64,000 nt of DNA from positions 1 through 64,000 of the forward strand of contig MKRX01000015.1 of assembly GCA_001898035.1 (NCBI GenBank), written 5' to 3'. The DNA comes from Armatimonadetes bacterium 55-13. GTDB taxonomy: Bacteria > Armatimonadota > Fimbriimonadia > Fimbriimonadales > Fimbriimonadaceae. A program made the position numbers and the translations under genes. How positions within the stretch are numbered: position 1 is the stretch's first letter; each line of letters begins with the position of its first letter. The notes under the pieces were generated by a model that was given only the letters and a program-made list of their open reading frames with translations, searched no databases and had not been told where the DNA came from. Shown one piece after another: positions 1 to 64,000 of this stretch.

Positions 1-5
1 CTATG

Positions 6-42
6 TGTCCGGAACGTTGTGTTACCGATCTGTCCGGAACGT
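6..42. repeat. Pair of 12-bp direct repeats, possible insertion-sequence end
   Basis: TGTCCGGAACGT occurs at 6-17 and again at 31-42, a spacing of 25 bp, just outside the 3' end of the tRNA-Val gene. Closely spaced repeats starting with TG are common at the ends of transposable elements, for example the multiple terminal repeats of IS21-like elements. No transposase is visible because the window starts here, so the IS assignment is an inference. Confidence 0.35.
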
Positions 43-55
43 GCATCTAAATCGG

Positions 56-130
56 TGGTGGGCGGTACAGGATTTGAACCTGTGACCCCTTCGGTGTGAA
101 CGAAGTGCTCTACCACTGAGCTAACCGCCC
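56..130 (-). tRNA. tRNA-Val (anticodon CAC), CCA encoded
   Basis: Read on the minus strand this folds as a full cloverleaf. The acceptor stem is GGGCGGT/ACCGCCC, the D arm is GCTC-AGTGGTA-GAGC, the anticodon stem CTTCG/CGAAG encloses loop TTCACAC with anticodon CAC, and the T arm is ACAGG-TTCAAAT-CCTGT. The discriminator A (complement of base 59) is followed by an encoded CCA (56-58). The anticodon reads the valine codon GUG. Confidence 0.96.
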
Positions 131-203
131 TTGAAGGGATATGTTATACCTTTTCTCGGGCGGTGGGGGAATGGGTGGAGCAGGTACGCTTGTCTTCCCC
201 CGC

Positions 204-839
204 ATGAAGAGTTTGAAGCACCTTTTTGACTTGAACAAGGAATGGGCTGAGCAGATCCGGGCTCGCGACGCGAGTTTTTTTGAAGACCTTTCGGATCGAC
301 AGACTCCTAAATACCTTTGGATTGGCTGCTCGGACAGCCGGGTGCCAGCGGAGACGCTGGTCGGGTTGGAGCCGGGGGAACTGTTTGTTCACCGGAATGT
401 GGCCAACCTGGTGGTTCACACCGATTTCAACTGCCTCTCGGTCATGCAGTACGCGGTGGAGGTGCTGAAGATCGAGCACATCATCGTCTGCGGCCACTAT
501 GAGTGCGGGGGCGTGCGGGCGGCGTTGGGGAATCAGCCGATGGGGTTGATCGACAACTGGCTCCGTCACATCAAGGACGTCTACACCAAACACGAAGTCG
601 GACTGCGAGGCTTGAGCGAGCAGGAGAAGATGGATCGGCTTTGTGAGCTGAACGTGGTGGAGCAGGTTTACAATGTTTGCCACACGAATATCCTCCAGTC
701 GGCCTGGAGCAACGGGCAGAAGTTGGCGGTGCATGGGTGGATCTATTCCCTGCACGACGGGCTCCTGAAGGACTTGAACATCTACGTGGATGGGCCGAAT
801 GAGCTTGAGCCGATCTATCGGACGGCGACGGGGAGATAG
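204..839 (+). CDS. Beta-class carbonic anhydrase
   Basis: This is a 211-residue cytoplasmic enzyme that interconverts CO2 and bicarbonate. The zinc-site motifs of the beta class are present: CSDSR (Cys42, Asp44, Arg46) and GHYECGG (His98, Cys101), which is the Can/YadF-type arrangement. The frame is open back to 141, but the upstream part (glycine-rich, no homology) runs right up to the tRNA gene. ATG 204 gives the normal family N-terminus, MKSLKHLFDLN. It stands alone, divergent from tRNA-Val. It probably supplies bicarbonate to carboxylases. Confidence 0.95.
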   Translation: MKSLKHLFDLNKEWAEQIRARDASFFEDLSDRQTPKYLWIGCSDSRVPAETLVGLEPGELFVHRNVANLVVHTDFNCLSVMQYAVEVLKIEHIIVCGHYECGGVRAALGNQPMGLIDNWLRHIKDVYTKHEVGLRGLSEQEKMDRLCELNVVEQVYNVCHTNILQSAWSNGQKLAVHGWIYSLHDGLLKDLNIYVDGPNELEPIYRTATGR

Positions 840-1131
840 GTTCAGGGGACAGGGGACAGCGTTCAGGGGGCAGTTATTGGGTGCGGGGACCTCTGTTCGT
901 CTCGGAGGTGGGACAGCTATCCCGGCCACTCGCTCCGCGTTTTTGATTGACGCCGCGAATACAAACCCCAACTAACCGCCCGCGGCGACATGACGCTCTG
1001 AATGCGTTGGGCGATCGGTGGGGCACCTCCACCGCAAGCGGCGGAGGCATCGCGTTTATGTTTCGGTCGAGACGGTGGTTGCTCCGGCGTGACGGGAAGT
1101 ACCGAGCGGGCAGGGGGACGGTGTCCAATCC
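840..1131. other. Non-coding spacer with a G-run cluster
   Basis: There is no convincing gene between the carbonic anhydrase stop and the terminator of the sigma/anti-sigma operon. The first 60 bases are unusual: four G-runs (GGGG, GGGG, GGGGG, GGG) lie close together on the + strand at about 845-884, with the short unit CAGGGGA repeated. Short open frames here lack ribosome sites and protein-like composition. Confidence 0.5.
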
Positions 1132-1160
1132 TAAAAAATGGGGAGCCTTTGGGGCTCCCC
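1132..1160 (-). terminator. Rho-independent terminator of the sigma/anti-sigma operon
   Basis: GGGGAGCC (1140-1147) pairs with GGCTCCCC (1153-1160) around a 5-base loop. On the minus strand the hairpin is followed by ATTTTTTAG, the expected U-tract. It lies about 40 bases past the anti-sigma stop codon. Confidence 0.85.
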
Positions 1161-1198
1161 GAGGATAAGGGTTGGATGTTTAGAGATAAGACTGAGGT

Positions 1199-1630
1199 TT
1201 AGTTGTGAGTTATTGCATGGGTCGCAGTGGGCTCACGACAGATGGCGGCGGTCTGAGGCTTTTTTGTAGGTAGGGGGATGGGGCCGCGGTTGCTCGGGCA
1301 GTTGATATTGGTGGACGAAAGGCCGGTGGGCTCTGGAGTGTGGGCTTGAGCTTGGAGGCTGAAAAGGCCGATGGCGCCGCCAGCGAGGATGGCGATGAGG
1401 AGCCAGGTTCGAAGGCCGATGGCGCCGAGGGTGAGGGGGCGGAGCCAGCGGCGACCGATAGGGGAAGCAAGAGCGATGGACAGGGCTCCCGATAGGCTCG
1501 AGAACTTTTGGAGCCTGGCTTGACAGGCGGGGCAATGGCGGAGATGCCACCGGAGAGCGATTTCTTTCCCTGGAGGCAGGTCACCGTGGATGAAGGCGAG
1601 GATGTCTCGCTCTGAGCATCGGTGCGGCAT
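1199..1630 (-). CDS. Anti-sigma factor with zinc-binding N-terminus (zf-HC2/ZAS type)
   Basis: A 143-residue protein. The N-terminus has the anti-sigma zinc signature, with His28 in the segment LRWHLRHCPACQ followed by Cys-x2-Cys (HCPAC). A single hydrophobic segment follows at about residues 68-92, then a Pro/Thr-rich tail that would lie outside the membrane. It directly abuts the ECF sigma gene: the sigma stop TAA is immediately followed by this ATG, with GGAGG inside the end of the sigma gene as ribosome site. By family knowledge it would hold the sigma factor at the membrane until a signal releases it. The signal is unknown. Confidence 0.88.
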   Translation of the reverse strand: MPHRCSERDILAFIHGDLPPGKEIALRWHLRHCPACQARLQKFSSLSGALSIALASPIGRRWLRPLTLGAIGLRTWLLIAILAGGAIGLFSLQAQAHTPEPTGLSSTNINCPSNRGPIPLPTKKPQTAAICREPTATHAITHN

Positions 1631-2203
1631 TTAGATGTCCTCCTTCATCATGCACGCGAGTTCTGAGTGCGCTCGGTAGAACTGATACTTCACGGTGTTG
1701 AGATTTCGGTTCAGGGCGCGGGCGATTTCTGGGAGGTTGAGTTGGCTGAAATAGTAGAGTTCGAGGACCTCTCGCTGAGTGTCGGTGAGTTGGGCGAGCA
1801 TTCCCGGGATAGCAGCGACGAGGGTGACATCCACCCCCACGACATCCGCCTGGGCGATTTGATCGTTTAGTTCTACCGCCGCGATGGTGGACTTCATGGA
1901 GCGGTAGTGGTCGCGGAGCTTATGGAAGCAGATGCCGTAGACCCAGGTCTTGAATTGGCTACGGCGATCGAAATTGGGGAGACCGGCCCAAGCGGCGATC
2001 CAGACCTCTTGCAGGACGTCATCTACATGCTGGGCGACGATGCGCTTGGTGACGAAACGACGGAGCTCAGGCTCATGGAGGGTCACGAGATCATCAAATG
2101 CGACGCGGTCTCCGTGGATGGCGGCCGCGACGAGCCGAGAGTCTCTGGCAAATAGACTCCTTCTCGATAACCCGCGTCCAGCCAATAAAGGAATGGTTCC
2201 CAC
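1631..2203 (-). CDS. ECF-family RNA polymerase sigma factor
   Basis: About 190 residues. Sigma region 2 is visible around residues 35-100 (DDVLQEVWIAAW, then FKTWVYGICFHKLRDHYR). Region 4 lies at about 128-180 (LTDTQREVLELYYFSQLNLPEIA, with a helix-turn-helix ending NLNTVKYQFYRA). The only start that keeps the whole region 2 is GTG at 2203 (or TTG at 2185); neither has a strong ribosome site. It is co-transcribed with the anti-sigma gene and diverges from a serine carboxypeptidase. The shared spacer holds a GGAAC palindrome that could serve the sigma factor's own promoters. Confidence 0.92.
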   Translation of the reverse strand: MGTIPLLAGRGLSRRSLFARDSRLVAAAIHGDRVAFDDLVTLHEPELRRFVTKRIVAQHVDDVLQEVWIAAWAGLPNFDRRSQFKTWVYGICFHKLRDHYRSMKSTIAAVELNDQIAQADVVGVDVTLVAAIPGMLAQLTDTQREVLELYYFSQLNLPEIARALNRNLNTVKYQFYRAHSELACMMKEDI

Positions 2204-2243
2204 GATTTCAATCTCTGTGTCGGATCGGAATGAGAAAAAGTTG

Positions 2244-2254
2244 GGAACAGTTCC
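2244..2254. promoter_or_regulatory. GGAACaGTTCC palindrome, candidate ECF -35 elements for both directions
   Basis: GGAAC is the classic -35 core of many ECF promoters. Here it appears on both strands as an 11-bp palindrome in the 81-bp spacer between the sigma gene (minus) and the S10 peptidase gene (plus). Matching -10 elements are not obvious in either direction, so this is a hypothesis of autoregulation and of peptidase control. It could also be an ordinary operator. Confidence 0.35.
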
Positions 2255-2284
2255 AGAAATTTACGCGGGTAAGGTGAATTCAAG

Positions 2285-3730
2285 ATGCCCGACGACGAAA
2301 AGAACAGCGAAGAGACGCCAAAAGGTCTCGTTTTCAAAGAAGAAGAACCGTCCGTGACGCACCACGAAATCCTGGTGAACGGAAAGAAGCTCAACTACAC
2401 GGCGACGGTTGGGAGGATGCCGTTTAAGGACGAGAAGGAAGAGATTGAGGCGCAGATGTTCTACATGGCCTACACCCTGGACGGGGCGGCGCCCGGCACT
2501 CGACCGCTGATGTTTTCGTTCAATGGCGGGCCGGGGTCGCCCTCGGTTTGGCTGCACTTGGGGGCGCTGGGGCCGAAGCGGGTGAAGATGGAGGATGGCC
2601 AGTTTGCGCAGCCTCCACACCAGTTAGTGGACAACGACTACACGTGGTTGGAGCATACGGACTTGGTGTTCATCGACCCGATCAACACGGGATTTAGTCG
2701 GGCGAAGACGAAGGAGATTGGCACGAAGCACCTGGGAGTTCAGGGGGACATTGAGTCGGTCAGCGAGTTTATTCGGCTCTATATCTCTCGCAACGAGCGG
2801 TGGAACTCGCCGCTGTTCTTGGTGGGCGAGAGCTATGGAACGCTGCGTTCGGCGGGGATCTCGGGGCACTTGATCGACCGGGGCATCGCGTTTAACGGAA
2901 TCGTGCTGGTTTCTTCGATCTTGAATTACCAGACGGCGCGGTTTGTGAAAGGGAACGACCTGCCTTTCCTGCTGTTCTTGCCGACTTACGCGGCGACGGC
3001 GCACTATCACGGAGCGATTCCGAAGCGGAAGAATCTGCGGGGCTTCTTGCGAGAGGTCGAGAAGTGGGCGATCGGGGAATATGCTTCCCTGCTGGCCAAG
3101 GGCGACAGCGTTACTCCAGCAGAGCGGAGGCGGATGACGGCTCAATTGGCCAAGTACACCGGCTTGCGACCGGCGTTTATTGAACAGAGCAACCTCCGCA
3201 TTAACATTCACGCGTTCTGCAAAGAGCTACTGCGAGAGAAGAAGCGGACGGTGGGGCGAATCGATAGCCGGTTTGTGGGGATCGACGGCGACCACACGTC
3301 GCAGAACGTGGAACACGATCCGAGCATCAGCGCGTTGATGCCGCCTTATGTGAGCACCTTTAATCAATACGTAAGGCAGGAGCTGGGTTACAAAACGGAC
3401 CTGGAGTATTTCGTCTTCAACAAGGTGATCGGCGAGTGGAATTGGGGCTCGGCGGGGCAAGGGATGCCGGATACGAGTGAGGCGCTACGCAAGGCACTCT
3501 CCAAGAATCCTCACATGAAGGTCTATATCGCCTCGGGATTTTACGACTTGGCGACCCCGCACTTTGCGACGGAGTACACGCTGAACCACATGGGGCTGGA
3601 TGCCAGTTTACGCGGGAACTTTGAGACAGGCGAATATGAGGCGGGGCACATGATGTACGTTCACGGCCCCTCCCTCGAAAAACTCACTCAGGACATTGGA
3701 CGCTTTATTCAGAGCGCTTGGCCCGGCTAG
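2285..3730 (+). CDS. S10-family serine carboxypeptidase-like protein
   Basis: A 481-residue alpha/beta-hydrolase peptidase. The oxyanion-hole motif FNGGPGSPS sits at about residues 79-87. The nucleophile motif GESYG places Ser183. The acid and base are expected in the C-terminal part (ASGFYDLATP and YEAGHMMYVHG). No signal peptide is visible, so it is predicted cytoplasmic unless exported by another route; the N-terminus is charged (MPDDEKNSEE). The ribosome site AAGGTG lies 9 bases before the ATG. It diverges from the ECF sigma gene, and its stop abuts the stop of the convergent isomerase gene. Confidence 0.9.
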   Translation: MPDDEKNSEETPKGLVFKEEEPSVTHHEILVNGKKLNYTATVGRMPFKDEKEEIEAQMFYMAYTLDGAAPGTRPLMFSFNGGPGSPSVWLHLGALGPKRVKMEDGQFAQPPHQLVDNDYTWLEHTDLVFIDPINTGFSRAKTKEIGTKHLGVQGDIESVSEFIRLYISRNERWNSPLFLVGESYGTLRSAGISGHLIDRGIAFNGIVLVSSILNYQTARFVKGNDLPFLLFLPTYAATAHYHGAIPKRKNLRGFLREVEKWAIGEYASLLAKGDSVTPAERRRMTAQLAKYTGLRPAFIEQSNLRINIHAFCKELLREKKRTVGRIDSRFVGIDGDHTSQNVEHDPSISALMPPYVSTFNQYVRQELGYKTDLEYFVFNKVIGEWNWGSAGQGMPDTSEALRKALSKNPHMKVYIASGFYDLATPHFATEYTLNHMGLDASLRGNFETGEYEAGHMMYVHGPSLEKLTQDIGRFIQSAWPG

Positions 3731-4486
3731 TTACTTGCCCATTTCGCGAAGGTTGCGAAGGCAGCGCTCGATGGCTTCCATTGGAGACATGCCTTCGTAG
3801 CTTTCGTGCTCGACGATGTACCATTCCGTTCCGGCCACGGACTCGCAAGCTTCAAACACTCGTTGCCAGGGGACAATTCCCTCTCCGATGACCTTGGCGC
3901 CATGCTCGCCAGACCATTCCTTCAGGTGTACGAGACGACCACGGTTGGGCCAATCGAGGATGGGTTGAACGGGGTCGGCTCCGCCGGCCATGCCGTTGGC
4001 GGTGTCGTACTGCATGAGGAACTCGGGGACGGTGTATTCACCGAGGAGATCCCAGGCGCTCTTGCCGTTATCGAGGGGCTTCATGTCTCCCGCATGAGCG
4101 TGGAAGCCGGTTCGCATGCCGTGGGGTTTGAGCTTTTCCGCAATGACGTTGAGTTGGTCGGCGGTTTGCTTGCAGGCGTCGAGGGTATCCCGCGTCTCGC
4201 CGGGGAGCCAGGGCACGACGAGGTTGGCGCAGCCGAGGGCTTGGTGGAACTCAATGGTCTCGTTGAGGACATCGTCCTGAAGGGTGTTGAACGGGGCGTG
4301 GGTACCGGCGACTTTCAACCCGTTATCGTCCAGACACTTCTTGAGGTCGGCGGCGGATTTGCCGTGGTAGCCCGCGAACTCTACACCTTCGTAGCCCATG
4401 GCGGCGACTTTGGCGATGGTGCCGAAGAAGTCCTGGGCGGAGTCGTCTCGTACCGAATATAGCTGCACTGCAATTGGTATGGCCAT
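3731..4486 (-). CDS. Sugar phosphate isomerase/epimerase (xylose-isomerase-like TIM barrel)
   Basis: A 251-residue protein of the AP-endonuclease-2/xylose-isomerase-like superfamily. It starts AIPIAVQLYSVRDD, a common opening in this family. Metal-ligand-bearing strands include FHAHAGD, MQYDTANG and HLKEWSG, and WYIVEHESY near the end carries the last acidic ligand. The substrate cannot be told from sequence; relatives act on inosose, tagatose or other sugars. The gene is convergent with the S10 peptidase (the stops touch) and divergent from nadB across 75 bp. Confidence 0.85.
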   Translation of the reverse strand: MAIPIAVQLYSVRDDSAQDFFGTIAKVAAMGYEGVEFAGYHGKSAADLKKCLDDNGLKVAGTHAPFNTLQDDVLNETIEFHQALGCANLVVPWLPGETRDTLDACKQTADQLNVIAEKLKPHGMRTGFHAHAGDMKPLDNGKSAWDLLGEYTVPEFLMQYDTANGMAGGADPVQPILDWPNRGRLVHLKEWSGEHGAKVIGEGIVPWQRVFEACESVAGTEWYIVEHESYEGMSPMEAIERCLRNLREMGK

Positions 4487-4561
4487 CGTGCCGCCATTTT
4501 ACACATGCGATTAACGTCCCGGGGTGGAACATTTGCCATTGGGAGCGATCACACTACGGGT

Positions 4562-6106
4562 ATGGAGTCTCAGACGAGCGACTTCCTGGTGATAGGAAGC
4601 GGCTTAGCCGGCCTATCCTTTGCTCTTCGAGCCGCCGAGCGCGGGCGAGTAGTAGTTCTGACCAAGGGCGAAATTCAGGAATCCAACACGAATTGGGCGC
4701 AAGGGGGGATTGCGGCGGCGGTATCCGAATCCGATTCTTGGGAGCTTCACGAAGAGGACACCCTGATTGCCGGGGCGGGGCTGTGTGATCCCGCAGCGGT
4801 GCGTTACCTGGTTCAAGAGGCGCCCCGAGCGATTGAATGGCTGATCTCGCTAGGAGCGGAGTTTGACAAGGAGACCGATGGCGATCTAGCGCTTGGGCGC
4901 GAGGGGGGGCACAGCCGACACCGGATTGTCCACCACCTAGACCGAACCGGGGGCGAAGTCGAGCGGGCGATGATTGCGGCGGTGAGGAACCACCCGAATA
5001 TTGAGATCTTCGAGCATGCCTTTGTGACTCGGCTCTTGACTCACGACTCGGCGTGTATTGGGGCTTCGGCGATGGTGGAGTCGATTGGCCACCGGTACTT
5101 CTTCGCCAAGTCGACGATGTTGGCGACAGGTGGCGCGGGGAAGCTCTATCAGCACTCTACCAATCCCAGCGTGGCCACTGCCGACGGCGTGGCGCTGGCG
5201 GCGCAGGTGGGGGCAAAGATTGAGAACATGGAGTTCATGCAGTTCCACCCTACGACCCTTTATCACCCCCAGATGCGGAGCTTCTTGATTACGGAAGCGG
5301 TTCGGGGCGCGGGGGGGACCCTTCGAAACCATCTCGGTCGGCGGTTTATGTACGACTACGACTCTCGGCTGGAATTGGCCCCGCGCGATGTGGTGGCCCG
5401 GTCGATTGAGGTGGAGATGAAGAAGCACCAGACGTGGTGCGTTTACTTGGACATCTCTCACAAAGACTCAGCTTCAATTCGGCACGAGTTTCCGACGATT
5501 TACGAGCGGCTGAAGTCGATCGACATTGAGATGGACAAGGACTGGATTCCGGTGGTTCCGGCACAGCACTACTCTTGCGGCGGCGTCGTTACGGATTTGG
5601 ACGGACAGACCTCGGTGCCAGGGCTTTATGCGGCGGGCGAGGTGACGTGTACTGGTGTGCACGGGGCCAACCGATTGGCGAGCAACAGTTTGCTGGAGGC
5701 GTTGGTCTTCGCCGGAGCGGCGGCGAAGGTGGCAGAGGGCGGAAAGCCCGAAGAGCGGCCAGATTCGACCGATGAGCCGAAGTGCATCGCAGAATCAGAA
5801 TCGATCCGGATTCGACGCGCGATGCAGAAGGTGATGATGTCCGATGTAGGGATCGAGCGATCCAACGCGGGGCTGGCGGAGGCTAAGCAAGGGATCAACG
5901 AGTTGATTGCCGAGTATGATTCCCTTCCCTCGGCTCCCTTCTCCACTCATCCCCTGGAGACTCGGAATCTGCTGTTGGCAGCTCGTGAAGTGGTCGCGGG
6001 GGCGATTGCCCGGAAGGTAAATGTGGGACTCCACTTTAATGTGGACAATCCTACCGCTGTGTCTCCGTATAGCGCGGTACCGGAGCCGACGCCGGCAGGA
6101 TCTTAG
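4562..6106 (+). CDS. nadB: L-aspartate oxidase
   Basis: A 514-residue flavoprotein that oxidises L-aspartate to iminoaspartate, the first step of de novo NAD synthesis with NadA. The FAD-binding motif is [17 protein letters not shown] near residue 13. Family motifs follow: [47 protein letters not shown] and [25 protein letters not shown]. The frame is open from 4505, but ATG 4562 gives the standard short N-terminus. Its 3' end overlaps the convergent unknown gene by 56 bases. No nadA or nadC is nearby in the window. Confidence 0.95.
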   Translation: [514 protein letters not shown]

Positions 6107-7850
6107 CCCAGTCAGGAAGTCGCAGGTTTGCTTGGCACGGGCCGGGTTGGTTCGCGACGTAGCGGACTTGAGTGAGGCCGAGGGCGCGTTCAAGATCGAG
6201 CTTTTTAAGGTTGCCTAGTTCCAGGTCGATGGGGCAAGAGGTGGCGAAGACGATTTGGTGGGCATCCGTGTCGGGAGATTGCCACTGGATGGTGAGGGCT
6301 TCCCCTTGTTTCTCTAAGAATAGTGAAGGATCCCCAAAGACTCGCACTTCACTCAAGAGAGCTTTTCCGAAGGGGTCTTCGTCCGCGACTTTGATATCCC
6401 GGAAGAAGGCGTAGCTGCGAAGGGAATCCATGACTTCCAGATACTTCGGCTCTTCCCTTCCCTGTTTGCGGGAACGAAGAATGCCGAGTCCACGTTCCGC
6501 GGCGAGTCCGGCCTCGAACATGGCGGCTTGGAGGCGACGTTCGGGCTCTGGACACAGAAATCCGGCAAGAGCAGCGAGTCCGCCTGCTCTTCTGGCGAGA
6601 AGAGGATCATCTACCCAGACTCGCCAGGTGTAGGCATCGCGACGCCACGAGACGGAGGTGAGCAGCGAGTTTGCCTCTGAATTGGATTGGTGACTGATGG
6701 CCGTGGACTGCATGAGCAATGCGTGACATGCGGCAAGGTCGATTCCGGCGCCGGTAGGAGTGTAGGGCAGTTGCTGATTGGTGTTGGGTTCAGGAGCATA
6801 GACGGCGTCCTGGAGATAGGCCGCAAACGTGTCATTTGCGGATTTGAGGGCAGCGGCGTCCCGGTCAGCCAGGAGGTTCTCCAGGGCGAGTTCGACCACG
6901 CTGGGTATATCGATCGGCGACACCGTTCCCAACGGGGCCACGTCTCTTTTTCCCAGGACCAAGCTTCTTCCTAGAGGGATTCTGCGGATAGGGAAACGGA
7001 CCTTGAGGATGGGTTCATCTGTTACGGTGATCGGCCCCTCGTCATTCCACTCTTCAAGACGGCGGATCTTGGAGAGAATTCGGATCGGGTAGCCACCCAG
7101 GTTGGACATTGAGATGCCGAGAGGAACGATGGCGCCGGGTTTATCGAACTGCCAAGTGGCCTCGACGGCGGTGCCGTCGCCTTCGACCTTTAGATCTTGA
7201 AGAGTTGCGGGCGCTTGGGTCCAAATAGCGATGTTGTCAAAGACTCGTTTGGTGAGTTGGCCGAGGGAGGCAGCACTATTAGCGGCGATTTCTGCCGTTC
7301 CCAAGGGTTGGACGACTCTGACCCACCCTTTGTAAGGTTTGTCAGTCGTCAACGTCCAGTCGCCGGTCTTGCCGGTTATTTTGAATCCGGCCTGACCCGA
7401 GTCCAGAAAAAACAGCAGTGGGGGCTGAGCGGTCTTGAACGAAACGAGAATCCAGGTGACATCGGGAGTAGGAATGCCATCAGCAACGGTGCCTTCTCCC
7501 CAGGTTAGATAGGGGCTACCCGTGGTGTGGAGATTCAGGGCGAAGCCTTGTTCGAAATAGAATCCGACGCCGGGTTTCCAGAGGTCAAAACGGACCTTTT
7601 GTGGAGATCCGGCCCCGGTATTGAGGGCGACGATTTGGCCTGTCTCCGTGGTTTCGACGGGTTTCCAGATCGTAGACGGATGGGTGAAATAGAATCGATC
7701 TGCGCCTGGTGTTTTTGAGACAAAGCCTGCTTTGTCGACCGTTATTCCCGGCAGTACGGGGAGTTCTGTGTAGCCAAATCTGCCGAAGGCCTGGGCGAGC
7801 GCGCTTCCGATACACAGGAGCGTTAGAAGCGCACTAGTTAAGACTCGCAC
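6051..7850 (-). CDS. Exported protein of unknown function, last gene of the surface operon
   Basis: About 599 residues from the GTG at 7850, which gives a good signal peptide (VRVLTSALLTLLCIGSALAQ). The open frame reaches 7907, but that would add an unsupported non-hydrophobic leader. I recognise no domain. The body is rich in beta-type sequence and Trp/Phe/Gly (for example the region around FDLWKPGVGFYFEQGF), with a more helical second half containing a segment at about 440-500 (LARRAGGLAALAGFLCPEPERRLQAAMFEAGL). It overlaps the end of the LptD-like gene by 17 bases, suggesting translational coupling, and overlaps nadB tail-to-tail. It may work with the outer-membrane barrel encoded just upstream. 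Confidence 0.75.
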   Translation of the reverse strand: MRVLTSALLTLLCIGSALAQAFGRFGYTELPVLPGITVDKAGFVSKTPGADRFYFTHPSTIWKPVETTETGQIVALNTGAGSPQKVRFDLWKPGVGFYFEQGFALNLHTTGSPYLTWGEGTVADGIPTPDVTWILVSFKTAQPPLLFFLDSGQAGFKITGKTGDWTLTTDKPYKGWVRVVQPLGTAEIAANSAASLGQLTKRVFDNIAIWTQAPATLQDLKVEGDGTAVEATWQFDKPGAIVPLGISMSNLGGYPIRILSKIRRLEEWNDEGPITVTDEPILKVRFPIRRIPLGRSLVLGKRDVAPLGTVSPIDIPSVVELALENLLADRDAAALKSANDTFAAYLQDAVYAPEPNTNQQLPYTPTGAGIDLAACHALLMQSTAISHQSNSEANSLLTSVSWRRDAYTWRVWVDDPLLARRAGGLAALAGFLCPEPERRLQAAMFEAGLAAERGLGILRSRKQGREEPKYLEVMDSLRSYAFFRDIKVADEDPFGKALLSEVRVFGDPSLFLEKQGEALTIQWQSPDTDAHQIVFATSCPIDLELGNLKKLDLERALGLTQVRYVANQPGPCQANLRLPDWAKILPASAPVPRYTETQR

Positions 7851-9831
7851 CGAATACCTGGATGCCAAAGCGCTTGGTACGGTAGGACCAGGTGAGGCCG
7901 ATCTCACGGAGGCCGAGACGATAGCCGAGCACAGCGTTATAGTCTAAATAGCTGTCTGATAAGAACTGGTCAAAAGTGTAAGAACCGGAGAGTCTCCACA
8001 GACCGCTCAACCGATAAGTGAAGTCGGCGTAGTAGTTCATGCGGTCGATATCGAGCGAACGACTCCCGAAAAAGGTGAAGCCAGTTCGGCCTGCATTATA
8101 GTAGGTCTGCAGGCTCACTCGATGGCTTCCCACCAAATTTGAACTGAAGGGGTCTTTGGCGAATTCGTAACCAGCAACGGCAGAGAAACTACTACCGAAC
8201 TGACGGGAGAGGCTGGCGGAGCCTAACATGGTGAGCCCCTTGGAAACCCCCGATCCTTCCAACTGGCTTACAGAAAAGGACGCGTTGAACATGGTGTCCT
8301 TATCGAGCCGAGTTGGGTTCAGTTGAGAACGGAGGCGCAATCCGTATCCATTTTGGAAGGTATGCCCGTTGCTGGAACGGGCTTCTTTGTAGTCGGCAGT
8401 CAAGCCGTAATAGAGCTTAATCGGCAACTTTCCGACCTTGATGGGGTCTTTCTCGAGCGAGAATGAGACGTTCTGAGATGTGAAGGAAGGGCCGTGAAGA
8501 TTGTGATTGCCGTTGGCGTAGGCGTTCAGGCTCCAGCCATCCAGTTGGCGATTGTAGTTCAGATTTCCGAAAAGCGTCTTTCCTGCCGGCATCTCAAGCA
8601 TGGCGCTTGCCGTCGACTTTGAATCAAGGCGCAGGTATTGACGAAGTCCGAGACTCCAGTCCTTTCGAGCGATATTGCTGAAGGTGAGTCCTCCGTCCAT
8701 CTCGTCACCACGATTCCAGCTCAATTCGTAATCGAGGAACATTCCTCGGCTGGCGGTGGTGCCTCTTCCATAACGTTCTCCCGTTCGGAAGCGGATAACG
8801 CTGGTCTCACCGGGTTTGAGGGAGAGATAGTAGGGATAGTCAATCGCAATCTGGTTATTGTTGATATTGACGATTTGATCCGTAACCAGGGTTGCCCCGC
8901 TATTGAGGCTGACCGAGTAGAGCGGCATCTTCATGACTTTGACGCCGCCCACTAAAACTTCGGCTTTCTGGAACTGAACTTCCTTTCTTGGGAAGACGAC
9001 CGCCTTCTTCGCGGAGACCATGGACATGGACTCGCTTAGGTCTTGGAATTCGAATGCGGTTGCGGACAAGCGCTTCGAGTAAGGCTTGACTCCAGCGCCA
9101 TTGAACTCAACAACACCAAAGCGAGGCTTTTCCTCGGTCAGGAACGTAATGCCTCGACCGAAGCCTACAACTTTCGACGGAACTTCGGCCATGTAAGTGG
9201 TGGTTCCGTAGCCCTTTCTCTGGTTGAGTTTGATATAGCATTCATCAAACTCTTGTTCCAGTTTCCCGAACTTGACTTTGCCCTTTTTGATTCTGAGCTC
9301 GTAAGTAGGGATATTGAGTTGGATATCGTCGGCATCGATTTCAACATCTCGATAGCGGACGTGTACGCCTTGACGAGGTCCCGCTGCGCCGATGATCTTT
9401 GAATCAAGGCTGAAGTTCATGTAGCCTGGCGCCACGATTTCTACGTATTCCTTTGCACTAGAAAGGAGGGATCGGTCGCTCAGAAATTCAAATTCGTAAG
9501 TGGCAGGGGGAGCACCTACGGCCTTTACGGAAATGATGGCGGTACCGGGAACGCCGCCGGCCACGAGAATGGCTTGAGCCCTACCGCCAACGGTGGTAAC
9601 GACCTCGTTGCGGAAGTTTCCCAACGTCGTCGAAAACGTAACTTGAGTGCCATCTGGCACAGGGCTGCCTTTGCTGTTTACGACGATTGCGGTGATGGTT
9701 ACCGTGCTGCGGGCATCGGCAACGCTCATCGTGGGAAAGGCACTGATATTTCGAATTTGCCCGGAGTCCGCATAACACACCACCGCGGAGAGCGCGAGGG
9801 CAAGCGATGTCATCGGAACCAATTTCTTCAT
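7834..9831 (-). CDS. Ig-like (Big_1) + LptD/OstA-like outer-membrane beta-barrel protein
   Basis: 665 residues from ATG 9831. A signal peptide is visible (MKKLVPMTSLALALSAVVCYA). Residues ~28-120 look like a bacterial Ig-like invasin domain (AIVVNSKGSPVPDGTQVTFST). A middle part resembles the LptD/OstA periplasmic domain: repeated short strands such as VRYRDVEIDADDIQLNIPTY and YELRIKKGKVKFGK. The C-terminal ~330 residues are alternating aromatic/polar strands ending in SYRTKRFGIQVFGASLN, as in an outer-membrane barrel. The Ig + LptD arrangement and short length differ from classic LptD, so lipopolysaccharide transport is only one possibility; export of a surface polymer or protein is another. 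A strong hairpin precedes it. Confidence 0.78.
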   Translation of the reverse strand: MKKLVPMTSLALALSAVVCYADSGQIRNISAFPTMSVADARSTVTITAIVVNSKGSPVPDGTQVTFSTTLGNFRNEVVTTVGGRAQAILVAGGVPGTAIISVKAVGAPPATYEFEFLSDRSLLSSAKEYVEIVAPGYMNFSLDSKIIGAAGPRQGVHVRYRDVEIDADDIQLNIPTYELRIKKGKVKFGKLEQEFDECYIKLNQRKGYGTTTYMAEVPSKVVGFGRGITFLTEEKPRFGVVEFNGAGVKPYSKRLSATAFEFQDLSESMSMVSAKKAVVFPRKEVQFQKAEVLVGGVKVMKMPLYSVSLNSGATLVTDQIVNINNNQIAIDYPYYLSLKPGETSVIRFRTGERYGRGTTASRGMFLDYELSWNRGDEMDGGLTFSNIARKDWSLGLRQYLRLDSKSTASAMLEMPAGKTLFGNLNYNRQLDGWSLNAYANGNHNLHGPSFTSQNVSFSLEKDPIKVGKLPIKLYYGLTADYKEARSSNGHTFQNGYGLRLRSQLNPTRLDKDTMFNASFSVSQLEGSGVSKGLTMLGSASLSRQFGSSFSAVAGYEFAKDPFSSNLVGSHRVSLQTYYNAGRTGFTFFGSRSLDIDRMNYYADFTYRLSGLWRLSGSYTFDQFLSDSYLDYNAVLGYRLGLREIGLTWSYRTKRFGIQVFGASLN

Positions 9832-9862
9832 GACGGTTTGGGCAACTTGAAGTCGAGAAGGC

Positions 9863-9897
9863 TTGACGGAGGAGAAAGGAGTTTTCTCCTCCGTCAA
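9863..9897. repeat. 15-bp-arm hairpin between two surface-operon genes
   Basis: A perfect inverted repeat lies at 9863-9877 and 9883-9897 with a 5-base loop, in the 73-bp gap between the secreted FlgD-Ig protein gene and the LptD-like gene. No U-tract follows on the minus strand, so it is more likely an RNA-stability or attenuation element than a simple terminator. Confidence 0.6.
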
Positions 9898-9904
9898 TTG
9901 AGGG

Positions 9905-12697
9905 TTACCGGATGACGGTAACCGGGATGAATCGGCGAACATTCTCGCCTTCAGCCGAAGTTGCGGTGATTTCCACCTGGTAGGTACCAGGCGCCACCGT
10001 TCGATTCGCGTTGTCCTTGAGATTCCAGGACACGCTGTTCTCACCGGCATTATCCGCGCGACCTCGGGTGATCGTGAAGATCTCCTTTCCACCGGCTCCG
10101 AGAATTCGGACCGTGGTGGTGGCGCTATTGCCGAGCGTGTAGTTGATGCTGAACGGTCCGGTTTGGACGCCGTTCACGCGAGTCGTAGATCGAGTCACGA
10201 CCACGTTTCCAATAAGCGCCTTGGTAGCGACGCCGACCTCGACCTGAACCTTAAGTTCACGAGTCGTTCCTGCCTTAGCGGTGAAGCTATAGCTGGAAGT
10301 CGTACGCATATCTCGGGTGACGTTCGTAGCCGGATCGATCAATCGGAATCGAACGCTCTTCGGCACGGTGCTCATGTTCGGCCAGGTCAGGTTGACTTCA
10401 CCAGCTTCATCGGCTTGCACCACGACCTTATGCTCTTGGCGTCCCTTTCGATCGGTGAACGCTCGCGTCAATCGCGTCGTTTGACCGCCGATCTGATCCT
10501 CTACCGAGAGGGCCAATTTTTGCGTAGGCGCCAACGGTGGCTTGGACATGCTCAGAAGACGGGCCTCGTCGGCAGACTTCGCTACACCGATATAGTTGTC
10601 ATCGTCGATGGAGTTGTTGCTTCGAGCGGTGAGCTTCAGTCGCCATTGCTTCGCCGACTGGGTCCAATCGGTTTCAGATCGGCTTGAGCCTGGAAGGCCT
10701 TCCGCGAACACCGGCGGGAAGCTGAGCGTAAGGTTCGAGCTCTTGACATTGATCCAGTAAGCCGTATTCGGCTTCAGCAGATCAGATGTCTTCTGAAGAT
10801 ACACATAGGATTGCGTTTCCGCGTTCCAGTAGGCAAGAAGATTATCTACACTGCCAACTTTAACCAGATCAGTCCAAGCATAGCTCTGAGTCGAGGACCC
10901 GGACGGTACGCCCGTCAGCTGGCCAAGGGTGACCGGATAGTTGAATGGGTTACCGATTAGGTTCCAGCCCTTCTTCAGGTTGATGTAGTAGGTACCGACG
11001 TTGTCGTTCGGGTTGGGAATCGTATCCGGCGGGACGGTTGGCGTTCCACCCAGCGTATTCGACTGAAGGGTTCCCGTTTTGTTAACGATGAAGTAACCCT
11101 TACCTCGACCCGCGCTCGTTGAGAGGACATACCCTCCAATTTGGGGATCGTACTCATACGCTTCGAAATCCGAAGGAGCGGAGAGTCCAAGAACGGTCTC
11201 CCATGAACTGTCGGAAAAGACGAAAGGCGTGGTGATAGCGTTCGCCGTGGGGCCACCGTTATCGATCAAGCGATAGCGTGGCGTTGCCGCAACCTGGATG
11301 GTTCCGGTGAGCTTCTTCGGCGAGCCTGGGGTCGAGCTAATGTCAACCTGATAGGGTAATTCTCCGAATTCGATACCATCCGCTTCGACCTGGAAGTCAA
11401 CGAACTTGATTTCCTTTACGTCAACGGCTGAAATCGTCAACTGCTTCGTCCGCGTCGAAGTCGGCGAACCAACGAAATTGAGCCCTGTGGGCAACGTCAG
11501 CTTAACTTTTACATCCGAAAGTCGGAAGCCATTGTTGACGTTACTGTATCCACCCACGTTGTCAATGTAAACACGGACGGGGAACGGGTTCTTAAAGAGG
11601 CCGTTGGCATCGCTGGTACTGGTGCCATCGTCTTCCGTCGAAATGAGCTTAGGAGCGTCGACCACGGCAGCATACGGCAGGTTATAGTCACCTACTCCCC
11701 ATGTGCTGCGATAATATTGGATGATCGTGCGGGTTCCATTGGGAGCGAGCGTGGCGGCAGGAAACTTTTGGATATAGCCACAGTCGCCAATGGACGTATC
11801 CGGCTGGATCGCATCATTGAACGTCTCGTCGTCTCCGCTTACGGCACCCATGAGCGGGTTTCCGTTACCGATTACGAATTCATTAGCCAGCGTGGCGTCA
11901 CTGATTTCAGCAGGTCGATTATTATCGACTCTCAAACCGTACGGAGACGTTTGGCTAAAGTCAAAGCGCACAACTCCGGGGAACGTGCTTGCGTCGGTGG
12001 TTCGATTCCATCGATGATCATCGAGAATCGGCTTCTGTCCCGGAATGTAGACATACGGGATCTTTTGCCCGAGCAACCCGCCAGCGATTTGAGCCCCAGA
12101 GCCAGGATCCGTTGACCCGGAGAACAGTCCAATGTATTGGCCAAACCAAAGAGCAACCGAGTGAGGATCCGCACCCGTATTCGTCAGGTTCCACTGAATT
12201 CGGGCGGCATCTCCCAGTACATCAATTCGGCACTTGATTAAAATGTCATCGTTTGTGGTCTCAGCATAGATGTAGCGGTCACTCAAGCCGACGTAGGCAG
12301 CGGAAAGCCCGTTCTCACCAAATCGAGTCTTGGTATCGTCGGTAACGGTGATTGCATACGACCACGCGCCTGCCGGATCGTTAGGCATACCCACAGTCAG
12401 GGCCATGCCATCATCAAAGGTTGACTGGACGGAGCCGGTGTTCCCAACAGCGAACCCAATTCTTCCTGCAGCGTTGCGCGTCGTACCGGTGCTATAGCAG
12501 GGAGCGTTGTACGTCACCGTGCCGGAGAACCCCATGGCCGCCACCATCAACTCATTTGCGACGCGACCGATGCTATAGTCATCACTGTATGGATCGTTAG
12601 GATCCAAGCAGATCGACCAACTTTGCGCCTGCGCCCCTACGATTGTGGCAGCAGCAAAAGCAAAGCTCCCCACAACCTTCCGAAAATTGCTACTCAT
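9905..12697 (-). CDS. Large secreted protein with FlgD-like Ig C-terminal domain
   Basis: 930 residues starting at ATG 12697, which has AGGAG 8 bases upstream; the ATG at 12715 lacks one. The signal peptide is MSSNFRKVVGSFAFAAATIVGAQAQ (split here as residues 1-25). The body is beta-rich with Ig/CARDB-like stretches and a lipocalin-free, Trp-containing repeat (KKGWNLIGNPFNYPV, about residues 575-590), seen in many cell-surface proteins. The last ~90 residues form a FlgD-type Ig domain (STTTVRILGAGGKEIFTI, then VAPGTYQVEITATSAEGE), the kind used as a C-terminal sorting or scaffold module. It is probably the main surface cargo of the neighbouring barrel and CsgG-like protein. Confidence 0.75.
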   Translation of the reverse strand: MSSNFRKVVGSFAFAAATIVGAQAQSWSICLDPNDPYSDDYSIGRVANELMVAAMGFSGTVTYNAPCYSTGTTRNAAGRIGFAVGNTGSVQSTFDDGMALTVGMPNDPAGAWSYAITVTDDTKTRFGENGLSAAYVGLSDRYIYAETTNDDILIKCRIDVLGDAARIQWNLTNTGADPHSVALWFGQYIGLFSGSTDPGSGAQIAGGLLGQKIPYVYIPGQKPILDDHRWNRTTDASTFPGVVRFDFSQTSPYGLRVDNNRPAEISDATLANEFVIGNGNPLMGAVSGDDETFNDAIQPDTSIGDCGYIQKFPAATLAPNGTRTIIQYYRSTWGVGDYNLPYAAVVDAPKLISTEDDGTSTSDANGLFKNPFPVRVYIDNVGGYSNVNNGFRLSDVKVKLTLPTGLNFVGSPTSTRTKQLTISAVDVKEIKFVDFQVEADGIEFGELPYQVDISSTPGSPKKLTGTIQVAATPRYRLIDNGGPTANAITTPFVFSDSSWETVLGLSAPSDFEAYEYDPQIGGYVLSTSAGRGKGYFIVNKTGTLQSNTLGGTPTVPPDTIPNPNDNVGTYYINLKKGWNLIGNPFNYPVTLGQLTGVPSGSSTQSYAWTDLVKVGSVDNLLAYWNAETQSYVYLQKTSDLLKPNTAYWINVKSSNLTLSFPPVFAEGLPGSSRSETDWTQSAKQWRLKLTARSNNSIDDDNYIGVAKSADEARLLSMSKPPLAPTQKLALSVEDQIGGQTTRLTRAFTDRKGRQEHKVVVQADEAGEVNLTWPNMSTVPKSVRFRLIDPATNVTRDMRTTSSYSFTAKAGTTRELKVQVEVGVATKALIGNVVVTRSTTRVNGVQTGPFSINYTLGNSATTTVRILGAGGKEIFTITRGRADNAGENSVSWNLKDNANRTVAPGTYQVEITATSAEGENVRRFIPVTVIR

Positions 12698-12715
12698 AAC
12701 TGCTCCTGAAATCAT

Positions 12716-12743
12716 GGTCTGCTCGTTATTAGACGAGCAGACC
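12716..12743. repeat. 11-bp-arm hairpin between the first two surface-operon genes
   Basis: GGTCTGCTCGT (12716-12726) pairs with ACGAGCAGACC (12733-12743), loop of 6 bases. T6 follows on the plus strand, but both flanking genes are on the minus strand, where the hairpin is preceded, not followed, by the A/T tract. It may tune relative expression of the two genes or stop antisense transcription. Confidence 0.6.
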
Positions 12744-12768
12744 TTTTTTGTGTTCTTTGCTTTCTAAC

Positions 12769-14700
12769 TTACAGCGGCGGTTCTGGCGGTGTAGAGGGGC
12801 GCTTAAAGCTTCGCACCGCGCTGAAGATGTACCGCTCGTTAAGCGCATCCTTCACGGGACCGGGCTTGTCGGCGACGTTTCGAGCGCCAACTCTCCACCA
12901 AATGGTGGTCCCTGCCGTCGTGAAGAAGTTGTTATTAACGGTGATACTGATCGAACCAGTTTCTGGCGTGATCGTACTTCCCACCTTCTTCGTGTTCTTC
13001 TTCGAGAAGTTCGGGTCGGTAGACACCTCAACGATGTATTCAACGTTGATAGGATCGGTTACTACGACCGAACCAAAGGTGAACGTGACTTCATCGTATT
13101 CCGGAAGTCCAACGACCGGAGCAGGAATTTGCTCATTGATATCCGGCGACAGAAGATCTGATCGGTTCAATGGCGTCGCAACGCCCCTGGCCGAAGACTG
13201 CGCGGATACGAAGTAACAATCTTGCCCGCTTCCACTGGTAGTACCAGTCGAACCCGTAGTGCCGGTGGTGCCAGTGGTGCCGGTGGTACCCGTCGTGCCA
13301 GTGGTGCCCGTCGTACCAGTCGTTCCGGTGGTGCCGGTCGTGCCGGTCGTGCCAGTGGTACCAGTGGTGCCGGTGGTGCCCGTGGAGCCACCGGGAAGAT
13401 CGAGCGAACTTAGCTTGTAAACCAGTTCCACACGATACAGGTGGGCACGGCCAATGGTTGGTCCAGCCACATCATCGGCAGTGTCATCAGGAAGGTCCTG
13501 ACACGTAATTCCACCGATCTGACCACCGAAGTCCGCCCAGTTAACCGATCGAGTCTGCTGAGTATCAAACGCGTAGGTTGAGCCACCGGGCGCCGTAAGG
13601 ACAGGGCTATCAAGAACGTCATCTCTCCAGATCTGCCATCGGAAGCGATTCGAGTTACCCTTCGCAAAGAGGTTGGGGCTCCAAGAAATCTTCACGGCAG
13701 GCGAACCAGATCCTTCAGGATAGAGCGTCGCTTCGCTCGTAACCGAGTCAACGCTCGACTGGCTATTAGAGTTACCCTTCGTGAAGAAGAGCAAGCCCAG
13801 ACCCACGATCAGGGCCAGCGAAACGATGCCCGCATTGTTTCCCTTGTGTCGCGGCTTGATCACACCGGCGGTTCCATTGGCACCGAACGGAGTCATTTCC
13901 GGAACATCGAAGACAGCGCGAACCTTATCGCCGGGGGACATTCCTCGGCTATCGCGAATAACTCTCACGTAAGCCTGATCGGCCTCAGCGCGAGTGATCT
14001 TGGCCGTAGCAACTTGCTCACGGTTTCGGATGATGATTACTTCCTGGCCATCCTTAAAGCCGCTGCGAAGCCCCTTATTGATCAGAGCTTCTCGATCGAC
14101 GGTATTCAGAATGGTGGCAGTGGGAAGCGTGCGAGCCTGAATTTCACTGACAGCACGATTCGCGGCAGTACCCAAAGCATCGGCAACAAGCGTCTCATCT
14201 GAGACATCGCCTGTTCGAACTGTGGACGTGCCAGTTAGAGCAGCACCATTAACGGGCAAGCCCGATGCCGCATCGATGACGATCACACGGAGCGCAACAG
14301 AAGCCTGCTTGCCGCCGCCGACCGACTTGATTTGATAGTCAACCAATTCGCCGCGCACCACGGTAGATGCACGAAGATCCTGTGCCAACCGAAGAATGCT
14401 CGTCGTCTCAGTGACGGGGGTCTGAAGACCAAGCGTATCCATAGATCGCTTGACCGTTTCCTGTGGCACGACGTCGTACTTGCCAGTCTTAGCAAGTTCA
14501 CCCGCGACAGCTTCCGCTGCCGTCGTCCCAAAGCTGCCACCTTTCTTGCTGACAAAGTCAACTACTGCCCAGGTTGGCAAATTTTGGAGCTGGGCGAACG
14601 CCTTGCCCACGAACATGAGAGACAGGGAAGGCAACAACAGCGCGAACGCCGCAACGTGCGCAATCAGCTTCCCAGGTAACGATTGTATGAACCGCCTCAC
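12769..14700 (-). CDS. CsgG/FlgT-like secretion-associated protein with Thr-Gly repeat and beta-sandwich C-terminus
   Basis: 643 residues from GTG 14700, preceded by AAGGAGG with 10-base spacing. Order of parts: signal peptide or anchor (~1-36); a CsgG/LpoB-like alpha/beta domain (~40-195: WAVVDFVSKKGG, then STVVRGELVDYQIK); a short beta module like the FlgT C-terminus (~215-265: LRSGFKDGQEVIIIRNREQ); a transmembrane segment (~293-312: AGIVSLALIVGLGLLFFTKG); fibronectin-like strands; a Gly-Thr-Thr tandem repeat (~439-487); and a final beta-sandwich domain. CsgG proteins are curli export pores and FlgT is a flagellar outer-ring protein, so an envelope-spanning assembly role is inferred. It is the first gene of the four-gene surface operon. 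Confidence 0.72.
   Translation of the reverse strand: MRRFIQSLPGKLIAHVAAFALLLPSLSLMFVGKAFAQLQNLPTWAVVDFVSKKGGSFGTTAAEAVAGELAKTGKYDVVPQETVKRSMDTLGLQTPVTETTSILRLAQDLRASTVVRGELVDYQIKSVGGGKQASVALRVIVIDAASGLPVNGAALTGTSTVRTGDVSDETLVADALGTAANRAVSEIQARTLPTATILNTVDREALINKGLRSGFKDGQEVIIIRNREQVATAKITRAEADQAYVRVIRDSRGMSPGDKVRAVFDVPEMTPFGANGTAGVIKPRHKGNNAGIVSLALIVGLGLLFFTKGNSNSQSSVDSVTSEATLYPEGSGSPAVKISWSPNLFAKGNSNRFRWQIWRDDVLDSPVLTAPGGSTYAFDTQQTRSVNWADFGGQIGGITCQDLPDDTADDVAGPTIGRAHLYRVELVYKLSSLDLPGGSTGTTGTTGTTGTTGTTGTTGTTGTTGTTGTTGTTGTTGTTGTTGSTGTTSGSGQDCYFVSAQSSARGVATPLNRSDLLSPDINEQIPAPVVGLPEYDEVTFTFGSVVVTDPINVEYIVEVSTDPNFSKKNTKKVGSTITPETGSISITVNNNFFTTAGTTIWWRVGARNVADKPGPVKDALNERYIFSAVRSFKRPSTPPEPPL
13237..13392. 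repeat. 9-bp in-frame tandem repeat encoding (Gly-Thr-Thr)n
   Basis: About 16 copies of a 9-base unit (consensus on the plus strand GTGGTGCCG with synonymous changes such as GTCGTACCA) sit inside the CsgG/FlgT-like gene. Each unit encodes Thr-Thr-Gly. Because the unit is a multiple of three, slippage would change the linker length without breaking the frame. Confidence 0.92.
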
Positions 14701-14913
14701 TATGACGAGTCCTCCTTACTCACAATCCTCTATCTTTTCCGGCCCAAGGTCCAAGACCGCGCTTGTTCTCATTCGCCTCAGCGAACTTTGAACCCTCCCG
14801 TGCGCGACCGGATGCACCGGAGGATTAGGGTCGAGACTACGATCTCATTTTCCCCTGTGATCGTCGTCCCGCACACAACTTCTCCTAGCCGCGACAGGAA
14901 CCGAATCGGGCTG

Positions 14914-14942
14914 AGTATATCACCTCCGTTCGAGGCGGTCAA
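14914..14942 (-). promoter_or_regulatory. Near-consensus sigma-70 promoter of the surface operon
   Basis: On the minus strand TTGACC (14937-14942) and TATACT (14914-14919) are separated by exactly 17 bases. It would start transcription near 14907, giving a leader of about 200 nt before the GTG at 14700. This is the best-formed promoter I see in the window. Confidence 0.75.
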
Positions 14943-14946
14943 CTTC

Positions 14947-15489
14947 TCAGCCAATTTCTCGTGCAACTGTCGCTTTTACACACCGGATGACGTCGGGCTC
15001 AGGCCGGTTAGTTCGGATTATTTTGTCAGCAAAGACCGACTTTATGTCGGTCGCGAGCTGTATTTGCAGCATTTCTCTCGCTTTTTCTTCAGATTCAAGA
15101 CGAATTGAAAGTCTCTTTAGTTGTTCATCTTTCCCACAAGTCACCACCCAAACGCAGTCGAACATCCCTTGAATGCAAGTTTCATACAATAATGGAACTT
15201 CGAAAAATGTTGCCGGGCAGCGAGCGATTTCCTGGAGGATTTGCGGGTGCATGATCCGGTTTACCGTGCGGCGCATCCGGTGTTCTTGGGCGATGGCATG
15301 TCGGACATCTTCTTGAGATATGGGAGTTTCTTTCCCAAGCAGCAGGGACAATGCTTCCTGCACGTGCTCGGATTGGAAGACGTCTCGGGCGATTTCATCG
15401 CTGGAAGCCGTCTGGTGGCCCAGATCTCGAAGATAAGCCATGACGGTTGACTTCCCTTCAGCAATTCCTCCCGTGATTGCAATTCGCAT
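14947..15489 (-). CDS. coaE: Dephospho-CoA kinase
   Basis: 180 residues. It phosphorylates the 3'-OH of dephospho-CoA, the last step of coenzyme A synthesis. The P-loop at the N-terminus is GGIAEGKST, followed by the DEIARDVF acidic segment of the substrate site and the lid region around RMRRTVNRIMHPQI. The length is slightly short for the family (about 200). It lies downstream of rpsA but is separated from it by a good terminator, so it probably has its own promoter. Confidence 0.93.
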   Translation of the reverse strand: MRIAITGGIAEGKSTVMAYLRDLGHQTASSDEIARDVFQSEHVQEALSLLLGKETPISQEDVRHAIAQEHRMRRTVNRIMHPQILQEIARCPATFFEVPLLYETCIQGMFDCVWVVTCGKDEQLKRLSIRLESEEKAREMLQIQLATDIKSVFADKIIRTNRPEPDVIRCVKATVAREIG

Positions 15490-15501
15490 GGGGCTATTAA
15501 A

Positions 15502-15536
15502 GCAAAAAAGGGCGGGAGCATGTTCTGCTCCCGCCC
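15502..15536 (-). terminator. Rho-independent terminator of rpsA
   Basis: GGGCGGGAGCA (15510-15520) pairs with TGCTCCCGCCC (15526-15536), loop of 5 bases. On the minus strand it is followed by CTTTTTTGCT. It lies between rpsA and coaE. Confidence 0.9.
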
Positions 15537-15549
15537 TTCGTATACGAGC

Positions 15550-17250
15550 TTACGCTTCGTCGGTTTCGGTTTCCTCGGTCTTTTCTGCCTCGGTTTCCTC
15601 AACATCCTCGTCTTCGTCTCGCGAAAGGAAGCCCTTGAGCATGCCAAGTCGCTCGCCGATGGTAGCGCCACCGGTTGCGAAGCCGCGTCGACCGCTGATT
15701 TCTTCGAAATCATCATAGTCGTCTCGGCCGCCTCGACCGCCCTTCTTGCCCTTCTTGCCGCCTTTACCGCGTTTGTCTCCGCCACGGAAGTCGTCCATTC
15801 CGCCGCCGCCACCGCCGTACTCGGAACCGGATTCGTAAGAGCCACGCTCCTCTTTCAGGTTACCGGTTGCGCGCATACTGAGGACCATTCTTCGCTCGTC
15901 GGGTCGCAGATCGATGATCTGCACTTCGACTTCTTGGTTCTCTTCCACGACGTCTTGGGGTCGCTTGATGCGTCGGAACGACATTTCGCTGACCGGGAGG
16001 AACGCCTCAGCTCCTTCAGGAAGCTTGACGAACGCGCCGCTCTGGACAAGACGTCCAATCGTGACATTGAGCTTCTGTCCGACTGTGTAGTTCTGCTTGA
16101 TGAGATTCCACGGATCGGGAAGAACCTGTCGGTGTCCCAGGGAAATCTTGCCGGCGCCTTGATCCAATCGAAGCACCATGACTTCGATCTTCTGACCTTC
16201 CTTGAACATCTCCTTGGGATGATTGATTCGCATCCAACTCATCTCGGAGATGTGAAGAAGGCCATCTACACCGCCAAGGTCGATGAACGCACCGTAGTCG
16301 GTAAGTCGTCGAACGGTTCCTTCAAGTCGGTCGCCCGGCTGTACGTTGGTGAAAATGTCTTCCTTCGCACGGGCTCGTCGCTGCTCTTCAGCCTCTCGGT
16401 TCGAGAGAACGACCTTCTTTCGGTCGCGATCAATCTCGATTACCTTGAGTTGAAGAGGCTGGCCGACGTACTTCTCGATGTTGCGAAGTTTGCCGCTGCC
16501 GACGTGTGTTGCGGGAACGAATCCGCGTACGCCCACGTCAACCACGAGACCACCCTTGACTCGGTCAACGACCTGCGCAGTGATCATCTCTTGGGACTTG
16601 AAAGCGTCCTCGATCTTGTCCCAGATCTCTTCGAAATCCGCTCGCTTCTTCGAAACGATTGGGTTTCCTTCGGCGCTCTCCGGTCGGAGAACGACGACGT
16701 TGATCTTGTCGCCGACGCTAAAGTGATCCTTGGCGGACTCGATAGCTTCGGAGGTCAACTCGTCGAGAGGGACGATGCCTTCGGACTTGGTACCGAGATC
16801 AACGAAGACTCGATCCTTATCCACCTGGATGATCGTCGCTTCGACCCGGTCGCCCTTGGCAAGTTTTTTGAACGTTCCGTCCGTTTCGAACCCTTCACCG
16901 GTTTCCAACGCGCTCATGTAGGACTCGAAAAGATCCTCGTCCGTTTGCGCGGGGGCGGTCTTCTCTGCGACCGGAGCGGGGGCAGCGGTTTCCGCTACGG
17001 GCTCTGGGGCAGGAGTGGGTTCGGCGTCGCTGGCCGCAGCAGGCGCTTCCTCAGCAGGGGCTTCCGCGGGCGCGGGGGCTTCTGCCGGGGTCTCAACCTC
17101 GGGGGCAGCGGTCACATCCGGCGTACCGGCGGACGTTTCGTCGTTGGATGGCGTAGCCATCGGGGCGGGGTCGGACGCCAGAGTCGCCGTTTCCGGCTTC
17201 TCTTGGGCTTCGGTCTCGCCCACTGGCGTCTGGTTTTCGTCGATCATCAT
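15550..17250 (-). CDS. rpsA: 30S ribosomal protein S1 (four S1 domains, long acidic N-terminus)
   Basis: About 566 residues from ATG 17250 (an in-frame TTG lies at 17277). The first ~95 residues are Ala/Pro/Glu-rich and probably disordered. Four OB-fold S1 modules follow: AKGDRVEATIIQVDKDRVF, KSQEMITAQVVDRVKGGLV, GDRLEGTVRRLTDYGAFIDL and GQKLNVTIGRLVQSGAFVKL. Module 3 carries the classic DGLLHISEMSW. The tail is Gly/Lys-rich and then acidic. S1 binds mRNA on the 30S subunit, which is consistent with the many weak ribosome sites in this window. E. coli S1 has six domains; four-domain forms are usual in several other phyla. Confidence 0.93.
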   Translation of the reverse strand: MMIDENQTPVGETEAQEKPETATLASDPAPMATPSNDETSAGTPDVTAAPEVETPAEAPAPAEAPAEEAPAAASDAEPTPAPEPVAETAAPAPVAEKTAPAQTDEDLFESYMSALETGEGFETDGTFKKLAKGDRVEATIIQVDKDRVFVDLGTKSEGIVPLDELTSEAIESAKDHFSVGDKINVVVLRPESAEGNPIVSKKRADFEEIWDKIEDAFKSQEMITAQVVDRVKGGLVVDVGVRGFVPATHVGSGKLRNIEKYVGQPLQLKVIEIDRDRKKVVLSNREAEEQRRARAKEDIFTNVQPGDRLEGTVRRLTDYGAFIDLGGVDGLLHISEMSWMRINHPKEMFKEGQKIEVMVLRLDQGAGKISLGHRQVLPDPWNLIKQNYTVGQKLNVTIGRLVQSGAFVKLPEGAEAFLPVSEMSFRRIKRPQDVVEENQEVEVQIIDLRPDERRMVLSMRATGNLKEERGSYESGSEYGGGGGGMDDFRGGDKRGKGGKKGKKGGRGGRDDYDDFEEISGRRGFATGGATIGERLGMLKGFLSRDEDEDVEETEAEKTEETETDEA

Positions 17251-17367
17251 CTGCAATGCTCTTTCGTGGGGCTCCAATAAGATGGGGTAAATCCTACCTG
17301 ATTCTGACCGTCACCAATACGTCGGAAACGGGCCAAAGGATTCAAGCTTTTCTAGATTCTGCCCATT

Positions 17368-18807
17368 CTAGCCCAGATTCCACTCTTTCGTACAACGGTA
17401 CAGGTCTGAGTATCGCTGGTAAGTAGCCGAATAATCGACGGAATTCGGAGTCAAAACGTCAGAAATCTTAACAATTTGCAAAGTAGCCTTGGCCACATCG
17501 GGCCAAAGCCCAATTCCAACCCCGGCAAGAATAGCGGAACCAAAGGCAGGCCCTTCGTCGCATTGGAGTCGTTGACAAGGGGCTTGGAACATATCGGCGA
17601 GCATCTGTCGCCAAAACTCGCTCTTTGCGCCTCCGCTCGTGACTCGGATTTCTTGGGCGGAGGCGCCGAGGGCCAGGAGCGTGCGGAATCCATCCAGGAG
17701 GCCAAGTGAGACGCCTTCGAAGACCGCCCTTGAAAAATGGGCCTTACCGTGAGCGAGGGTAGCGCCGGCAAATACTGCCCGCGCGAACGGATCATTGTGG
17801 GGAGTTCGCTCACCGGTTAGATAAGGCAGAAATGTCAATCCCTCGCAACCAGGGGGGACGGAGGCGGCTTCCTGGGCAATGGAGTCATATGAATCTCCAC
17901 GGGCGAAGACGTCTCGATACCAACGCAGCGCGCCGCCGCATGAGAGCATCACTCCCATGGCATGCCAACCTCGGTTGGCATGGGCAAAGGTGTGGGCCGA
18001 GCCGTTTGCGTCGAAGTTGGGGGCGGAGATGGTGGTGAAAACGACGCCGCTTGTTCCGAGGCTCACGCTGATGATCCCGGGAGATACCGCGCCGGTTCCG
18101 ACGGCGCCGGCTGCCTGGTCTCCACCTCCGCCAACCACCGCAATCCCGTCGGCGAGGTTCGGCACGTCTTTTGTCGTTCCCGTGACGACATCAGATTCGA
18201 CGACCGGAGGAAACATCTCTTGAGGCAGATTGAGCTTGTCGAGGATTTCGGCGGACCACTTGCGACCGACGACGTCAAATGCGCCGACGCCGCTGGCATC
18301 GCTCACTTCGGTTGCGTACTCACCGGTCAATCGTAGGCGGATGTAGTCTTTGGGAAGCAGAACTCGAGAAAGGCGGTTGAAGTTTTCGGGTTCGTTGTTT
18401 CGCAGCCAGAGGATTTTGGGCAATTGAAAGCCGGTGAGGGGCGGGTTTCGGGTGATTTCTCGGATACGGTCAGGTCCTACGGCGTGATCGATTTCTTCAC
18501 ATTCGGATGAGGTGCGCTGATCGTTCCAGAGAATGGCGGGGCGGATGACTTTGTTTTTCGAATCAAGGAAGACCGCGCCGTGCATTTGCCCGGTCAGACC
18601 CACTCCATCTGGGGAAGGCTCGTCGATTTCTTTGAGGCATGAGAGGACGCCAAGCCACCAGTCTTCGGGATTCTGCTCTGACCAAAGGGGGCGTGGAGTA
18701 CTGATGGGGTATTCGGCGGAAGCCGATTTTAAAACGCTTCCGTGCTCGTCCATGAGAACGACCTTGCAACCGGAGGTGCCGACGTCAATGCCCAGCAATT
18801 TGGCCAT
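17368..18807 (-). CDS. xylB: Xylulokinase (FGGY family)
   Basis: 479 residues. It phosphorylates D-xylulose to xylulose-5-phosphate. FGGY-kinase features: LLGIDVGTSGCKVVLMD at the N-terminus, the xylulokinase signature GLTGQMHGAVFLD around residue 75, ILWNDQRT, the second nucleotide motif GGGGDQAAGAVGTGAV, and RVTSGGAKSEFWRQMLADMF with the adenine-binding region near 390-410. There are no xylose isomerase or transporter genes alongside, so the true substrate could be another ketose. Confidence 0.9.
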   Translation of the reverse strand: MAKLLGIDVGTSGCKVVLMDEHGSVLKSASAEYPISTPRPLWSEQNPEDWWLGVLSCLKEIDEPSPDGVGLTGQMHGAVFLDSKNKVIRPAILWNDQRTSSECEEIDHAVGPDRIREITRNPPLTGFQLPKILWLRNNEPENFNRLSRVLLPKDYIRLRLTGEYATEVSDASGVGAFDVVGRKWSAEILDKLNLPQEMFPPVVESDVVTGTTKDVPNLADGIAVVGGGGDQAAGAVGTGAVSPGIISVSLGTSGVVFTTISAPNFDANGSAHTFAHANRGWHAMGVMLSCGGALRWYRDVFARGDSYDSIAQEAASVPPGCEGLTFLPYLTGERTPHNDPFARAVFAGATLAHGKAHFSRAVFEGVSLGLLDGFRTLLALGASAQEIRVTSGGAKSEFWRQMLADMFQAPCQRLQCDEGPAFGSAILAGVGIGLWPDVAKATLQIVKISDVLTPNSVDYSATYQRYSDLYRCTKEWNLG

Positions 18808-18843
18808 GGCGGATTATAACGACCCCCTACCCCTTCATTTCCA

Positions 18844-18887
18844 GTGGAAGAGCCCCGTTTGCCATACGGCAAACGGGGCTCTTCCAC
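18844..18887. terminator. Long inverted repeat between xylB and the YHS gene
   Basis: Perfect 20-bp arms (18844-18863 and 18868-18887) with a 4-base loop, followed by TTTT on the plus strand. It sits 24 bases past the stop of the minus-strand YHS gene and probably ends that transcript, although a U-tract is lacking on the minus strand. Confidence 0.7.
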
Positions 18888-18910
18888 TTTTGTCTCGAAC
18901 GGTCGTGCCG

Positions 18911-19186
18911 CTAGCTTTTCTTCTTGGCGGGCTTAGGAATCGGGATACTCCATTCCTTCTTGGCGTACTTAGCCGGGTTCGCCTTGAATGCGCCTGGGCA
19001 GCCGCCGCAGCAGAAGAAGTATCTTCGCCCCTTATAGTCGGCGAACATCTTGGTCTTAGTCGCGGTGGCGATATTGACCTTGTGCGAAGGCATGACGGGA
19101 CATGGAAGCTCCTTGGGAGCCTTGGTCTGGGCGAAAACGCCAACGGCCATCGCGCTAGTGGCGAGTATGAGTGCAAATCTCTTCAT
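18911..19186 (-). CDS. Small exported YHS/TRASH-type metal-binding protein
   Basis: 91 residues from ATG 19186, with GGAGG 11 bases upstream. The signal peptide is MKRFALILATSAMAVGVFAQ. The mature part has one YHS-like domain: CPVM near residue 28, then YKGRRYFFCCGGCPGAF and a conserved NPAKYAKK end. YHS/TRASH domains bind soft metals such as copper through the cysteines. It is likely a periplasmic metal-handling protein. The neighbouring xylB gene is separated by a 20-bp-arm inverted repeat. Confidence 0.85.
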   Translation of the reverse strand: MKRFALILATSAMAVGVFAQTKAPKELPCPVMPSHKVNIATATKTKMFADYKGRRYFFCCGGCPGAFKANPAKYAKKEWSIPIPKPAKKKS

Positions 19187-19299
19187 CAGTGAGTTGACCT
19201 CCAAAGCGATGGCGCACGAGCGCCCCCCTTGGTTTCTTCTGCATAGATTAACGCATCCGGTTCGCGGAGGTTCCCGCGAGAAGATATTCTTTTACGAAA

Positions 19300-20016
19300 A
19301 TGTCTTCTCCTCGCCTTCGGATTCTCCACACGAACGATCTTCATGGCTCGATGAATGACACTCGATTTGATCGCTTGAAGGCGATTCGAGATGAGTTCGA
19401 TATCTATTTGGATACGGGAGATGCGATCAAAACGGGCAACTTGGGGATACCTTTGCGGGAGGAACCGGTTTGGGCGAGGTTCGCCGAGTTAGGATGTACG
19501 GCGGGAGCGCCGGGGAATCGGGAGTCGCACGTACTCAAGTCGGCCTTTGAAGCAAAGTTGGCGGGAAGGCGGCACGCCCTTTTGTGCGCCAATCTCAGAG
19601 ACCGACAAGGTGGGCAGCCATTGCCCGCGTCAAAGATCGTTGAGGTAAACGGTCTGCGCATTGGCCTTGTGGGAGTGATGGTGCCCATGGTGACAGAGAA
19701 GATGAAGTCCAAGGCAGTGAGCCACTATCTTTGGACGCAACCAATACCGGCGGCGATAGAGGAAGGAGAAAAGCTGCGATCTGAAGTAGACTTACTTTTT
19801 GCGCTTACTCACATTGGACACCGGCAAGACACAGTCTTGGCGGAGAAGACCGGGATCTATGACGCGATTTTTGGCGGACATTCCCACACCGTTCTCCAAC
19901 GACCTGAATTGATCAATAGGACCTGGATCTGCCAAGGAGGATCTCATGGACGATTTTATGGCGACTATGTTTGGGAAGATGGGCGATTGACGGGCGGACT
20001 CCACCCTCTCGGGTGA
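19300..20016 (+). CDS. Calcineurin-like metallophosphatase, 5'-nucleotidase (UshA/YfkN) N-domain type
   Basis: 238 residues. Metal-ligand motifs of the family are present: LHTNDLHG at the N-terminus, YLDTGDAI, GNRESH (normally GNHE/GNHD), LTHIGH and GGHSHT. The usual C-terminal 5'-nucleotidase substrate domain is missing, and there is no signal peptide, so this is a compact cytoplasmic member. Likely a phosphoesterase acting on nucleotides or sugar phosphates; the substrate is unknown. It is convergent with argB, one base apart. Confidence 0.85.
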   Translation: MSSPRLRILHTNDLHGSMNDTRFDRLKAIRDEFDIYLDTGDAIKTGNLGIPLREEPVWARFAELGCTAGAPGNRESHVLKSAFEAKLAGRRHALLCANLRDRQGGQPLPASKIVEVNGLRIGLVGVMVPMVTEKMKSKAVSHYLWTQPIPAAIEEGEKLRSEVDLLFALTHIGHRQDTVLAEKTGIYDAIFGGHSHTVLQRPELINRTWICQGGSHGRFYGDYVWEDGRLTGGLHPLG

Positions 20017-20017
20017 G

Positions 20018-20872
20018 CTACCGCAGTTGCATCATCGTGCCGATGCCGGCATCCGTAAAGACTTCGATGAGAAGGGCATTGGCGGCGCCACCGTTGATTA
20101 GGTGGACTTTGTCCACGCCGTGCTCCAGAGCTTGAATCGCAGCCTCAAGTTTGGGGATCATTCCCCGATCGGCGCGACCGTCCTGGATCATGGCTTTGGC
20201 TTCCGGGCAATCCAGAGTAGAGATTCTTGTTTCGGGTCGGTCCTTATCGCCGAGCACGCCATCCGTATCCGTTAATAGGATGAGCTTACTGGCATCGACC
20301 GCGATGGCGATTGAGGCGGCGGCGGAGTCCGCATTGATATTCAGGGGTCTTCCTTCGCTATCGTTGGCGACAGTGCAGACGACCGGGATCGTGCCCGATT
20401 CTACGGTGGACTTGAGAATGGATGGATCGACGTGAGTCACTTTGCCGACTCTGCCCAAATCCGGTGAGATGGCTTCTGCCTGAAGAAGGTTGGCGTCTCG
20501 TCCAGATAGTCCGACGGCCCGACCACCGGCCTGCCCAATTTCCGAGGCGAGAGCTTTATTCGCCCGGCCAGCGAGGGCCATTTCGACCACTTCCATGGTT
20601 TGATCGTCGGTGACTCGCAAACCTTGGAGGGTCTTCTTTTCGATGCCCAATTTTTCCAGCCATCGATCGATCTCTGGGCCGCCGCCGTGGACGAGGATTG
20701 GGCGAATTCCCACCAGTTGGAGCAGCAAGACGTTTCGAATGACGCCCCTCATCAAGGATGGGTCCCGCATCGCGCTTCCTCCGTACTTCACCACGAAGGT
20801 CTGCCCTCGGAAGGATTGGATATAAGGCAGGGCTTGATTGAGGACTTCGGCTTGGAGTTGCGGATCGATCAT
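20018..20872 (-). CDS. argB: Acetylglutamate kinase
   Basis: 284 residues from ATG 20872, giving the usual family start MIDPQLQAEVLNQALPYIQ; an ATG at 20929 would add 19 unusual residues. It phosphorylates N-acetylglutamate in arginine synthesis. Motifs: VKYGGSAM (ATP site lysine), LVHGGGPEIDRWL (substrate), INADSAAASIA, LLTDTDGV and the C-terminal HLINGGAANALL. No other arginine gene lies in the window. Confidence 0.95.
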   Translation of the reverse strand: MIDPQLQAEVLNQALPYIQSFRGQTFVVKYGGSAMRDPSLMRGVIRNVLLLQLVGIRPILVHGGGPEIDRWLEKLGIEKKTLQGLRVTDDQTMEVVEMALAGRANKALASEIGQAGGRAVGLSGRDANLLQAEAISPDLGRVGKVTHVDPSILKSTVESGTIPVVCTVANDSEGRPLNINADSAAASIAIAVDASKLILLTDTDGVLGDKDRPETRISTLDCPEAKAMIQDGRADRGMIPKLEAAIQALEHGVDKVHLINGGAANALLIEVFTDAGIGTMMQLR

Positions 20873-20969
20873 TCGATTTCTTTGTACCCGGGTATTCGTA
20901 TTGACACGCGAACTAAGAGGGCCCCTCAAGCGTTATGAGGGTCACAGGTAGAATCCCTGAGGCTCTCGT

Positions 20970-21794
20970 ATGCTCCCGGTCTTATTCAAAATCGGCAACT
21001 TTCCCATTCACAGCTTCGGCGTGATGATGATCATCGCCTTTCTGGTGGGACTTCTCATTGCTCGTAAGAGGGCGCCAAAATTTGGCATCGATCCCAATAA
21101 GATTTCGGACATGACCTTTTGGGTCTTGATCTTGAGCATCTTGGGAGCAAGGGTGGCGTTCATTCTTCAAGAGCTGCCGTACTACTTAAAGCACAAAGAT
21201 CAGCTGTTTTCGATCCAATTTGCTGGCCTGACGAGCTTCGGAGGCGTTATCGTCGCCCTCCTTGTCATGGTGTATTGGGCAAAGAAGCACGGCTGGCCCG
21301 TTCGAACCGTGCTCGATGTGATCGCGCCCGCCGGATTAGTTGGTCACGCGATTGGCAGGGTGGGGTGCTTGCTGAACGGATGCTGTTATGGCGGCGTTTG
21401 TCCCCCGAACTTGCCGTGGGGAATTCATATTCACGATCCCCAGCACGAAGGACTGACAGCTCTGATGCATCCGGCGCAGATTTACGATTCATTGATGGTT
21501 TTGGCCTTCACCGGATTTCTCCTGTGGGTGGAGAAGCGAGGGCATCAGGCGAGAGGACAGGTGTTCGCGCTGGCGTTGGCAGGTTACGGCCTGTCTCGAT
21601 TTATCTACGAATTTTGGCGCGCAGGCACCGACGCTCAGGTGGACGCAGGCCTTGCTTCCTCGACGTACTGGGGATCTCTTCCCATCACTCAAGCCCAGGC
21701 GATGGCGGGAGTTTTGGTTATTTACGCTTTGGTGCTCTATGTGCGATGGCGGCGACCCGCTGCGCACGCGCAGCAGGAGTTGCTCGCCTCGTGA
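20970..21794 (+). CDS. lgt: Prolipoprotein diacylglyceryl transferase
   Basis: 274 residues, polytopic membrane protein (about 7 segments). It attaches diacylglycerol to the lipobox cysteine of prolipoproteins. Family hallmarks: the HSFGVMM start of segment 1, GARVAFI, TSFGGV, and the signature GHAIGRVGCLLNGCCYGG around residues 127-145, with HPAQIYDSL later. The stop overlaps the GTG of the next gene (GTGA), so the two are translationally coupled. Lipoproteins in the window that could use it include the RND adaptor. Confidence 0.95.
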   Translation: MLPVLFKIGNFPIHSFGVMMIIAFLVGLLIARKRAPKFGIDPNKISDMTFWVLILSILGARVAFILQELPYYLKHKDQLFSIQFAGLTSFGGVIVALLVMVYWAKKHGWPVRTVLDVIAPAGLVGHAIGRVGCLLNGCCYGGVCPPNLPWGIHIHDPQHEGLTALMHPAQIYDSLMVLAFTGFLLWVEKRGHQARGQVFALALAGYGLSRFIYEFWRAGTDAQVDAGLASSTYWGSLPITQAQAMAGVLVIYALVLYVRWRRPAAHAQQELLAS

Positions 21795-22759
21795 GATTTC
21801 GGCCGCTTCTGGAGCGCTTTGAGTCGCTCCATGCCTTGGTCGTAGGCGATCTAATGCTTGACGAGTACATCGTGGGCAAGGCAACTCGGATCAGCCCGGA
21901 AGCGCCGGTCATGGTTATTCGACAACAACGAACCTTTTCCGTACCCGGTGGAGCAGCTAATGTGGCCAAGAACATCGTGGCACTGGGTGCGAAGGCGACG
22001 GTGATCGGTGTCGTGGGAGAAGACTCGGCGGGGCAAGAATTACAGGAAGCGCTTGGGGAGTCGGCGAGCGTCGTTCCCGACCCTTCTCGTCCGACCACCC
22101 GCAAGACTCGAGTCCTGGCGGATACCGCTCATCAGGTCCTGCGCATCGACCATGAATCGGAGAGCGCCATCGACGAAGATGTGGAGGACTCGATCCTCGA
22201 CACCGTGAAGAGTCGGATCCATGAGGCTAACGTTCTGATCTTGAGCGATTACACGAAGGGCGTCTTGACGGTTGATTTGGTTAAGCGTCTCATCGAGCTT
22301 GCGGTTAGCCGAGGGGTACCAGTGACGGCCAACGCGAAGCCGGTGAACCTTTCGGCTTATCAAGGGGCTACCTTGGTGAGTTTGAACGCAAAAGAGGCGG
22401 CAGAGGCGGTGGGAGCCAAGGACATTATCCGGCAGGCTAACGGGCAGGGCCTGAGTGATCGTCCCAGTTCCGTGGCGCGGCAGATATTGGACGAAAACGG
22501 CTTCCAACACATTTTGGTGACCTTGGGTGAGTACGGCATGTGTACCGAGTCCTTCTATATCGCCCCGCAAAAGGTCGAGGTTTTCGATACGGCAGGGGCA
22601 GGCGATACGACGATTGCGACGGTCGCTTTGGGATTAGCGGCCATTGGATTCGAACCCAAGGTGTTCGAGTTGGCCAGTCATACGGCGGCGGCGGTGGTCT
22701 CCCATGTGGGGGTCGCCACTCCCTCGCACGACGATTTGGAGCGCATTCGGCTCTCCTAG
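21791..22759 (+). CDS. PfkB-family kinase, HldE/RfaE N-domain-like (heptose-7-phosphate kinase type)
   Basis: 322 residues from GTG 21791, overlapping the lgt stop by 4 bases. Motifs of the RfaE1 kinase domain: VVGDLMLDEYIVGKATRISPEAPV near residue 17, GGAANVAKNIVALGA, VLILSDYTKGVL and the catalytic DTAGAGDT. The cytidylyltransferase half of HldE is absent. Likely role: phosphorylating D-glycero-D-manno-heptose-7-phosphate, or a related ADP-heptose or ribokinase-like sugar, for surface glycans. The frame is open much further upstream (21119), but that part is antisense-like overlap with lgt. Confidence 0.85.
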   Translation: MRFRPLLERFESLHALVVGDLMLDEYIVGKATRISPEAPVMVIRQQRTFSVPGGAANVAKNIVALGAKATVIGVVGEDSAGQELQEALGESASVVPDPSRPTTRKTRVLADTAHQVLRIDHESESAIDEDVEDSILDTVKSRIHEANVLILSDYTKGVLTVDLVKRLIELAVSRGVPVTANAKPVNLSAYQGATLVSLNAKEAAEAVGAKDIIRQANGQGLSDRPSSVARQILDENGFQHILVTLGEYGMCTESFYIAPQKVEVFDTAGAGDTTIATVALGLAAIGFEPKVFELASHTAAAVVSHVGVATPSHDDLERIRLS

Positions 22760-22823
22760 GCCTCTTTCGAGACCGGGTATCCTTATTGGCACTACGTCCC
22801 GCTGTGGACGCCTAGGAGCAAAA

Positions 22824-23072
22824 ATGCGAGTTAAGAACAAGGAAATCCGAAAGCGACGCCATCGCAAGGAACAGGTCATCAAGGACGCGATCCGAGTCGC
22901 AAAGGCCGGCGGATCGACCGATAAGGGTGAGAAGAAGGCAGTAGCCGAGAAGCCCGCCGCCAAGAAGGCCGCGGCACCCAAGAAGACGGAAACCGCTGAG
23001 AAGAAGCCTGCTGCCAAGAAGACCACCAAGAAGGCAGAAGGCGAAGAGGCAACCGAAGCCTCCGCAGAGTAG
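22824..23072 (+). CDS. Small Lys/Ala-rich basic protein, histone-H1-like tail
   Basis: 82 residues. A good ribosome site (AGGAG, 5 bases before ATG) and a clean terminator right after the stop support it. The N-terminus is very basic (MRVKNKEIRKRRHRKEQ); the rest is Lys/Ala/Pro repeats (AAKKAAAPKK, PAAKKTTKKA) and an acidic end. It resembles bacterial histone-H1-like or nucleoid/ribosome-associated proteins, but low-complexity composition alone cannot assign function. It might bind DNA or RNA. Confidence 0.72.
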   Translation: MRVKNKEIRKRRHRKEQVIKDAIRVAKAGGSTDKGEKKAVAEKPAAKKAAAPKKTETAEKKPAAKKTTKKAEGEEATEASAE

Positions 23073-23087
23073 CCCTTCCGAATTGAG

Positions 23088-23125
23088 AAGCCCCTCCGGC
23101 AAAATTGCAGGAGGGGCTTTTTTGT
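23088..23125 (+). terminator. Rho-independent terminator of the basic-protein gene
   Basis: AAGCCCCTCC (23088-23097) pairs with GGAGGGGCTT (23110-23119), followed by a T-run. Confidence 0.92.
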
Positions 23126-23162
23126 TTGTCGAACTGGGCGAGTTGGAGCGTCATGTCGATGA

Positions 23163-24239
23163 GTGGGTTCGAACGGTGAAGCAGGGTTGAAGGTAGCGGT
23201 CGTGGGCGCGGGGATCGCAGGATCTAGCGCAGCGAGATACGTTGCCATTCGCGGCCATGACGTCGCGCTTTTCGAGCAATTTGAGATAGGGCATGACCGA
23301 GGGAGTTCACACGGGAACTCTCGACTTGTCAGGAAGGCCTATCCCGATGCTTTTTATACAGCCTGCATGGAGGAAGCCTATCCTTTGTGGGCTGAGCTTG
23401 AGCAGCATGCCGACAGACGATTGCTTCACGAGGTGGGGCTTCTCTACTTTGGGCCAGCTCACTCTTCCGACGTTCTCTCCATGATCGCTGGGCTACGAGA
23501 AGTTGGAGTTAGGCATGAAATTTTGGATCATCGCCAGGCAATGAAGCGATTGCCAGGATTGCGACTCGACCGAGACGAGATTGGCATCTTTACTCAGGAA
23601 GCGGGTTGGGTGGATGCCTCGGGCGCCATCACGGCCAATCTCAGAGTGTTCCGAAGCCTTGGGGGCGTGATTCTCCCCGACCATCCCATCGAGTGGCAAC
23701 AGCTTGAGAAAGACTTCGACGCGTTTGTTGTGTGTCCGGGGCCATGGATTCGGCGGTTCGTCTCGGCGCCTGTGCGCACCACGATGCAAACGTTCGCCTA
23801 TGTACGAACGGATGCGCCTTGCGAAGGACCGGTTTGGATCGAAGACGGACCGACGGGGGTCTATGGTTTTCCTTCCGAACCGGACCGGGGGGATATCAAA
23901 TTTGGCGTGCATGAGTCTGGGCCGGAGATTGAGCCCCAAATCTTGGATCGCCAACCGGTACAAGAGCATCTTGAACTCATCGAAGACCGTGCCAGAAGAC
24001 GATTTGGCCTTGATCCGGTAGAGATCGTTATGGCCAAAGGATGCGTCTATACGAGCACGACAAATGAGGACTTTCTTTTGGGGAGGTTGGGAGATCGCGG
24101 CTTCTTCGCAAGCGCTTGCAGCGGGCACGGGTTCAAATTCGGGCCTTGGATTGGTAAGTTGTTGGCCCGATTCGTCGAGGGCGAAGATGAGCCCGAAAAC
24201 CATCCTCGATTTCATCGTCCCGGTATTGTTTCAACCTAG
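23163..24239 (+). CDS. FAD-dependent amine oxidase-like protein, sarcosine oxidase/MTOX (SolA) family
   Basis: 358 residues. FAD-binding GAGIAGSSAARYVAIRG at the N-terminus, then the family-specific GSSHGNSRLVRKAYPD near residue 47 and the C-terminal flavin-linking/active-site region SACSGHGFKFGP, where the Cys normally holds FAD covalently. Likely oxidises an N-methyl amino acid or secondary amine, releasing H2O2. The start is uncertain: GTG 23163 or TTG 23187; neither has a strong ribosome site. It stands alone between two terminator-like regions. Confidence 0.85.
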   Translation: MGSNGEAGLKVAVVGAGIAGSSAARYVAIRGHDVALFEQFEIGHDRGSSHGNSRLVRKAYPDAFYTACMEEAYPLWAELEQHADRRLLHEVGLLYFGPAHSSDVLSMIAGLREVGVRHEILDHRQAMKRLPGLRLDRDEIGIFTQEAGWVDASGAITANLRVFRSLGGVILPDHPIEWQQLEKDFDAFVVCPGPWIRRFVSAPVRTTMQTFAYVRTDAPCEGPVWIEDGPTGVYGFPSEPDRGDIKFGVHESGPEIEPQILDRQPVQEHLELIEDRARRRFGLDPVEIVMAKGCVYTSTTNEDFLLGRLGDRGFFASACSGHGFKFGPWIGKLLARFVEGEDEPENHPRFHRPGIVST

Positions 24240-24320
24240 AGATTGTGCGAGGACGCCGCATAGAGGTATGAAACGACCATCCGTCCCGGAACGTCGAGGA
24301 CAAGGAGATAAACTGCCCCT

Positions 24321-26663
24321 ATGATCCTGGCAACGCTGCTTGGCTGCCTTCCCTTACCGAGTGTTCAGACGCTGACGATTAACCTCTTTCGAGGTTCGCA
24401 AGTCGGAAGCGTTCGGTATTGGGACGTTACCGACACCTACTTGGATTCGGCGAGCGCCGATGCGGTGAACGGCGGCCTTTTTACTCTTTCCGGCGGAAAG
24501 GGACGCACGATTTTGATTCGATTTGGCGACTTGACTCGCATTCTTCCGGACCGGAGCAAGATTACGAAAGCGACGCTTTACCTCTCTCCCTCTTCGGGCG
24601 AGAAGCCAGTTCTGGAAAGCGTTCGTCGCGTTCGGGCCCCGTGGGGCGAGGGCCCGACCTTCACCGCTTCCTTTGGACGTAGCGAAGGTACGGTCGTTCG
24701 CGGCGCGGCAACTTGGAAGAGTCGGCGAAATGGCGAAGGCGGAGCCACTTGGCAGCAACCTGGCGCGGCGGGGCCCGACGATGCAGCTCCGGTGCAAGGT
24801 GCGGCAATGACGGTTGGAGAGACCGAGATCGGAATCACCGGCTTGGCGCAGGCCGTTCAGACGATGCGCGACCAATGGTATGACAACGAAGGATTTGCCC
24901 TGACCTTTAGTGCAGGTTGCGAGTTCTTTTCCAGCCAAGCAAAGGCGGGCAAACCACGACTGGAGATCGAGTACGGCATCGACTCCTCGGTCGCAGGGGC
25001 GGACCTAAGCGTGCAGTGGATCGATCGATCGCCTGAGAATCCCAAAAATGGGGAAGAAGTGACGTATCGAGCGATGATCAAAAACGTAGGAGAGAGCGCC
25101 GCAACCCCCTTTGAGGCCCAATGGATCGCCGATGAAAAGGCGGGCGCTCGATTCCCGGTTACCAAAGCGCTTCAACCTGGGGAATCCACGATTATCGAGA
25201 CAAAGAGGACTTTTCGAGAGAGTAAGTCCGATCATCGCAATTCGAAACTGATGTTGCGAATCTGGCCCGGACAGGGGGATAAGGACGCTTCCAACGACGC
25301 TACGGGCATCTACGAAAACGCTTTACCCGTGGCGGTTGCCGATGAGACTCCGGCCAATTTCGATCTCGCCCAACAATTTTTGCGCACAGCCAATGAGACT
25401 TACTTTGCTCAAAGCCGATTCTCATTCGCACCCGACGGCGTGCTGGAACGAGTTCGGCTCGTTCCCAACGCACAGGACGCAGCCTATACGTTTGGATTGA
25501 AGTTTGGGAGCGATGAACGAAGCGCAATGCGCGAGCTTCTTTCCCAACTGACGGGATTGAAGTCGGTCGAAGGCGCACAATCGGTGGTATTCGATGGGCG
25601 CAAGGTTAACTTTGACGATCCCTATCCGGGAGTCAGTGGCTTTGGCGACACCCGCTTCGAGGGTTTGATCCCTCCGGGGATTCCGATGCTTTATGCACCG
25701 GTGGCATCGCCGTTGTTTGACAACGTAGTGGTAGAGGCGACGGATCTGCTGAGCGCGACGGAAGCTTCGGCGATCAATATGGCGATCGGGAAATCGGCCA
25801 AGGAGCGACTTGGGGTTCTGTGGGATCAACCAGCGACCTCGATCCTGCGCGCCGTGGACATGACCGGAAAGCCTTTGGACGGGGCGGAGCTGAGTTTCTT
25901 TCAACTCGAAGGAGGCAAGATGCCCGACGCTCCCACCCAGACAATCGTTACCAAAGAGGGGGGGACAGTGATTCTCCAGAACCAAGAGATTCCTTCGGGA
26001 GTTATGGACAGCGAGGCACTGCACCAATTGAAGAAGAACCCATTTGGGGCGATTCGAGCCGACGGGACGAATGGAACGATTCTCGTTCGCGCCTTGATCA
26101 ACGGGGAGATCGAATGGGGCTGGCTGAAGGCCTGGCAGTTTGTGGACGCCTACCATCGGGGCAACAGGGCGGCAGCCATCATTGAAATTCGGTTTAACGC
26201 GCCGAGCGGACCACTTGATCGGACGACCGACCTTGCGAAGGGACGGCTAGCCAAGAATTCCGCAGATGACCTTCCGGCGAAACTGGCAGGGTTTACAGAC
26301 GGGGATCCTGCTACGGAAGCCGAGCTAGGCCCCAAGCCGGGCGACTGGATCGAGATTGATCTTGGCCGCGACCGTCCGATAGGAGAGATCGCCCTTGTGT
26401 TCAAGAAAGCGGAGATGCCGAAACAGTTCGACATTCAGGCCTATGCAACTGGTCAGAGTGCACCGGACCGCGACACTTGGGTCAAGGACCTGAACTTTGA
26501 CTGGACGCTTTCAAATCGCGGAATCGAGAATAGCGATGGCACGGTGACGATTCCTTATCGTGGCCCGCTTACCCGTAGCCGCTATATCCGAATTGTGAAC
26601 CGATCGGGCGGCGTGGGGAAAGTTGGAGAAATTCGCGTTACGCCGTTGAAGGCAGAGGATTAG
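24321..26663 (+). CDS. Secreted multidomain protein: DNRLRE-like, CARDB-like and F5/8C-like domains
   Basis: 780 residues with AAGGAGAT upstream of the ATG. Short signal peptide (MILATLLGCLPLPSVQT). Residues ~18-220 look like a DNRLRE domain (beta-jelly-roll found on surface proteins: KITKATLYLSPSSGEKPVL, then DNEGFALTF). Residues ~230-320 resemble CARDB (VQWIDRSPENPKNGEEVTYRA). The last ~150 residues resemble a galactose-binding discoidin/F5-8C domain (DGDPATEAELGPKPGDWIEI, then RYIRIVNRSGG). No catalytic motif is seen. A surface or glycan-binding role is inferred. The next gene, 6 bp away, is an L,D-transpeptidase. Confidence 0.75.
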   Translation: MILATLLGCLPLPSVQTLTINLFRGSQVGSVRYWDVTDTYLDSASADAVNGGLFTLSGGKGRTILIRFGDLTRILPDRSKITKATLYLSPSSGEKPVLESVRRVRAPWGEGPTFTASFGRSEGTVVRGAATWKSRRNGEGGATWQQPGAAGPDDAAPVQGAAMTVGETEIGITGLAQAVQTMRDQWYDNEGFALTFSAGCEFFSSQAKAGKPRLEIEYGIDSSVAGADLSVQWIDRSPENPKNGEEVTYRAMIKNVGESAATPFEAQWIADEKAGARFPVTKALQPGESTIIETKRTFRESKSDHRNSKLMLRIWPGQGDKDASNDATGIYENALPVAVADETPANFDLAQQFLRTANETYFAQSRFSFAPDGVLERVRLVPNAQDAAYTFGLKFGSDERSAMRELLSQLTGLKSVEGAQSVVFDGRKVNFDDPYPGVSGFGDTRFEGLIPPGIPMLYAPVASPLFDNVVVEATDLLSATEASAINMAIGKSAKERLGVLWDQPATSILRAVDMTGKPLDGAELSFFQLEGGKMPDAPTQTIVTKEGGTVILQNQEIPSGVMDSEALHQLKKNPFGAIRADGTNGTILVRALINGEIEWGWLKAWQFVDAYHRGNRAAAIIEIRFNAPSGPLDRTTDLAKGRLAKNSADDLPAKLAGFTDGDPATEAELGPKPGDWIEIDLGRDRPIGEIALVFKKAEMPKQFDIQAYATGQSAPDRDTWVKDLNFDWTLSNRGIENSDGTVTIPYRGPLTRSRYIRIVNRSGGVGKVGEIRVTPLKAED

Positions 26664-26669
26664 CAGATT

Positions 26670-27362
26670 TTGATCCCGGTTATGCTCGCCGCAATGAGTA
26701 TCGTTGGGGGAGACGACCGGGTCTCTGCCGCCTACAACAATGTTGAAGAGACACTTCGCCTCCTCTGTAAGAAAACGGAAATGTCTTTTCCGCCCAAGCG
26801 AATCTATCTCCGTGCGTTCAAGCGAGATGCGGTGTTGGAAGTTTGGGCGGCTTCGAGCGGAACGGGCCGAATGCGATTGCTGAAATCTTATCCGATCGCG
26901 GCGATGTCAGGCTCTCTTGGTCCGAAGCGGAAGGAAGGCGACTACCAGGTGCCAGAGGGCTTCTATCATATCGAGCGATTTAATCCCCGGAGTCAGTTTC
27001 ATCTCTCGTTGGGCATCAACTACCCGAATGCAAGCGACCGTATCCTTTCCGATCAGGAACATCCCGGCAGCGATATTTTCATTCACGGCGATCGAAAGAG
27101 CATCGGCTGCATGGCGATGACCGATCCGGTGATCGAAGAAATCTACGTCTTGGCGGATCTCGCCAAAAAGGCTGGACAGAAGAATATCCCAGTTCACATT
27201 TATCCGTTCCGTTTCAATGAGGAATGGGCTCTGGCGCCTCCCTCAACGCTTTCTCTGTGGAAATCCATGAGACCGATTTATGATGCCTTCGAGAAGAATC
27301 GGCAAGTGCCCCGTTTTCGAGTTTTGAATGACGGACGTTATCAGATATTGACGAAATCTTGA
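26670..27362 (+). CDS. L,D-transpeptidase, YafK type (exported)
   Basis: 230 residues. The YkuD-fold catalytic motif reads IFIHGDRKSIGCMAMTD, with the HG and S-x-G-C nucleophile Cys, and FYHIERFNPRSQFHLSLGINYPN is a typical YafK-family stretch. The start is TTG 26670, with GAGG about 11 bases upstream; ATG 26682 lacks a site. A weak hydrophobic N-terminus suggests export. Such enzymes cross-link peptidoglycan or, in YafK/DpaA, cleave the lipoprotein link. It is co-oriented and nearly contiguous with the surface-protein gene upstream. Confidence 0.88.
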   Translation: MIPVMLAAMSIVGGDDRVSAAYNNVEETLRLLCKKTEMSFPPKRIYLRAFKRDAVLEVWAASSGTGRMRLLKSYPIAAMSGSLGPKRKEGDYQVPEGFYHIERFNPRSQFHLSLGINYPNASDRILSDQEHPGSDIFIHGDRKSIGCMAMTDPVIEEIYVLADLAKKAGQKNIPVHIYPFRFNEEWALAPPSTLSLWKSMRPIYDAFEKNRQVPRFRVLNDGRYQILTKS

Positions 27363-27443
27363 AAAGGACTCATTCCGGCTTGGATTGCAAGGGATACCCG
27401 TACAAAATACGGGTAAGTCGCATTCTACGGAGGGGTGTTCAAT

Positions 27444-29960
27444 TTGATTAAAGCGGTTGTGATGGCAGGAGGTGAGGGCTCGCGCTTGCGGCCGATCACT
27501 TCCAACCGGCCCAAGCCACTGGTTCCCATCTGCAACGTGCCCATCATGGAGCACATCGTGACGCTTCTGAAGCGGCACGGCATCACTGAGGTCGTCTCCA
27601 CCCTCCACTTTTTGGCCGACGAGATTCAGGGCTATTTTGGTGACGGGAGCGACTTCGATATTCGGATGTCATATTCCATCGAAGACACTCCTTTGGGAAC
27701 AGCGGGGAGTGTCAAGAAGGCGGAACATCTGATCCGAGCGGACCATGACGGCGAACCGTTTGTGATTATCTCCGGAGATGCCCTGACGGACTGTGATTTG
27801 ACGCGGGCAATCGCTTATCACAAATCGAAGGGGAGTTTGGCCACCCTCATTCTGTACCGGGTTCCTTCCCCACTTGAGTTTGGGGTGGTTATTACGGACG
27901 AGGAGGGCCGAATCGTTCGGTTTCTGGAGAAGCCGGGCTGGTCCGAAGTTTTTAGCGACACGGTCAATACTGGCATCTATATCCTGGAGCCAGAAATCTT
28001 CGACACGATGGAACAGGGCAAAAACTACGACTGGAGCAGCGATATTTTCCCGCGGCTTCTGGAAGAGGGAAAGCCGATGTTTGGCTACGTGATGGAGAAT
28101 TATTGGTGCGACGTGGGATCGCTTACTCAGTATCGCGAAGCTCAAGAGCACTTGATGTCCGGCCAAGTGAACCTGCCTCTTCCCTACCCTGCCCAGAGCA
28201 ATAACATGTTCATCGGGCCGAACGTGAGCATCGACGAGACGGCAGTCATTGTTCCCCCGGTCGTGATTGGGCGCAACTGCAAGGTGAAACGCGGAGCCAG
28301 GATCGGCCCTTATTCGGTCCTGGGCGATAATACGCTGGTCGAAGAAGACGCTTCAGTGGAACGCTCCATCCTTTGGGATAGCGTCTATATCGGGGCTTCG
28401 GCAAGCGTTCGGTCTGCCGTTATCGGATCCCGGGCTACGATTAAATTGGATTCTGTGATTGGCGAGGATGCGGTGGTGGGCGATCGATGTTTGATCGACG
28501 TTGGCTGCACGGTACGACCGCGAATCAAGCTTTGGCCCGACAAAATCATTGAGCGTGGTTCTACCGTTACCATGTCCCTAGTTTGGGGCAATAAATGGCG
28601 GGGGACGCTTTTTCGCGAGCTGGGCGTAGCAGGGCTGAGCAATATCGAGATTACGCCCGACTTCGCCTGTCGCCTCGGTTCCGCGTTTGGTTCCTGCCTT
28701 TCCCCCCGGAGTCGGATCGTGACGAGCCGGGACAGCACGCGAAGTTCGCGAATGATCAAACGAGCGCTGATTGCCTCCCTCTTGAGCGTGGGGTGCGATA
28801 TCTTGGATCTTCGGTCGGCGGCGCTCCCGGTCGCTCGACACTTTATTCGGACCAGCGGGGCGGCGGGCGCGGTGAACGTCCGCAAGTTGCCAGGTAACGC
28901 TCGGGTGACTCTCGTCGAACTTCTGGATGAGAGTGGCGGATACCTTTCGCGAAACATGGAGCGGAAGGTTGAGACAGCTTTTTTCCGGGAAGATTACAAG
29001 CGGATCGACTCAGAAGATTTGGGGGTTATCGAGTTTGCGAGTCGGGCGATAGAAGGGTATCAGGCGGACTTCTTCCGACTGTTGGAGACGCCGTCTACCA
29101 AGCGACGACTGCGGGTGGTTTGCGACTATGGCTACTCCTCGCTGGCCACTTTCTATCCTTCGATGCTGGCGCGGCTGGGTGTCGATTCGATTTCTCTCAA
29201 TGGGTTTAACGACGCTAAGTTGGCGCCGCGAACTCCCGATGAAGTGAAGTCGCACGTTGAAAATCTGCGACAGATCGTGGGGACCTTGGGATACGACATG
29301 GGAATCCTCTTTACGGAGGAGGGCGAGCGCCTTACGGTCATCGACGAACGGGGCCGCGTGGTCGTGGGCAATTCGCTTTTGGCGGCAATGTCCGTCCTGG
29401 TCGGGCAGACCCATTCGGACGCTTCGATTGCGATGAGCGTCACGGCCCCGACCCGATTAGAAGAAATGCTTCATGGACGGGGCATTCAAGTTATCCGAAC
29501 GAAGTCCGACACCCGGTCGCTGATGAACACTTCGAGCAGTTCGGAAGTCACGTTTGCCGGAGATCACCGGGGTGGATTTATTTTTCCGGAGATTCATCCA
29601 GGATTCGATGCCCCTTTTTCCTTTGGCAAGCTGGTCACGATGCTTCAATCTACGGGCCTAAGTTTAGGTGAGGTAGTGGACGAGCTTCCCCAATTTCAGC
29701 TTGCTTACGAGATCGTACGTTGTCCTTGGGAGGCAAAGGGAGCGGTGATGCGACGCATCAGCGAAGAGAGCGCGAAGGGCGAGCGTGTGGAACTGGTGGA
29801 CGGAATCAAGATCTTCGACAAAGACTCTTGGGTGCTGGTTTTGCCGGACGCCATTGAGCCTCTGTTTCACATTTACGCGGAGAGTCCCGAAGAGGGGGAG
29901 AGCCGGGAACTGGTTGGCTCCTATGTCCGCAAGATCGAGCAGCTCCAGCAAGCGATCTAG
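27444..29960 (+). CDS. Sugar nucleotidyltransferase fused to hexapeptide repeats and a phosphomannomutase-like domain
   Basis: 838 residues. The N-terminal ~230 residues are a NTP_transferase domain (IKAVVMAGGEGSRLRPITSN, then SGDALTDCD and EKPGWSEVF, NTGIYILEP), followed by left-handed beta-helix repeats to ~370 (VIGRNCKVKRGARIGPYSVLG). The last ~460 residues have the fold pattern of phosphomannomutase/phosphoglucomutase. The start is TTG 27444: GGAGGGG lies 8 bases upstream, while the earlier in-frame GTG overlaps that site. By family it would make GDP-mannose or a related nucleotide sugar for cell-surface glycans. The mutase half lacks canonical catalytic motifs (see findings). Confidence 0.88.
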   Translation: MIKAVVMAGGEGSRLRPITSNRPKPLVPICNVPIMEHIVTLLKRHGITEVVSTLHFLADEIQGYFGDGSDFDIRMSYSIEDTPLGTAGSVKKAEHLIRADHDGEPFVIISGDALTDCDLTRAIAYHKSKGSLATLILYRVPSPLEFGVVITDEEGRIVRFLEKPGWSEVFSDTVNTGIYILEPEIFDTMEQGKNYDWSSDIFPRLLEEGKPMFGYVMENYWCDVGSLTQYREAQEHLMSGQVNLPLPYPAQSNNMFIGPNVSIDETAVIVPPVVIGRNCKVKRGARIGPYSVLGDNTLVEEDASVERSILWDSVYIGASASVRSAVIGSRATIKLDSVIGEDAVVGDRCLIDVGCTVRPRIKLWPDKIIERGSTVTMSLVWGNKWRGTLFRELGVAGLSNIEITPDFACRLGSAFGSCLSPRSRIVTSRDSTRSSRMIKRALIASLLSVGCDILDLRSAALPVARHFIRTSGAAGAVNVRKLPGNARVTLVELLDESGGYLSRNMERKVETAFFREDYKRIDSEDLGVIEFASRAIEGYQADFFRLLETPSTKRRLRVVCDYGYSSLATFYPSMLARLGVDSISLNGFNDAKLAPRTPDEVKSHVENLRQIVGTLGYDMGILFTEEGERLTVIDERGRVVVGNSLLAAMSVLVGQTHSDASIAMSVTAPTRLEEMLHGRGIQVIRTKSDTRSLMNTSSSSEVTFAGDHRGGFIFPEIHPGFDAPFSFGKLVTMLQSTGLSLGEVVDELPQFQLAYEIVRCPWEAKGAVMRRISEESAKGERVELVDGIKIFDKDSWVLVLPDAIEPLFHIYAESPEEGESRELVGSYVRKIEQLQQAI

Positions 29961-29977
29961 GCTTAGCCCAAAATGAC

Positions 29978-30001
29978 CGCCTAAATAACGTTATTTGGGC
30001 G
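29978..30001. promoter_or_regulatory. 24-bp perfect palindrome after the nucleotidyltransferase gene
   Basis: The stretch 29978-30001 reads as its own reverse complement apart from one G-T pair (29982/29997). It lies 18 bases past the stop codon and 125 bases before the LGFP-protein start. It could be a terminator hairpin (no U-tract) or an operator. Confidence 0.45.
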
Positions 30002-30126
30002 ATCTATCTTTGGTGAGTTACCGGTTACTGAATATAGCAAGATTATTCCCTTTTACGAGGTTTTGTTCAACATTCCCGGCAAAACGGACTTATATTGACA
30101 GCACTTCTATTGAGGAGAACTTGCAT

Positions 30127-33042
30127 ATGCGCACAGTTGCTACTGGTTCGACTACTGTTTTGCGACCCGCCCGGGGAATCACCCTGTTGGCGGGTAAGAA
30201 AGTGAAGACTAACAACTTCGGGACCGTCACGCTCAGCAATGAGATTTACGACAAGTGGGTTCAGATTGGCGTCGCCACCCTTGGCGACCCGATTCAGAGC
30301 TACTTCAGTCTGCCGGACGGCTCGTCGGCTTGTTACTTTGAACGAGGGATGATCGTGCACCGGAAAGCCGGGGGCACTTTCGCAGTTTACGGAGCGATTT
30401 ACCTTCAATACCGTAACCTGAACGACGTACATAGTTTCTTGGGACTGCCCAAGAGCGACGAACAAGCGGCCGCCAACGGAGGTCGCGTTTCGCACTTCGA
30501 AAACGCCGACATCTATTGGAGCGGCGGATCGGGAGCGTTCGAGGTTCATGGAGCGATTCGCGATCGATACGCGGCGCTCGGGGGTCCGGGAGGCTTCCTG
30601 GGCTACCCACTGACCAACGAAACCCAAATCTTCAAGAACCGCGTTGAAGTGGGTCGGTTTAACCGGTTCCAGGGTGGCGTGATTTATTGGAGCTCAGGCA
30701 CTGGCGCTTGGGAAGTCCACGGCGATATTCGTAGAAAATACGAGGACGAGTTGGACGGCCCGATTGGCGAGATGGGCTTCCCGACATCTAACGAAGGCTC
30801 CACACCCAAGGGAGCGGCCCGGTACAGCAATTTCCAGAATGGCGTGATCCTTTGGTTCAATTCCTACGCGAACATGCGGATCATCAAGAATCTGGAGCTT
30901 TACATCGACCGAATCGGCTCAAAAGGGGACGACGGTTTCTTGGGCGGTGGTCAAGACGTTTACATCATCATGGACATCTCGTCGTCGCGCGGCTATCACG
31001 TTCGCGAACGCATTCCGAAAGATGGAGATCTGGGCTCAGACAAAACGCTGAACCGAGTCCTTCCTCGCTTTGGCGTACCGACGGGCGACATGTCGATCCA
31101 CGTGAAATTTGAGGGGTGGGACTCCGACAGCGGCTTCATCAGAGGCTGGTTTGGAGATAACGACGACAAGCTGGGGACCGTGGATAAGACGTACACGGCC
31201 GACGATCTCTGGGGCATGAACGATCCGGCTACTCACTGGGCGGGCGACTTTATGATCGTCTACAAAGTTCGAGACGTGACGAGCTACGATCCTCATCAGT
31301 TCCGCAAGAACCTGTGGTGGAACTACGACAACTTCTCCACAGCGACACTTAGCAAGAGCCAGTACGCTCAGACTTTCCGGGACGTGGACGAGGACGAGTC
31401 GGTGATCTGGCATCCTTTCAATGCGGCCTACTATGAGTTGGTCTACAAGGGAGTGGCGGCCGGTGGGAACTGCTTTGGCATGTGCGTTGAGTCAATCTAC
31501 GCTCAAGTATGCCGATCCATCTATAACGAGCCGATCGGGCGCTTCCCACCGACAAACGGAACCGAACCTCAGCCGGGCACCCATAACGAGATGATCAATG
31601 AGATCAACATCAAGCATGGGTATCAGGTTGGCGCTTCGTTCATCGACTGGTTCCTGGGACACTTCATCTCAGGCGGCACGCACGATCCCGTACGCTGCTT
31701 CAGAGAGAGTCGGGACCAGTTTGCACGAGGAAACTATCCAATCATCTCGCTGACCAGCGATTACTGGGGGGCGGGTGGACATGCGGTGCGTCCTTACGCT
31801 TGGGACGACAGTACGAAGCCCTGGAAGATCAAGATCGCCGATCCGAATCGGCCGTATCCGCGCGTTCCGAACGACAATGACCCGGGGAACATCATCACGA
31901 TCGATCCCGACAAGAACACGTTCCACTTCAACGGCGCGGGCGGAACCGCGTACGACGGCGGAGCCTGGACGGGCGGACGTATGTTCTCCATACCGTTCAA
32001 CGTGCTATGCGAGCAGCCCCGGACTCCGTTCTGGGAGGCGTTGGCGCTCCTCGTTGGAGGAACCCTGCTGATTATCGGCGGCGATGCCTCGACAAAGAAC
32101 ATCACCGATGGATCGGGCAAGACGTTCTTCGAGCCAAACCTGGGGCATCTTCCCGAGAAATGGGCGGACATACGCAAGGACACGAATCAGCGCATCCCGA
32201 ACATGGCCCTTCTGCCGGTGCTGCACGATCTGAGCGCAGTACTTCGGGGGCGGACGGTGCTGGATGCCAACATCCTCAAGCGACTTCTCACCAAGGAGGG
32301 CCCAGGGCAGGTCTTTTATCTGCACCGTCCGGCAGCTTCTCACGGTCCAGAAGGAGCCATCTCGACTGGTGTGGCGACCGACGTAGGTCATGCGGTCATT
32401 GCGGGTGCGGTTACTGCGACCACCGCGACAACTGCGGCAACAACGGGGACGGCGGTCCGAAGCGGCATTACCGACGTGGTTACAGGGACGCTTCTGAATG
32501 CACTCCAATCCAACGAAATCACTCATGAGATCGAGGGAACGGGGACCAGCGGATATCAGTGGGGGTATCGATCTCCTACCATGACCGCAGTGGTGAAAGC
32601 TAACTTGGGAAGCGGCAAGGTGGACAAGGTTTCGGTGAGTCCGATGAATACGGGCAATCCTGAAGTCTCTCTCCTCCCTGAATCTGATAAGGTCGTAGCC
32701 CTTTCGGTCACCCGATGGTCGGACCAAGCTCAGCGAACGCGTGGTTACGATGTGACGAACCTTCAGGCTAAGGCAGGCGCAAAGGTTAGGGCACGGCTTG
32801 AGGACGACGGCGAGACGCTCATGCTCCATAGCGAGGGTGGCGATGCGAAGTTCGACCTGAGCGTTCGATCTGGCGCGACGCTGACCCCCCAAGTTCAGAA
32901 GAAGCAGGTCGAGCTCAAGCAGGGTGAAGTCATTCGGCTTACGCCTTCAGAGTGGAAACCGACAGAAATGGTGCAAGCTCCCATCAAGATGAGAGCCTTC
33001 GATGGCAGTGGAAAGAATCTGCTTCGAGAAGCAGATCTTTAA
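30127..33042 (+). CDS. LGFP-repeat protein with papain-like cysteine-peptidase domain
   Basis: 971 residues from ATG 30127, which has GAGGAG 9 bases upstream. Residues ~30-260 hold about four LGFP-type repeats (motifs LGLPKSDE, LGYPLTNE, MGFPTSNE, each after a W/Y-rich turn), a cell-wall-binding module known from actinobacterial surface proteins. Residues ~430-590 have a papain-like pattern: NCFGMC (Cys449), GGHAV (His552) and ADPN (Asn574), giving a plausible Cys-His-Asn triad. A hydrophobic stretch sits at ~636-655 and the last ~230 residues are low-homology. No classic signal peptide is visible. It is flanked by envelope genes; a surface protease or glycan-modifying enzyme is inferred. Confidence 0.72.
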   Translation: MRTVATGSTTVLRPARGITLLAGKKVKTNNFGTVTLSNEIYDKWVQIGVATLGDPIQSYFSLPDGSSACYFERGMIVHRKAGGTFAVYGAIYLQYRNLNDVHSFLGLPKSDEQAAANGGRVSHFENADIYWSGGSGAFEVHGAIRDRYAALGGPGGFLGYPLTNETQIFKNRVEVGRFNRFQGGVIYWSSGTGAWEVHGDIRRKYEDELDGPIGEMGFPTSNEGSTPKGAARYSNFQNGVILWFNSYANMRIIKNLELYIDRIGSKGDDGFLGGGQDVYIIMDISSSRGYHVRERIPKDGDLGSDKTLNRVLPRFGVPTGDMSIHVKFEGWDSDSGFIRGWFGDNDDKLGTVDKTYTADDLWGMNDPATHWAGDFMIVYKVRDVTSYDPHQFRKNLWWNYDNFSTATLSKSQYAQTFRDVDEDESVIWHPFNAAYYELVYKGVAAGGNCFGMCVESIYAQVCRSIYNEPIGRFPPTNGTEPQPGTHNEMINEINIKHGYQVGASFIDWFLGHFISGGTHDPVRCFRESRDQFARGNYPIISLTSDYWGAGGHAVRPYAWDDSTKPWKIKIADPNRPYPRVPNDNDPGNIITIDPDKNTFHFNGAGGTAYDGGAWTGGRMFSIPFNVLCEQPRTPFWEALALLVGGTLLIIGGDASTKNITDGSGKTFFEPNLGHLPEKWADIRKDTNQRIPNMALLPVLHDLSAVLRGRTVLDANILKRLLTKEGPGQVFYLHRPAASHGPEGAISTGVATDVGHAVIAGAVTATTATTAATTGTAVRSGITDVVTGTLLNALQSNEITHEIEGTGTSGYQWGYRSPTMTAVVKANLGSGKVDKVSVSPMNTGNPEVSLLPESDKVVALSVTRWSDQAQRTRGYDVTNLQAKAGAKVRARLEDDGETLMLHSEGGDAKFDLSVRSGATLTPQVQKKQVELKQGEVIRLTPSEWKPTEMVQAPIKMRAFDGSGKNLLREADL

Positions 33043-33051
33043 GTGAGATTG

Positions 33052-33086
33052 GAGGCGGTTCGCTTGCGCGAGTCGCCTCTCTTTTT
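33052..33086 (+). terminator. Terminator after the LGFP-protein gene
   Basis: GAGGCG (33052-33057) pairs with CGCCTC (33074-33079), then T5 at 33082-33086. The inner loop can pair further. Confidence 0.7.
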
Positions 33087-33274
33087 GCCTTAGAATCTGA
33101 GGAATGGGGTCGCCTTTTCTCGGGTGAGATTAACAGGTGAAGTTTTTTCTCAAAAGCCTGGGGATTTGTGCGATGTCGGTAGCGCAGAACTACTCCAATC
33201 AGGTTTAGTTGAGTAGTCGGAGAAGGAAAAGTCCGCGAGGAAATACCAGTCCCACTCCGGCGATCCTGACCGAC

Positions 33275-34222
33275 ATGCGACAAGCCACTGTGCTTCCTCT
33301 TTTTGGCGTATTTAGCGCCCTTCTCCCGCTGTGCGGATGCAGCGGTACGGCCTCTAGTGCTCTCAGTGGCACACCTGCCGTCGTCACGCCGGCGCCGGTT
33401 GCGCCTGAGCCCCGCACGCCACCGGTAAAGGAACCTCCGGCCCGAGTTACGACGCGAAAGGCTAACACCCAAGGCATGGTGTTTGTTACCGAGTACCACA
33501 ATTTCGGTTACGAGAAGGGAAACATGTTTCGGACTCCCGAGAAGTTCGCCAAGGACTTGAAGCGACTTTACGACTTGGGATTCCGGCCCGTGACGGCGTC
33601 AGAATATCTCAACGACAAGATGGACCTGCCGCCGGGGGCGTCGCCGGTTATTATGACCTTCGACGACTCCCAGCCGACCCAGTTCAAGCTCTTAGCCGAT
33701 GGTTCACTCGATCCGAAATGCGCGATGGGAGTTTGGGAGAAATTCGCCAAAGCCCATCCCGACTTCCCCATGAAAGGCACCTTCTTCGTATTGCCAAGAA
33801 TGTGGGATCAGCCAAAGCTGCGTGCCAAGAAAGTGGCCATGATCAAGGAGTGGGGATCGGAACTGGCAAACCACACAGTTCATCATCCCGCCCTGCGGAC
33901 CAAGAACGACGAGACGGTCATGTCCGAAGTGGCAGGTGGGATCGAACTGCTCCGAAAATACGGGATTCACGAACCGGCGATGTTTGCGATGCCGTATGGC
34001 TCCACGCCCAAGAATCGGGCGCTGATCAAGCAGTTCAAGTACAAGGGGCAAGTGTTCAAAACGGCGGGGGCATTTTTGGCGGGGGCCAATCCGGCGCCTC
34101 CGCCGGGAAAGGTTAACCGTTACAAGGTGCCACGCATCCTTGCGCAACCGGGGAATCTTGGGTTGGATTTCTGGCTAGATCGCGTCGAGCAGGGGAAAGT
34201 TTCGCTCTATGTTGCGCCTTAG
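33275..34222 (+). CDS. Polysaccharide deacetylase (NodB-homology) lipoprotein-like
   Basis: 315 residues from ATG 33275. The N-terminus (MRQATVLPLFGVFSALLPLCGC) is a signal sequence ending in a possible, non-ideal lipobox. A Pro-rich linker is followed by the NodB domain: MTFDDS (metal Asp pair), NHTVHH (metal His pair) and MPYGSTPKN. It would remove acetyl groups from a surface or wall glycan such as peptidoglycan GlcNAc. The upstream 230 bp, open from TTG 33209, lack a supported start. The cluster of envelope genes before it fits a cell-wall role. Confidence 0.87.
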   Translation: MRQATVLPLFGVFSALLPLCGCSGTASSALSGTPAVVTPAPVAPEPRTPPVKEPPARVTTRKANTQGMVFVTEYHNFGYEKGNMFRTPEKFAKDLKRLYDLGFRPVTASEYLNDKMDLPPGASPVIMTFDDSQPTQFKLLADGSLDPKCAMGVWEKFAKAHPDFPMKGTFFVLPRMWDQPKLRAKKVAMIKEWGSELANHTVHHPALRTKNDETVMSEVAGGIELLRKYGIHEPAMFAMPYGSTPKNRALIKQFKYKGQVFKTAGAFLAGANPAPPPGKVNRYKVPRILAQPGNLGLDFWLDRVEQGKVSLYVAP

Positions 34223-34306
34223 CTGAGATAAGGGCCATCCTGGCCTCAGCGCCCGCCAATCCGTTGGCCAATCGTTAAGACGGGATGGAGTTATGAAAAG
34301 CCGCGA

Positions 34307-35110
34307 CTAAATCGAGAATTCCAAACCGTCGAAACCCGGCTGGAAGGCGTATGGCTTCATGGCGGCGACCAGTTCTTCGTGAGAGCCGCCAAGGTGACTG
34401 TGGTGGGTGGTGAAAACGGGCGATTCCTGTGAGAGCGTACCGGCGAGGCGTAGGCGCTCAATCACCGGGACCAGTTCACAAAGGGCTAGGTGGCCATCGT
34501 AACCGCTATCGTGAAGGCCATCCGTACACTCGATAACCATGGCGTCCAGCTTGGTTGCTTCAAGGTATTCCCACGTGACCTCTGGCCAGAGCCCGGTATC
34601 GGTCATATAGCCGAATCGCTTTCCGTCCTTTTCGAAAATTAAGTTGTGGCACTCCTCGGGTTCGGCATGTTTGGCGAGGATGGGAGTGAGTTGGTAGTCA
34701 CCGATTTGGTAGGTCTCGAAGACTTGAGTTGTCACGATGTCCAGAGGCCAATCTGGATACCTCGTCCAAATGATCGAGGAGACCGTGGGGTTACTGTAGA
34801 TGGTGAACGGCGTGTACTCGTTCGAATTGAACGGATACATCGAATACTGGATCTCACTGGCGGTGAAGTGATCTTCGTGGCTGTGGGTGAAGACGATAGC
34901 ATCCCAAAGCGTGGGATCAAGGCCGTTTCTTTGAATTTGACCGAGAGTGTCTGGGCCGAGATCGATTTTGATGCATTCATCGATCAGAGCGGCGGCACGA
35001 GTTCGGCAATCTTTGCTTCCCGGTTCGAGAGCCTTGCGGCACACTTCACTCGACGAAAAAATCGCCGGGATGCCATCCGCTGCGCCCGTACCGAGAAGCT
35101 TGATCTTCAT
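34307..35110 (-). CDS. Metallo-beta-lactamase-fold hydrolase (PhnP-like)
   Basis: 267 residues. MBL motif THSHEDHF at about residue 73, a YMTDTG strand carrying the next ligand, and CTDGLHDSGYDGHL and TTHHSHLGG near the C-terminus. PhnP-type enzymes cleave cyclic phosphodiesters; others in the superfamily are RNases or hydrolases, so the substrate is unknown. The ATG is 4 bp past the stop of the DUF1015 gene, so they form an operon. Confidence 0.88.
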   Translation of the reverse strand: MKIKLLGTGAADGIPAIFSSSEVCRKALEPGSKDCRTRAAALIDECIKIDLGPDTLGQIQRNGLDPTLWDAIVFTHSHEDHFTASEIQYSMYPFNSNEYTPFTIYSNPTVSSIIWTRYPDWPLDIVTTQVFETYQIGDYQLTPILAKHAEPEECHNLIFEKDGKRFGYMTDTGLWPEVTWEYLEATKLDAMVIECTDGLHDSGYDGHLALCELVPVIERLRLAGTLSQESPVFTTHHSHLGGSHEELVAAMKPYAFQPGFDGLEFSI

Positions 35111-35114
35111 TTAG

Positions 35115-36392
35115 CTAGAAGTCGTTCAGGCTCCAGAGAACCAAACCGCTGAGAATTTTTGGGAAGTAGTAGGTGCTCTTTTGGGGCATCTTTTCTCCGC
35201 CCAAAGCGATTCTTTTCATATCATCGACGGTCGGCGGGTTCATGAGGAACGCCGCTTTCGCGCCCTCATTCACCCACATGACCGCTTCGTGCGAGTCTCG
35301 GGTGTACTTGATGGAGTCCAGTCCCTTCACTTCCAGCATCTGTTCCAAGATGATGCTGTGGAGAACGGTGACGTCCAACTTCTTCAAGTCGTCGCTGGCA
35401 TCGCCGGGAACGAGTTTGTGAAGGATGGCGGGGTCTTTGGCCTCCAGAACGTAGCCATCTCCTCCCTCCAAGGCAAGTCCGAATGCCGTGCGACCACTGC
35501 GCGCTTCCAATTCTATGGATTCCATCAGTCGGCTGTTGTGCGTTTCTTTTAGATTGAAATGCTCCTCTAGCCGTGAGAACATCGTGTCGCGGTCGACGGG
35601 GATATCGGTAAGAACCCGGTGCGTGGGCAGAAGAACCAAGCCCGGGTCGGACATGGAACTGAAAGCCATCATCATGAAGTCTTCCGCGATTAGCCCATCC
35701 CTTTCGCCCAGATTGGCGCGGAACGTGCAGGCGGTTTCGTAACGGTGATGGCCATCAGCAATCCACACCTTTTTGTCTTCTAACAGACCGACAAGATGGC
35801 TAATGGCTTCGGGATCGGTAATTGGTTCCAACCGTTGGGTCGTTCCGTCGTCGCTGACCGTTTCTACGGCGCCTTCCGAAGGAGCTTTCACAATCGCGTC
35901 GTGGATATGGGCGCTTGGGTCTTCGAAGAGGCCGAAGATGCATTCCAGGTGAGCGCGGGTGGCTTCCAGAATTCGAAGACGATCCTCTTTATGCTTGGGG
36001 AACGTTTGTTCGTGCGGAAGTACAACACCTTTTTCATATGGCTCCGTTTTTAGAAGCGCGATGATGGAGGTCCGTACAAGTTCTTCGCCGATATGGGGAA
36101 CGGAGAATCTCTGCTCGTAGCGGTAAATTGCCGGTTTATTCTCAAGCAGGAGAGTTCCTTGCCGACGCCACTCCGAGAGGAGGGCGGCACTTCTGGCGTA
36201 CTTGACGAATTTGCTCCGGTCGTCCGGTTTGCTCTCAGGCAGGGTCAAGTGAACGACGTTGTATTCATTGCGGACGGCATAGCCATCGCGCTGCTCATCG
36301 CTCAGGACATCATAGGGGGGCGCAGTGAGAGTGTTCAAAGCCCCGGCTTCGACACTGTAGCGCAGACCTTGGAACGGACGAATAACCGCCAT
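35115..36392 (-). CDS. DUF1015 family protein
   Basis: 425 residues. Typical features of the family: RPFQGLRYS and TAPPYDVLSDEQR at the N-terminus, and the hallmark ADGHHRYETA near residue 213 with the preceding KVWI. Related proteins occur widely in bacteria and archaea, often near serine or one-carbon genes; biochemistry is not settled. It is divergent from the polyprenyl synthase gene (51 bp) and co-transcribed with the MBL-fold gene. Confidence 0.9.
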   Translation of the reverse strand: MAVIRPFQGLRYSVEAGALNTLTAPPYDVLSDEQRDGYAVRNEYNVVHLTLPESKPDDRSKFVKYARSAALLSEWRRQGTLLLENKPAIYRYEQRFSVPHIGEELVRTSIIALLKTEPYEKGVVLPHEQTFPKHKEDRLRILEATRAHLECIFGLFEDPSAHIHDAIVKAPSEGAVETVSDDGTTQRLEPITDPEAISHLVGLLEDKKVWIADGHHRYETACTFRANLGERDGLIAEDFMMMAFSSMSDPGLVLLPTHRVLTDIPVDRDTMFSRLEEHFNLKETHNSRLMESIELEARSGRTAFGLALEGGDGYVLEAKDPAILHKLVPGDASDDLKKLDVTVLHSIILEQMLEVKGLDSIKYTRDSHEAVMWVNEGAKAAFLMNPPTVDDMKRIALGGEKMPQKSTYYFPKILSGLVLWSLNDF

Positions 36393-36443
36393 ATCCGTTC
36401 AGAATACCAAGAACCTGAAGATTGCGCTGGTAGACTCCAGACG

Positions 36444-37322
36444 GTGTCTTCTCCGTTGCAACTAAAGGCCTACTCTGAGCCCGTCGACGCTAGATTGCGA
36501 CAACTCCTTCCCTCGGTCGAGTCTGAGCCGAGCGACTTACATGCGGCAATGCGTTACTCCTGCCTTGCTCCAGGCAAACGACTTCGCCCCGTGCTTTGCA
36601 TGGCGGCGGCGGAAGCGGTGGGGGCGGCGAGGGAGTCCGTCCTCGATGCCGCCTGCGCCATCGAGATGGTCCATTGTTTCTCTCTGGTACACGACGATCT
36701 ACCGGCGATCGATAACGATGACTTGCGGCGTGGCGTACCGACATTGCATAAGAAGTTCGGAGAAGCCATGGCGATCTTGGCAGGGGATGCGCTTTTCGCT
36801 TTGGCCTTTGAAATCTTGTCCCATTCGCCGCATGAGCCCGTCCGGGTCGTAGCGGCGCTCCGGCAGTTGTCTCGTGCCAGCGGGACGCAAGGATTGGTGG
36901 GCGGCGAAGTGGTGGATGTGCTCTCGGAGGGTCGTGCGGTGGACGCAGAGACACTTCGATTTATTCACAGTCACAAGACAGGCGCTTTGATCGCGGCGAG
37001 TTGCGAAATCGGCGGCGCATTAGGGGGCGGCAGCGAGGAGCAAGTGAAGGCACTGACAACGTATGGCGAAAGGATCGGACTGGCCTTTCAGATCGCCGAC
37101 GACATATTGAACGAAACCTCGACTCCAGAGCAGCTTGGGAAGGCGGCGGGGAGCGACCGCGAGCGGCAGAAAGCGACCTATCCGGCACTCTATGGATTGG
37201 AAGAAAGTCGAAAAATGGCGATTCAGGCAGCAGATGAGGGAATCCGTGTGCTGCGTAACAACGATGTTTCCGATGGCTTTTTAGGCGAGTTGGCGCTCTA
37301 TTCTGTAGAACGATTGCATTAA
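36444..37322 (+). CDS. ispA: Polyprenyl (farnesyl/geranylgeranyl) diphosphate synthase
   Basis: 292 residues from GTG 36444. First aspartate-rich motif HDDLPAIDNDDLRRG around residue 80, KR-type IPP site (LAPGKRLRP), LVGGEVVDV, and KTGALIAASCEIGGA. The second motif reads DDILN rather than the usual DDILD, a substitution at the fifth position. It elongates IPP/DMAPP to C15 or C20 diphosphates for quinones and carotenoids. The open frame reaches back to 36093 but that portion is antisense to the DUF1015 gene. Confidence 0.9.
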   Translation: MSSPLQLKAYSEPVDARLRQLLPSVESEPSDLHAAMRYSCLAPGKRLRPVLCMAAAEAVGAARESVLDAACAIEMVHCFSLVHDDLPAIDNDDLRRGVPTLHKKFGEAMAILAGDALFALAFEILSHSPHEPVRVVAALRQLSRASGTQGLVGGEVVDVLSEGRAVDAETLRFIHSHKTGALIAASCEIGGALGGGSEEQVKALTTYGERIGLAFQIADDILNETSTPEQLGKAAGSDRERQKATYPALYGLEESRKMAIQAADEGIRVLRNNDVSDGFLGELALYSVERLH

Positions 37323-37353
37323 GCCGATCCGGCTAGGACCTTTCGCCAAGAAG

Positions 37354-37362
37354 TTATCCACA
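37354..37362 (+). promoter_or_regulatory. Single DnaA-box-like 9-mer upstream of ftsZ
   Basis: TTATCCACA, the perfect consensus, lies 85 bases before the ftsZ start. Only one copy is seen, and a 9-mer is expected by chance about once in every couple of windows this size. Confidence 0.3.
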
Positions 37363-37447
37363 TCCGGCTAATTCTCGCGGCTTTTCCGAAACTCCCCTCG
37401 TCTGTGATTCCAACGGCCAGTACGGCTCTTGTTTTTGGAGTTTTTGA

Positions 37448-38575
37448 ATGAGACCAGAGAATCTATTCGAGAATCAGGCGACGATCAAGGTTTTGGGCAT
37501 CGGCGGAGCAGGTAGCAACGCGGTGAACCGGATGATCGCCGAAGGGGTGGCGGGCGTTCAGTTCGTTGCCATGAACACCGACGCGCAGGCCCTGGGGCTT
37601 TCCGAAGCTCCCACCAAGCTTCAATTGGGCGAAACGCTGACGCGGGGGCTGGGTGCGGGGGGCGATCCCGAAAAAGGCAAGGCCGCCGCATTAGAGAGCG
37701 AAAAGACGATCGCTGAGGTTCTTGAAGGAACCGACATGGTTTTCATCACCGCCGGCATGGGCGGTGGAACGGGAACGGGCGCGGCCCCCGTGGTCGCAGA
37801 AATGGCGCGCAAGATGGGCATCCTCACCGTCGGCGTGGTGACCAAGCCGTTCTTGTTCGAAGGTCCTCGCCGCAAGCGATTAGCGGAAGAGGGTGCATCT
37901 CGGCTTCATGACAACGTCGATACTCTCATTACCGTTCCGAACGATCGATTGATCGACTTCGTCGAAAAGCGAACGACGATGCAGCAGGCGTTCGCCGCGG
38001 CGGACGATGTGTTGCGACAGGGCGTTCAGGGCATTTCCGACATTATTCTTCTTCCTGGAATCATCAATGTGGACTTTGCAGACGTTCGCTCGGTTATGAG
38101 CAACGCGGGGGTTGCGCTGATGGGCCTTGGACGTGGCGTAGGCGACCAGCGCGCTCGGATGGCGGCTCAACATGCGGCCAATTCTCCACTTTTGGAGACG
38201 AACATTCAGGGCGCCAAGCGACTTCTCATCAACATCACGGCGGGTTCCGATTTCAGCATCGGCGAGGCTCACGAAGCGATGGAGTACATTCTCCAATTCG
38301 CCGATCCAGAGGATGCGGACATTATCATGGGCCACGTCATGAAGGAGACCGGGGACGGCGAGGTGCAGATCACGCTCTTAGCGGCAGGGATGGAGCCCGG
38401 GGGCCAGGTCGCAAGGAATGCCGACGTGTTCTACCAGCCCCAAAACAATACGCCCGAGCCACCCAAGGCAGTTGCCGCCATTCCGGCGGTTACCACGCCC
38501 GCGGCGAATCCGATTCAACTCGACGAAATCGATTTGGATATTCCGACATTCCTGCGGCGACAACGCGGTAACTGA
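37448..38575 (+). CDS. ftsZ: Cell division GTPase FtsZ
   Basis: 375 residues. Tubulin-type GTP motifs: [13 protein letters not shown] at the N-terminus, [14 protein letters not shown] near residue 100, and the T7 loop [14 protein letters not shown] near residue 205. The C-terminal conserved peptide DIPTFLRRQ is present, so it should bind FtsA/SepF/ZipA-type partners. ftsA and the dcw genes are not next to it. A good terminator follows. Confidence 0.97.
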
Positions 38576-38645
38576 TCCTACGATTTTGGTGATTTAGATC
38601 CTCAATCCCGGCGTTGATCGGGAGAAGACACTGGTCCATCGATTG

Positions 38646-38676
38646 CCCCGTTCAGAATGAGCGGGGTCTTTTTTTG
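38646..38676 (+). terminator. Terminator of ftsZ
   Basis: CCCCG (38646-38650) pairs with CGGGG (38662-38666), followed by CTTTTTTT. It ends ~20 bases before the next gene. Confidence 0.85.
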
Positions 38677-38695
38677 CCCGTGTATATTGATATCG

Positions 38696-39472
38696 ATGGG
38701 CGGGATTTTCAGGCATCTGTTTGGTTCGCCATCGCCAACGGATATTCAGATTTGGCACTGCGAACCCTTGGTGATTCAGTCCAATGAGGACGGAATCGTC
38801 TTTGCAGGAAAAGCGGACGTCGAGTTTGAACCCGATCCGGGAAATCCTCAATTAGGGAACGTTCGAGCAAACATCGATCTGGAGGGATGGCAACCGGCGA
38901 TGAGCTTGACGAGCAGGGTGGACATGCCGATGGTGGCAGATCCCCAAAGGAGAGTTCGGGGTGGCTTTTTAGTGTTTGGGGTCGATGGAGAAGGAAACAG
39001 TTTCACTTGGCACGTCGATGGCGCGGCCGACCAGATTCTGATCGATCAAGAACGTCCGAACGAGGCAGTTCCGAGTCTGCCCCCAATTGGAAAGGAGCGA
39101 TTGGCGGCAATGAATGCAAAGCCGATCGAGAACGAAGACGCCGAAGACTGGTTCTGCGAGCCGTTAGCGATCATTGACGATGAAGGCGTCGTGGCGTTTA
39201 GCGGGGACGCCGTTATTGGCGTGGCGAGCCACAGCAACGAATTTCGATGGGGCACCGCTTTTGCACGCTTTGTGACCGAGGACGGTTGGCGTCCTTGTCT
39301 TCATATTGTTGAGGCAACCGAGGAATTCCACCAATTCCGCCGTGTTAGCTTGGGGTGGACTTTTGCCGGCTACGACACGGACGGGGCTGCTTTTGTTTGG
39401 CTCACTGGCGAGGTCGCTACCGACGAGTTGACACGACGTCAGCTCTCGCCCAACTGGAACGAGCCTGAGTAA
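38696..39472 (+). CDS. Uncharacterised protein with two similar ~110-residue halves
   Basis: 258 residues from ATG 38696 (the frame is open to 38657). No recognised family. Two parts look related: each begins with a W-C-EPL motif (IWHCEPLVI and DWFCEPLAI), has an internal FSG/FAGKAD strand, then a GW-P-L-R phrase and ends with a Phe/Trp-rich DG-GNSFTWHVDG or DGAAFVWLTG. This suggests an internal duplication of a beta-rich domain. No signal peptide. It sits between ftsZ and dapF and overlaps dapF tail-to-tail by 34 bases. Confidence 0.7.
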   Translation: MGGIFRHLFGSPSPTDIQIWHCEPLVIQSNEDGIVFAGKADVEFEPDPGNPQLGNVRANIDLEGWQPAMSLTSRVDMPMVADPQRRVRGGFLVFGVDGEGNSFTWHVDGAADQILIDQERPNEAVPSLPPIGKERLAAMNAKPIENEDAEDWFCEPLAIIDDEGVVAFSGDAVIGVASHSNEFRWGTAFARFVTEDGWRPCLHIVEATEEFHQFRRVSLGWTFAGYDTDGAAFVWLTGEVATDELTRRQLSPNWNEPE

Positions 39473-40299
39473 ACGGTTTCAGCGACTCCCTCGATGGTGA
39501 TAGGGGTATCCCAGTTTCTCATGGAGATAACGATGTCGCCGCCCGGATTGTGGACTAGGATTCGGTGGTTGCCTTCGACGGGATTTGTTCGGCGAAGGTA
39601 ATCGGCGGCAGCGGCCGAACTTCCGGTTCCACAGCCCAACGTTTCGCCGACTCCTCGCTCCCAGATTCTGATTCGGAGTTCGTTCGGGGCAATTTCTTTG
39701 ACAAAGATGACGCTGGTGCGATCCGGAAAGATAGGAGCGTATTCAATTTCAGGGCCAAGCACCGAGATTTCACGATCATCCGGCAGGTCTTGGACCGGTA
39801 TCACCGTATGGGTGCTCCCAGTGGTGAGGGCGCTTCCGCGGACGCGTTTGTCTTCAAAGGCACCGATTTCCTGGTCGAATAGAAAATGGACCGAATCCAC
39901 CGGCACATTTTGGGGCGTGTAGTCTGCCACCCCGATAGTGGTTCGGATCGCTCCGTTTGGATCGACTTCACATGGAACGTCTCGGTGAAGATGGGCGATG
40001 ACGAATGAGGATGAAACCCAGCCTTGATCGAAAGCGTGCCGGGCGGCAATTCTTAGGCCGTTTCCGCAGAAGTCCTCGGTTCCGTCGGGGTTAAACATAC
40101 GAAGAACGACTCGATCTTGAGTCTCCGTCTTGTCCATCACCAATATCCCGTCGCCGCCGATACCGAACTTTCGATCAGCGGCAGCAATGGCCAGGTCACG
40201 GAGGTTAATCCCCGCAAGGTCTTCAGCATGGAAGAGAGGAAAGTCGTTACCGATGGCTTGAAGTTTCCAGAATGGAATGGAGCGGTTAGGTGTTGGCAT
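39439..40299 (-). CDS. dapF: Diaminopimelate epimerase
   Basis: 286 residues. It converts LL- to meso-diaminopimelate for lysine and peptidoglycan. Catalytic Cys pair: EDFCGNGLR and GCGTGSSA; N-terminal FWKLQAIGNDF and GIGGDGILV are family hallmarks. It is the last gene of a six-gene minus-strand run; the start lies 3 bp from the stop of the large unknown gene, so they are coupled. Confidence 0.95.
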   Translation of the reverse strand: MPTPNRSIPFWKLQAIGNDFPLFHAEDLAGINLRDLAIAAADRKFGIGGDGILVMDKTETQDRVVLRMFNPDGTEDFCGNGLRIAARHAFDQGWVSSSFVIAHLHRDVPCEVDPNGAIRTTIGVADYTPQNVPVDSVHFLFDQEIGAFEDKRVRGSALTTGSTHTVIPVQDLPDDREISVLGPEIEYAPIFPDRTSVIFVKEIAPNELRIRIWERGVGETLGCGTGSSAAAADYLRRTNPVEGNHRILVHNPGGDIVISMRNWDTPITIEGVAETVYSGSFQLGES

Positions 40300-40302
40300 C
40301 GC

Positions 40303-42258
40303 TTAGACGAGAGGTTCCAGATAGCATTCGGCAGAATCGACGGTCTCTCGGAACCAGAGACCATCCGGACAAACGAGGGGAAACCACCAGGCGCTAGGGC
40401 GTAGGTTAGCGTTTTGCATCCCCTTTGAGGCGATGACCGCGTTACGAATGAGGCGCATTCGCTTCAGTTCGGCTTCTAATTCAACCGAGCGACGACGATC
40501 ATGAGCCTTCAAAACATCTGGAGACTGGGCAAGTTCTCGTTGAGAGCGCATGAGCGAGCGCACCCTTTCTCGAGCGACTTCGATCTCCTTGATGGTGTGC
40601 TCGATTTCAGAGATGAGTCTTTGACGCTCGGCCTCGTCCTCGGTCGTCGGGGTCTTTTCAAAGAATTTGTCGCGGAAGTGTTCGCCTTTCTGACGCTCGA
40701 GGTCAACACGCTTTGATTTCAGCGCTTTGATTTGGCCGTACATGCTTCGTCGTTCGGTGGCAACGCTATCGATCTTCGCCCTCAGGGATTCAAGCTCGGC
40801 GTGAATGCTTTCGTAATCCCGGGAAAGGCATTGCCATGATCCCCCAACTTGTTCCTGGAGGAAATGGATCAGGTCGATCGGACGTTTGAGACTTCCTAAT
40901 GTCTGAATGAGGGCCTGCTGCTCCTCACCGACTTGGCGCCAACGCTGAGCAAGGCTAGGAGCACAGAGCTCCTCCGTGCCGAAAGGACGATGGAAGGGTT
41001 GGGGCAAATGCAGCCAGGAACAACACACTTGAAGCGAATCCCATGCGGAGTACTTCACTCGGAGAATCGGATTGAGTTTGAGGGGAAGTCCTCGTTGGGC
41101 GAGAGCCTGATGCATGGAGCGGCTATGGCGCACATAGCTACTGGCCCCCTCATGAAACACGAAGACGAATTCGCGCGCCAGCATTCCGATCAGCGTCACG
41201 GCTTTGCCGACAAGCGTACAGTTGGGACCGAACTTTCGCTCGATGACTTCCGCCAGTTCGTAGACGTTTTGCAGCGGTTTTTTAAAGGAAGCGAACTGTG
41301 GTTGGCGGGTCATTACGACCAGACCCCGATTTCCTATGCGAATTGTGCCTCTTCCCTTGCCAGGGATGACCAGATCGAAGGGAATGGCGCCGGAGCCGAA
41401 TCGACTTAACTCATAGAGCCCGGTACCTTGGATCGCTTCATCGTAGGCACGCTTGGCGATTTCCTTTGTCTCGGGGCGGATGAAAAGGTCGAGAATCTCG
41501 AATCGAGGCTTACCTGTAGTGAGAGTGTTAAAGCGGAGGAGTTCCGTGGTTACGGTGGTGTCGATATCGACATTTACACCCGCGGCAAAACTATAGAATG
41601 CTGGAAGCAAGCGACGGTAGAAACCAGAGAGAGTGGCAGAATCTTCTTGTTCTGCGGCCTCGCAAACCTTGGCTCTCATCTCTTCGGCCAGCGCGTGAGC
41701 GGAATGACGCGACTGACCGGCAATACACTCCAGAGAACTTTCCAGGGCCCAATCAAAAGCGCTACACAGTTCCCGAAACACGGGCTGAAGGGGCATTTCA
41801 GCGGTTACCGGAGGGGCATCATCGAGAGACACCACCCCACGCCAGCCAAACGCCTGAGTTGCCTCGTCCAGGATATCCGGGCGCGCGCGTTTGACGGGCT
41901 CAAGTTTCAGGCCACCAGATGCCAGGGTTTCCCGTGTCACGACGGTCTCGGAGCCGAACAGGGCGGAGAATTCTCCAGCGGCGCTCCAAAGCCCCTTGGT
42001 GGTGGTGTCGTTATGGGAAAGGGTCGTGAACTTGCCGGGTTGATGGACGCCGGATGGGATTTTGGCGAAATAGTCGGTGTCGTGAACACCGGCGACGAAT
42101 CGACGTTGGTAGCCGAGCCGTTTTGAGGCCAGCGCAATACCCGCCTTCATCGGCTCATCCCAAAACACCGTTTGACCGAGAGCAAGGAACGGCGCATCCT
42201 GAGCAATCTCGTTCAATTGCTCCAAAGCTTCCTGGATACTAATTGTCGCCGTGGTCAT
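40303..42258 (-). CDS. Large protein of unknown function with C-terminal coiled coil
   Basis: About 651 residues from ATG 42258, or 663 from ATG 42294; both have weak ribosome sites. I recognise no family. The N-terminal ~430 residues look like a mixed alpha/beta globular part (QTVFWDEPMKAGIA, then GKFTTLSHNDTTTKGLW, and GTGLYELSRFGSGAIPFDLV), the next ~110 residues are long charged helices (LESLRAKIDSVATERRSMYG, then EAERQRLISEIEHTIKEIEV) typical of a coiled coil. No membrane segment or signal peptide. It sits between a thioesterase and dapF. Confidence 0.72.
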   Translation of the reverse strand: MTTATISIQEALEQLNEIAQDAPFLALGQTVFWDEPMKAGIALASKRLGYQRRFVAGVHDTDYFAKIPSGVHQPGKFTTLSHNDTTTKGLWSAAGEFSALFGSETVVTRETLASGGLKLEPVKRARPDILDEATQAFGWRGVVSLDDAPPVTAEMPLQPVFRELCSAFDWALESSLECIAGQSRHSAHALAEEMRAKVCEAAEQEDSATLSGFYRRLLPAFYSFAAGVNVDIDTTVTTELLRFNTLTTGKPRFEILDLFIRPETKEIAKRAYDEAIQGTGLYELSRFGSGAIPFDLVIPGKGRGTIRIGNRGLVVMTRQPQFASFKKPLQNVYELAEVIERKFGPNCTLVGKAVTLIGMLAREFVFVFHEGASSYVRHSRSMHQALAQRGLPLKLNPILRVKYSAWDSLQVCCSWLHLPQPFHRPFGTEELCAPSLAQRWRQVGEEQQALIQTLGSLKRPIDLIHFLQEQVGGSWQCLSRDYESIHAELESLRAKIDSVATERRSMYGQIKALKSKRVDLERQKGEHFRDKFFEKTPTTEDEAERQRLISEIEHTIKEIEVARERVRSLMRSQRELAQSPDVLKAHDRRRSVELEAELKRMRLIRNAVIASKGMQNANLRPSAWWFPLVCPDGLWFRETVDSAECYLEPLV

Positions 42259-42300
42259 TCGCCCCTTCAAATCATACGGCGTGAGCGCGTCCATCGTTTT

Positions 42301-42732
42301 TCATATAAGTCGCTCGAATTCATTTGGGTTCCTTTCGAGCATTTCTTTCATGAAAGGTGGGATGGTCATGGCCTTACGGGTTTCAGGGCTCATGGTGACA
42401 TGCCAGGTGTAGCCCTCGGTAACAGTAGCTCCCGATGACTCGTTGACGACTTCGTACTCGAACTTCATGGCGGAGCGCTTAATCTCGTTCACCCAGACAC
42501 GCACAGTGATCCAGTCATCATATTTGACCTCACCCATGTACCGGAGGTGGGCCTCCACAACGGGAAGAAGAACGCCTTGTTGCTCCAAGCTCTTGTACGT
42601 AAAGCCTCGGTCCCTGCACCATGCTCCTCGCGCCTGTTCGAACCAGTACAGATAGTTGGCGTAGTAGGCATGACCCATCTGGTCCGTCTCTCCATAACGG
42701 ACCCGGATGCGCTCTTCCGTGACGACGTTCAT
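42301..42732 (-). CDS. Acyl-CoA thioesterase (4HBT/YbgC hot-dog fold)
   Basis: 143 residues. The 4HBT signature YGETDQMGHAYYANYLYWFEQAR carries the catalytic Asp. Likely hydrolyses an acyl-CoA or aryl-CoA thioester. It is in a minus-strand run after the FlhG-like gene (27 bp gap) and before the large unknown gene. Confidence 0.92.
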   Translation of the reverse strand: MNVVTEERIRVRYGETDQMGHAYYANYLYWFEQARGAWCRDRGFTYKSLEQQGVLLPVVEAHLRYMGEVKYDDWITVRVWVNEIKRSAMKFEYEVVNESSGATVTEGYTWHVTMSPETRKAMTIPPFMKEMLERNPNEFERLI

Positions 42733-42759
42733 GCCGTCAGTAAACCCGAATCGACGGGG

Positions 42760-43596
42760 TTAGGCGGCTTTTGCTTCGGTCGCTAAGTCTTCGGTCGGAC
42801 TGGTGATTCCAAAGGCGAATTCCAGCCGATGGACGATCGTTTCCGATACATCGTAGACGTTTCGGTTGACTTGAATCCTTTGAGCAACGCCGATTACGTC
42901 CTTGGATGCCTTGAGTCGAGGGTCAGCCAGCAGAAACGGTTGGCGCGCGCGAATCCAAGGCAGAATTTCCGAATCGCATCGAACCGAACCGATGTAGCTG
43001 AGATCCGCATTGAGGAAGTGGCCGGCGATATCGTTTAGTTTGCGGTAGACCGCCTCGGCCTGTCGCTCATGCTCCACTTGGTTCATGAGGATTTGGATGT
43101 GGGCATTCTTCTTCGACCGCAACAGAACCTTGATGGTGGCGTAGGCATCGGCCACGGAGGCGGGTTCCGGGGTTACGACGAGAATTACATCGTCGGCAGC
43201 TTTGAGGAAGGTCATCACCTTCGCATCGACACCGGCACCTGTATCGAAGATGAGATAGTCCGTGGATTTATCCAACTGAGCGAGTTCGAGGAGGAAATTC
43301 TGAAGGCGTTTTCGGCTGATGTTGATCAGTTTGGAGAGCCCCGCGCCCCCGCTAAGGAAACGCGTGCCTGCCGGCCCGGCGGCGATAACGTCGGCAAGGC
43401 TCAGGTTTCCGTCGATGGCATGATGGAGTGAAAAATCGGCTCCCGTTCCCAGAACGACATCGAGGTTGGCAAGGCCCAAGTCGGCATCGAACATGACAAC
43501 ACGACTTCCCTGTTGGGAAAGGGCGATGCCAAGATTAGCGGCAAGATTGGTCTTTCCCACTCCTCCCTTTCCGCTGGTAATGGACAAGATTCTCAT
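42760..43596 (-). CDS. MinD/FlhG-type ParA ATPase
   Basis: 278 residues. Deviant Walker A SGKGGVGKTNLAANL at residues 8-22, switch region DADLGLANLDVVLG and ILMNQV. Most like FlhG/YlxH (FleN), which set the number or location of flagella or other polar machines; no flagellar genes are present here. The clear C-terminal amphipathic helix of MinD is not seen. The ATG overlaps the stop of the MshEN gene (TAATG), so the two are coupled. Confidence 0.9.
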   Translation of the reverse strand: MRILSITSGKGGVGKTNLAANLGIALSQQGSRVVMFDADLGLANLDVVLGTGADFSLHHAIDGNLSLADVIAAGPAGTRFLSGGAGLSKLINISRKRLQNFLLELAQLDKSTDYLIFDTGAGVDAKVMTFLKAADDVILVVTPEPASVADAYATIKVLLRSKKNAHIQILMNQVEHERQAEAVYRKLNDIAGHFLNADLSYIGSVRCDSEILPWIRARQPFLLADPRLKASKDVIGVAQRIQVNRNVYDVSETIVHRLEFAFGITSPTEDLATEAKAA

Positions 43597-44174
43597 TAGC
43601 TCACCCTCCGCGTTGGTTCATCGAAGCCTAATTCGGAGTAGACGGCATCCAACAACATCGTTCGATCTCGTTGAAGAACGGTCTCGGGTTCCGGCGGCTT
43701 ACGGCGCCGTCGCGACTTCGCGGCAACGGGCAATGCGGGAAGCCCGTAGGCCGCGCGAATCGCCTGTAGGAGCGGGGTGCGCGGCGCTAACGATAGGCTC
43801 AGTGGTTTTCGAGCAATCATCGCGATCGTGTCGGTCAGCTCAATATTCACCGGATCGATGACGACGCACCGAAATCGGATATCGTCCTCGAGCGCAAGTA
43901 CGCACCATTTCAGGGCGAACTCCGGTGTAAGCATGCTCAACGCGGCGGCCGTGGGCTTAACTTGAGAAATATCTTCCAGTTCGAATCCGTACTGGTCGGC
44001 GAGGCACTGTGCAATCTGATCTTCATCCACATAGCCCATGTCAATCAGAACATCGCCGATACGCCGCTTGGACTCTTGAGAGACTCTCAATCCCCGGTCC
44101 AATTTGCGACGGTCCAGGACGCCTCTACGCAGAAGCATATCTCCCAAACGCAAGTATTGCTCTCCAACACTCAT
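43596..44174 (-). CDS. MshEN (GspE N-terminal domain) stand-alone protein
   Basis: 192 residues from ATG 44174. It has the tandem helical motif of MshEN/T2SSE_N domains: RLGDMLLRRGVLDRRKL near residue 9 and RIGDVLIDMGYVDEDQIA with LADQYGF after it. In secretion ATPases this domain precedes the ATPase and can bind cyclic-di-GMP. Here no ATPase follows; the second motif keeps the conserved Gln while the first has Ser at that place. A middle beta/alpha part and an Arg-rich stretch (KSRRRRKPP) precede the C-terminus. Coupled with the FlhG-like gene. Confidence 0.85.
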   Translation of the reverse strand: MSVGEQYLRLGDMLLRRGVLDRRKLDRGLRVSQESKRRIGDVLIDMGYVDEDQIAQCLADQYGFELEDISQVKPTAAALSMLTPEFALKWCVLALEDDIRFRCVVIDPVNIELTDTIAMIARKPLSLSLAPRTPLLQAIRAAYGLPALPVAAKSRRRRKPPEPETVLQRDRTMLLDAVYSELGFDEPTRRVS

Positions 44175-44232
44175 GACAGGTTTCTTCCATGTCTGTGCAG
44201 CAATGTTGAGAAAAATCTTACAAAATAATCTA

Positions 44233-45144
44233 CTAAAGATACTGGTCCGAAACGGACCGGTGTTTCTCGACGTGAGCGACGATCTCGGCGACGGTTGGCA
44301 CATCCGTCGTCGCGCCAACGGCACGGCACTTCAAACATCCAGCTGCGGATGCAAATTGGAGGCAATGTGCGATCTGCCAATTTTGGGATAGTCCAAACAG
44401 CATCCCGGCCCTAAAGAGGTCTCCGGCGCCTGTGGTGTCCACGACCTTTGGCGCTGGAAAGGGTGGGTAGCTCCGCACCGGATGTTCGGGAGAACCCGCG
44501 ACAAAGCCGTTGGGGCCATCGCTGAGGATCGCGAAGCATCCGTGGCGATCAACCCAGTCGTTTACCCACGCTACATTCTTTTGCATGTTGCCACGGCGCC
44601 CGGCCCAATCGGTACTACTCTGCCAAAAGACGCCAGGCGAGAGGACTCCAGTGGACTCCTCGAAATCCATCAGATAGATCTGCATCCCGGCGTCCCTTGC
44701 CAACCGCGCGGCTAAGACGGAGGCCTTGGGCATATTCGGCTCAGCGGTGAACCAAGCCGTCGGTTCATAAGGGATCTGTTCGACGTCGATCCCAATCTCC
44801 ATGGTGGAGAATCCGACACCAAACATCGTGCGCTCTCCGTCCGGCGTCACATAAATGTCACATACGGGGGTGGGCGGTTGAGAGTCCTTTTTCGCGATGT
44901 CCGCGAGAGGAAGTCTCTTCTGGTTTAGGAGTTCCTGCAGCAGGATGCCATCTCTACCCATGCCGACCGCATTTCCACACAGCAACGTTTCGGTTCCCCA
45001 TCCGACCAGAGCATTAGCGGTGTTGGCCGCTTCCCCACCCAGCAGAAATCTTTCTTCGGTGATTTCAATGTAACCGCCCGGCGGCGGAAGCACGGGTGCG
45101 AGCCGCATTCGATCGATACAGATAGTGCCAAAGACGAGGATCAT
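44233..45144 (-). CDS. PfkB-family carbohydrate kinase
   Basis: 303 residues. N-terminal sugar-binding GGEAANTANALVGWG and the C-terminal catalytic DTTGAGDLFRAGML mark a ribokinase/PfkB fold. The exact sugar is unknown; related proteins phosphorylate ribose, fructose, adenosine or 2-keto-3-deoxygluconate. It starts a minus-strand cluster ending in dapF, with a 58-bp gap to the MshEN gene. Confidence 0.88.
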   Translation of the reverse strand: MILVFGTICIDRMRLAPVLPPPGGYIEITEERFLLGGEAANTANALVGWGTETLLCGNAVGMGRDGILLQELLNQKRLPLADIAKKDSQPPTPVCDIYVTPDGERTMFGVGFSTMEIGIDVEQIPYEPTAWFTAEPNMPKASVLAARLARDAGMQIYLMDFEESTGVLSPGVFWQSSTDWAGRRGNMQKNVAWVNDWVDRHGCFAILSDGPNGFVAGSPEHPVRSYPPFPAPKVVDTTGAGDLFRAGMLFGLSQNWQIAHCLQFASAAGCLKCRAVGATTDVPTVAEIVAHVEKHRSVSDQYL

Positions 45145-45193
45145 TAGATAGCCGGATTGTAGTGTATGAGCGGCTGACAGGTACGCTCAGTCA

Positions 45194-45562
45194 GTGATTT
45201 GGCTGCAGGCCCTGATCTGTTTTGGGATTTGGATTACCTACGGGGTGATCCAATCGCGGCGTTCCGCACAGATTCGGACGCAGTTTACGCAGATGTCTCG
45301 TGGCGCTCGCAGCCGAAATGGCGCTTTCCTCATGCTGGGGGGAGGAGCGCTCTTGTTTGGATGTCTGATTTTGTGTTACGTCACGGGAGGACTCACACCC
45401 AATGGATTCAAGGTTTGGGCATGGCTTCTCTTTGCGATCTGTGGGTTGGCTTTCGTTCACGCTCAGACGATGGCGATGGCGATGCTTGTTAGCCTCATGT
45501 ACGACGGCGTAACATCACAGGGTGATTCTTCGTCTGACCAGCAGAAGTCCGAATCAAAATAG
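45194..45562 (+). CDS. Small membrane protein of unknown function
   Basis: 122 residues from GTG 45194. Three hydrophobic segments at about residues 4-20, 44-66 and 72-96; the C-terminus is polar and Ser/Lys/Gln-rich. Between the first and second segments lies a basic stretch (SRRSAQIRTQF). No family recognised. The stop is 11 bp before the next gene's ATG, so the two are probably co-transcribed. Confidence 0.65.
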   Translation: MIWLQALICFGIWITYGVIQSRRSAQIRTQFTQMSRGARSRNGAFLMLGGGALLFGCLILCYVTGGLTPNGFKVWAWLLFAICGLAFVHAQTMAMAMLVSLMYDGVTSQGDSSSDQQKSESK

Positions 45563-45573
45563 AAGTGAAAATC

Positions 45574-46167
45574 ATGAAGCACGCTTTGCTTGTCCTCGCT
45601 CTCCTTTTTGCCCTCGTTGGCAGTTCAATTGCCCAGACGTCCGATAAAGCTAAGCGGGCGGCCGAGACCATGGACAAGTTCCGTCAGGTGGATGTCCTGA
45701 CGATGCTCTTGCCAATGGTTCTGACCAAGGAGCAGATTCGCAAGATTTTGCCCGATATCGAGAAGGCTCGACAGGACGTGAAGAAACAGGAGCAGGAAGA
45801 GGCGGACCTGATTCTGAAGTACAGCGAGCGCGTAGACCAAGCCATCAAGGCTGGAGTTGACGAGGGAGAGGTTCCTAAGTCCGATCTACTCCGTGAGATG
45901 AGGGCGCTAGTTCAGACGATGACCATGAAGCGACGGGCTGTGGCCTCCGATAACGTCGACTTGGTTTTCGCCACCGTTAAAAAAGTCTTGAACGAGGGAC
46001 AGCTTAAGGCAGCGGCGAACTCACTCAGGGCCAGCGATTTCATGCCAGCCGATAAGGCAGAGGCCTTGAGCGAAGACGACAAAGTGAAGCTCTTTGTACG
46101 AGAGATCCTGTTGGAACCGCACGCTTACGAGATTCTCGTGAAGATGCAGGCCGGCAAGCGCGGCTAA
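45574..46167 (+). CDS. Exported helical protein of unknown function
   Basis: 197 residues from ATG 45574, with a clear signal peptide (MKHALLVLALLFALVGSSIA). The mature part is almost all helix-forming and charged (EKARQDVKKQEQEEADLILK, then MKRRAVASDNVDLVFATVKK). No recognised family. It ends with its stop abutting the stop of convergent purE. Confidence 0.68.
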   Translation: MKHALLVLALLFALVGSSIAQTSDKAKRAAETMDKFRQVDVLTMLLPMVLTKEQIRKILPDIEKARQDVKKQEQEEADLILKYSERVDQAIKAGVDEGEVPKSDLLREMRALVQTMTMKRRAVASDNVDLVFATVKKVLNEGQLKAAANSLRASDFMPADKAEALSEDDKVKLFVREILLEPHAYEILVKMQAGKRG

Positions 46168-46656
46168 TTAGTCGTTCAGGGTTCGATTCATTTCGGCCAC
46201 TGCATCCATTTGAGATAGCCGGAAAGCCTCTAGCTTTTCGGCTATCTTTGCGTCTGACGAGCCGAGAATCCGGAGCGCAAGGAGCCCCGCGTTCTTTCCG
46301 TTGCCGATCGAGACGGTGGCGACTGGGACACCGGCGGGCATCTGAACGATCGAGTAAAGCGAATCCACCCCGCCGAGCGCTCTCGTGGTTACTGGCACGC
46401 CAATGACGGGAAGGGTTGTGAGCGAAGCGACCATTCCCGGCAGGTGGGCGGCCCCGCCCGCTCCGGCAACGATGACCTTCAGCCCTCTCTCGCGAGCCGT
46501 CTTAGCATATTCCACCATGGCCTCGGGAGTCCGGTGAGCGCTTACCACGCTCATCTCGAAGGGGACGCCAAATTCCGTCAGGATGTCGGCGGCAGGGCGC
46601 ATTGTATCCAGATCCGTTTTGCTTCCCATGACGATGCCGACGAGAGGTTGATCCAT
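46168..46656 (-). CDS. purE: N5-carboxyaminoimidazole ribonucleotide mutase (PurE class I type)
   Basis: 162 residues from ATG 46656. Converts N5-CAIR to CAIR in purine synthesis. Motifs: [25 protein letters not shown] and [15 protein letters not shown], then LPVIGVP. purK is not adjacent in the window. Confidence 0.95.
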
Positions 46657-46690
46657 GGGCAATAGGATACTGCTATCGCCCGGGATCGGA

Positions 46691-47890
46691 CTAAGGCGTC
46701 TGGGCGGGCGTCAGACGAGACTCAACGTATTTGAGCCGAACCTTAGCTTGGTCCGCGAAGGGGCTCATGGGCCAACGGCGAACGATCTCGCTGTATGCGA
46801 CCTTTGCGGAATCAAAATTTTGATAGACGGCTTCGGAAATCATGCCGCCGCGAAACATGGCGGCCTCTAGATCGCCTTGCGCGGCTTGGGGATCCTTGAG
46901 GATGGACTCATACATTCGCATCGCACTGAGATTATCGTTAGCACGCTCCAATCGAGTCGCGCAATCCATCAAGAGCCCGGATTTGATCGTTCCGATGGGG
47001 TGATTCAATGCAGCGATGCAGGTTGCGATGGGACCGATTTCCTGTTCGGCCAACATTTTTGGCAGCCCCTTGAAGAATGCCTCGCGGCATTCGGGCTTGG
47101 GTCCACCAGGGTCGTTGATACTCTTGTGCATCCAATTGAGGAGAACAGCGGTGTCACCCGGATTGACGCGGTGCAGTTGGGCTAGTTCCATTCGAGAGAG
47201 AATGCGCAGGTCCTTTGTCTCGGAAAGCGTGGCTTTTGCGTCACTTGTGAATTCGTCATCCCTTTTCGCCCTTAGGATGAGACAAAGGAAAAGTCCTCCC
47301 ACCGCGCCGCCGATGTGAGCAAGGTGACCTACGCCGTCTCGACCACCGAAGAGAATGGCCTCAAGAATGTCCAGGCCCAGGTACATGCCAGCGACTCCCC
47401 ACATTGGCCAATCAAACGTTCCCATGCTGACCAACCGCCACCAATAGAAGAACGTGACTTTTCCGTGCGGGAACATGTAAAGAGCCGCGCCGAGGACGCC
47501 CATGATGGCGCCTGATGCTCCAATGGAGGGGATGTCTGGGTGCGATGCTCCCAGAATGAGTTGGTGGAGCAAATCTCCCGCGTAGCCGGCAAGGAAATAC
47601 AGAATCAGGAACTTGAACGATTTGAGGCGACCTTCCACGGCGAAACCGAAGAGATAGAGGAACCACATGTTTCCGATGATGTGGAGCAGGCTCCCGTGCA
47701 GGAACATGCTGGACGTCATATGAAGGAAATCGAAGTTGCTCCCTTTGAGGCCCCAATCGTTGACGATCGATTCTTTTATTTCAAAGCCGTTTGAGGTACA
47801 CGCATAAACCACGATGTTGATCGTGATGAGGATGATGGTAACAAACGGAATACTTTCCGGAGGATTTTTACTGCGAATTGGAAGTAGCAT
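46691..47890 (-). CDS. Rhomboid-family intramembrane serine protease with C-terminal TPR-like region
   Basis: 399 residues. Six or so transmembrane segments in the first ~200 residues. Catalytic dyad: Ser126 in GASGA and His192 in [18 protein letters not shown] near residue 65 holds the conserved oxyanion-stabilising Asn. The last ~190 residues are soluble and helical, with TPR-like features, possibly a substrate-recruiting part. It lies between the purE gene and a response regulator on the same strand. Confidence 0.92.
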
Positions 47891-47933
47891 AAAGAAAGCG
47901 CGTAAGTGTATTCGGACGATATCTTACGCAAAT

Positions 47934-47970
47934 AAAAACCTGGCCGCAAGTACTATGCGACCAGGTTTTT
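47934..47970. terminator. Bidirectional terminator
   Basis: AAAAACCTGG (47934-47943) pairs with CCAGGTTTTT (47961-47970), the inner CGCA/TGCG also pairs. It has an A-tract on one side and a T-tract on the other. It sits 24 bases past the stop of the response-regulator gene. Confidence 0.85.
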
Positions 47971-47994
47971 GCTTTTCTTCAGCTAGAGAGGGTA

Positions 47995-48438
47995 CTAGAC
48001 GGCTTCTTTGGACTTAGCAGCGCGCTCCCAGAGTTCGACAGTCCGAACGTCTCGGCGGCGACGATCCATGGCTTGACCGATCTTGAGCGAGAGAATCTCG
48101 TAGACGTCGATGCCAGGAGCGTTCTTTTCGATGTAATCGTAGGCGCCACGGCGCATGCACTCGACCGCGTTTGCCACGTTTCCGTAGGCAGTCATTACGA
48201 TGACCTCAGCGAAGAGATCTCTCGTAAAGGCGGCGTGGAGTACCTGGAGACCCGAATCTGGGTGATCCATACTCATGTCGGTTACGATGGCGTCATACGG
48301 CTTTGGGCGCTCTAGAATCTTTGCGATCCCTTCTGCGGCGCTATCTGCCGTTTCTACTTTAAAGCCATCCCTCTCTAAGCGACGTTTGACGGCGGCAACC
48401 ACGGCCTCTTCGTCATCGATCACAAGCACGCGACACAT
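47995..48438 (-). CDS. Single-domain response regulator (CheY/NtrC receiver type)
   Basis: 147 residues. Receiver domain: IDDEE acidic pair near residue 8, phospho-acceptor Asp in IVTDMSM near residue 53, MTAYG with the conserved Thr near 82 and IEKNA with the conserved Lys near 104. A basic C-terminal helix (MDRRRRDVRTVELWERAAK) follows but no output domain. No kinase gene is adjacent. Confidence 0.9.
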   Translation of the reverse strand: MCRVLVIDDEEAVVAAVKRRLERDGFKVETADSAAEGIAKILERPKPYDAIVTDMSMDHPDSGLQVLHAAFTRDLFAEVIVMTAYGNVANAVECMRRGAYDYIEKNAPGIDVYEILSLKIGQAMDRRRRDVRTVELWERAAKSKEAV

Positions 48439-48542
48439 TAAGGGGAGTATAGCTGGTTCTGGGGTTCTTCCGCCCGAGAACGGGCTTTAGGACTCGTAAA
48501 CCTAACGAAACATTGCGGCAGGCGTTCAGAATAAGAGGGAAG

Positions 48543-50870
48543 GTGGCTGATCGACACACCCCTCCCACGCGCATAGAGACGCTTCAGACTCTCCGAACTG
48601 CGAACTTAGACGTCGCGTTCTCGACGGCGTTTGCCACTTTGGTCACGGGCGCGTTTCTCGTTGGGTTTGTAAAGTTATTGGGAGGCACCGACCTTTGGAT
48701 AGGTGTACTTTCGGCGCTTCCGGCAGCCCTGGGCGTCCTCCAAATTCCGGGCGCCATCATTGCAAGGCGTTTCCCCAGTTACAAGGGTTTTGTCACGCCC
48801 GGAGGTTTGGTCTGGCGGGCCATGTACGTTCCCGTGGCCATCCTGCCCCTCTTGGCGCTGAATAACGAACTCAGGCTTTTTGTCTTGGTTGGGTGCGTTT
48901 CCATCGGCGCATTCACGATTTCGCTCGTTAACTCGACTTACAACGATTGGATCGCCGAGCTTGTGCCCGCTCGATCCCGCGGATGGTATTTCTCTCGTCG
49001 CAACGCGATTGGGGCGGGAGTTGGAGCTACGGTTGGTCTGCTGGGCGGCTTGCTATTGGACCGCTTCAAAGGAGCAGGACGTGAAGACATCGGCTACAGC
49101 GTCGTCTTCGGCATTGGCGTGCTTTGCGCGGCCCTCAGCATGGCTTTCTTCCTGCGGATGCGGGACATGGAGCGCAAAAACGTTCAGAAGCAGAGTCTTC
49201 GTGAAGGCTTGGGGAGTTTTGCGGCTCCGTTCCGACACCGGGAATTCCGAAAGGTCCTGCTGTTCTTGGCGATGTTTTTTGTGGGGCAGACTTTTGCGGG
49301 AAACCTGTATGCGGCCTTCGCCCTTGAATCGCTGAACATGCCTTTCGTTTGGATCCAGGCTTGCACTCTGATGCAGGCATTGGGAACCGTGGCTAGCTCC
49401 TCACTTTGGGGGTTTTTGGCGGATCGATATGGAAACAAACCCTGTTTGATTCTGGCAGGAGTGGGAATTGCGTTGAATCCGCTCGCGTGGGTCCTGACCA
49501 ATCCTTCGAATCTGAATCTCTCGGTGGGACTTCTCGTGGCGAGTCACTTCCTGATGGGATTGTTCTGGTGCGGGGTTAACCTCACTCAGTTCAATCTTCT
49601 CTTAGCCACGGCGCCTGAGGAGGATCGAGCCAGCTTTATTGGATCGGGGCTTGCGATTCAGGGAGTCGTCAGTGGTTTGGCGCCTCTGCTTGGCGCGGAG
49701 TTGATGGCAATCCTTCGTCCTGGACTAGGGGCAGAACACGCATACAAAGGCGTTTTCTGGGGCGTCTTCATCCTGCGACTGTTCGCGATGATCTTCTTAG
49801 CCCCTGTTCGCGAGGAAGGATCTGCTCATGTCCAAAAAACGCTTCGCGACTTGCGAAAGGTAACGCCGAAAGGGATGCGCGCCTTGCGATCTTTGAGCCG
49901 GAGCGGAGATGCTCATATCCGTGCCGCGGCGATCGATAACGTGGGTGCGGAAGGATTTTCGATGGCGAGCGATGAGATCGTTAAGGCCCTTGGCGATCCG
50001 TCTCCAAAAGTTCGCCGCAATGCGGCCCGAGCCTTGGCGCGACTGGGAGATCAACGGCTAGCCGTTCCCCTCATCCAGCATCTTGAAAACCATCCGGACT
50101 CAGTGGAAGAAGAGATGGTAGAGGCGTTGGGCGACGTGGGGAATCCGCAGGCGGTGCCCGCCCTCGTGGGATTGCTTCAGAGCCCTCGCTCCCTGCTTCG
50201 CCGAGCGGCGGCGAAGGCGCTTGGGCGAATTGGCAGTTCAGAAGCCATCGCACCACTCATCGCAGCTGCAGAAGAAGCAGGAGACCCCGATCTCCGGAGA
50301 GCAAGCATTCAGGCCCTCCGCGTTTTAGGAGCCAATGAGTCCGGTCCAGTCGTCTTCGACTCTCTCTTTGACCCGCACCCGAGCGTCCGCATTGCGGCGG
50401 CGGAAGCGGTGTCCGAGCTAAATATGGTGGAGGCACTGCCCTATGTCCGACAGGCCCTTGCTTACTATCAGGACGAGGCGGTTGGGGAGATGGTCTATGC
50501 GTTGGGATGCGTGGGAACCCGAGAGGATCTGCCCCTCATGCTCCAGCAAGTTGGGCATTTGAGTTCGCAGACAACCCGACGCCGATGCCTCCTCGGCGTG
50601 GCGCGTCTTTTGGGAGTTGAAGGTGAGACTTATCGACTCTTGCTGTTAGAGGGATTCGCCCTTGACGCGGCTCTCTTGGACCTTATGCAGCCAGTGATTC
50701 GGACCAATAGACGCATCCGCGTCGCTCTGGACCGTTATGGATCCGGCCAAGAAAGCGAGGCGCTGGACATGTTGGCGAAGGCCACGCAAAACGCTTCGAC
50801 CGCGATTCTGGCGGAATACGCGGTCGAAGATTCCTTCTTGATAGCGGCTGTGCTGGCAACGAAAATTTAG
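48543..50870 (+). CDS. MFS transporter fused to C-terminal HEAT repeats
   Basis: 775 residues from GTG 48543 (AAGAGGG just upstream; the frame opens at TTG 48513). About 12 membrane segments in the first ~420 residues in a major-facilitator pattern (ARSRGWYFSRRNAIGAGVGA, then GFLADRYGNKPCLILAGVG). From ~430 to ~700 several HEAT repeats follow (LGDPSPKVRRNAARALARLGD, split here as a 21-residue unit; PRSLLRRAAAKALGRIGS; DPHPSVRIAAAEAVSELN). Such C-terminal solenoids likely bind a partner protein. Substrate unknown. It overlaps the PEP-CTERM gene by 4 bases at the 3' end. Confidence 0.9.
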   Translation: MADRHTPPTRIETLQTLRTANLDVAFSTAFATLVTGAFLVGFVKLLGGTDLWIGVLSALPAALGVLQIPGAIIARRFPSYKGFVTPGGLVWRAMYVPVAILPLLALNNELRLFVLVGCVSIGAFTISLVNSTYNDWIAELVPARSRGWYFSRRNAIGAGVGATVGLLGGLLLDRFKGAGREDIGYSVVFGIGVLCAALSMAFFLRMRDMERKNVQKQSLREGLGSFAAPFRHREFRKVLLFLAMFFVGQTFAGNLYAAFALESLNMPFVWIQACTLMQALGTVASSSLWGFLADRYGNKPCLILAGVGIALNPLAWVLTNPSNLNLSVGLLVASHFLMGLFWCGVNLTQFNLLLATAPEEDRASFIGSGLAIQGVVSGLAPLLGAELMAILRPGLGAEHAYKGVFWGVFILRLFAMIFLAPVREEGSAHVQKTLRDLRKVTPKGMRALRSLSRSGDAHIRAAAIDNVGAEGFSMASDEIVKALGDPSPKVRRNAARALARLGDQRLAVPLIQHLENHPDSVEEEMVEALGDVGNPQAVPALVGLLQSPRSLLRRAAAKALGRIGSSEAIAPLIAAAEEAGDPDLRRASIQALRVLGANESGPVVFDSLFDPHPSVRIAAAEAVSELNMVEALPYVRQALAYYQDEAVGEMVYALGCVGTREDLPLMLQQVGHLSSQTTRRRCLLGVARLLGVEGETYRLLLLEGFALDAALLDLMQPVIRTNRRIRVALDRYGSGQESEALDMLAKATQNASTAILAEYAVEDSFLIAAVLATKI

Positions 50871-51598
50871 GCTTTCTTTCGTCGGGAAAGCACAAGCAAT
50901 CCCACCCCCAACACCGCCATCGAAACGGGCTCCGGCACAGGATTTGGCGTTCCTACGCGGTAATTGTCATAGTAGGCGATCGACGAACTATCGAAGTCGT
51001 CCACATAGTCGGAGTAGAGATCGAAATCGGTCAGATTCGATGCTGGCGTTGCGTCGAGGGCAAACGAATTGTTCCCAACTTTTGCCATGGCAGTCGTTTC
51101 TCCGGGGATGTAGGCTAAGGAGATATCAATCCACGCACCAATGGCGGAACTTGAGTAGGTTCCGATGCCAGAGCCATCCCAAAGATCGCTCGTCGTTGGT
51201 CCACCTCGGATCGTTCCATCAGAGCACAAAGTGATTCCGACTACTAAATCGAAATCGTTCCAAAGAGCGAGTCCATAGACTCGATCCACGGTTGCAGAAG
51301 CTGGATCGAGAAAGATACTTACCGATCCCGTCACCTCTTCAGCTCCGGAATATCCTCCGGGAATGGAAGCCCAAGCGAACCAGGCGCCATCGCTTCCGTC
51401 CCACTCGACGGACTGAGTACCAGATTTGGCAATGGTGTCTACGACGGAGAATCCTCCGAGCGCATTCCATCCATTCTGGCTATCTAATGCACCGGTCGTG
51501 AAGCCTTCGGCGGCTTCGAAGCTCGTATTTAAGAAATCCAGGGCACTCGCAAGGGACGAGAGCACAAGGGATAAACAAACAAGTAGCGTCCTTTTCAC
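50867..51598 (-). CDS. PEP-CTERM sorting-domain surface protein
   Basis: 243 residues. Signal peptide MKRTLLVCLSLVLSSLASA, beta-rich middle part (concanavalin/lectin-like in style: GSVSIFLDP, YYDNYRVG), and a C-terminal PEP-CTERM tail: VPEPVSM, hydrophobic helix and RRKKA. PEP-CTERM proteins are processed by an exosortase and usually linked to an extracellular polysaccharide. No exosortase gene is visible in the window. Confidence 0.92.
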   Translation of the reverse strand: MKRTLLVCLSLVLSSLASALDFLNTSFEAAEGFTTGALDSQNGWNALGGFSVVDTIAKSGTQSVEWDGSDGAWFAWASIPGGYSGAEEVTGSVSIFLDPASATVDRVYGLALWNDFDLVVGITLCSDGTIRGGPTTSDLWDGSGIGTYSSSAIGAWIDISLAYIPGETTAMAKVGNNSFALDATPASNLTDFDLYSDYVDDFDSSSIAYYDNYRVGTPNPVPEPVSMAVLGVGLLVLSRRKKA

Positions 51599-51756
51599 AA
51601 ACAGCCCTCCTCAAAAGGCGGATTTGACGACAGTCCACTCAAAAAGTAAGTTTTAGTTTATGACAAAAACTTGCAAATATTTCGATTGATTTGAGGTCCT
51701 TAGTCCACTGGAACCTGGCGGGGAGCAAAGGTGTTCTATACTTTGTGGGACAAACT

Positions 51757-52113
51757 GGGGGCGAAAGGGCTCGACAGAGCTGGTTCGACTTTCGGTTGCG
51801 AGCCGTGGATTCTCGTTGGCCACGTCAAAAACGAGAAAAAAAGTAGTTGCGAATAACAATTACGCCTTCGCTGCCTAAATAGCCAGCGAGATCCGCACTC
51901 CTCGAGCCGGTAGGGGAGAGTTCGGGTCTAATAAAATCCGGATCGTTGGGTCGGCTTCCGTCTGTAGCTAGCTCGACTAAATAAATCAGACTGGGCGTGC
52001 GTTCAGCCGGCCTCGGGAGAGAGCGCCGCCGAGATAAAGTACTGAGGAGACGCTCGTGGTAACTGGAGGGGCGACAGTTTTGGAAGGGGGTTCAATTCCC
52101 CCCGCCTCCACCA
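51757..52113 (+). ncRNA. ssrA: Transfer-messenger RNA (tmRNA)
   Basis: A 357-nt gene, not protein-coding. The 5' end GGGGGCG pairs with the 3' acceptor strand CGCCTCC, and the 3' end is a T-arm plus CCA (52111-52113). A tag reading frame begins at resume codon GCG 51849 and ends TAA 51876-51878, encoding ANNNYAFAA, preceded by the TAGTT context typical of tmRNA. It rescues stalled ribosomes with SmpB. A TATACT -10 element lies at 51737-51742. Confidence 0.95.
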
Positions 52114-52127
52114 AATTCCTTTTTCCC

Positions 52128-52289
52128 TTACCGGCGCTTATGGCCGTGTTTCTTTTCCAGCCTCATCATCCGAAGCATCTTTAGGTTGATCACCAAGAAT
52201 CGCCATAGCTGCCAAGGAAGGAACGTTCGCCAGAAGAGGGTCCAGCGAGTGGGGCGAGGAGCTTGCAAGTGACTGGGTTTGTTCATCAT
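52128..52289 (-). CDS. 53-residue tryptophan-rich protein downstream of the SQR-like gene
   Basis: Begins MMNKPSHLQAPRPTRWTLFW and ends KKHGHKRR. A strong ribosome site (GAAGGAG, 5 bases before the ATG) and the 15-bp gap after the flavoprotein gene support translation as its operon partner. The middle is amphipathic with many Trp/Phe/Leu (WRTFLPWQLWRFLVIN) and the rest is very basic, as expected for a peripheral membrane anchor or subunit. No family assigned. A longer frame on the same strand (52138-52527) overlaps the flavoprotein and is rejected. Confidence 0.72.
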   Translation of the reverse strand: MMNKPSHLQAPRPTRWTLFWRTFLPWQLWRFLVINLKMLRMMRLEKKHGHKRR

Positions 52290-52304
52290 TGACTCCTTCT
52301 TCCC

Positions 52305-53762
52305 TTACTCCGGGATAAGCGACCAGCCGGGCTTCATCTTGGCTTTGTACAAGAACATATGGTGAAGCAGGATCTTGATCCAGTGCCCGGCTAACCCGAT
52401 CTCTCCGAAGGTGGAATTGAGGTCTCGACCGTATTGCGGATACTTCTGGTAGTCCGGGATGATGGGAAACATGGTCATGGAAGCAGCAGTTCCCGAAAAG
52501 GGATTGGCGCCCGCCGAGGCCACGCAAGCAGCTCCCATTTCGGCCATGGACGCCGTGTAGAGCGGTTTATCTTCCCCCCGGATCAATCGGACGATGTTTC
52601 GGGCGACGGTTTTACCAATAACGGCGGAGGGCATGCCGGTTCGAGGTGGCGCTGGAGAAATCATGAGTCCTTCATCATTCGTGCGCACCTTTGAGATCGG
52701 GTGGGGCGGCGCGAAGGCGATACCAGCCGCAAAGAGATTGGGGTAGGCCGGACTCTGATAGACGCGGGGCCAATCCGCCGGGGTCCATTCTTCGTAAGGT
52801 TTTTTGGCGTAATCGGCATCCACTTTCATGAAGCCGTTCGGCGCGAAGAGGCGATCTGTGATGTCCGCGCCAGTGGCATCAAAGGCTTTGAGTCCCACCC
52901 CCGTGAAGGGAGGTAAAAGCATCGCGAAGTCGAATGGAATTTCCATTCTCGTTCCGTCCAGCGTCTCGATATGGGTGGCGCCCGGATCTACGCTTCGCAC
53001 ATGGGCTCGAGTTACGAAGTCGATGCCTCGCTCCGCGAACAGAGACTCGGTGAAGATTTTGCTGGGCGAGACGTAGCCGCCCATTTTGATGTTTAGCCCA
53101 TCTACACCAAAATCACCTAACTCATATTCATTCGTGATGAACGTGATGTCCGCCTTGTCTCGAACGCCTCGGGACCGCAGTTCGAATTCGAGATTGACGA
53201 CATATTCAAATGCCGCTCCCTCGCAGGTACAGCCACCATGCCCTACACCAACGGCGAATCGTTGGCGTTCGCCTTTCTTCATCCGCTCCACGCTTTCGAG
53301 GAACGCAGTGGAGGTTGAGGCGGCATGATCGGCGGTGCAAACTGAGTGAGAATTTCCTTCCGGTCCCAGTCCGGGGGTGGCCGCGAAATTCAGTTTTGGT
53401 CCCGTTGCGTTGATCAGGAAGTCGTATTCGACAAATTCTCGCCGACCGTCTTTACCTTGGCCGGTGTATTCAACTTCGACCTTTGGTTTGGCTCCGCCTT
53501 CGGGGGTTCCTTCTGGCCACAGCGCCACGGCTTTAGCTTGCAGGAAATCAATCTGGCGACGTTCGTAGATCGGAGCGAGGGGAAAGACGACGGCCTCTTT
53601 CTTCATAAGTCCGACTCCAACCCAGATGTTTGAAGGAATCCAATTGTACGTGGGTTGTGGAGAAATCACGACCACGTCGTTGTCCTTGCCCAGCCACTTT
53701 CGTAGAAATGCCGCGGAGGTGTGCCCGGCGATCCCCGCTCCTAGTACGACGACACGTGCCAT
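52305..53762 (-). CDS. Sulfide:quinone oxidoreductase-like FAD protein
   Basis: 485 residues. N-terminal FAD motif VVVLGAGIAGHTSAAFLRK, a second Gly-rich region and the characteristic Cys positions of SQR-type enzymes: SVCTADH near residue 140 and GHGGCTCEGAAFEY near 177. The end is a membrane-associated amphipathic part (GHWIKILLHHMFLYKAKMKP). It would oxidise sulfide to sulfane sulfur or polysulfide and reduce quinone, detoxifying sulfide or feeding respiration. It is followed by a small Trp-rich gene and divergent from the RND pair. Confidence 0.85.
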   Translation of the reverse strand: MARVVVLGAGIAGHTSAAFLRKWLGKDNDVVVISPQPTYNWIPSNIWVGVGLMKKEAVVFPLAPIYERRQIDFLQAKAVALWPEGTPEGGAKPKVEVEYTGQGKDGRREFVEYDFLINATGPKLNFAATPGLGPEGNSHSVCTADHAASTSTAFLESVERMKKGERQRFAVGVGHGGCTCEGAAFEYVVNLEFELRSRGVRDKADITFITNEYELGDFGVDGLNIKMGGYVSPSKIFTESLFAERGIDFVTRAHVRSVDPGATHIETLDGTRMEIPFDFAMLLPPFTGVGLKAFDATGADITDRLFAPNGFMKVDADYAKKPYEEWTPADWPRVYQSPAYPNLFAAGIAFAPPHPISKVRTNDEGLMISPAPPRTGMPSAVIGKTVARNIVRLIRGEDKPLYTASMAEMGAACVASAGANPFSGTAASMTMFPIIPDYQKYPQYGRDLNSTFGEIGLAGHWIKILLHHMFLYKAKMKPGWSLIPE

Positions 53763-53854
53763 GTTTGGCCTCCCAGGATCTATCCGATCTCTCTGACTTC
53801 ATGTTGCACTTTACAGTGAATTAACTCGACTCATCAGAGAGAGGCTCGCAAATC

Positions 53855-53946
53855 TCAAAAGGATTCTTCGGTCCACCTTCATGCCCATTGAACGCCATTC
53901 CTGAGCGAGCAATTCAGTTGGTCTAGGGTCCCCTGAATCCTTTTGA
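53855..53946. promoter_or_regulatory. 12-bp inverted repeat flanking the divergent SQR/RND promoter region
   Basis: TCAAAAGGATTC at 53855-53866 and its exact reverse complement at 53935-53946 bracket 68 bases in the spacer between the SQR-like gene (minus) and the RND adaptor gene (plus). Two inverted sites on either side of a divergent promoter region suggest binding sites for one regulator. Confidence 0.5.
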
Positions 53947-53993
53947 TCCTTCAGCGTCTCTGGACTCTAGAAACGCTTATTAAAGGCACAGAA

Positions 53994-55472
53994 ATGAGAA
54001 CTCAAGGAATTCACGTCCTCATCCGCACTCTCCCTTTTGCCATCGCCGCGCTGCTTGTAGCTGGATGCGGACGATCTGAGGGACCAAGGGTGGTCTCTAC
54101 TCCCGTGACATCGGTAAATGCACAGACATTAACGGTTGGAAAGACGAGGTCAGTTGGGGGCTATGAAGCCACAGGGACAGTCAAAGCCGTTTTGAACGCG
54201 ACGCTCTCTTCCAAAGTCATGGGCCGGGTGATCGATGTGTTCGTTCGCGAGGGCGACTTTGTGAAGAAAGGTCAGCTATTGGTCTCCATCGATTCAAGAG
54301 AATTGGAGGCCGCCACCAACGTTGCGGCAGCAAATTACGATGCTTCGGTGGTTGGAGTCGGGAGTGCTCAAAAGGCACTTGAAATTGAACATCGCACGAG
54401 CAAAGCCCGAATCGCGCAGGCCGAGTCACAGGTACAGCAAGCTCAAGCTGGGTTGGCAATCGCGAAAAGTCGTCTCGATCTCGTTTTGGCGGGACCGCGT
54501 TCTCAGGAAGTGTCTCAGACTCACATTGCGGTCACTCAGGCACAATCGTCATTGAACCTTGCCAAGATTGAGCTCGATCGGATGACGAGTCTCTACGAGA
54601 AGGGGGCGGTGGCGCGTCGAGAAGTCGACTTGGCGCAAAACCGGTTTGACCTGGCCAAGGGGCAATACGAGGCAGCCGTTCAGAGCGAAAGCATTGCGCG
54701 CGAGGGCTCCCGTTCTCAAGAAATTCAGGGCGCGCGGGATGCGGTAACTCAAGCCGATGCGGCCCTCAAGCAAGCGCAATCCGGGTTGGCTCAAGCAAAA
54801 GCGGCCGCACTTCAAGTCTCACTCCGTCAGAAAGACGTTGAAGTCGCCAATGCCCAAGTTAGGCAAGCCTCCGCCGTTTTCCGCTCGGCGAAAGTCAGTC
54901 TTTCCTACGGGCAGGTCGTTGCGCCATTCGACGGACGCGTCACTCAGCGATCCATCGATCCCGGCGCCATGGCGAGTCCAGGCGTTTCGTTGCTAACTCT
55001 CGAAGGCGGAGGGCTCCGTTTGGAAGCCGCTGTCCCAGAAAGCGTATTGGGCTCCATTTCTCTGGGCAGCAAAGCGCCGATTCGGGTTGACGCCCTTCCG
55101 GCGGGCTCGGTCATGGGACAAGTGGTCGAGATCGTGCCCGAAGGTGACGCGGTTTCTCATAGCTTCGTGGTCAAGTTTTCGCTTGGCGATCTCGCGGGGC
55201 TCAGATCAGGAATGTTCGGACGGGCGATGATTCCAACTGGGACGACCCATCAAATTTTCATTCCGTCCTCGGCGACTTGGGAGCGCGAAGGATTGAACTA
55301 CGTTTTCGCGATTAACAGTGACGGCATCGCCCGCCTACGAATCATCACGGTTGGCGACAGCATGCGCGACCAAGTTCCGGTTTTGTCCGGTCTCAACGGC
55401 GGCGACCGGATCGTGGTGGGAGATCGCAGTCAGGTCTTCGATGGTTGCCGGATCGAAGGGAGCGAGCGATGA
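53994..55472 (+). CDS. RND efflux periplasmic adaptor (membrane fusion protein)
   Basis: 492 residues from ATG 53994. A lipobox LLVAGC after a short hydrophobic N-terminus marks a lipoprotein. A barrel-sandwich/lipoyl half-motif with [17 protein letters not shown] near residue 85, a very long coiled-coil hairpin (about 100-290, Gln/Ala-rich, e.g. [20 protein letters not shown]), the second half-motif [20 protein letters not shown] and the membrane-proximal beta domain. It links the inner-membrane RND pump to the outer membrane. Its stop overlaps the pump's ATG (ATGA). Confidence 0.92.
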
Positions 55473-58400
55473 AGAATGGGATCGCCGGACGCCTCGCCTC
55501 TGCCTTTATCGAAAGCAAGCTCACGCCGCTCATCATCATCGCATCGCTTTTGATGGGCATCTTCGCGGTGTTGAAGACGCCGCGAGAGGAGGAACCCCAG
55601 ATCATCGTGCCGATGGCGGATGTGATTGTCCAGATGCCAGGGGCGACGGCCAAGGAAGTTGAGCAGCGCATCACCTATCCCATGGAGAAACTCATCTGGG
55701 AGATTCCCGGTGTCGAGTACGTTTATTCCACCAGCAGTCCAGGTCAAGCGATGGTGATCGTTCGGTTTCTGGTCGGGCAGGATCAGGAGCGCGCCTTCGT
55801 CCGCCTCAGGGAGAAGCTGCAAGCGAATTACGATAAGATTCCGCCGGGAGCCTCGCTGCCGATCATCAAGGCACGATCTATCGACGACGTTCCTATCTTG
55901 GCGCTCACTCTCCACAGTAAGGCAGTCGATTCCTTCACTCTTCGCCAAATTGCCGCCCGGATCGAACAGAACATTAAGAGCGTGCCCAATGTCAGCGAGA
56001 CTGCCGTTATTGGTGGGCGCAAGCGTGAGTTGCGCGTGATGCTGGATCGGTCTCGACTATCCAGTTACCACTTATCTTCCGACGACGTTTTGCGAGCGCT
56101 GACGGTTTCCAATGAACAGAATCTAGCTGGTCAGTTCTCGGTTGAAAACGATGAGATTGCGGTTAAAGCAGGCGAGTTCGTTGGGTCAGCTGACGACGTA
56201 AAGAACCTCGTCGTTGGCACTTCAAACGGCAAGCCGATTCATCTTTCCAGCGTGGCAGAAGTCATTGACGGCCCAGAAGAGGCTAAGAACTATGTTTTCT
56301 TCGGCGCGGGACCCGCTAGCCGGGAAGCAAAGGGCGACGATCTGGAACCAGCGGTTACGATCAGCGTGGCCAAGCGTCAGGGCGTGAACGCAATCGATGT
56401 GGTCAATGGCGTTCTGGCCAAGGTTGACACTCTCAAGGGCACGATCATCCCCGGCGATGTGAAAGTGACGGTGACTCGCAACTACGGTGAGACCTCGGCC
56501 GAGAAGTCGAACGAGTTGCTCTATCACATGGGGATCGCCGTTGTCTCCGTTACGATTCTGATTGCCCTTGCCTTGGGACGTAAGGAAGCCCTTGTCGTCT
56601 TAGTGGCAATACCCGTTACGTTAGCCCTGACGTTGCTGGTGTTTTATCTGTACGGTTTCACCCTCAACCGCATAACGCTTTTTGCCCTCATTTTTTCCAT
56701 CGGCATCTTGGTTGACGACGCGATTGTGGTCGTCGAGAATATTGTTCGCCACTTCCGGATGCCGGAGGCGAAAGCCAATGGGATGATCCAAACGGCGATC
56801 CACGCAGTGGACGAGGTGGGCAACCCGACAATCCTGGCGACATTCGCGGTCATCGCCGCGATTTTGCCCATGGCATTCGTTGGCGGACTGATGGGACCTT
56901 ACATGCGGCCCATTCCGGTGGGAGCTTCGGCAGCCATGATCTTTTCGTTGCTGATCGCCTTTATCGTGACGCCGTGGGCGGCGGTGCGGATTCTGAGAAA
57001 GGGGCACGACGGCAATCACAAGGGCGAAGGCTCCGAAGACATCTTGACCCGAATCTATCGCCGGATCATGACTCCATTGCTGCGTTCTTGGAAGGTTCGA
57101 ACGGCCTTCTTCGGAATGGTCGGCCTGCTTTTCTTCGGCGCCATCGCACTGGTTGGAATCAAGGCGGTGACCGTGAAGATGCTGCCCTTCGACAACAAGA
57201 ACGAGTTTCAGGTGATTGTTGATATGCCGACGGGTACGACCTTGGAGCAAACGGCGGCTGTCACCCGAGCCCTGGCAGATTACGGCGCACAAGTTCCAGA
57301 AGTGACTGACTATCAAATTTATATCGGTACTTCCAGTCCCTATAACTTTAACGGGCTGGTGCGCCACTATTTCACTCGCAGCGCGGCCTATCAAGCGGAT
57401 ATTCAGGTTAACCTCACGAACAAGACAGAGCGAAAAGCGCAAAGCCACGACATCGTCAAGAGAATCCGTGGCGATCTGGCCGCCATAGCGGCTCAATATG
57501 GGGCGCGTATCAAAGTCGCCGAGGTTCCTCCCGGACCTCCCGTCTTGGAGACTCTTGTGGCGGAAGTCTACGGGCCCTCCGAGCAAACTCGCCTCGACGT
57601 CGGAAAGAAGATCAAGAACATTTTTTCGACCACCGAAGGTGTGGCCGACGTGGACTGGTACATGGACGACGATCAGACCACTTATCGGTTTGAAGTCGAT
57701 AAGGAAAAGGCTGCACTCTCCGGAGTAAGCGTGCAAGTGGCGACCCAGGCTCTCTCCGCCGCGCTCTCAGGTAGCCAAGTTGGCCTACTTCATGATGAAG
57801 GATCGCGCGAAGATGTTCCTATCGTGGCTCGACTGCCACGCTCTCAGCGAAGTGGCCTGGAGCAGTTGTCTCAGATCAACGTTCGAACTGGGTCAGGAGC
57901 CTTGGTGTCGCTCGAAGAGTTGGTGACCTCCAAAGAAATCGCGACGGACAAGAGCATCTACCACAAGAATCTATTACCCGTGATCTATGTGACCGGTGAT
58001 GTGGTGGGGCGGCAAGAGAGCCCAGTCTATGCGATCCTGAAGATGAATCAGGCGATCGAACAGATGAAACTCCCCGAGGGGGTTAAGTTAAACGTCTTGA
58101 GCACTCATCTGCCCGAGAACACGAACGTCTCCTCGATGAAATGGGACGGTGAGTGGCATATAACTTACGAGGTCTTCCGGGATCTCGGGGTGGCTTTCGC
58201 CTCTGTGTTGGTGCTGATCTATATCTTGGTGGTGGCTTGGTTTCAGGATTTCAAGACACCTTTGGTCATCATGGCGCCGATTCCGCTTACTCTGATCGGC
58301 ATTCTTCCGGCTCACGCTTTGATGGGCGCGTTCTTCACGGCTACCTCAATGATCGGATTCATTGCCGGAGCGGGAATCATCGTTCGCAATTCGATCATTT

Positions 58401-58666
58401 TGGTGGACTTCATCGAATTACGGCGTCGAGAAGGTTCGACGCTGGAGCAAGCGGTTGTGGATGCAGGGGCGATTCGATTTAGACCGATGCTTCTGACGGC
58501 TTCGGCGGTTATCGTGGGTTCATTTGTGATTTTGTTCGATCCGATTTTCCAGGGTCTGGCGATTGCGCTGATGGCGGGTGAGATTGCGTCAACGCTACTG
58601 TCACGGCTCGCGGTTCCGGTGCTGTACTTTTTGTCCGAAAGTCGATCGGTGAAGAATCAAGTATAG
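55469..58666 (+). CDS. RND-family efflux permease (AcrB/MexB-like)
   Basis: 1065 residues from ATG 55469. Twelve-segment RND architecture: segment 1 ([17 protein letters not shown]), large first periplasmic loop beginning TPREEEPQI, segment 4 with the proton-relay Asp pair in [13 protein letters not shown], second periplasmic loop, and the final cluster [18 protein letters not shown]. The PREEEPQI opening places it in the branch distinct from classic AcrB; substrate unknown (drug, metal or lipid). It is coupled to the adaptor; an outer-membrane channel gene is not adjacent. Proton-driven. Confidence 0.93.
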
Positions 58667-58889
58667 AAGGGTCTGGCGGGTCATCAACTTTAAGATAAAT
58701 ATGGGTTTGATGAACCAAGCCGTGCCATAACGTTTAGCGCCATGATTTTGTGACGAAAAGCACATTTCGGGCCTCTGTTATCCCTCGGCGCATTTTTTGC
58801 AATCGATATGTACTTGCTCTATGGAAGGCCTTAGAACCTCCGATAAATTTCAAGGGGAGTTTCACCCGCAATGGGTTTGTGATTTGTAA

Positions 58890-60101
58890 ATGGATCAAGC
58901 GAAGCACAACGGATTTTATATGGCGAGACAGCCGATCTATGATCGGTCTCTAAATCTGGTGGGGTACGAATTGCTGTACCGGCGTAGTGGAGAGGCGCCG
59001 ACCAGCGGAATCGACGAGTCAATGGAGTTTGCCGCATTGGCAAACATCCTGGTGGAAGTAGGACTGGATAAGTTGGCGGGCGAAAAAATGGCTTTTGTCA
59101 ACGTGCCATCTCGGCTTCTCGGCGCAGAGGCGCTAGCGCTCCTTCCCCCCAACCGCGTCACCATCGAGATTTTGGAAGACACCCCGTGGAATGCAGAAGT
59201 GGCGAAACAGGTCTTTCAGCTCAAAGCACTGGGTTACCACTTGGCTTTAGACGACTACATCTTCGGCGATGAGCACACGCCGTTTCTGGATCACATGGAG
59301 ACGGTGAAGATCGATGTAATGGGAATGCATGAGCGTTACCTTCGAGATAAATTTGCCAGCATCAAACGGGATGGGCAGGTTTATCTGGCAGAGAAGGTGG
59401 AAACGCACGAGATGTTCCAGCTTTGCCTCGAACTGGGGTTCGACCTTTTCCAAGGCTACTTCTTCGCGAAGCCTAACACCGTTCGCGGAACCGGCATTCC
59501 GGCGAATTACGCCATGTCGATTTCTTTGCTCGCAAAACTTCAGAATCCAGACATCACCGTTAACGAATTGGATGCGTTGATTGCGGGGAACGTGGCGCTT
59601 TGCCACAAAGTTCTGCGGCTCGTGAACAGCGCAGCGATGGGTCTTTTGAGGCCCGTGGATTCGATCAAGCAGGCGCTTATGTTTGTGGGTACCGAACGCA
59701 TTCGAGCCCTCGCGTCCCTTGCCCTGATGACGTCGATGCCCGGCAAACTCCCCGAGCTTTACAACCTGGCGATGATTCGAGCCAAATTTTGCGAGGAAAC
59801 GGCACGAACCCATGGAATGGAGGCTCCGGAAAAGCACTTTACGGTCGGACTCCTATCGATCTTGGATGCACTCACCGACACCCCGATGCTAGAAGTGGTT
59901 TCCGAGCTTCCTCTGTCCAAAGACATCACGGACGCGCTGTGCGGATTGAATCCTGGAGCGCCTTGTTCGGTCACACTTCGTCAGGCACGATCAATTGAGC
60001 AGGGTGCTTGGGACGATTCGTTGATGGACGACCGCACCTCCAATGCCTATGTCGAGGCGATCGCCTGGGCTGAAGAGCAAGAAACGGCGATGGCTGCCTA
60101 A
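58890..60101 (+). CDS. EAL-HDOD (YuxH-type) signalling protein
   Basis: 403 residues. N-terminal EAL-like domain (ARQPIYDRSLNLVGYELLYR; IEILED; DDYIFGD in place of the DDFGTG loop; AEKVE; FDLFQGYFFAKP) and C-terminal HDOD domain (residues ~195-400; NVALCHKVLRLVNSAAM). The altered catalytic loop suggests it no longer cleaves cyclic-di-GMP but could sense it. No ribosome site is obvious at the start. No adjacent signalling genes. Confidence 0.9.
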   Translation: MDQAKHNGFYMARQPIYDRSLNLVGYELLYRRSGEAPTSGIDESMEFAALANILVEVGLDKLAGEKMAFVNVPSRLLGAEALALLPPNRVTIEILEDTPWNAEVAKQVFQLKALGYHLALDDYIFGDEHTPFLDHMETVKIDVMGMHERYLRDKFASIKRDGQVYLAEKVETHEMFQLCLELGFDLFQGYFFAKPNTVRGTGIPANYAMSISLLAKLQNPDITVNELDALIAGNVALCHKVLRLVNSAAMGLLRPVDSIKQALMFVGTERIRALASLALMTSMPGKLPELYNLAMIRAKFCEETARTHGMEAPEKHFTVGLLSILDALTDTPMLEVVSELPLSKDITDALCGLNPGAPCSVTLRQARSIEQGAWDDSLMDDRTSNAYVEAIAWAEEQETAMAA

Positions 60102-60106
60102 GGGCC

Positions 60107-60135
60107 GAAGTTCCTTCCCCAGGGGAAGGAACTTC
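60107..60135. terminator. Inverted repeat between convergent genes, probable shared terminator
   Basis: 14-bp arms (60107-60120 and 60122-60135), no T-tract on either strand. It lies just after the EAL-HDOD stop and just before the rplY-like stop. Confidence 0.5.
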
Positions 60136-60142
60136 GTAAGAA

Positions 60143-60772
60143 TCAGCCTTCGGTTGGAGTCTCGGCTTCCTCTTCGGTTTCGGTCGCCGTTTCCTCCACT
60201 CCTTCAGGCTGGAGCGAGACGGCTCTGAGAACTTGGATGCCGAACAAAGTCGCATCCGCAGAACTTACAAGTTTAATGCCATCTGGCAGTTCGATATCTC
60301 CCGCATTGATATGTTCACCAACATTGATCTTGGAGACATCGACTTCAATGTGGGCCGGGAGATCGGCCATTTTGCCTTGAAGTTTGATGTGAGTCGTCGG
60401 TTGAGTGAGAACGACTCCCTTCCCTTCCGCTTCTTCCGAGTGTCCAATAGCGACCACCGGAACATCCAGTTTTACAACGTCTTTGTCGCTTACCTCTTGC
60501 AGGGTGACGTTTAAGATCCCTCCAAAGAGCGGGCTATTGTCAACTTGCTTGACGATAACCTTCTTTGCCCCTTTCTCCCCCTCAATCGAAAGGTCGATTC
60601 TGCCGTGTCCATCGAGACTCTTGAGAGCTTTTTGGACTTCAGAGGATTTGGCTTGCAGCAACGTGGTGCTGTGGTCTCGTGTTACGAGCGCCATCGGGAT
60701 CCATCCTCTACGGCGCATTTGATGCGGCTTCTCCGAACGTTCGGGACGCCGCAGAGCTTCAAAATTGCTCAT
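60143..60772 (-). CDS. rplY: Ribosomal protein bL25 / Ctc family
   Basis: 209 residues from ATG 60772, preceded by AAGGAGG with ~11 bases spacing. The N-terminal 5S-rRNA-binding part (RRPERSEKPHQMRRRGWIPM, where most relatives read RLR-x-G-x-IPAV) is followed by the TL5/CTC beta domain (VVKLDVPVVAIGHSEEAEGK) and an acidic Glu/Thr-rich tail. It is a 5S-rRNA-associated protein of the large subunit. Divergent from typical sequences but the domain order and length fit the long Ctc form. Confidence 0.85.
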   Translation of the reverse strand: MSNFEALRRPERSEKPHQMRRRGWIPMALVTRDHSTTLLQAKSSEVQKALKSLDGHGRIDLSIEGEKGAKKVIVKQVDNSPLFGGILNVTLQEVSDKDVVKLDVPVVAIGHSEEAEGKGVVLTQPTTHIKLQGKMADLPAHIEVDVSKINVGEHINAGDIELPDGIKLVSSADATLFGIQVLRAVSLQPEGVEETATETEEEAETPTEG

Positions 60773-60914
60773 GCTTGGATTCCTCCTTACTTCCCCTTAG
60801 ACTACGCCTTTTGAACGAAGGGGAGCAACCCTTGAGTATTTTTGAATGGGTCTTAGGGCCAGAAAAAGATGCTCCCCATCATCGATCCGATGACAAGGAG
60901 CCTTGAATTTGCGA

Positions 60915-61355
60915 TTACTTGGTGTTCTCGGCGCCGCCGTCATTTCCTCCATCGGGAGGTCCGCCGGGGCCACCAGGACCGCCAGGCATGCCTTGCGGCG
61001 GGCGTTGAATGGGAAGGTCAGCCTGTTGCGTTACCTTGAGAGAGCCCTTGTCCAATTTGTAGACCTTGTTGCCTTGAAGGACATAGACACCGGTACCGTC
61101 GACGGCGATGGCTCCACCACCGCCTCCCATGCCACCCATGCCCATCATCGGTCGACCCTGTCCACCAGGTCCTTGCCCCGGGCCCTGATTTCGGAAGTTG
61201 CCGTTACCGAATCCGCCCTGAGCGCCAGCCGCAGGGGGATTTCCCTGAGCGCTAGGCGACTCCTGTGCGTTTGCGTTGGCAAAGAAAGTCGTAGGGGCTG
61301 CGATAGCCATAAAGGCTAGAGCGGCAATTCCAAGCTTTGCAAGCTTTTCTTTCAT
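60915..61355 (-). CDS. Exported Gly/Met/Pro-rich protein of unknown function
   Basis: 146 residues; GGTGGAG precedes the ATG by about 9 bases. Signal peptide MKEKLAKLGIAALAFMAIAA. The mature part is low-complexity: Gly-Gln-Asn stretch (GFGNGNFRNQGPGQGPG), Gly-Met run (GMGGMGGGGG), a short folded segment (VDGTGVYVLQGNKVYKLDKG), then Pro-Gly-rich C-terminus. A metal-binding or surface role is conceivable because of clustered Met, but this is inference. A plus-strand frame of similar length (60903-61319) covers the same DNA but has no signal peptide or ribosome site. Confidence 0.75.
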   Translation of the reverse strand: MKEKLAKLGIAALAFMAIAAPTTFFANANAQESPSAQGNPPAAGAQGGFGNGNFRNQGPGQGPGGQGRPMMGMGGMGGGGGAIAVDGTGVYVLQGNKVYKLDKGSLKVTQQADLPIQRPPQGMPGGPGGPGGPPDGGNDGGAENTK

Positions 61356-61450
61356 GCTTGTATCTCCACCCTGCTTCTAAGCAGGTTTATTGGATGATAC
61401 GACCTAGTTATGAAAAACGAATGAAGCAGGCAGTTTCAATTAAATTGCCT

Positions 61451-62362
61451 TCACTTGAGTTCAATGCCTGCGAATTCCCGGTATCTCTCGAAGAGGTTGT
61501 GAGCGGCGGGATAGCAGGAGTGAGGGGACATGAAATGCGGGAATTCGAAGGTGATGATCTTTTCCGCAACCGGGGTAGCCGCCTCCATTTTGAATCGTAG
61601 ATATCGCCAGTCGGCGGGCGGGAATTTGATGGGCATGTCCCGATCAAAGGTCTCTAGGTTCGACCAAATGGTCACGCCGTGCTTGCTACCAAGGCTCCCG
61701 ATGCCCTGAATGAACCGAGGAAGTTCTTGATAGTGGATTTGGCCATCTTGGAAGGCGCAGATGTCAAAGGCGCCCTTGGTGGCCCCGAAGATGCGATCCC
61801 AGTGTTCGAAACTCTCGTCGAGGCTCATCACATTCTCGCCGAACTGCTTTGCGCCCTGAGGGTAGGGAGAGATCAGAACCGGGACATCTTTGAGTTCTTT
61901 GCAGTGGCGACCGATGTGATTGAAGAGTTCGATGATGTGGGCATCGTTTTTGCTGGTCTCGTGGGTGAGATACCAACCTTTGAAGCTCTTGTGGTGGCCG
62001 TAGCGTTGGACGGCTTCTTCGAGAAAGGGGAGATTGAGTTCGACCTCTTTCCACCAGTTTCTTCGCCACCAATGAAAGCCCGAGTCATAGGTTCCAAAGT
62101 AGACATCGAGGTTGTACTCGTCGGCCAGAGAGTAGAAGGTCTCGCCAAGATCATCATAGATGGGCAACAGGTTCGGGATGGTCTTGGAGGGGAAGATGCA
62201 CTTGTTTTGGTAGCCCGCCCGGATGATGACGACGGAATCGATCCCGATCTTGGAATAGAGCTCAAACTCCTTCTTCCAGTCCGCATAGCCCCAGTTTTGG
62301 CTGGGAATATCGTGGGTGATCTCATCGAGAAATGTGCCGGTTATTCGGGGCAAGGTAGGCAT
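61451..62362 (-). CDS. DUF4434-type TIM-barrel protein
   Basis: 303 residues. Pattern of the DUF4434 glycoside-hydrolase-like family: ITGTFLDEITHDIPSQNWG at the N-terminus, GIDSVVIIRAGYQNK, FKGWYLTHETSK, ISPYPQGAK, FDICAFQDG and VTIWSNLETFDRD, with acidic residues on successive strands as expected for a glycosidase-type barrel. No signal peptide, so probably intracellular. Enzymatic activity not established for the family member here. Confidence 0.85.
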   Translation of the reverse strand: MPTLPRITGTFLDEITHDIPSQNWGYADWKKEFELYSKIGIDSVVIIRAGYQNKCIFPSKTIPNLLPIYDDLGETFYSLADEYNLDVYFGTYDSGFHWWRRNWWKEVELNLPFLEEAVQRYGHHKSFKGWYLTHETSKNDAHIIELFNHIGRHCKELKDVPVLISPYPQGAKQFGENVMSLDESFEHWDRIFGATKGAFDICAFQDGQIHYQELPRFIQGIGSLGSKHGVTIWSNLETFDRDMPIKFPPADWRYLRFKMEAATPVAEKIITFEFPHFMSPHSCYPAAHNLFERYREFAGIELK

Positions 62363-62423
62363 TCGGCAAGAAGTTTACACGCGCAGCGGGCGTGCAATGA
62401 CGGAGAGCATATAGAATATCAGC

Positions 62424-62642
62424 GTGGATGAAAAGCGGTACTCCAACGATGAGATCACGGTTATCTGGAGGCCGTCGCTTTGTCAGCACTCCACCCATTG
62501 TTGGAAAGAGATGATCCAGGTGTTTGACCCAAGGCGAAAACCTTGGATTCAGTTGAATCAGGGTTCCACAGACGATGTAATTGCCCAAGTGAAGAAATGC
62601 CCGTCCGGGGCACTGACTTGGGAAAAGAACGAAGACGCTTAG
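62424..62642 (+). CDS. Single-cluster ferredoxin-like protein, YjdI type
   Basis: 72 residues from GTG 62424. It carries the Fer4_19/YjdI Cys pattern: SLCQHSTHCWKEM and KKCPSGALTW, enough for one Fe-S cluster. Its stop overlaps the convergent acyl-CoA dehydrogenase stop by 4 bases. It may donate electrons to an oxidoreductase; YjdI itself has no defined role. Confidence 0.88.
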   Translation: MDEKRYSNDEITVIWRPSLCQHSTHCWKEMIQVFDPRRKPWIQLNQGSTDDVIAQVKKCPSGALTWEKNEDA

Positions 62643-63751
62643 GCGCGCGACATCAGTCGATTGAGGGTGGCTTCCATGATCGGCGTAGTTTGAGCGCTGA
62701 CGGTATAGACGAGAGCCTCTCGATAGATTCGTTGCGCAGGATGCCCGAGGGAGTTTGCGGCGCCGCTGCTGGCAGTGACGGCGGCGTGAGCGCAACGCAC
62801 GGCAAGATCAATCGCCCAGGCCCTCACCTTAAGTCGCCACTCCATCACATCCTGGGTTTCTTCGCCAGGTTGCGACTGCTCTTGCTCGATAGCGGCTTGA
62901 GCTTCGTCCGTCTCGGTGCGACAGGCTTCCAGTTCGGAAGCAAGTCTTTGGTGAGCGTCCTTGAGGAAAGCAAATCCTCGCTTTTCGGCGGCGGCTTGGA
63001 GGACATCCAGCCCCGCCTGAGCACATCCAATGGCGAAATGCCCTTGGAGCGCGATATTGATCATGTCGTTGTTTTGAATCCAACCTTGAGGGCGGATAAA
63101 GGCGACTTTCTCATCGGGCACAAACCAGTTATCGAACTCAGCCGAAACCGTCATAGCGGTGTACATGGCGGCTAGCTCCATGGGTTCGGACACCTTGATC
63201 GAACCGGAGCCCTCACGGGTTGTTTCTAGGGGGACGACGGCGAAGACGGCTTCGCCTGAGGCGAGGGTCGCGCCGATCAGAAATTCGGGATAGTAGGTGT
63301 AGCCGGTGATCCAGGGCACGCTGCCCGTGAGCAAGTAGCCACCGGGACACGGCTTGGCGGTCATCATGGCCGGACCGGGGCGGCGGAGTTGGCTGAAACC
63401 GATGCCGACCAATTTTTCGCCATTGCCCATCTTGGGCAGGTACTCGGCCTTGAGGGCGGCATTTTCCGACTTGGCGATCATTCCAACCGCGCTTTGATGC
63501 TGGGTCTGGAGGAAGGCCAAGGAACCGGAGGTCCGGGCGACCTCCTGCTGGAAGATTCGGAACGAATGTTCACCGATGGCGGGGCCACCGTAGGATTGCG
63601 GTCGCTTGAGAGCCATGAGGTCTAGCGCACACAATCCATCGAGAGCTTTTTTGAGCGCCTCTGGCTCACGGTCGATCTCCTGGGCTCGTGGGCGCACCTC
63701 ATTTGTGAGGTACTGAACCGCCGTTTCCAGAATTTCAGTATCGTTACCCAT
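62639..63751 (-). CDS. Acyl-CoA dehydrogenase family protein
   Basis: 370 residues. ACAD pattern: helical N-domain (MALKRPQSYGGPAIGEHSFR), the flavin-binding beta-domain stretch (VGIGFSQLRRP, then YLLTGSVPWITGYTYYPEFL), and the C-terminal helical domain (RCAHAAVTASSGAANSLGHPAQRIYREALVYTVSAQT). The usual catalytic Glu position is not obvious, so the substrate or even the activity is uncertain. Next to the partial glyS gene on the same strand. Confidence 0.85.
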   Translation of the reverse strand: MGNDTEILETAVQYLTNEVRPRAQEIDREPEALKKALDGLCALDLMALKRPQSYGGPAIGEHSFRIFQQEVARTSGSLAFLQTQHQSAVGMIAKSENAALKAEYLPKMGNGEKLVGIGFSQLRRPGPAMMTAKPCPGGYLLTGSVPWITGYTYYPEFLIGATLASGEAVFAVVPLETTREGSGSIKVSEPMELAAMYTAMTVSAEFDNWFVPDEKVAFIRPQGWIQNNDMINIALQGHFAIGCAQAGLDVLQAAAEKRGFAFLKDAHQRLASELEACRTETDEAQAAIEQEQSQPGEETQDVMEWRLKVRAWAIDLAVRCAHAAVTASSGAANSLGHPAQRIYREALVYTVSAQTTPIMEATLNRLMSRA

Positions 63752-63756
63752 TCGTT

Positions 63757-64000
63757 CTATGCTTCTTCGGTTTTACCGCCCTCCATCACCAGTTTGGAGA
63801 AGTCTCCGGCGGTCAAAAGCTGTAAAGAACACGCGTTTGACAGGCTCAATCGGGCGTATCGGACCTCTTCGTCGTCGTCCATGATCATGGCGGCTTCGAA
63901 GAAGTCGTTGATTGGTTTCTCCAATGCTCGAAGGAGGGACATTACGTCTTCGGCTCTTTCTTCCGCGACCGCCTTCTCCAATTCTTCTTGACGAAGTTTT
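63757..64000 (-). CDS. glyS: Glycyl-tRNA synthetase beta subunit, C-terminal part
   Basis: The frame runs off the window edge, so only the last ~80 residues are visible. They match the C-terminal DALR-like anticodon-binding end of GlyS: EKPINDFFEAAMIMDDDEEV followed by RYARLSLSNACSLQLLTAGDFSKL (broken here). A TTG at 63981 is an internal Leu, not a start. Confidence 0.88.
   Translation of the reverse strand, partial: KLRQEELEKAVAEERAEDVMSLLRALEKPINDFFEAAMIMDDDEEVRYARLSLSNACSLQLLTAGDFSKLVMEGGKTEEA

What the first reader, a model, noticed from the sequence alone, without database searches (positions are those of the whole stretch)
30127..33042. LGFP repeats joined to a papain-like domain with a Cys-His-Asn triad
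LGFP repeats are wall-binding modules best known in Actinobacteria. Here four of them precede a domain with NCFGMC, GGHAV and DPN in the order and spacing of a papain-like triad. It lies in a block of peptidoglycan and glycan genes. It could be a surface protease, an amidase or a cell-cell interaction effector; the lack of a clear signal peptide is a puzzle.
Basis: partly seen in the sequence, partly recalled or inferred. Interest (0 to 1): 0.72.

Follow-up and report, generated by a model that had tools for sequence, protein, structure and literature searches.

The report
LGFP–C2–papain-like orphan enzyme
A bacterial gene encodes a large, so far undescribed enzyme that joins a cell-wall-binding module, a calcium/membrane-binding (C2) module and a papain-like cutting domain; distant bacteria carry the same lone gene without any recognisable export signal, so where it works is an open question.

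Summary
The N-terminus is an LGFP domain (E 6e-49); Pfam counts four repeats, but the model matches the whole five-repeat MytA domain (Z 23.3). The domain carrying Cys449, His552 and Asp572/Asn574 has no Pfam or NCBIfam family. Modelled alone (pTM 0.82), it matches only papain-like enzymes in the 50 best solved structures (Z 4.5-7.7), with Cys at the start of the core helix and His on the second strand.

Relatives with LGFP, C2 and catalytic domains are rare single genes in seven phyla, in unrelated neighbourhoods. All 16 with a readable start lack a signal peptide. A sister clade in Armatimonadota keeps the catalytic and C-terminal parts, lacks LGFP and C2, and has signal peptides.

The third triad residue is more likely Asp572 than Asn574, though 574 is invariant. 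I could not measure distances.

Best reading: a wall- and membrane-docking thiol hydrolase, probably a protease, of an undescribed papain-like family. Active site and architecture are well supported; substrate, location and calcium dependence are inferred.

The parts
30127..33042 (+). LGFP-C2-papain-like protein, 971 aa, with stop
   Evidence: start supported by GAGGAG at 30112-30117
30112..30117 (+). Shine-Dalgarno-like GAGGAG, 9 nt before the ATG
   Evidence: sequence printed
29978..30001 (+). terminator-like hairpin between the upstream gene and this one
   Evidence: consensus match; number of such matches not above the shuffled expectation
33051..33080 (+). terminator-like hairpin directly after the stop (13 pairs, 8 G-C, T tail); with the upstream hairpin this suggests a monocistronic gene
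30196..30888 (+). LGFP domain, residues about 24-254, five repeats
   Evidence: Pfam PF08310; Foldseek E 1e-15 and VIA Z 23.3 over 212 residues to 6swz
30886..31284 (+). C2 domain, residues about 254-386; Ca2+-loop-3-like motif WDSD...DNDDKLG at 331-350
   Evidence: VIA Z 9.7 to 3jzy and 7as6, Foldseek prob 1.00; motif conserved in most of the clade
31285..32022 (+). papain-like catalytic domain, residues about 387-632
   Evidence: AF2 pTM 0.82; all 50 best VIA rows are papain-like, top Z 7.7
31471..31473 (+). Cys449 codon, first residue of the core helix 449-460
31780..31782 (+). His552 codon, on strand 551-560
31840..31842 (+). Asp572 codon (Asp 30/33, Asn 3/33), directly after strand 566-571; likelier third triad residue
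31846..31848 (+).
32026..32085 (+). hydrophobic segment, residues 634-653, present in the LGFP clade only; modelled as helix 635-644 plus strand 646-652
32218..32505 (+). low-confidence linker, residues 698-793
32509..33036 (+). C-terminal beta domain, residues about 795-970, shared with the secreted sister clade

Best explanation
This is a member of an undescribed papain-like (clan CA type) thiol hydrolase family that carries its own targeting modules. The five-repeat LGFP domain docks on cell-wall polysaccharide and the C2 domain docks on phospholipid membrane, probably with Ca2+. That places the papain-like domain at the wall/membrane boundary, where Cys449 (nucleophile at the start of the core helix), His552 (base) and Asp572 (or Asn574) cleave an envelope substrate, most likely a protein. 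The protein has no Sec signal; it reaches its site by a non-classical route or by cell lysis. Shown here: architecture, conservation of the active-site residues, papain-type secondary-structure order, lack of a signal peptide, patchy spread. Inferred: catalysis, substrate class, calcium dependence, location.
For: LGFP and C2 folds are well matched. Catalytic domain: AF2 pTM 0.82 with 32 sequences; all 50 best VIA rows are papain-like enzymes spanning nearly the whole domain, led by the proteases streptopain Z 7.7 and staphopain Z 7.4. Cys449 and His552 are invariant in 33 sequences. The order (Cys at N-terminus of core helix, His on strand 2, polar residue at the end of strand 3) is the canonical one described in PMC10318531. 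LGFP of MytA binds wall peptidoglycan-arabinogalactan (PMC11299179).
Against: Each single fold match is weak (best Foldseek E 0.06, best VIA Z 7.7); profile comparison with C39 and C1 families is not significant. No signal peptide in any of 16 LGFP-clade members with a readable start, which fits an extracytoplasmic role poorly. No activity data. C2 Ca2+ ligands are incomplete in three near relatives (Asp334 missing in L027-L029).
Confidence: 0.5

Rival explanations
1. A cytosolic, Ca2+-gated cysteine protease, calpain-like by convergence: the C2 domain senses Ca2+ influx at a damaged membrane and recruits the papain-like domain there; LGFP (and LamG in Bacteroidota-type members) binds glycans inside or exposed by damage.
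For: No signal peptide in all 16 readable LGFP-clade members versus a clear one in all 11 readable sister-clade members; C2 next to a papain-like domain; C2 domains also occur in eukaryotic calpain-5/tra-3 (PMC4631099).
Against: LGFP and LamG are normally extracytoplasmic; no Pfam calpain match; bacterial calpains are described as a different family.
Confidence: 0.2
2. A peptidoglycan amidase/endopeptidase (autolysin or endolysin-like), with LGFP as wall-binding module as in mycobacteriophage-type lysins.
For: A PHROGs endolysin family matches through the LGFP part (E 1e-29); endolysins also often lack signal peptides (own knowledge).
Against: The endolysin match covers LGFP only; no NlpC/CHAP/Amidase Pfam match; NlpC/P60 has His as third residue (PMC10318531) where this family has Asp/Asn; no relative in 2.9 million viral contigs or 50,697 phage records.
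Confidence: 0.15
3. An injected effector carried by an extracellular contractile injection system (eCIS), which would explain the missing signal peptide.
For: Contractile tube genes (PF06841) exist in the window's own genome and in 6 of 18 host genomes tested.
Against: Not above background: 13 of 101 relatives of the window genome and 24 of 60 genomes of one host's own family have the tube; absent from the nearest relative with the gene (G147) and from the genome of a complete Luteimicrobium chromosome; no shared neighbour of any kind.
Confidence: 0.06
4. A papain-fold acyltransferase, transglutaminase or catalytically dead binding protein rather than a hydrolase.
For: Papain-like folds include these activities (PMC10318531); a phytochelatin synthase is among the matches, Z 6.0.
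Against: Invariant Cys and His argue against a dead enzyme; the best matches are proteases.
Confidence: 0.09

Closest known systems
Corynebacterium glutamicum mycoloyltransferase A (MytA/PS1) LGFP domain, PDB 6swz/6sx4
   Same: The five-repeat LGFP domain over its whole length (Z 23.3, 29% identity)
   Different: MytA has a mycoloyltransferase domain before the repeats; here C2 and papain-like domains follow them
Streptopain (C10), staphopain (C47) and other papain-like cysteine peptidases
   Same: Fold order and active-site order of the catalytic domain; best structural matches
   Different: No sequence-level match; the LGFP and C2 modules and the GGNC[FY]GM motif are not theirs
C39-type peptidases (PF13529, PCAT1)
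   Same: His strand followed by a strand ending in a DP motif, seen directly in the alignment of C39_2 proteins of the same group of bacteria; VIA Z 6.2 to PCAT1
   Different: No Pfam match, profile comparison not significant; different motif round the Cys
Calpains, including bacterial calpains
   Same: Papain-like catalysis; C2 domain present in calpain-5 and tra-3
   Different: No Pfam calpain match; C2 lies before the catalytic domain here; LGFP is not mentioned in the survey of bacterial calpains
Mycobacteriophage-type endolysins with LGFP (phrog_2998)
   Same: LGFP wall-binding module
   Different: Different catalytic domain; not phage-borne

Membership tests
LGFP repeat (PF08310) | Profile match over the curated cut-off | tested here: met
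   164.6 bits against a cut-off of 22
LGFP repeat (PF08310) | Fold of the five-repeat MytA domain | tested here: met
   VIA Z 23.3, rmsd 2.5, 212 of 216 residues
LGFP repeat (PF08310) | Binding to cell-wall polysaccharide | not testable with these tools
   Needs a pull-down with sacculi
C2 domain | C2 beta-sandwich fold | tested here: met
   Z 9.7, rmsd 3.7, 113 residues to 3jzy and many other C2 domains; Foldseek prob 1.00
C2 domain | Acidic Ca2+-binding loops | tested here: inconclusive
   Loop-3-like D-x-D...D-D-x-L-G in most members, but Asp334 missing in L027-L029; no Pfam C2 match
Papain-like superfamily (clan CA) | Cys at N-terminus of core helix, His on strand 2, polar residue on or after strand 3 | tested here: met
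   Cys449 opens helix 449-460; His552 on strand 551-560; Asp572 follows strand 566-571
Papain-like superfamily (clan CA) | Fold similarity to solved members | tested here: met
   All 50 best VIA rows are papain-like, though each Z is middling, 4.5-7.7
Papain-like superfamily (clan CA) | Triad atoms within bonding distance | not testable with these tools
Peptidase_C39, Peptidase_C1 and other Pfam papain-like peptidase families | Curated profile match | tested here: not met
   Only LGFP matches Pfam over its cut-off
NlpC/P60 | Cys-His-His triad (third residue His) | tested here: not met
   Asp/Asn at 572 and Asn at 574 in all 33 members
Calpain (Peptidase_C2, PF00648) | Curated profile match | tested here: not met
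   No match
eCIS cargo | Linked to, or co-occurring above background with, a contractile injection system | tested here: not met
   No linkage seen; co-occurrence at background level

The most novel reading that the evidence does not exclude
A bacterial, cytosolic, Ca2+-gated cysteine protease that evolved independently of calpains: C2 recruits it to a breached membrane and LGFP/LamG read exposed wall glycan, so that the enzyme is activated or released only on envelope damage. The gene moves alone between phyla.
Probability: 0.12. Interest if true: 0.78.

Novelty: new variant of a known kind. Interest (0 to 1): 0.52.

Why it matters
It adds a papain-like family that matches no Pfam or NCBIfam model, in a domain combination (LGFP, C2, papain-like) for which I found no description in the library searched. 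C2 domains are mainly known from eukaryotes, so a Ca2+/membrane module fused to a bacterial cysteine hydrolase makes bacterial calcium-controlled proteolysis directly testable. The clean split between members with a signal peptide and no LGFP/C2, and members with LGFP/C2 and no signal peptide, turns the export question into a simple comparison.

Tried and rejected
Conserved neighbours: none among 18 loci apart from the two Luteimicrobium species, so no operon, immunity gene or secretion partner. eCIS: 6 of 18 hosts looked like enrichment at first, but background in one host's own family is as high. Empty-site comparison: what follows the sugar-nucleotide gene differs between relatives, so no clean empty site. 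Mobile elements: no relative in plasmids, phages or viral contigs. Sequence route to a known peptidase family: no Pfam/NCBIfam/PDB match beyond LGFP; profile comparison with C39 and C1 not significant, though both align the GHAV motif on the catalytic His. NlpC/P60 and CHAP did not appear among the 50 best folds, which is not evidence against them. The hydrophobic segment 634-653 is modelled as a short helix plus strand, not as one membrane helix. PADLOC: no match.

Full report
Observation. The ORF at 30127-33042(+) encodes 971 aa. The ATG has GAGGAG nine nucleotides upstream. The longer reading from the TTG at 29995 starts inside a terminator-like hairpin (29978-30001), and a terminator-like hairpin of 13 pairs with a T tail follows the stop (33051-33080), so the gene is probably monocistronic. 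Pfam finds only LGFP (PF08310, E 6.3e-49, four stretches); NCBIfam finds nothing.

Architecture. An AlphaFold2 model of the whole protein on 33 sequences (mean pLDDT 80.9, pTM 0.65) gives four folded parts. Residues 24-254 match the complete five-repeat LGFP domain of C. glutamicum MytA (VIA Z 23.3, 212 of 216 residues). Residues 254-386 are a C2 domain (Z 9.7 to intersectin-2 and plant synaptotagmin C2 domains; Foldseek prob 1.00). Most LGFP-clade members keep a loop-3-like motif W-[DE]-x-D...D-[DN]-x-[LM]-G of the kind found in Ca2+-binding C2 domains (own knowledge), but the three nearest non-Armatimonadota relatives lack the second Asp. Residues 387-632 are the catalytic domain. A low-confidence linker (698-793) leads to a beta-rich C-terminal domain.

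Catalytic domain. Modelled alone on 32 sequences it reaches pTM 0.82. No Foldseek hit is significant (best staphopain, E 0.06). In the second look by VIA-align all 50 best rows are papain-like: streptopain, staphopain, interpain, PCAT1 (C39), IdeS, phytochelatin synthase, AvrPphB, UfSP, cathepsins; Z 4.5-7.7, spanning model residues 2-245. Each Z is middling, but a list with no unrelated fold is hard to obtain by accident. Topology fits the description of the superfamily in PMC10318531: Cys449 opens the core helix, His552 lies on the second strand, and Asp572 directly follows the third.

Third residue. Asp572 is Asp in 30 and Asn in 3 of 33 members; Asp and Asn are both standard at this place in papain-like enzymes (PMC10318531). 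It sits in a DP motif that looks like the NDP motif of C39_2 proteins from the same group of bacteria. The hairpin between strands 551-560 and 566-571 would pair His552 with about residue 574, so 572 is two residues off that pair, as I recall for Asn175 in papain (own knowledge). Asn574 is invariant, however. Both remain possible; Asp572 is favoured. Distances were not measurable here.

Relatives. A scan of 84,980 species genomes with the motif GGNC[YF]GM[SCT] gave 33 loci. In a tree of the catalytic domain they fall in two well-supported clades (100/99). The LGFP clade holds the window protein and members from Acidobacteriota, Actinomycetota, Chloroflexota, Bacteroidota, Pseudomonadota and Nitrospirota, that is seven phyla with Armatimonadota; the three members scanned from the Bacteroidota-type branch carry a LamG-like domain before LGFP. 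The second clade is confined to Armatimonadota in this sample, has a weakly TIG-like region in place of LGFP and C2, and shares the catalytic and C-terminal domains. The window protein groups with Acidobacteriota, Actinomycetota and Chloroflexota sequences rather than with the Armatimonadota clade, although the support of that inner group is moderate (93/87). The phylum of the window is inferred: loci that the genome tool calls 'same phylum' are identical in sequence to records named Armatimonadetes.

Signal peptide. By hydropathy of the first 45 residues, all 16 LGFP-clade members with a readable start lack a hydrophobic N-terminal segment (best 12-residue mean at most 1.5), and all 11 readable members of the other clade have one (at least 2.5). 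Start codons were chosen by eye and no dedicated signal-peptide predictor was available. The LGFP clade instead has a hydrophobic stretch after the catalytic domain (634-653), which the model does not show as a membrane helix.

Neighbourhood. No neighbour gene is shared between loci except between the two Luteimicrobium species. In the nearest relative with the gene (G147, 56% identity over the C2-to-catalytic stretch) it lies just downstream of an EF-Tu gene. In six relatives of the window the upstream sugar-nucleotide gene is conserved, but the gene of interest is not found within the stretch fetched beside it (short in one). It is absent from the plasmid, phage and viral collections. It therefore looks like a lone, rarely transferred gene, and the 'glycan block' around it says little.

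Export. A contractile injection system was tested as carrier. Tube genes occur in 6 of 18 hosts, but also in 13 of 101 relatives of the window genome and in 24 of 60 genomes of one host's family, and the loci show no such cluster in common. This does not support the idea.

Verdict. The finding is real, richer than described in one respect (the C2 domain) and less certain in another (the triad's third residue). The protein is a member of known superfamilies (LGFP, C2, papain-like) in a combination for which I found no description, within a catalytic family that has no curated model. That it is an active hydrolase is likely; that it is a protease working at the cell envelope is the best guess; how or whether it leaves the cell is unknown.

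Noticed in passing
window:48513-50870 (+): A major facilitator transporter (residues 36-391) fused to a C-terminal run of HEAT repeats, an uncommon fusion.
   Followed up: no
window:27435-29960 (+): A fused sugar-1-phosphate nucleotidyltransferase and phosphomannomutase/phosphoglucomutase-like protein; 60-83% identical in seven of nine other genomes tested, all of the same family.
   Followed up: partly
window:26670-27362 (+): A YkuD-type protein nearest to LdtF/DpaA (E 3e-45, below NCBI's cut-off), listed with a TTG start.
   Followed up: no
window:24321-26663 (+): A 780-aa protein with CARDB and weak F5/8 type C matches.
   Followed up: no
window:7834-14700 (-): A run of three large proteins with invasin/Ig-like, FlgD-Ig-like and collagen-like repeat matches.
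   Followed up: no
G000:C1:312710-320753: The window's own genome has two tube-protein genes of a contractile injection system type (PF06841), found in about an eighth of its relatives.
   Followed up: partly
L045-L059: Sister clade in Armatimonadota/Zipacnadia with signal peptides and the same catalytic and C-terminal domains; one genome (G250) has two matches about 1.6 kb apart in separate open frames.
   Followed up: partly
window:51757-52113 (+): tmRNA gene with tag ANNNYAFAA.
   Followed up: no
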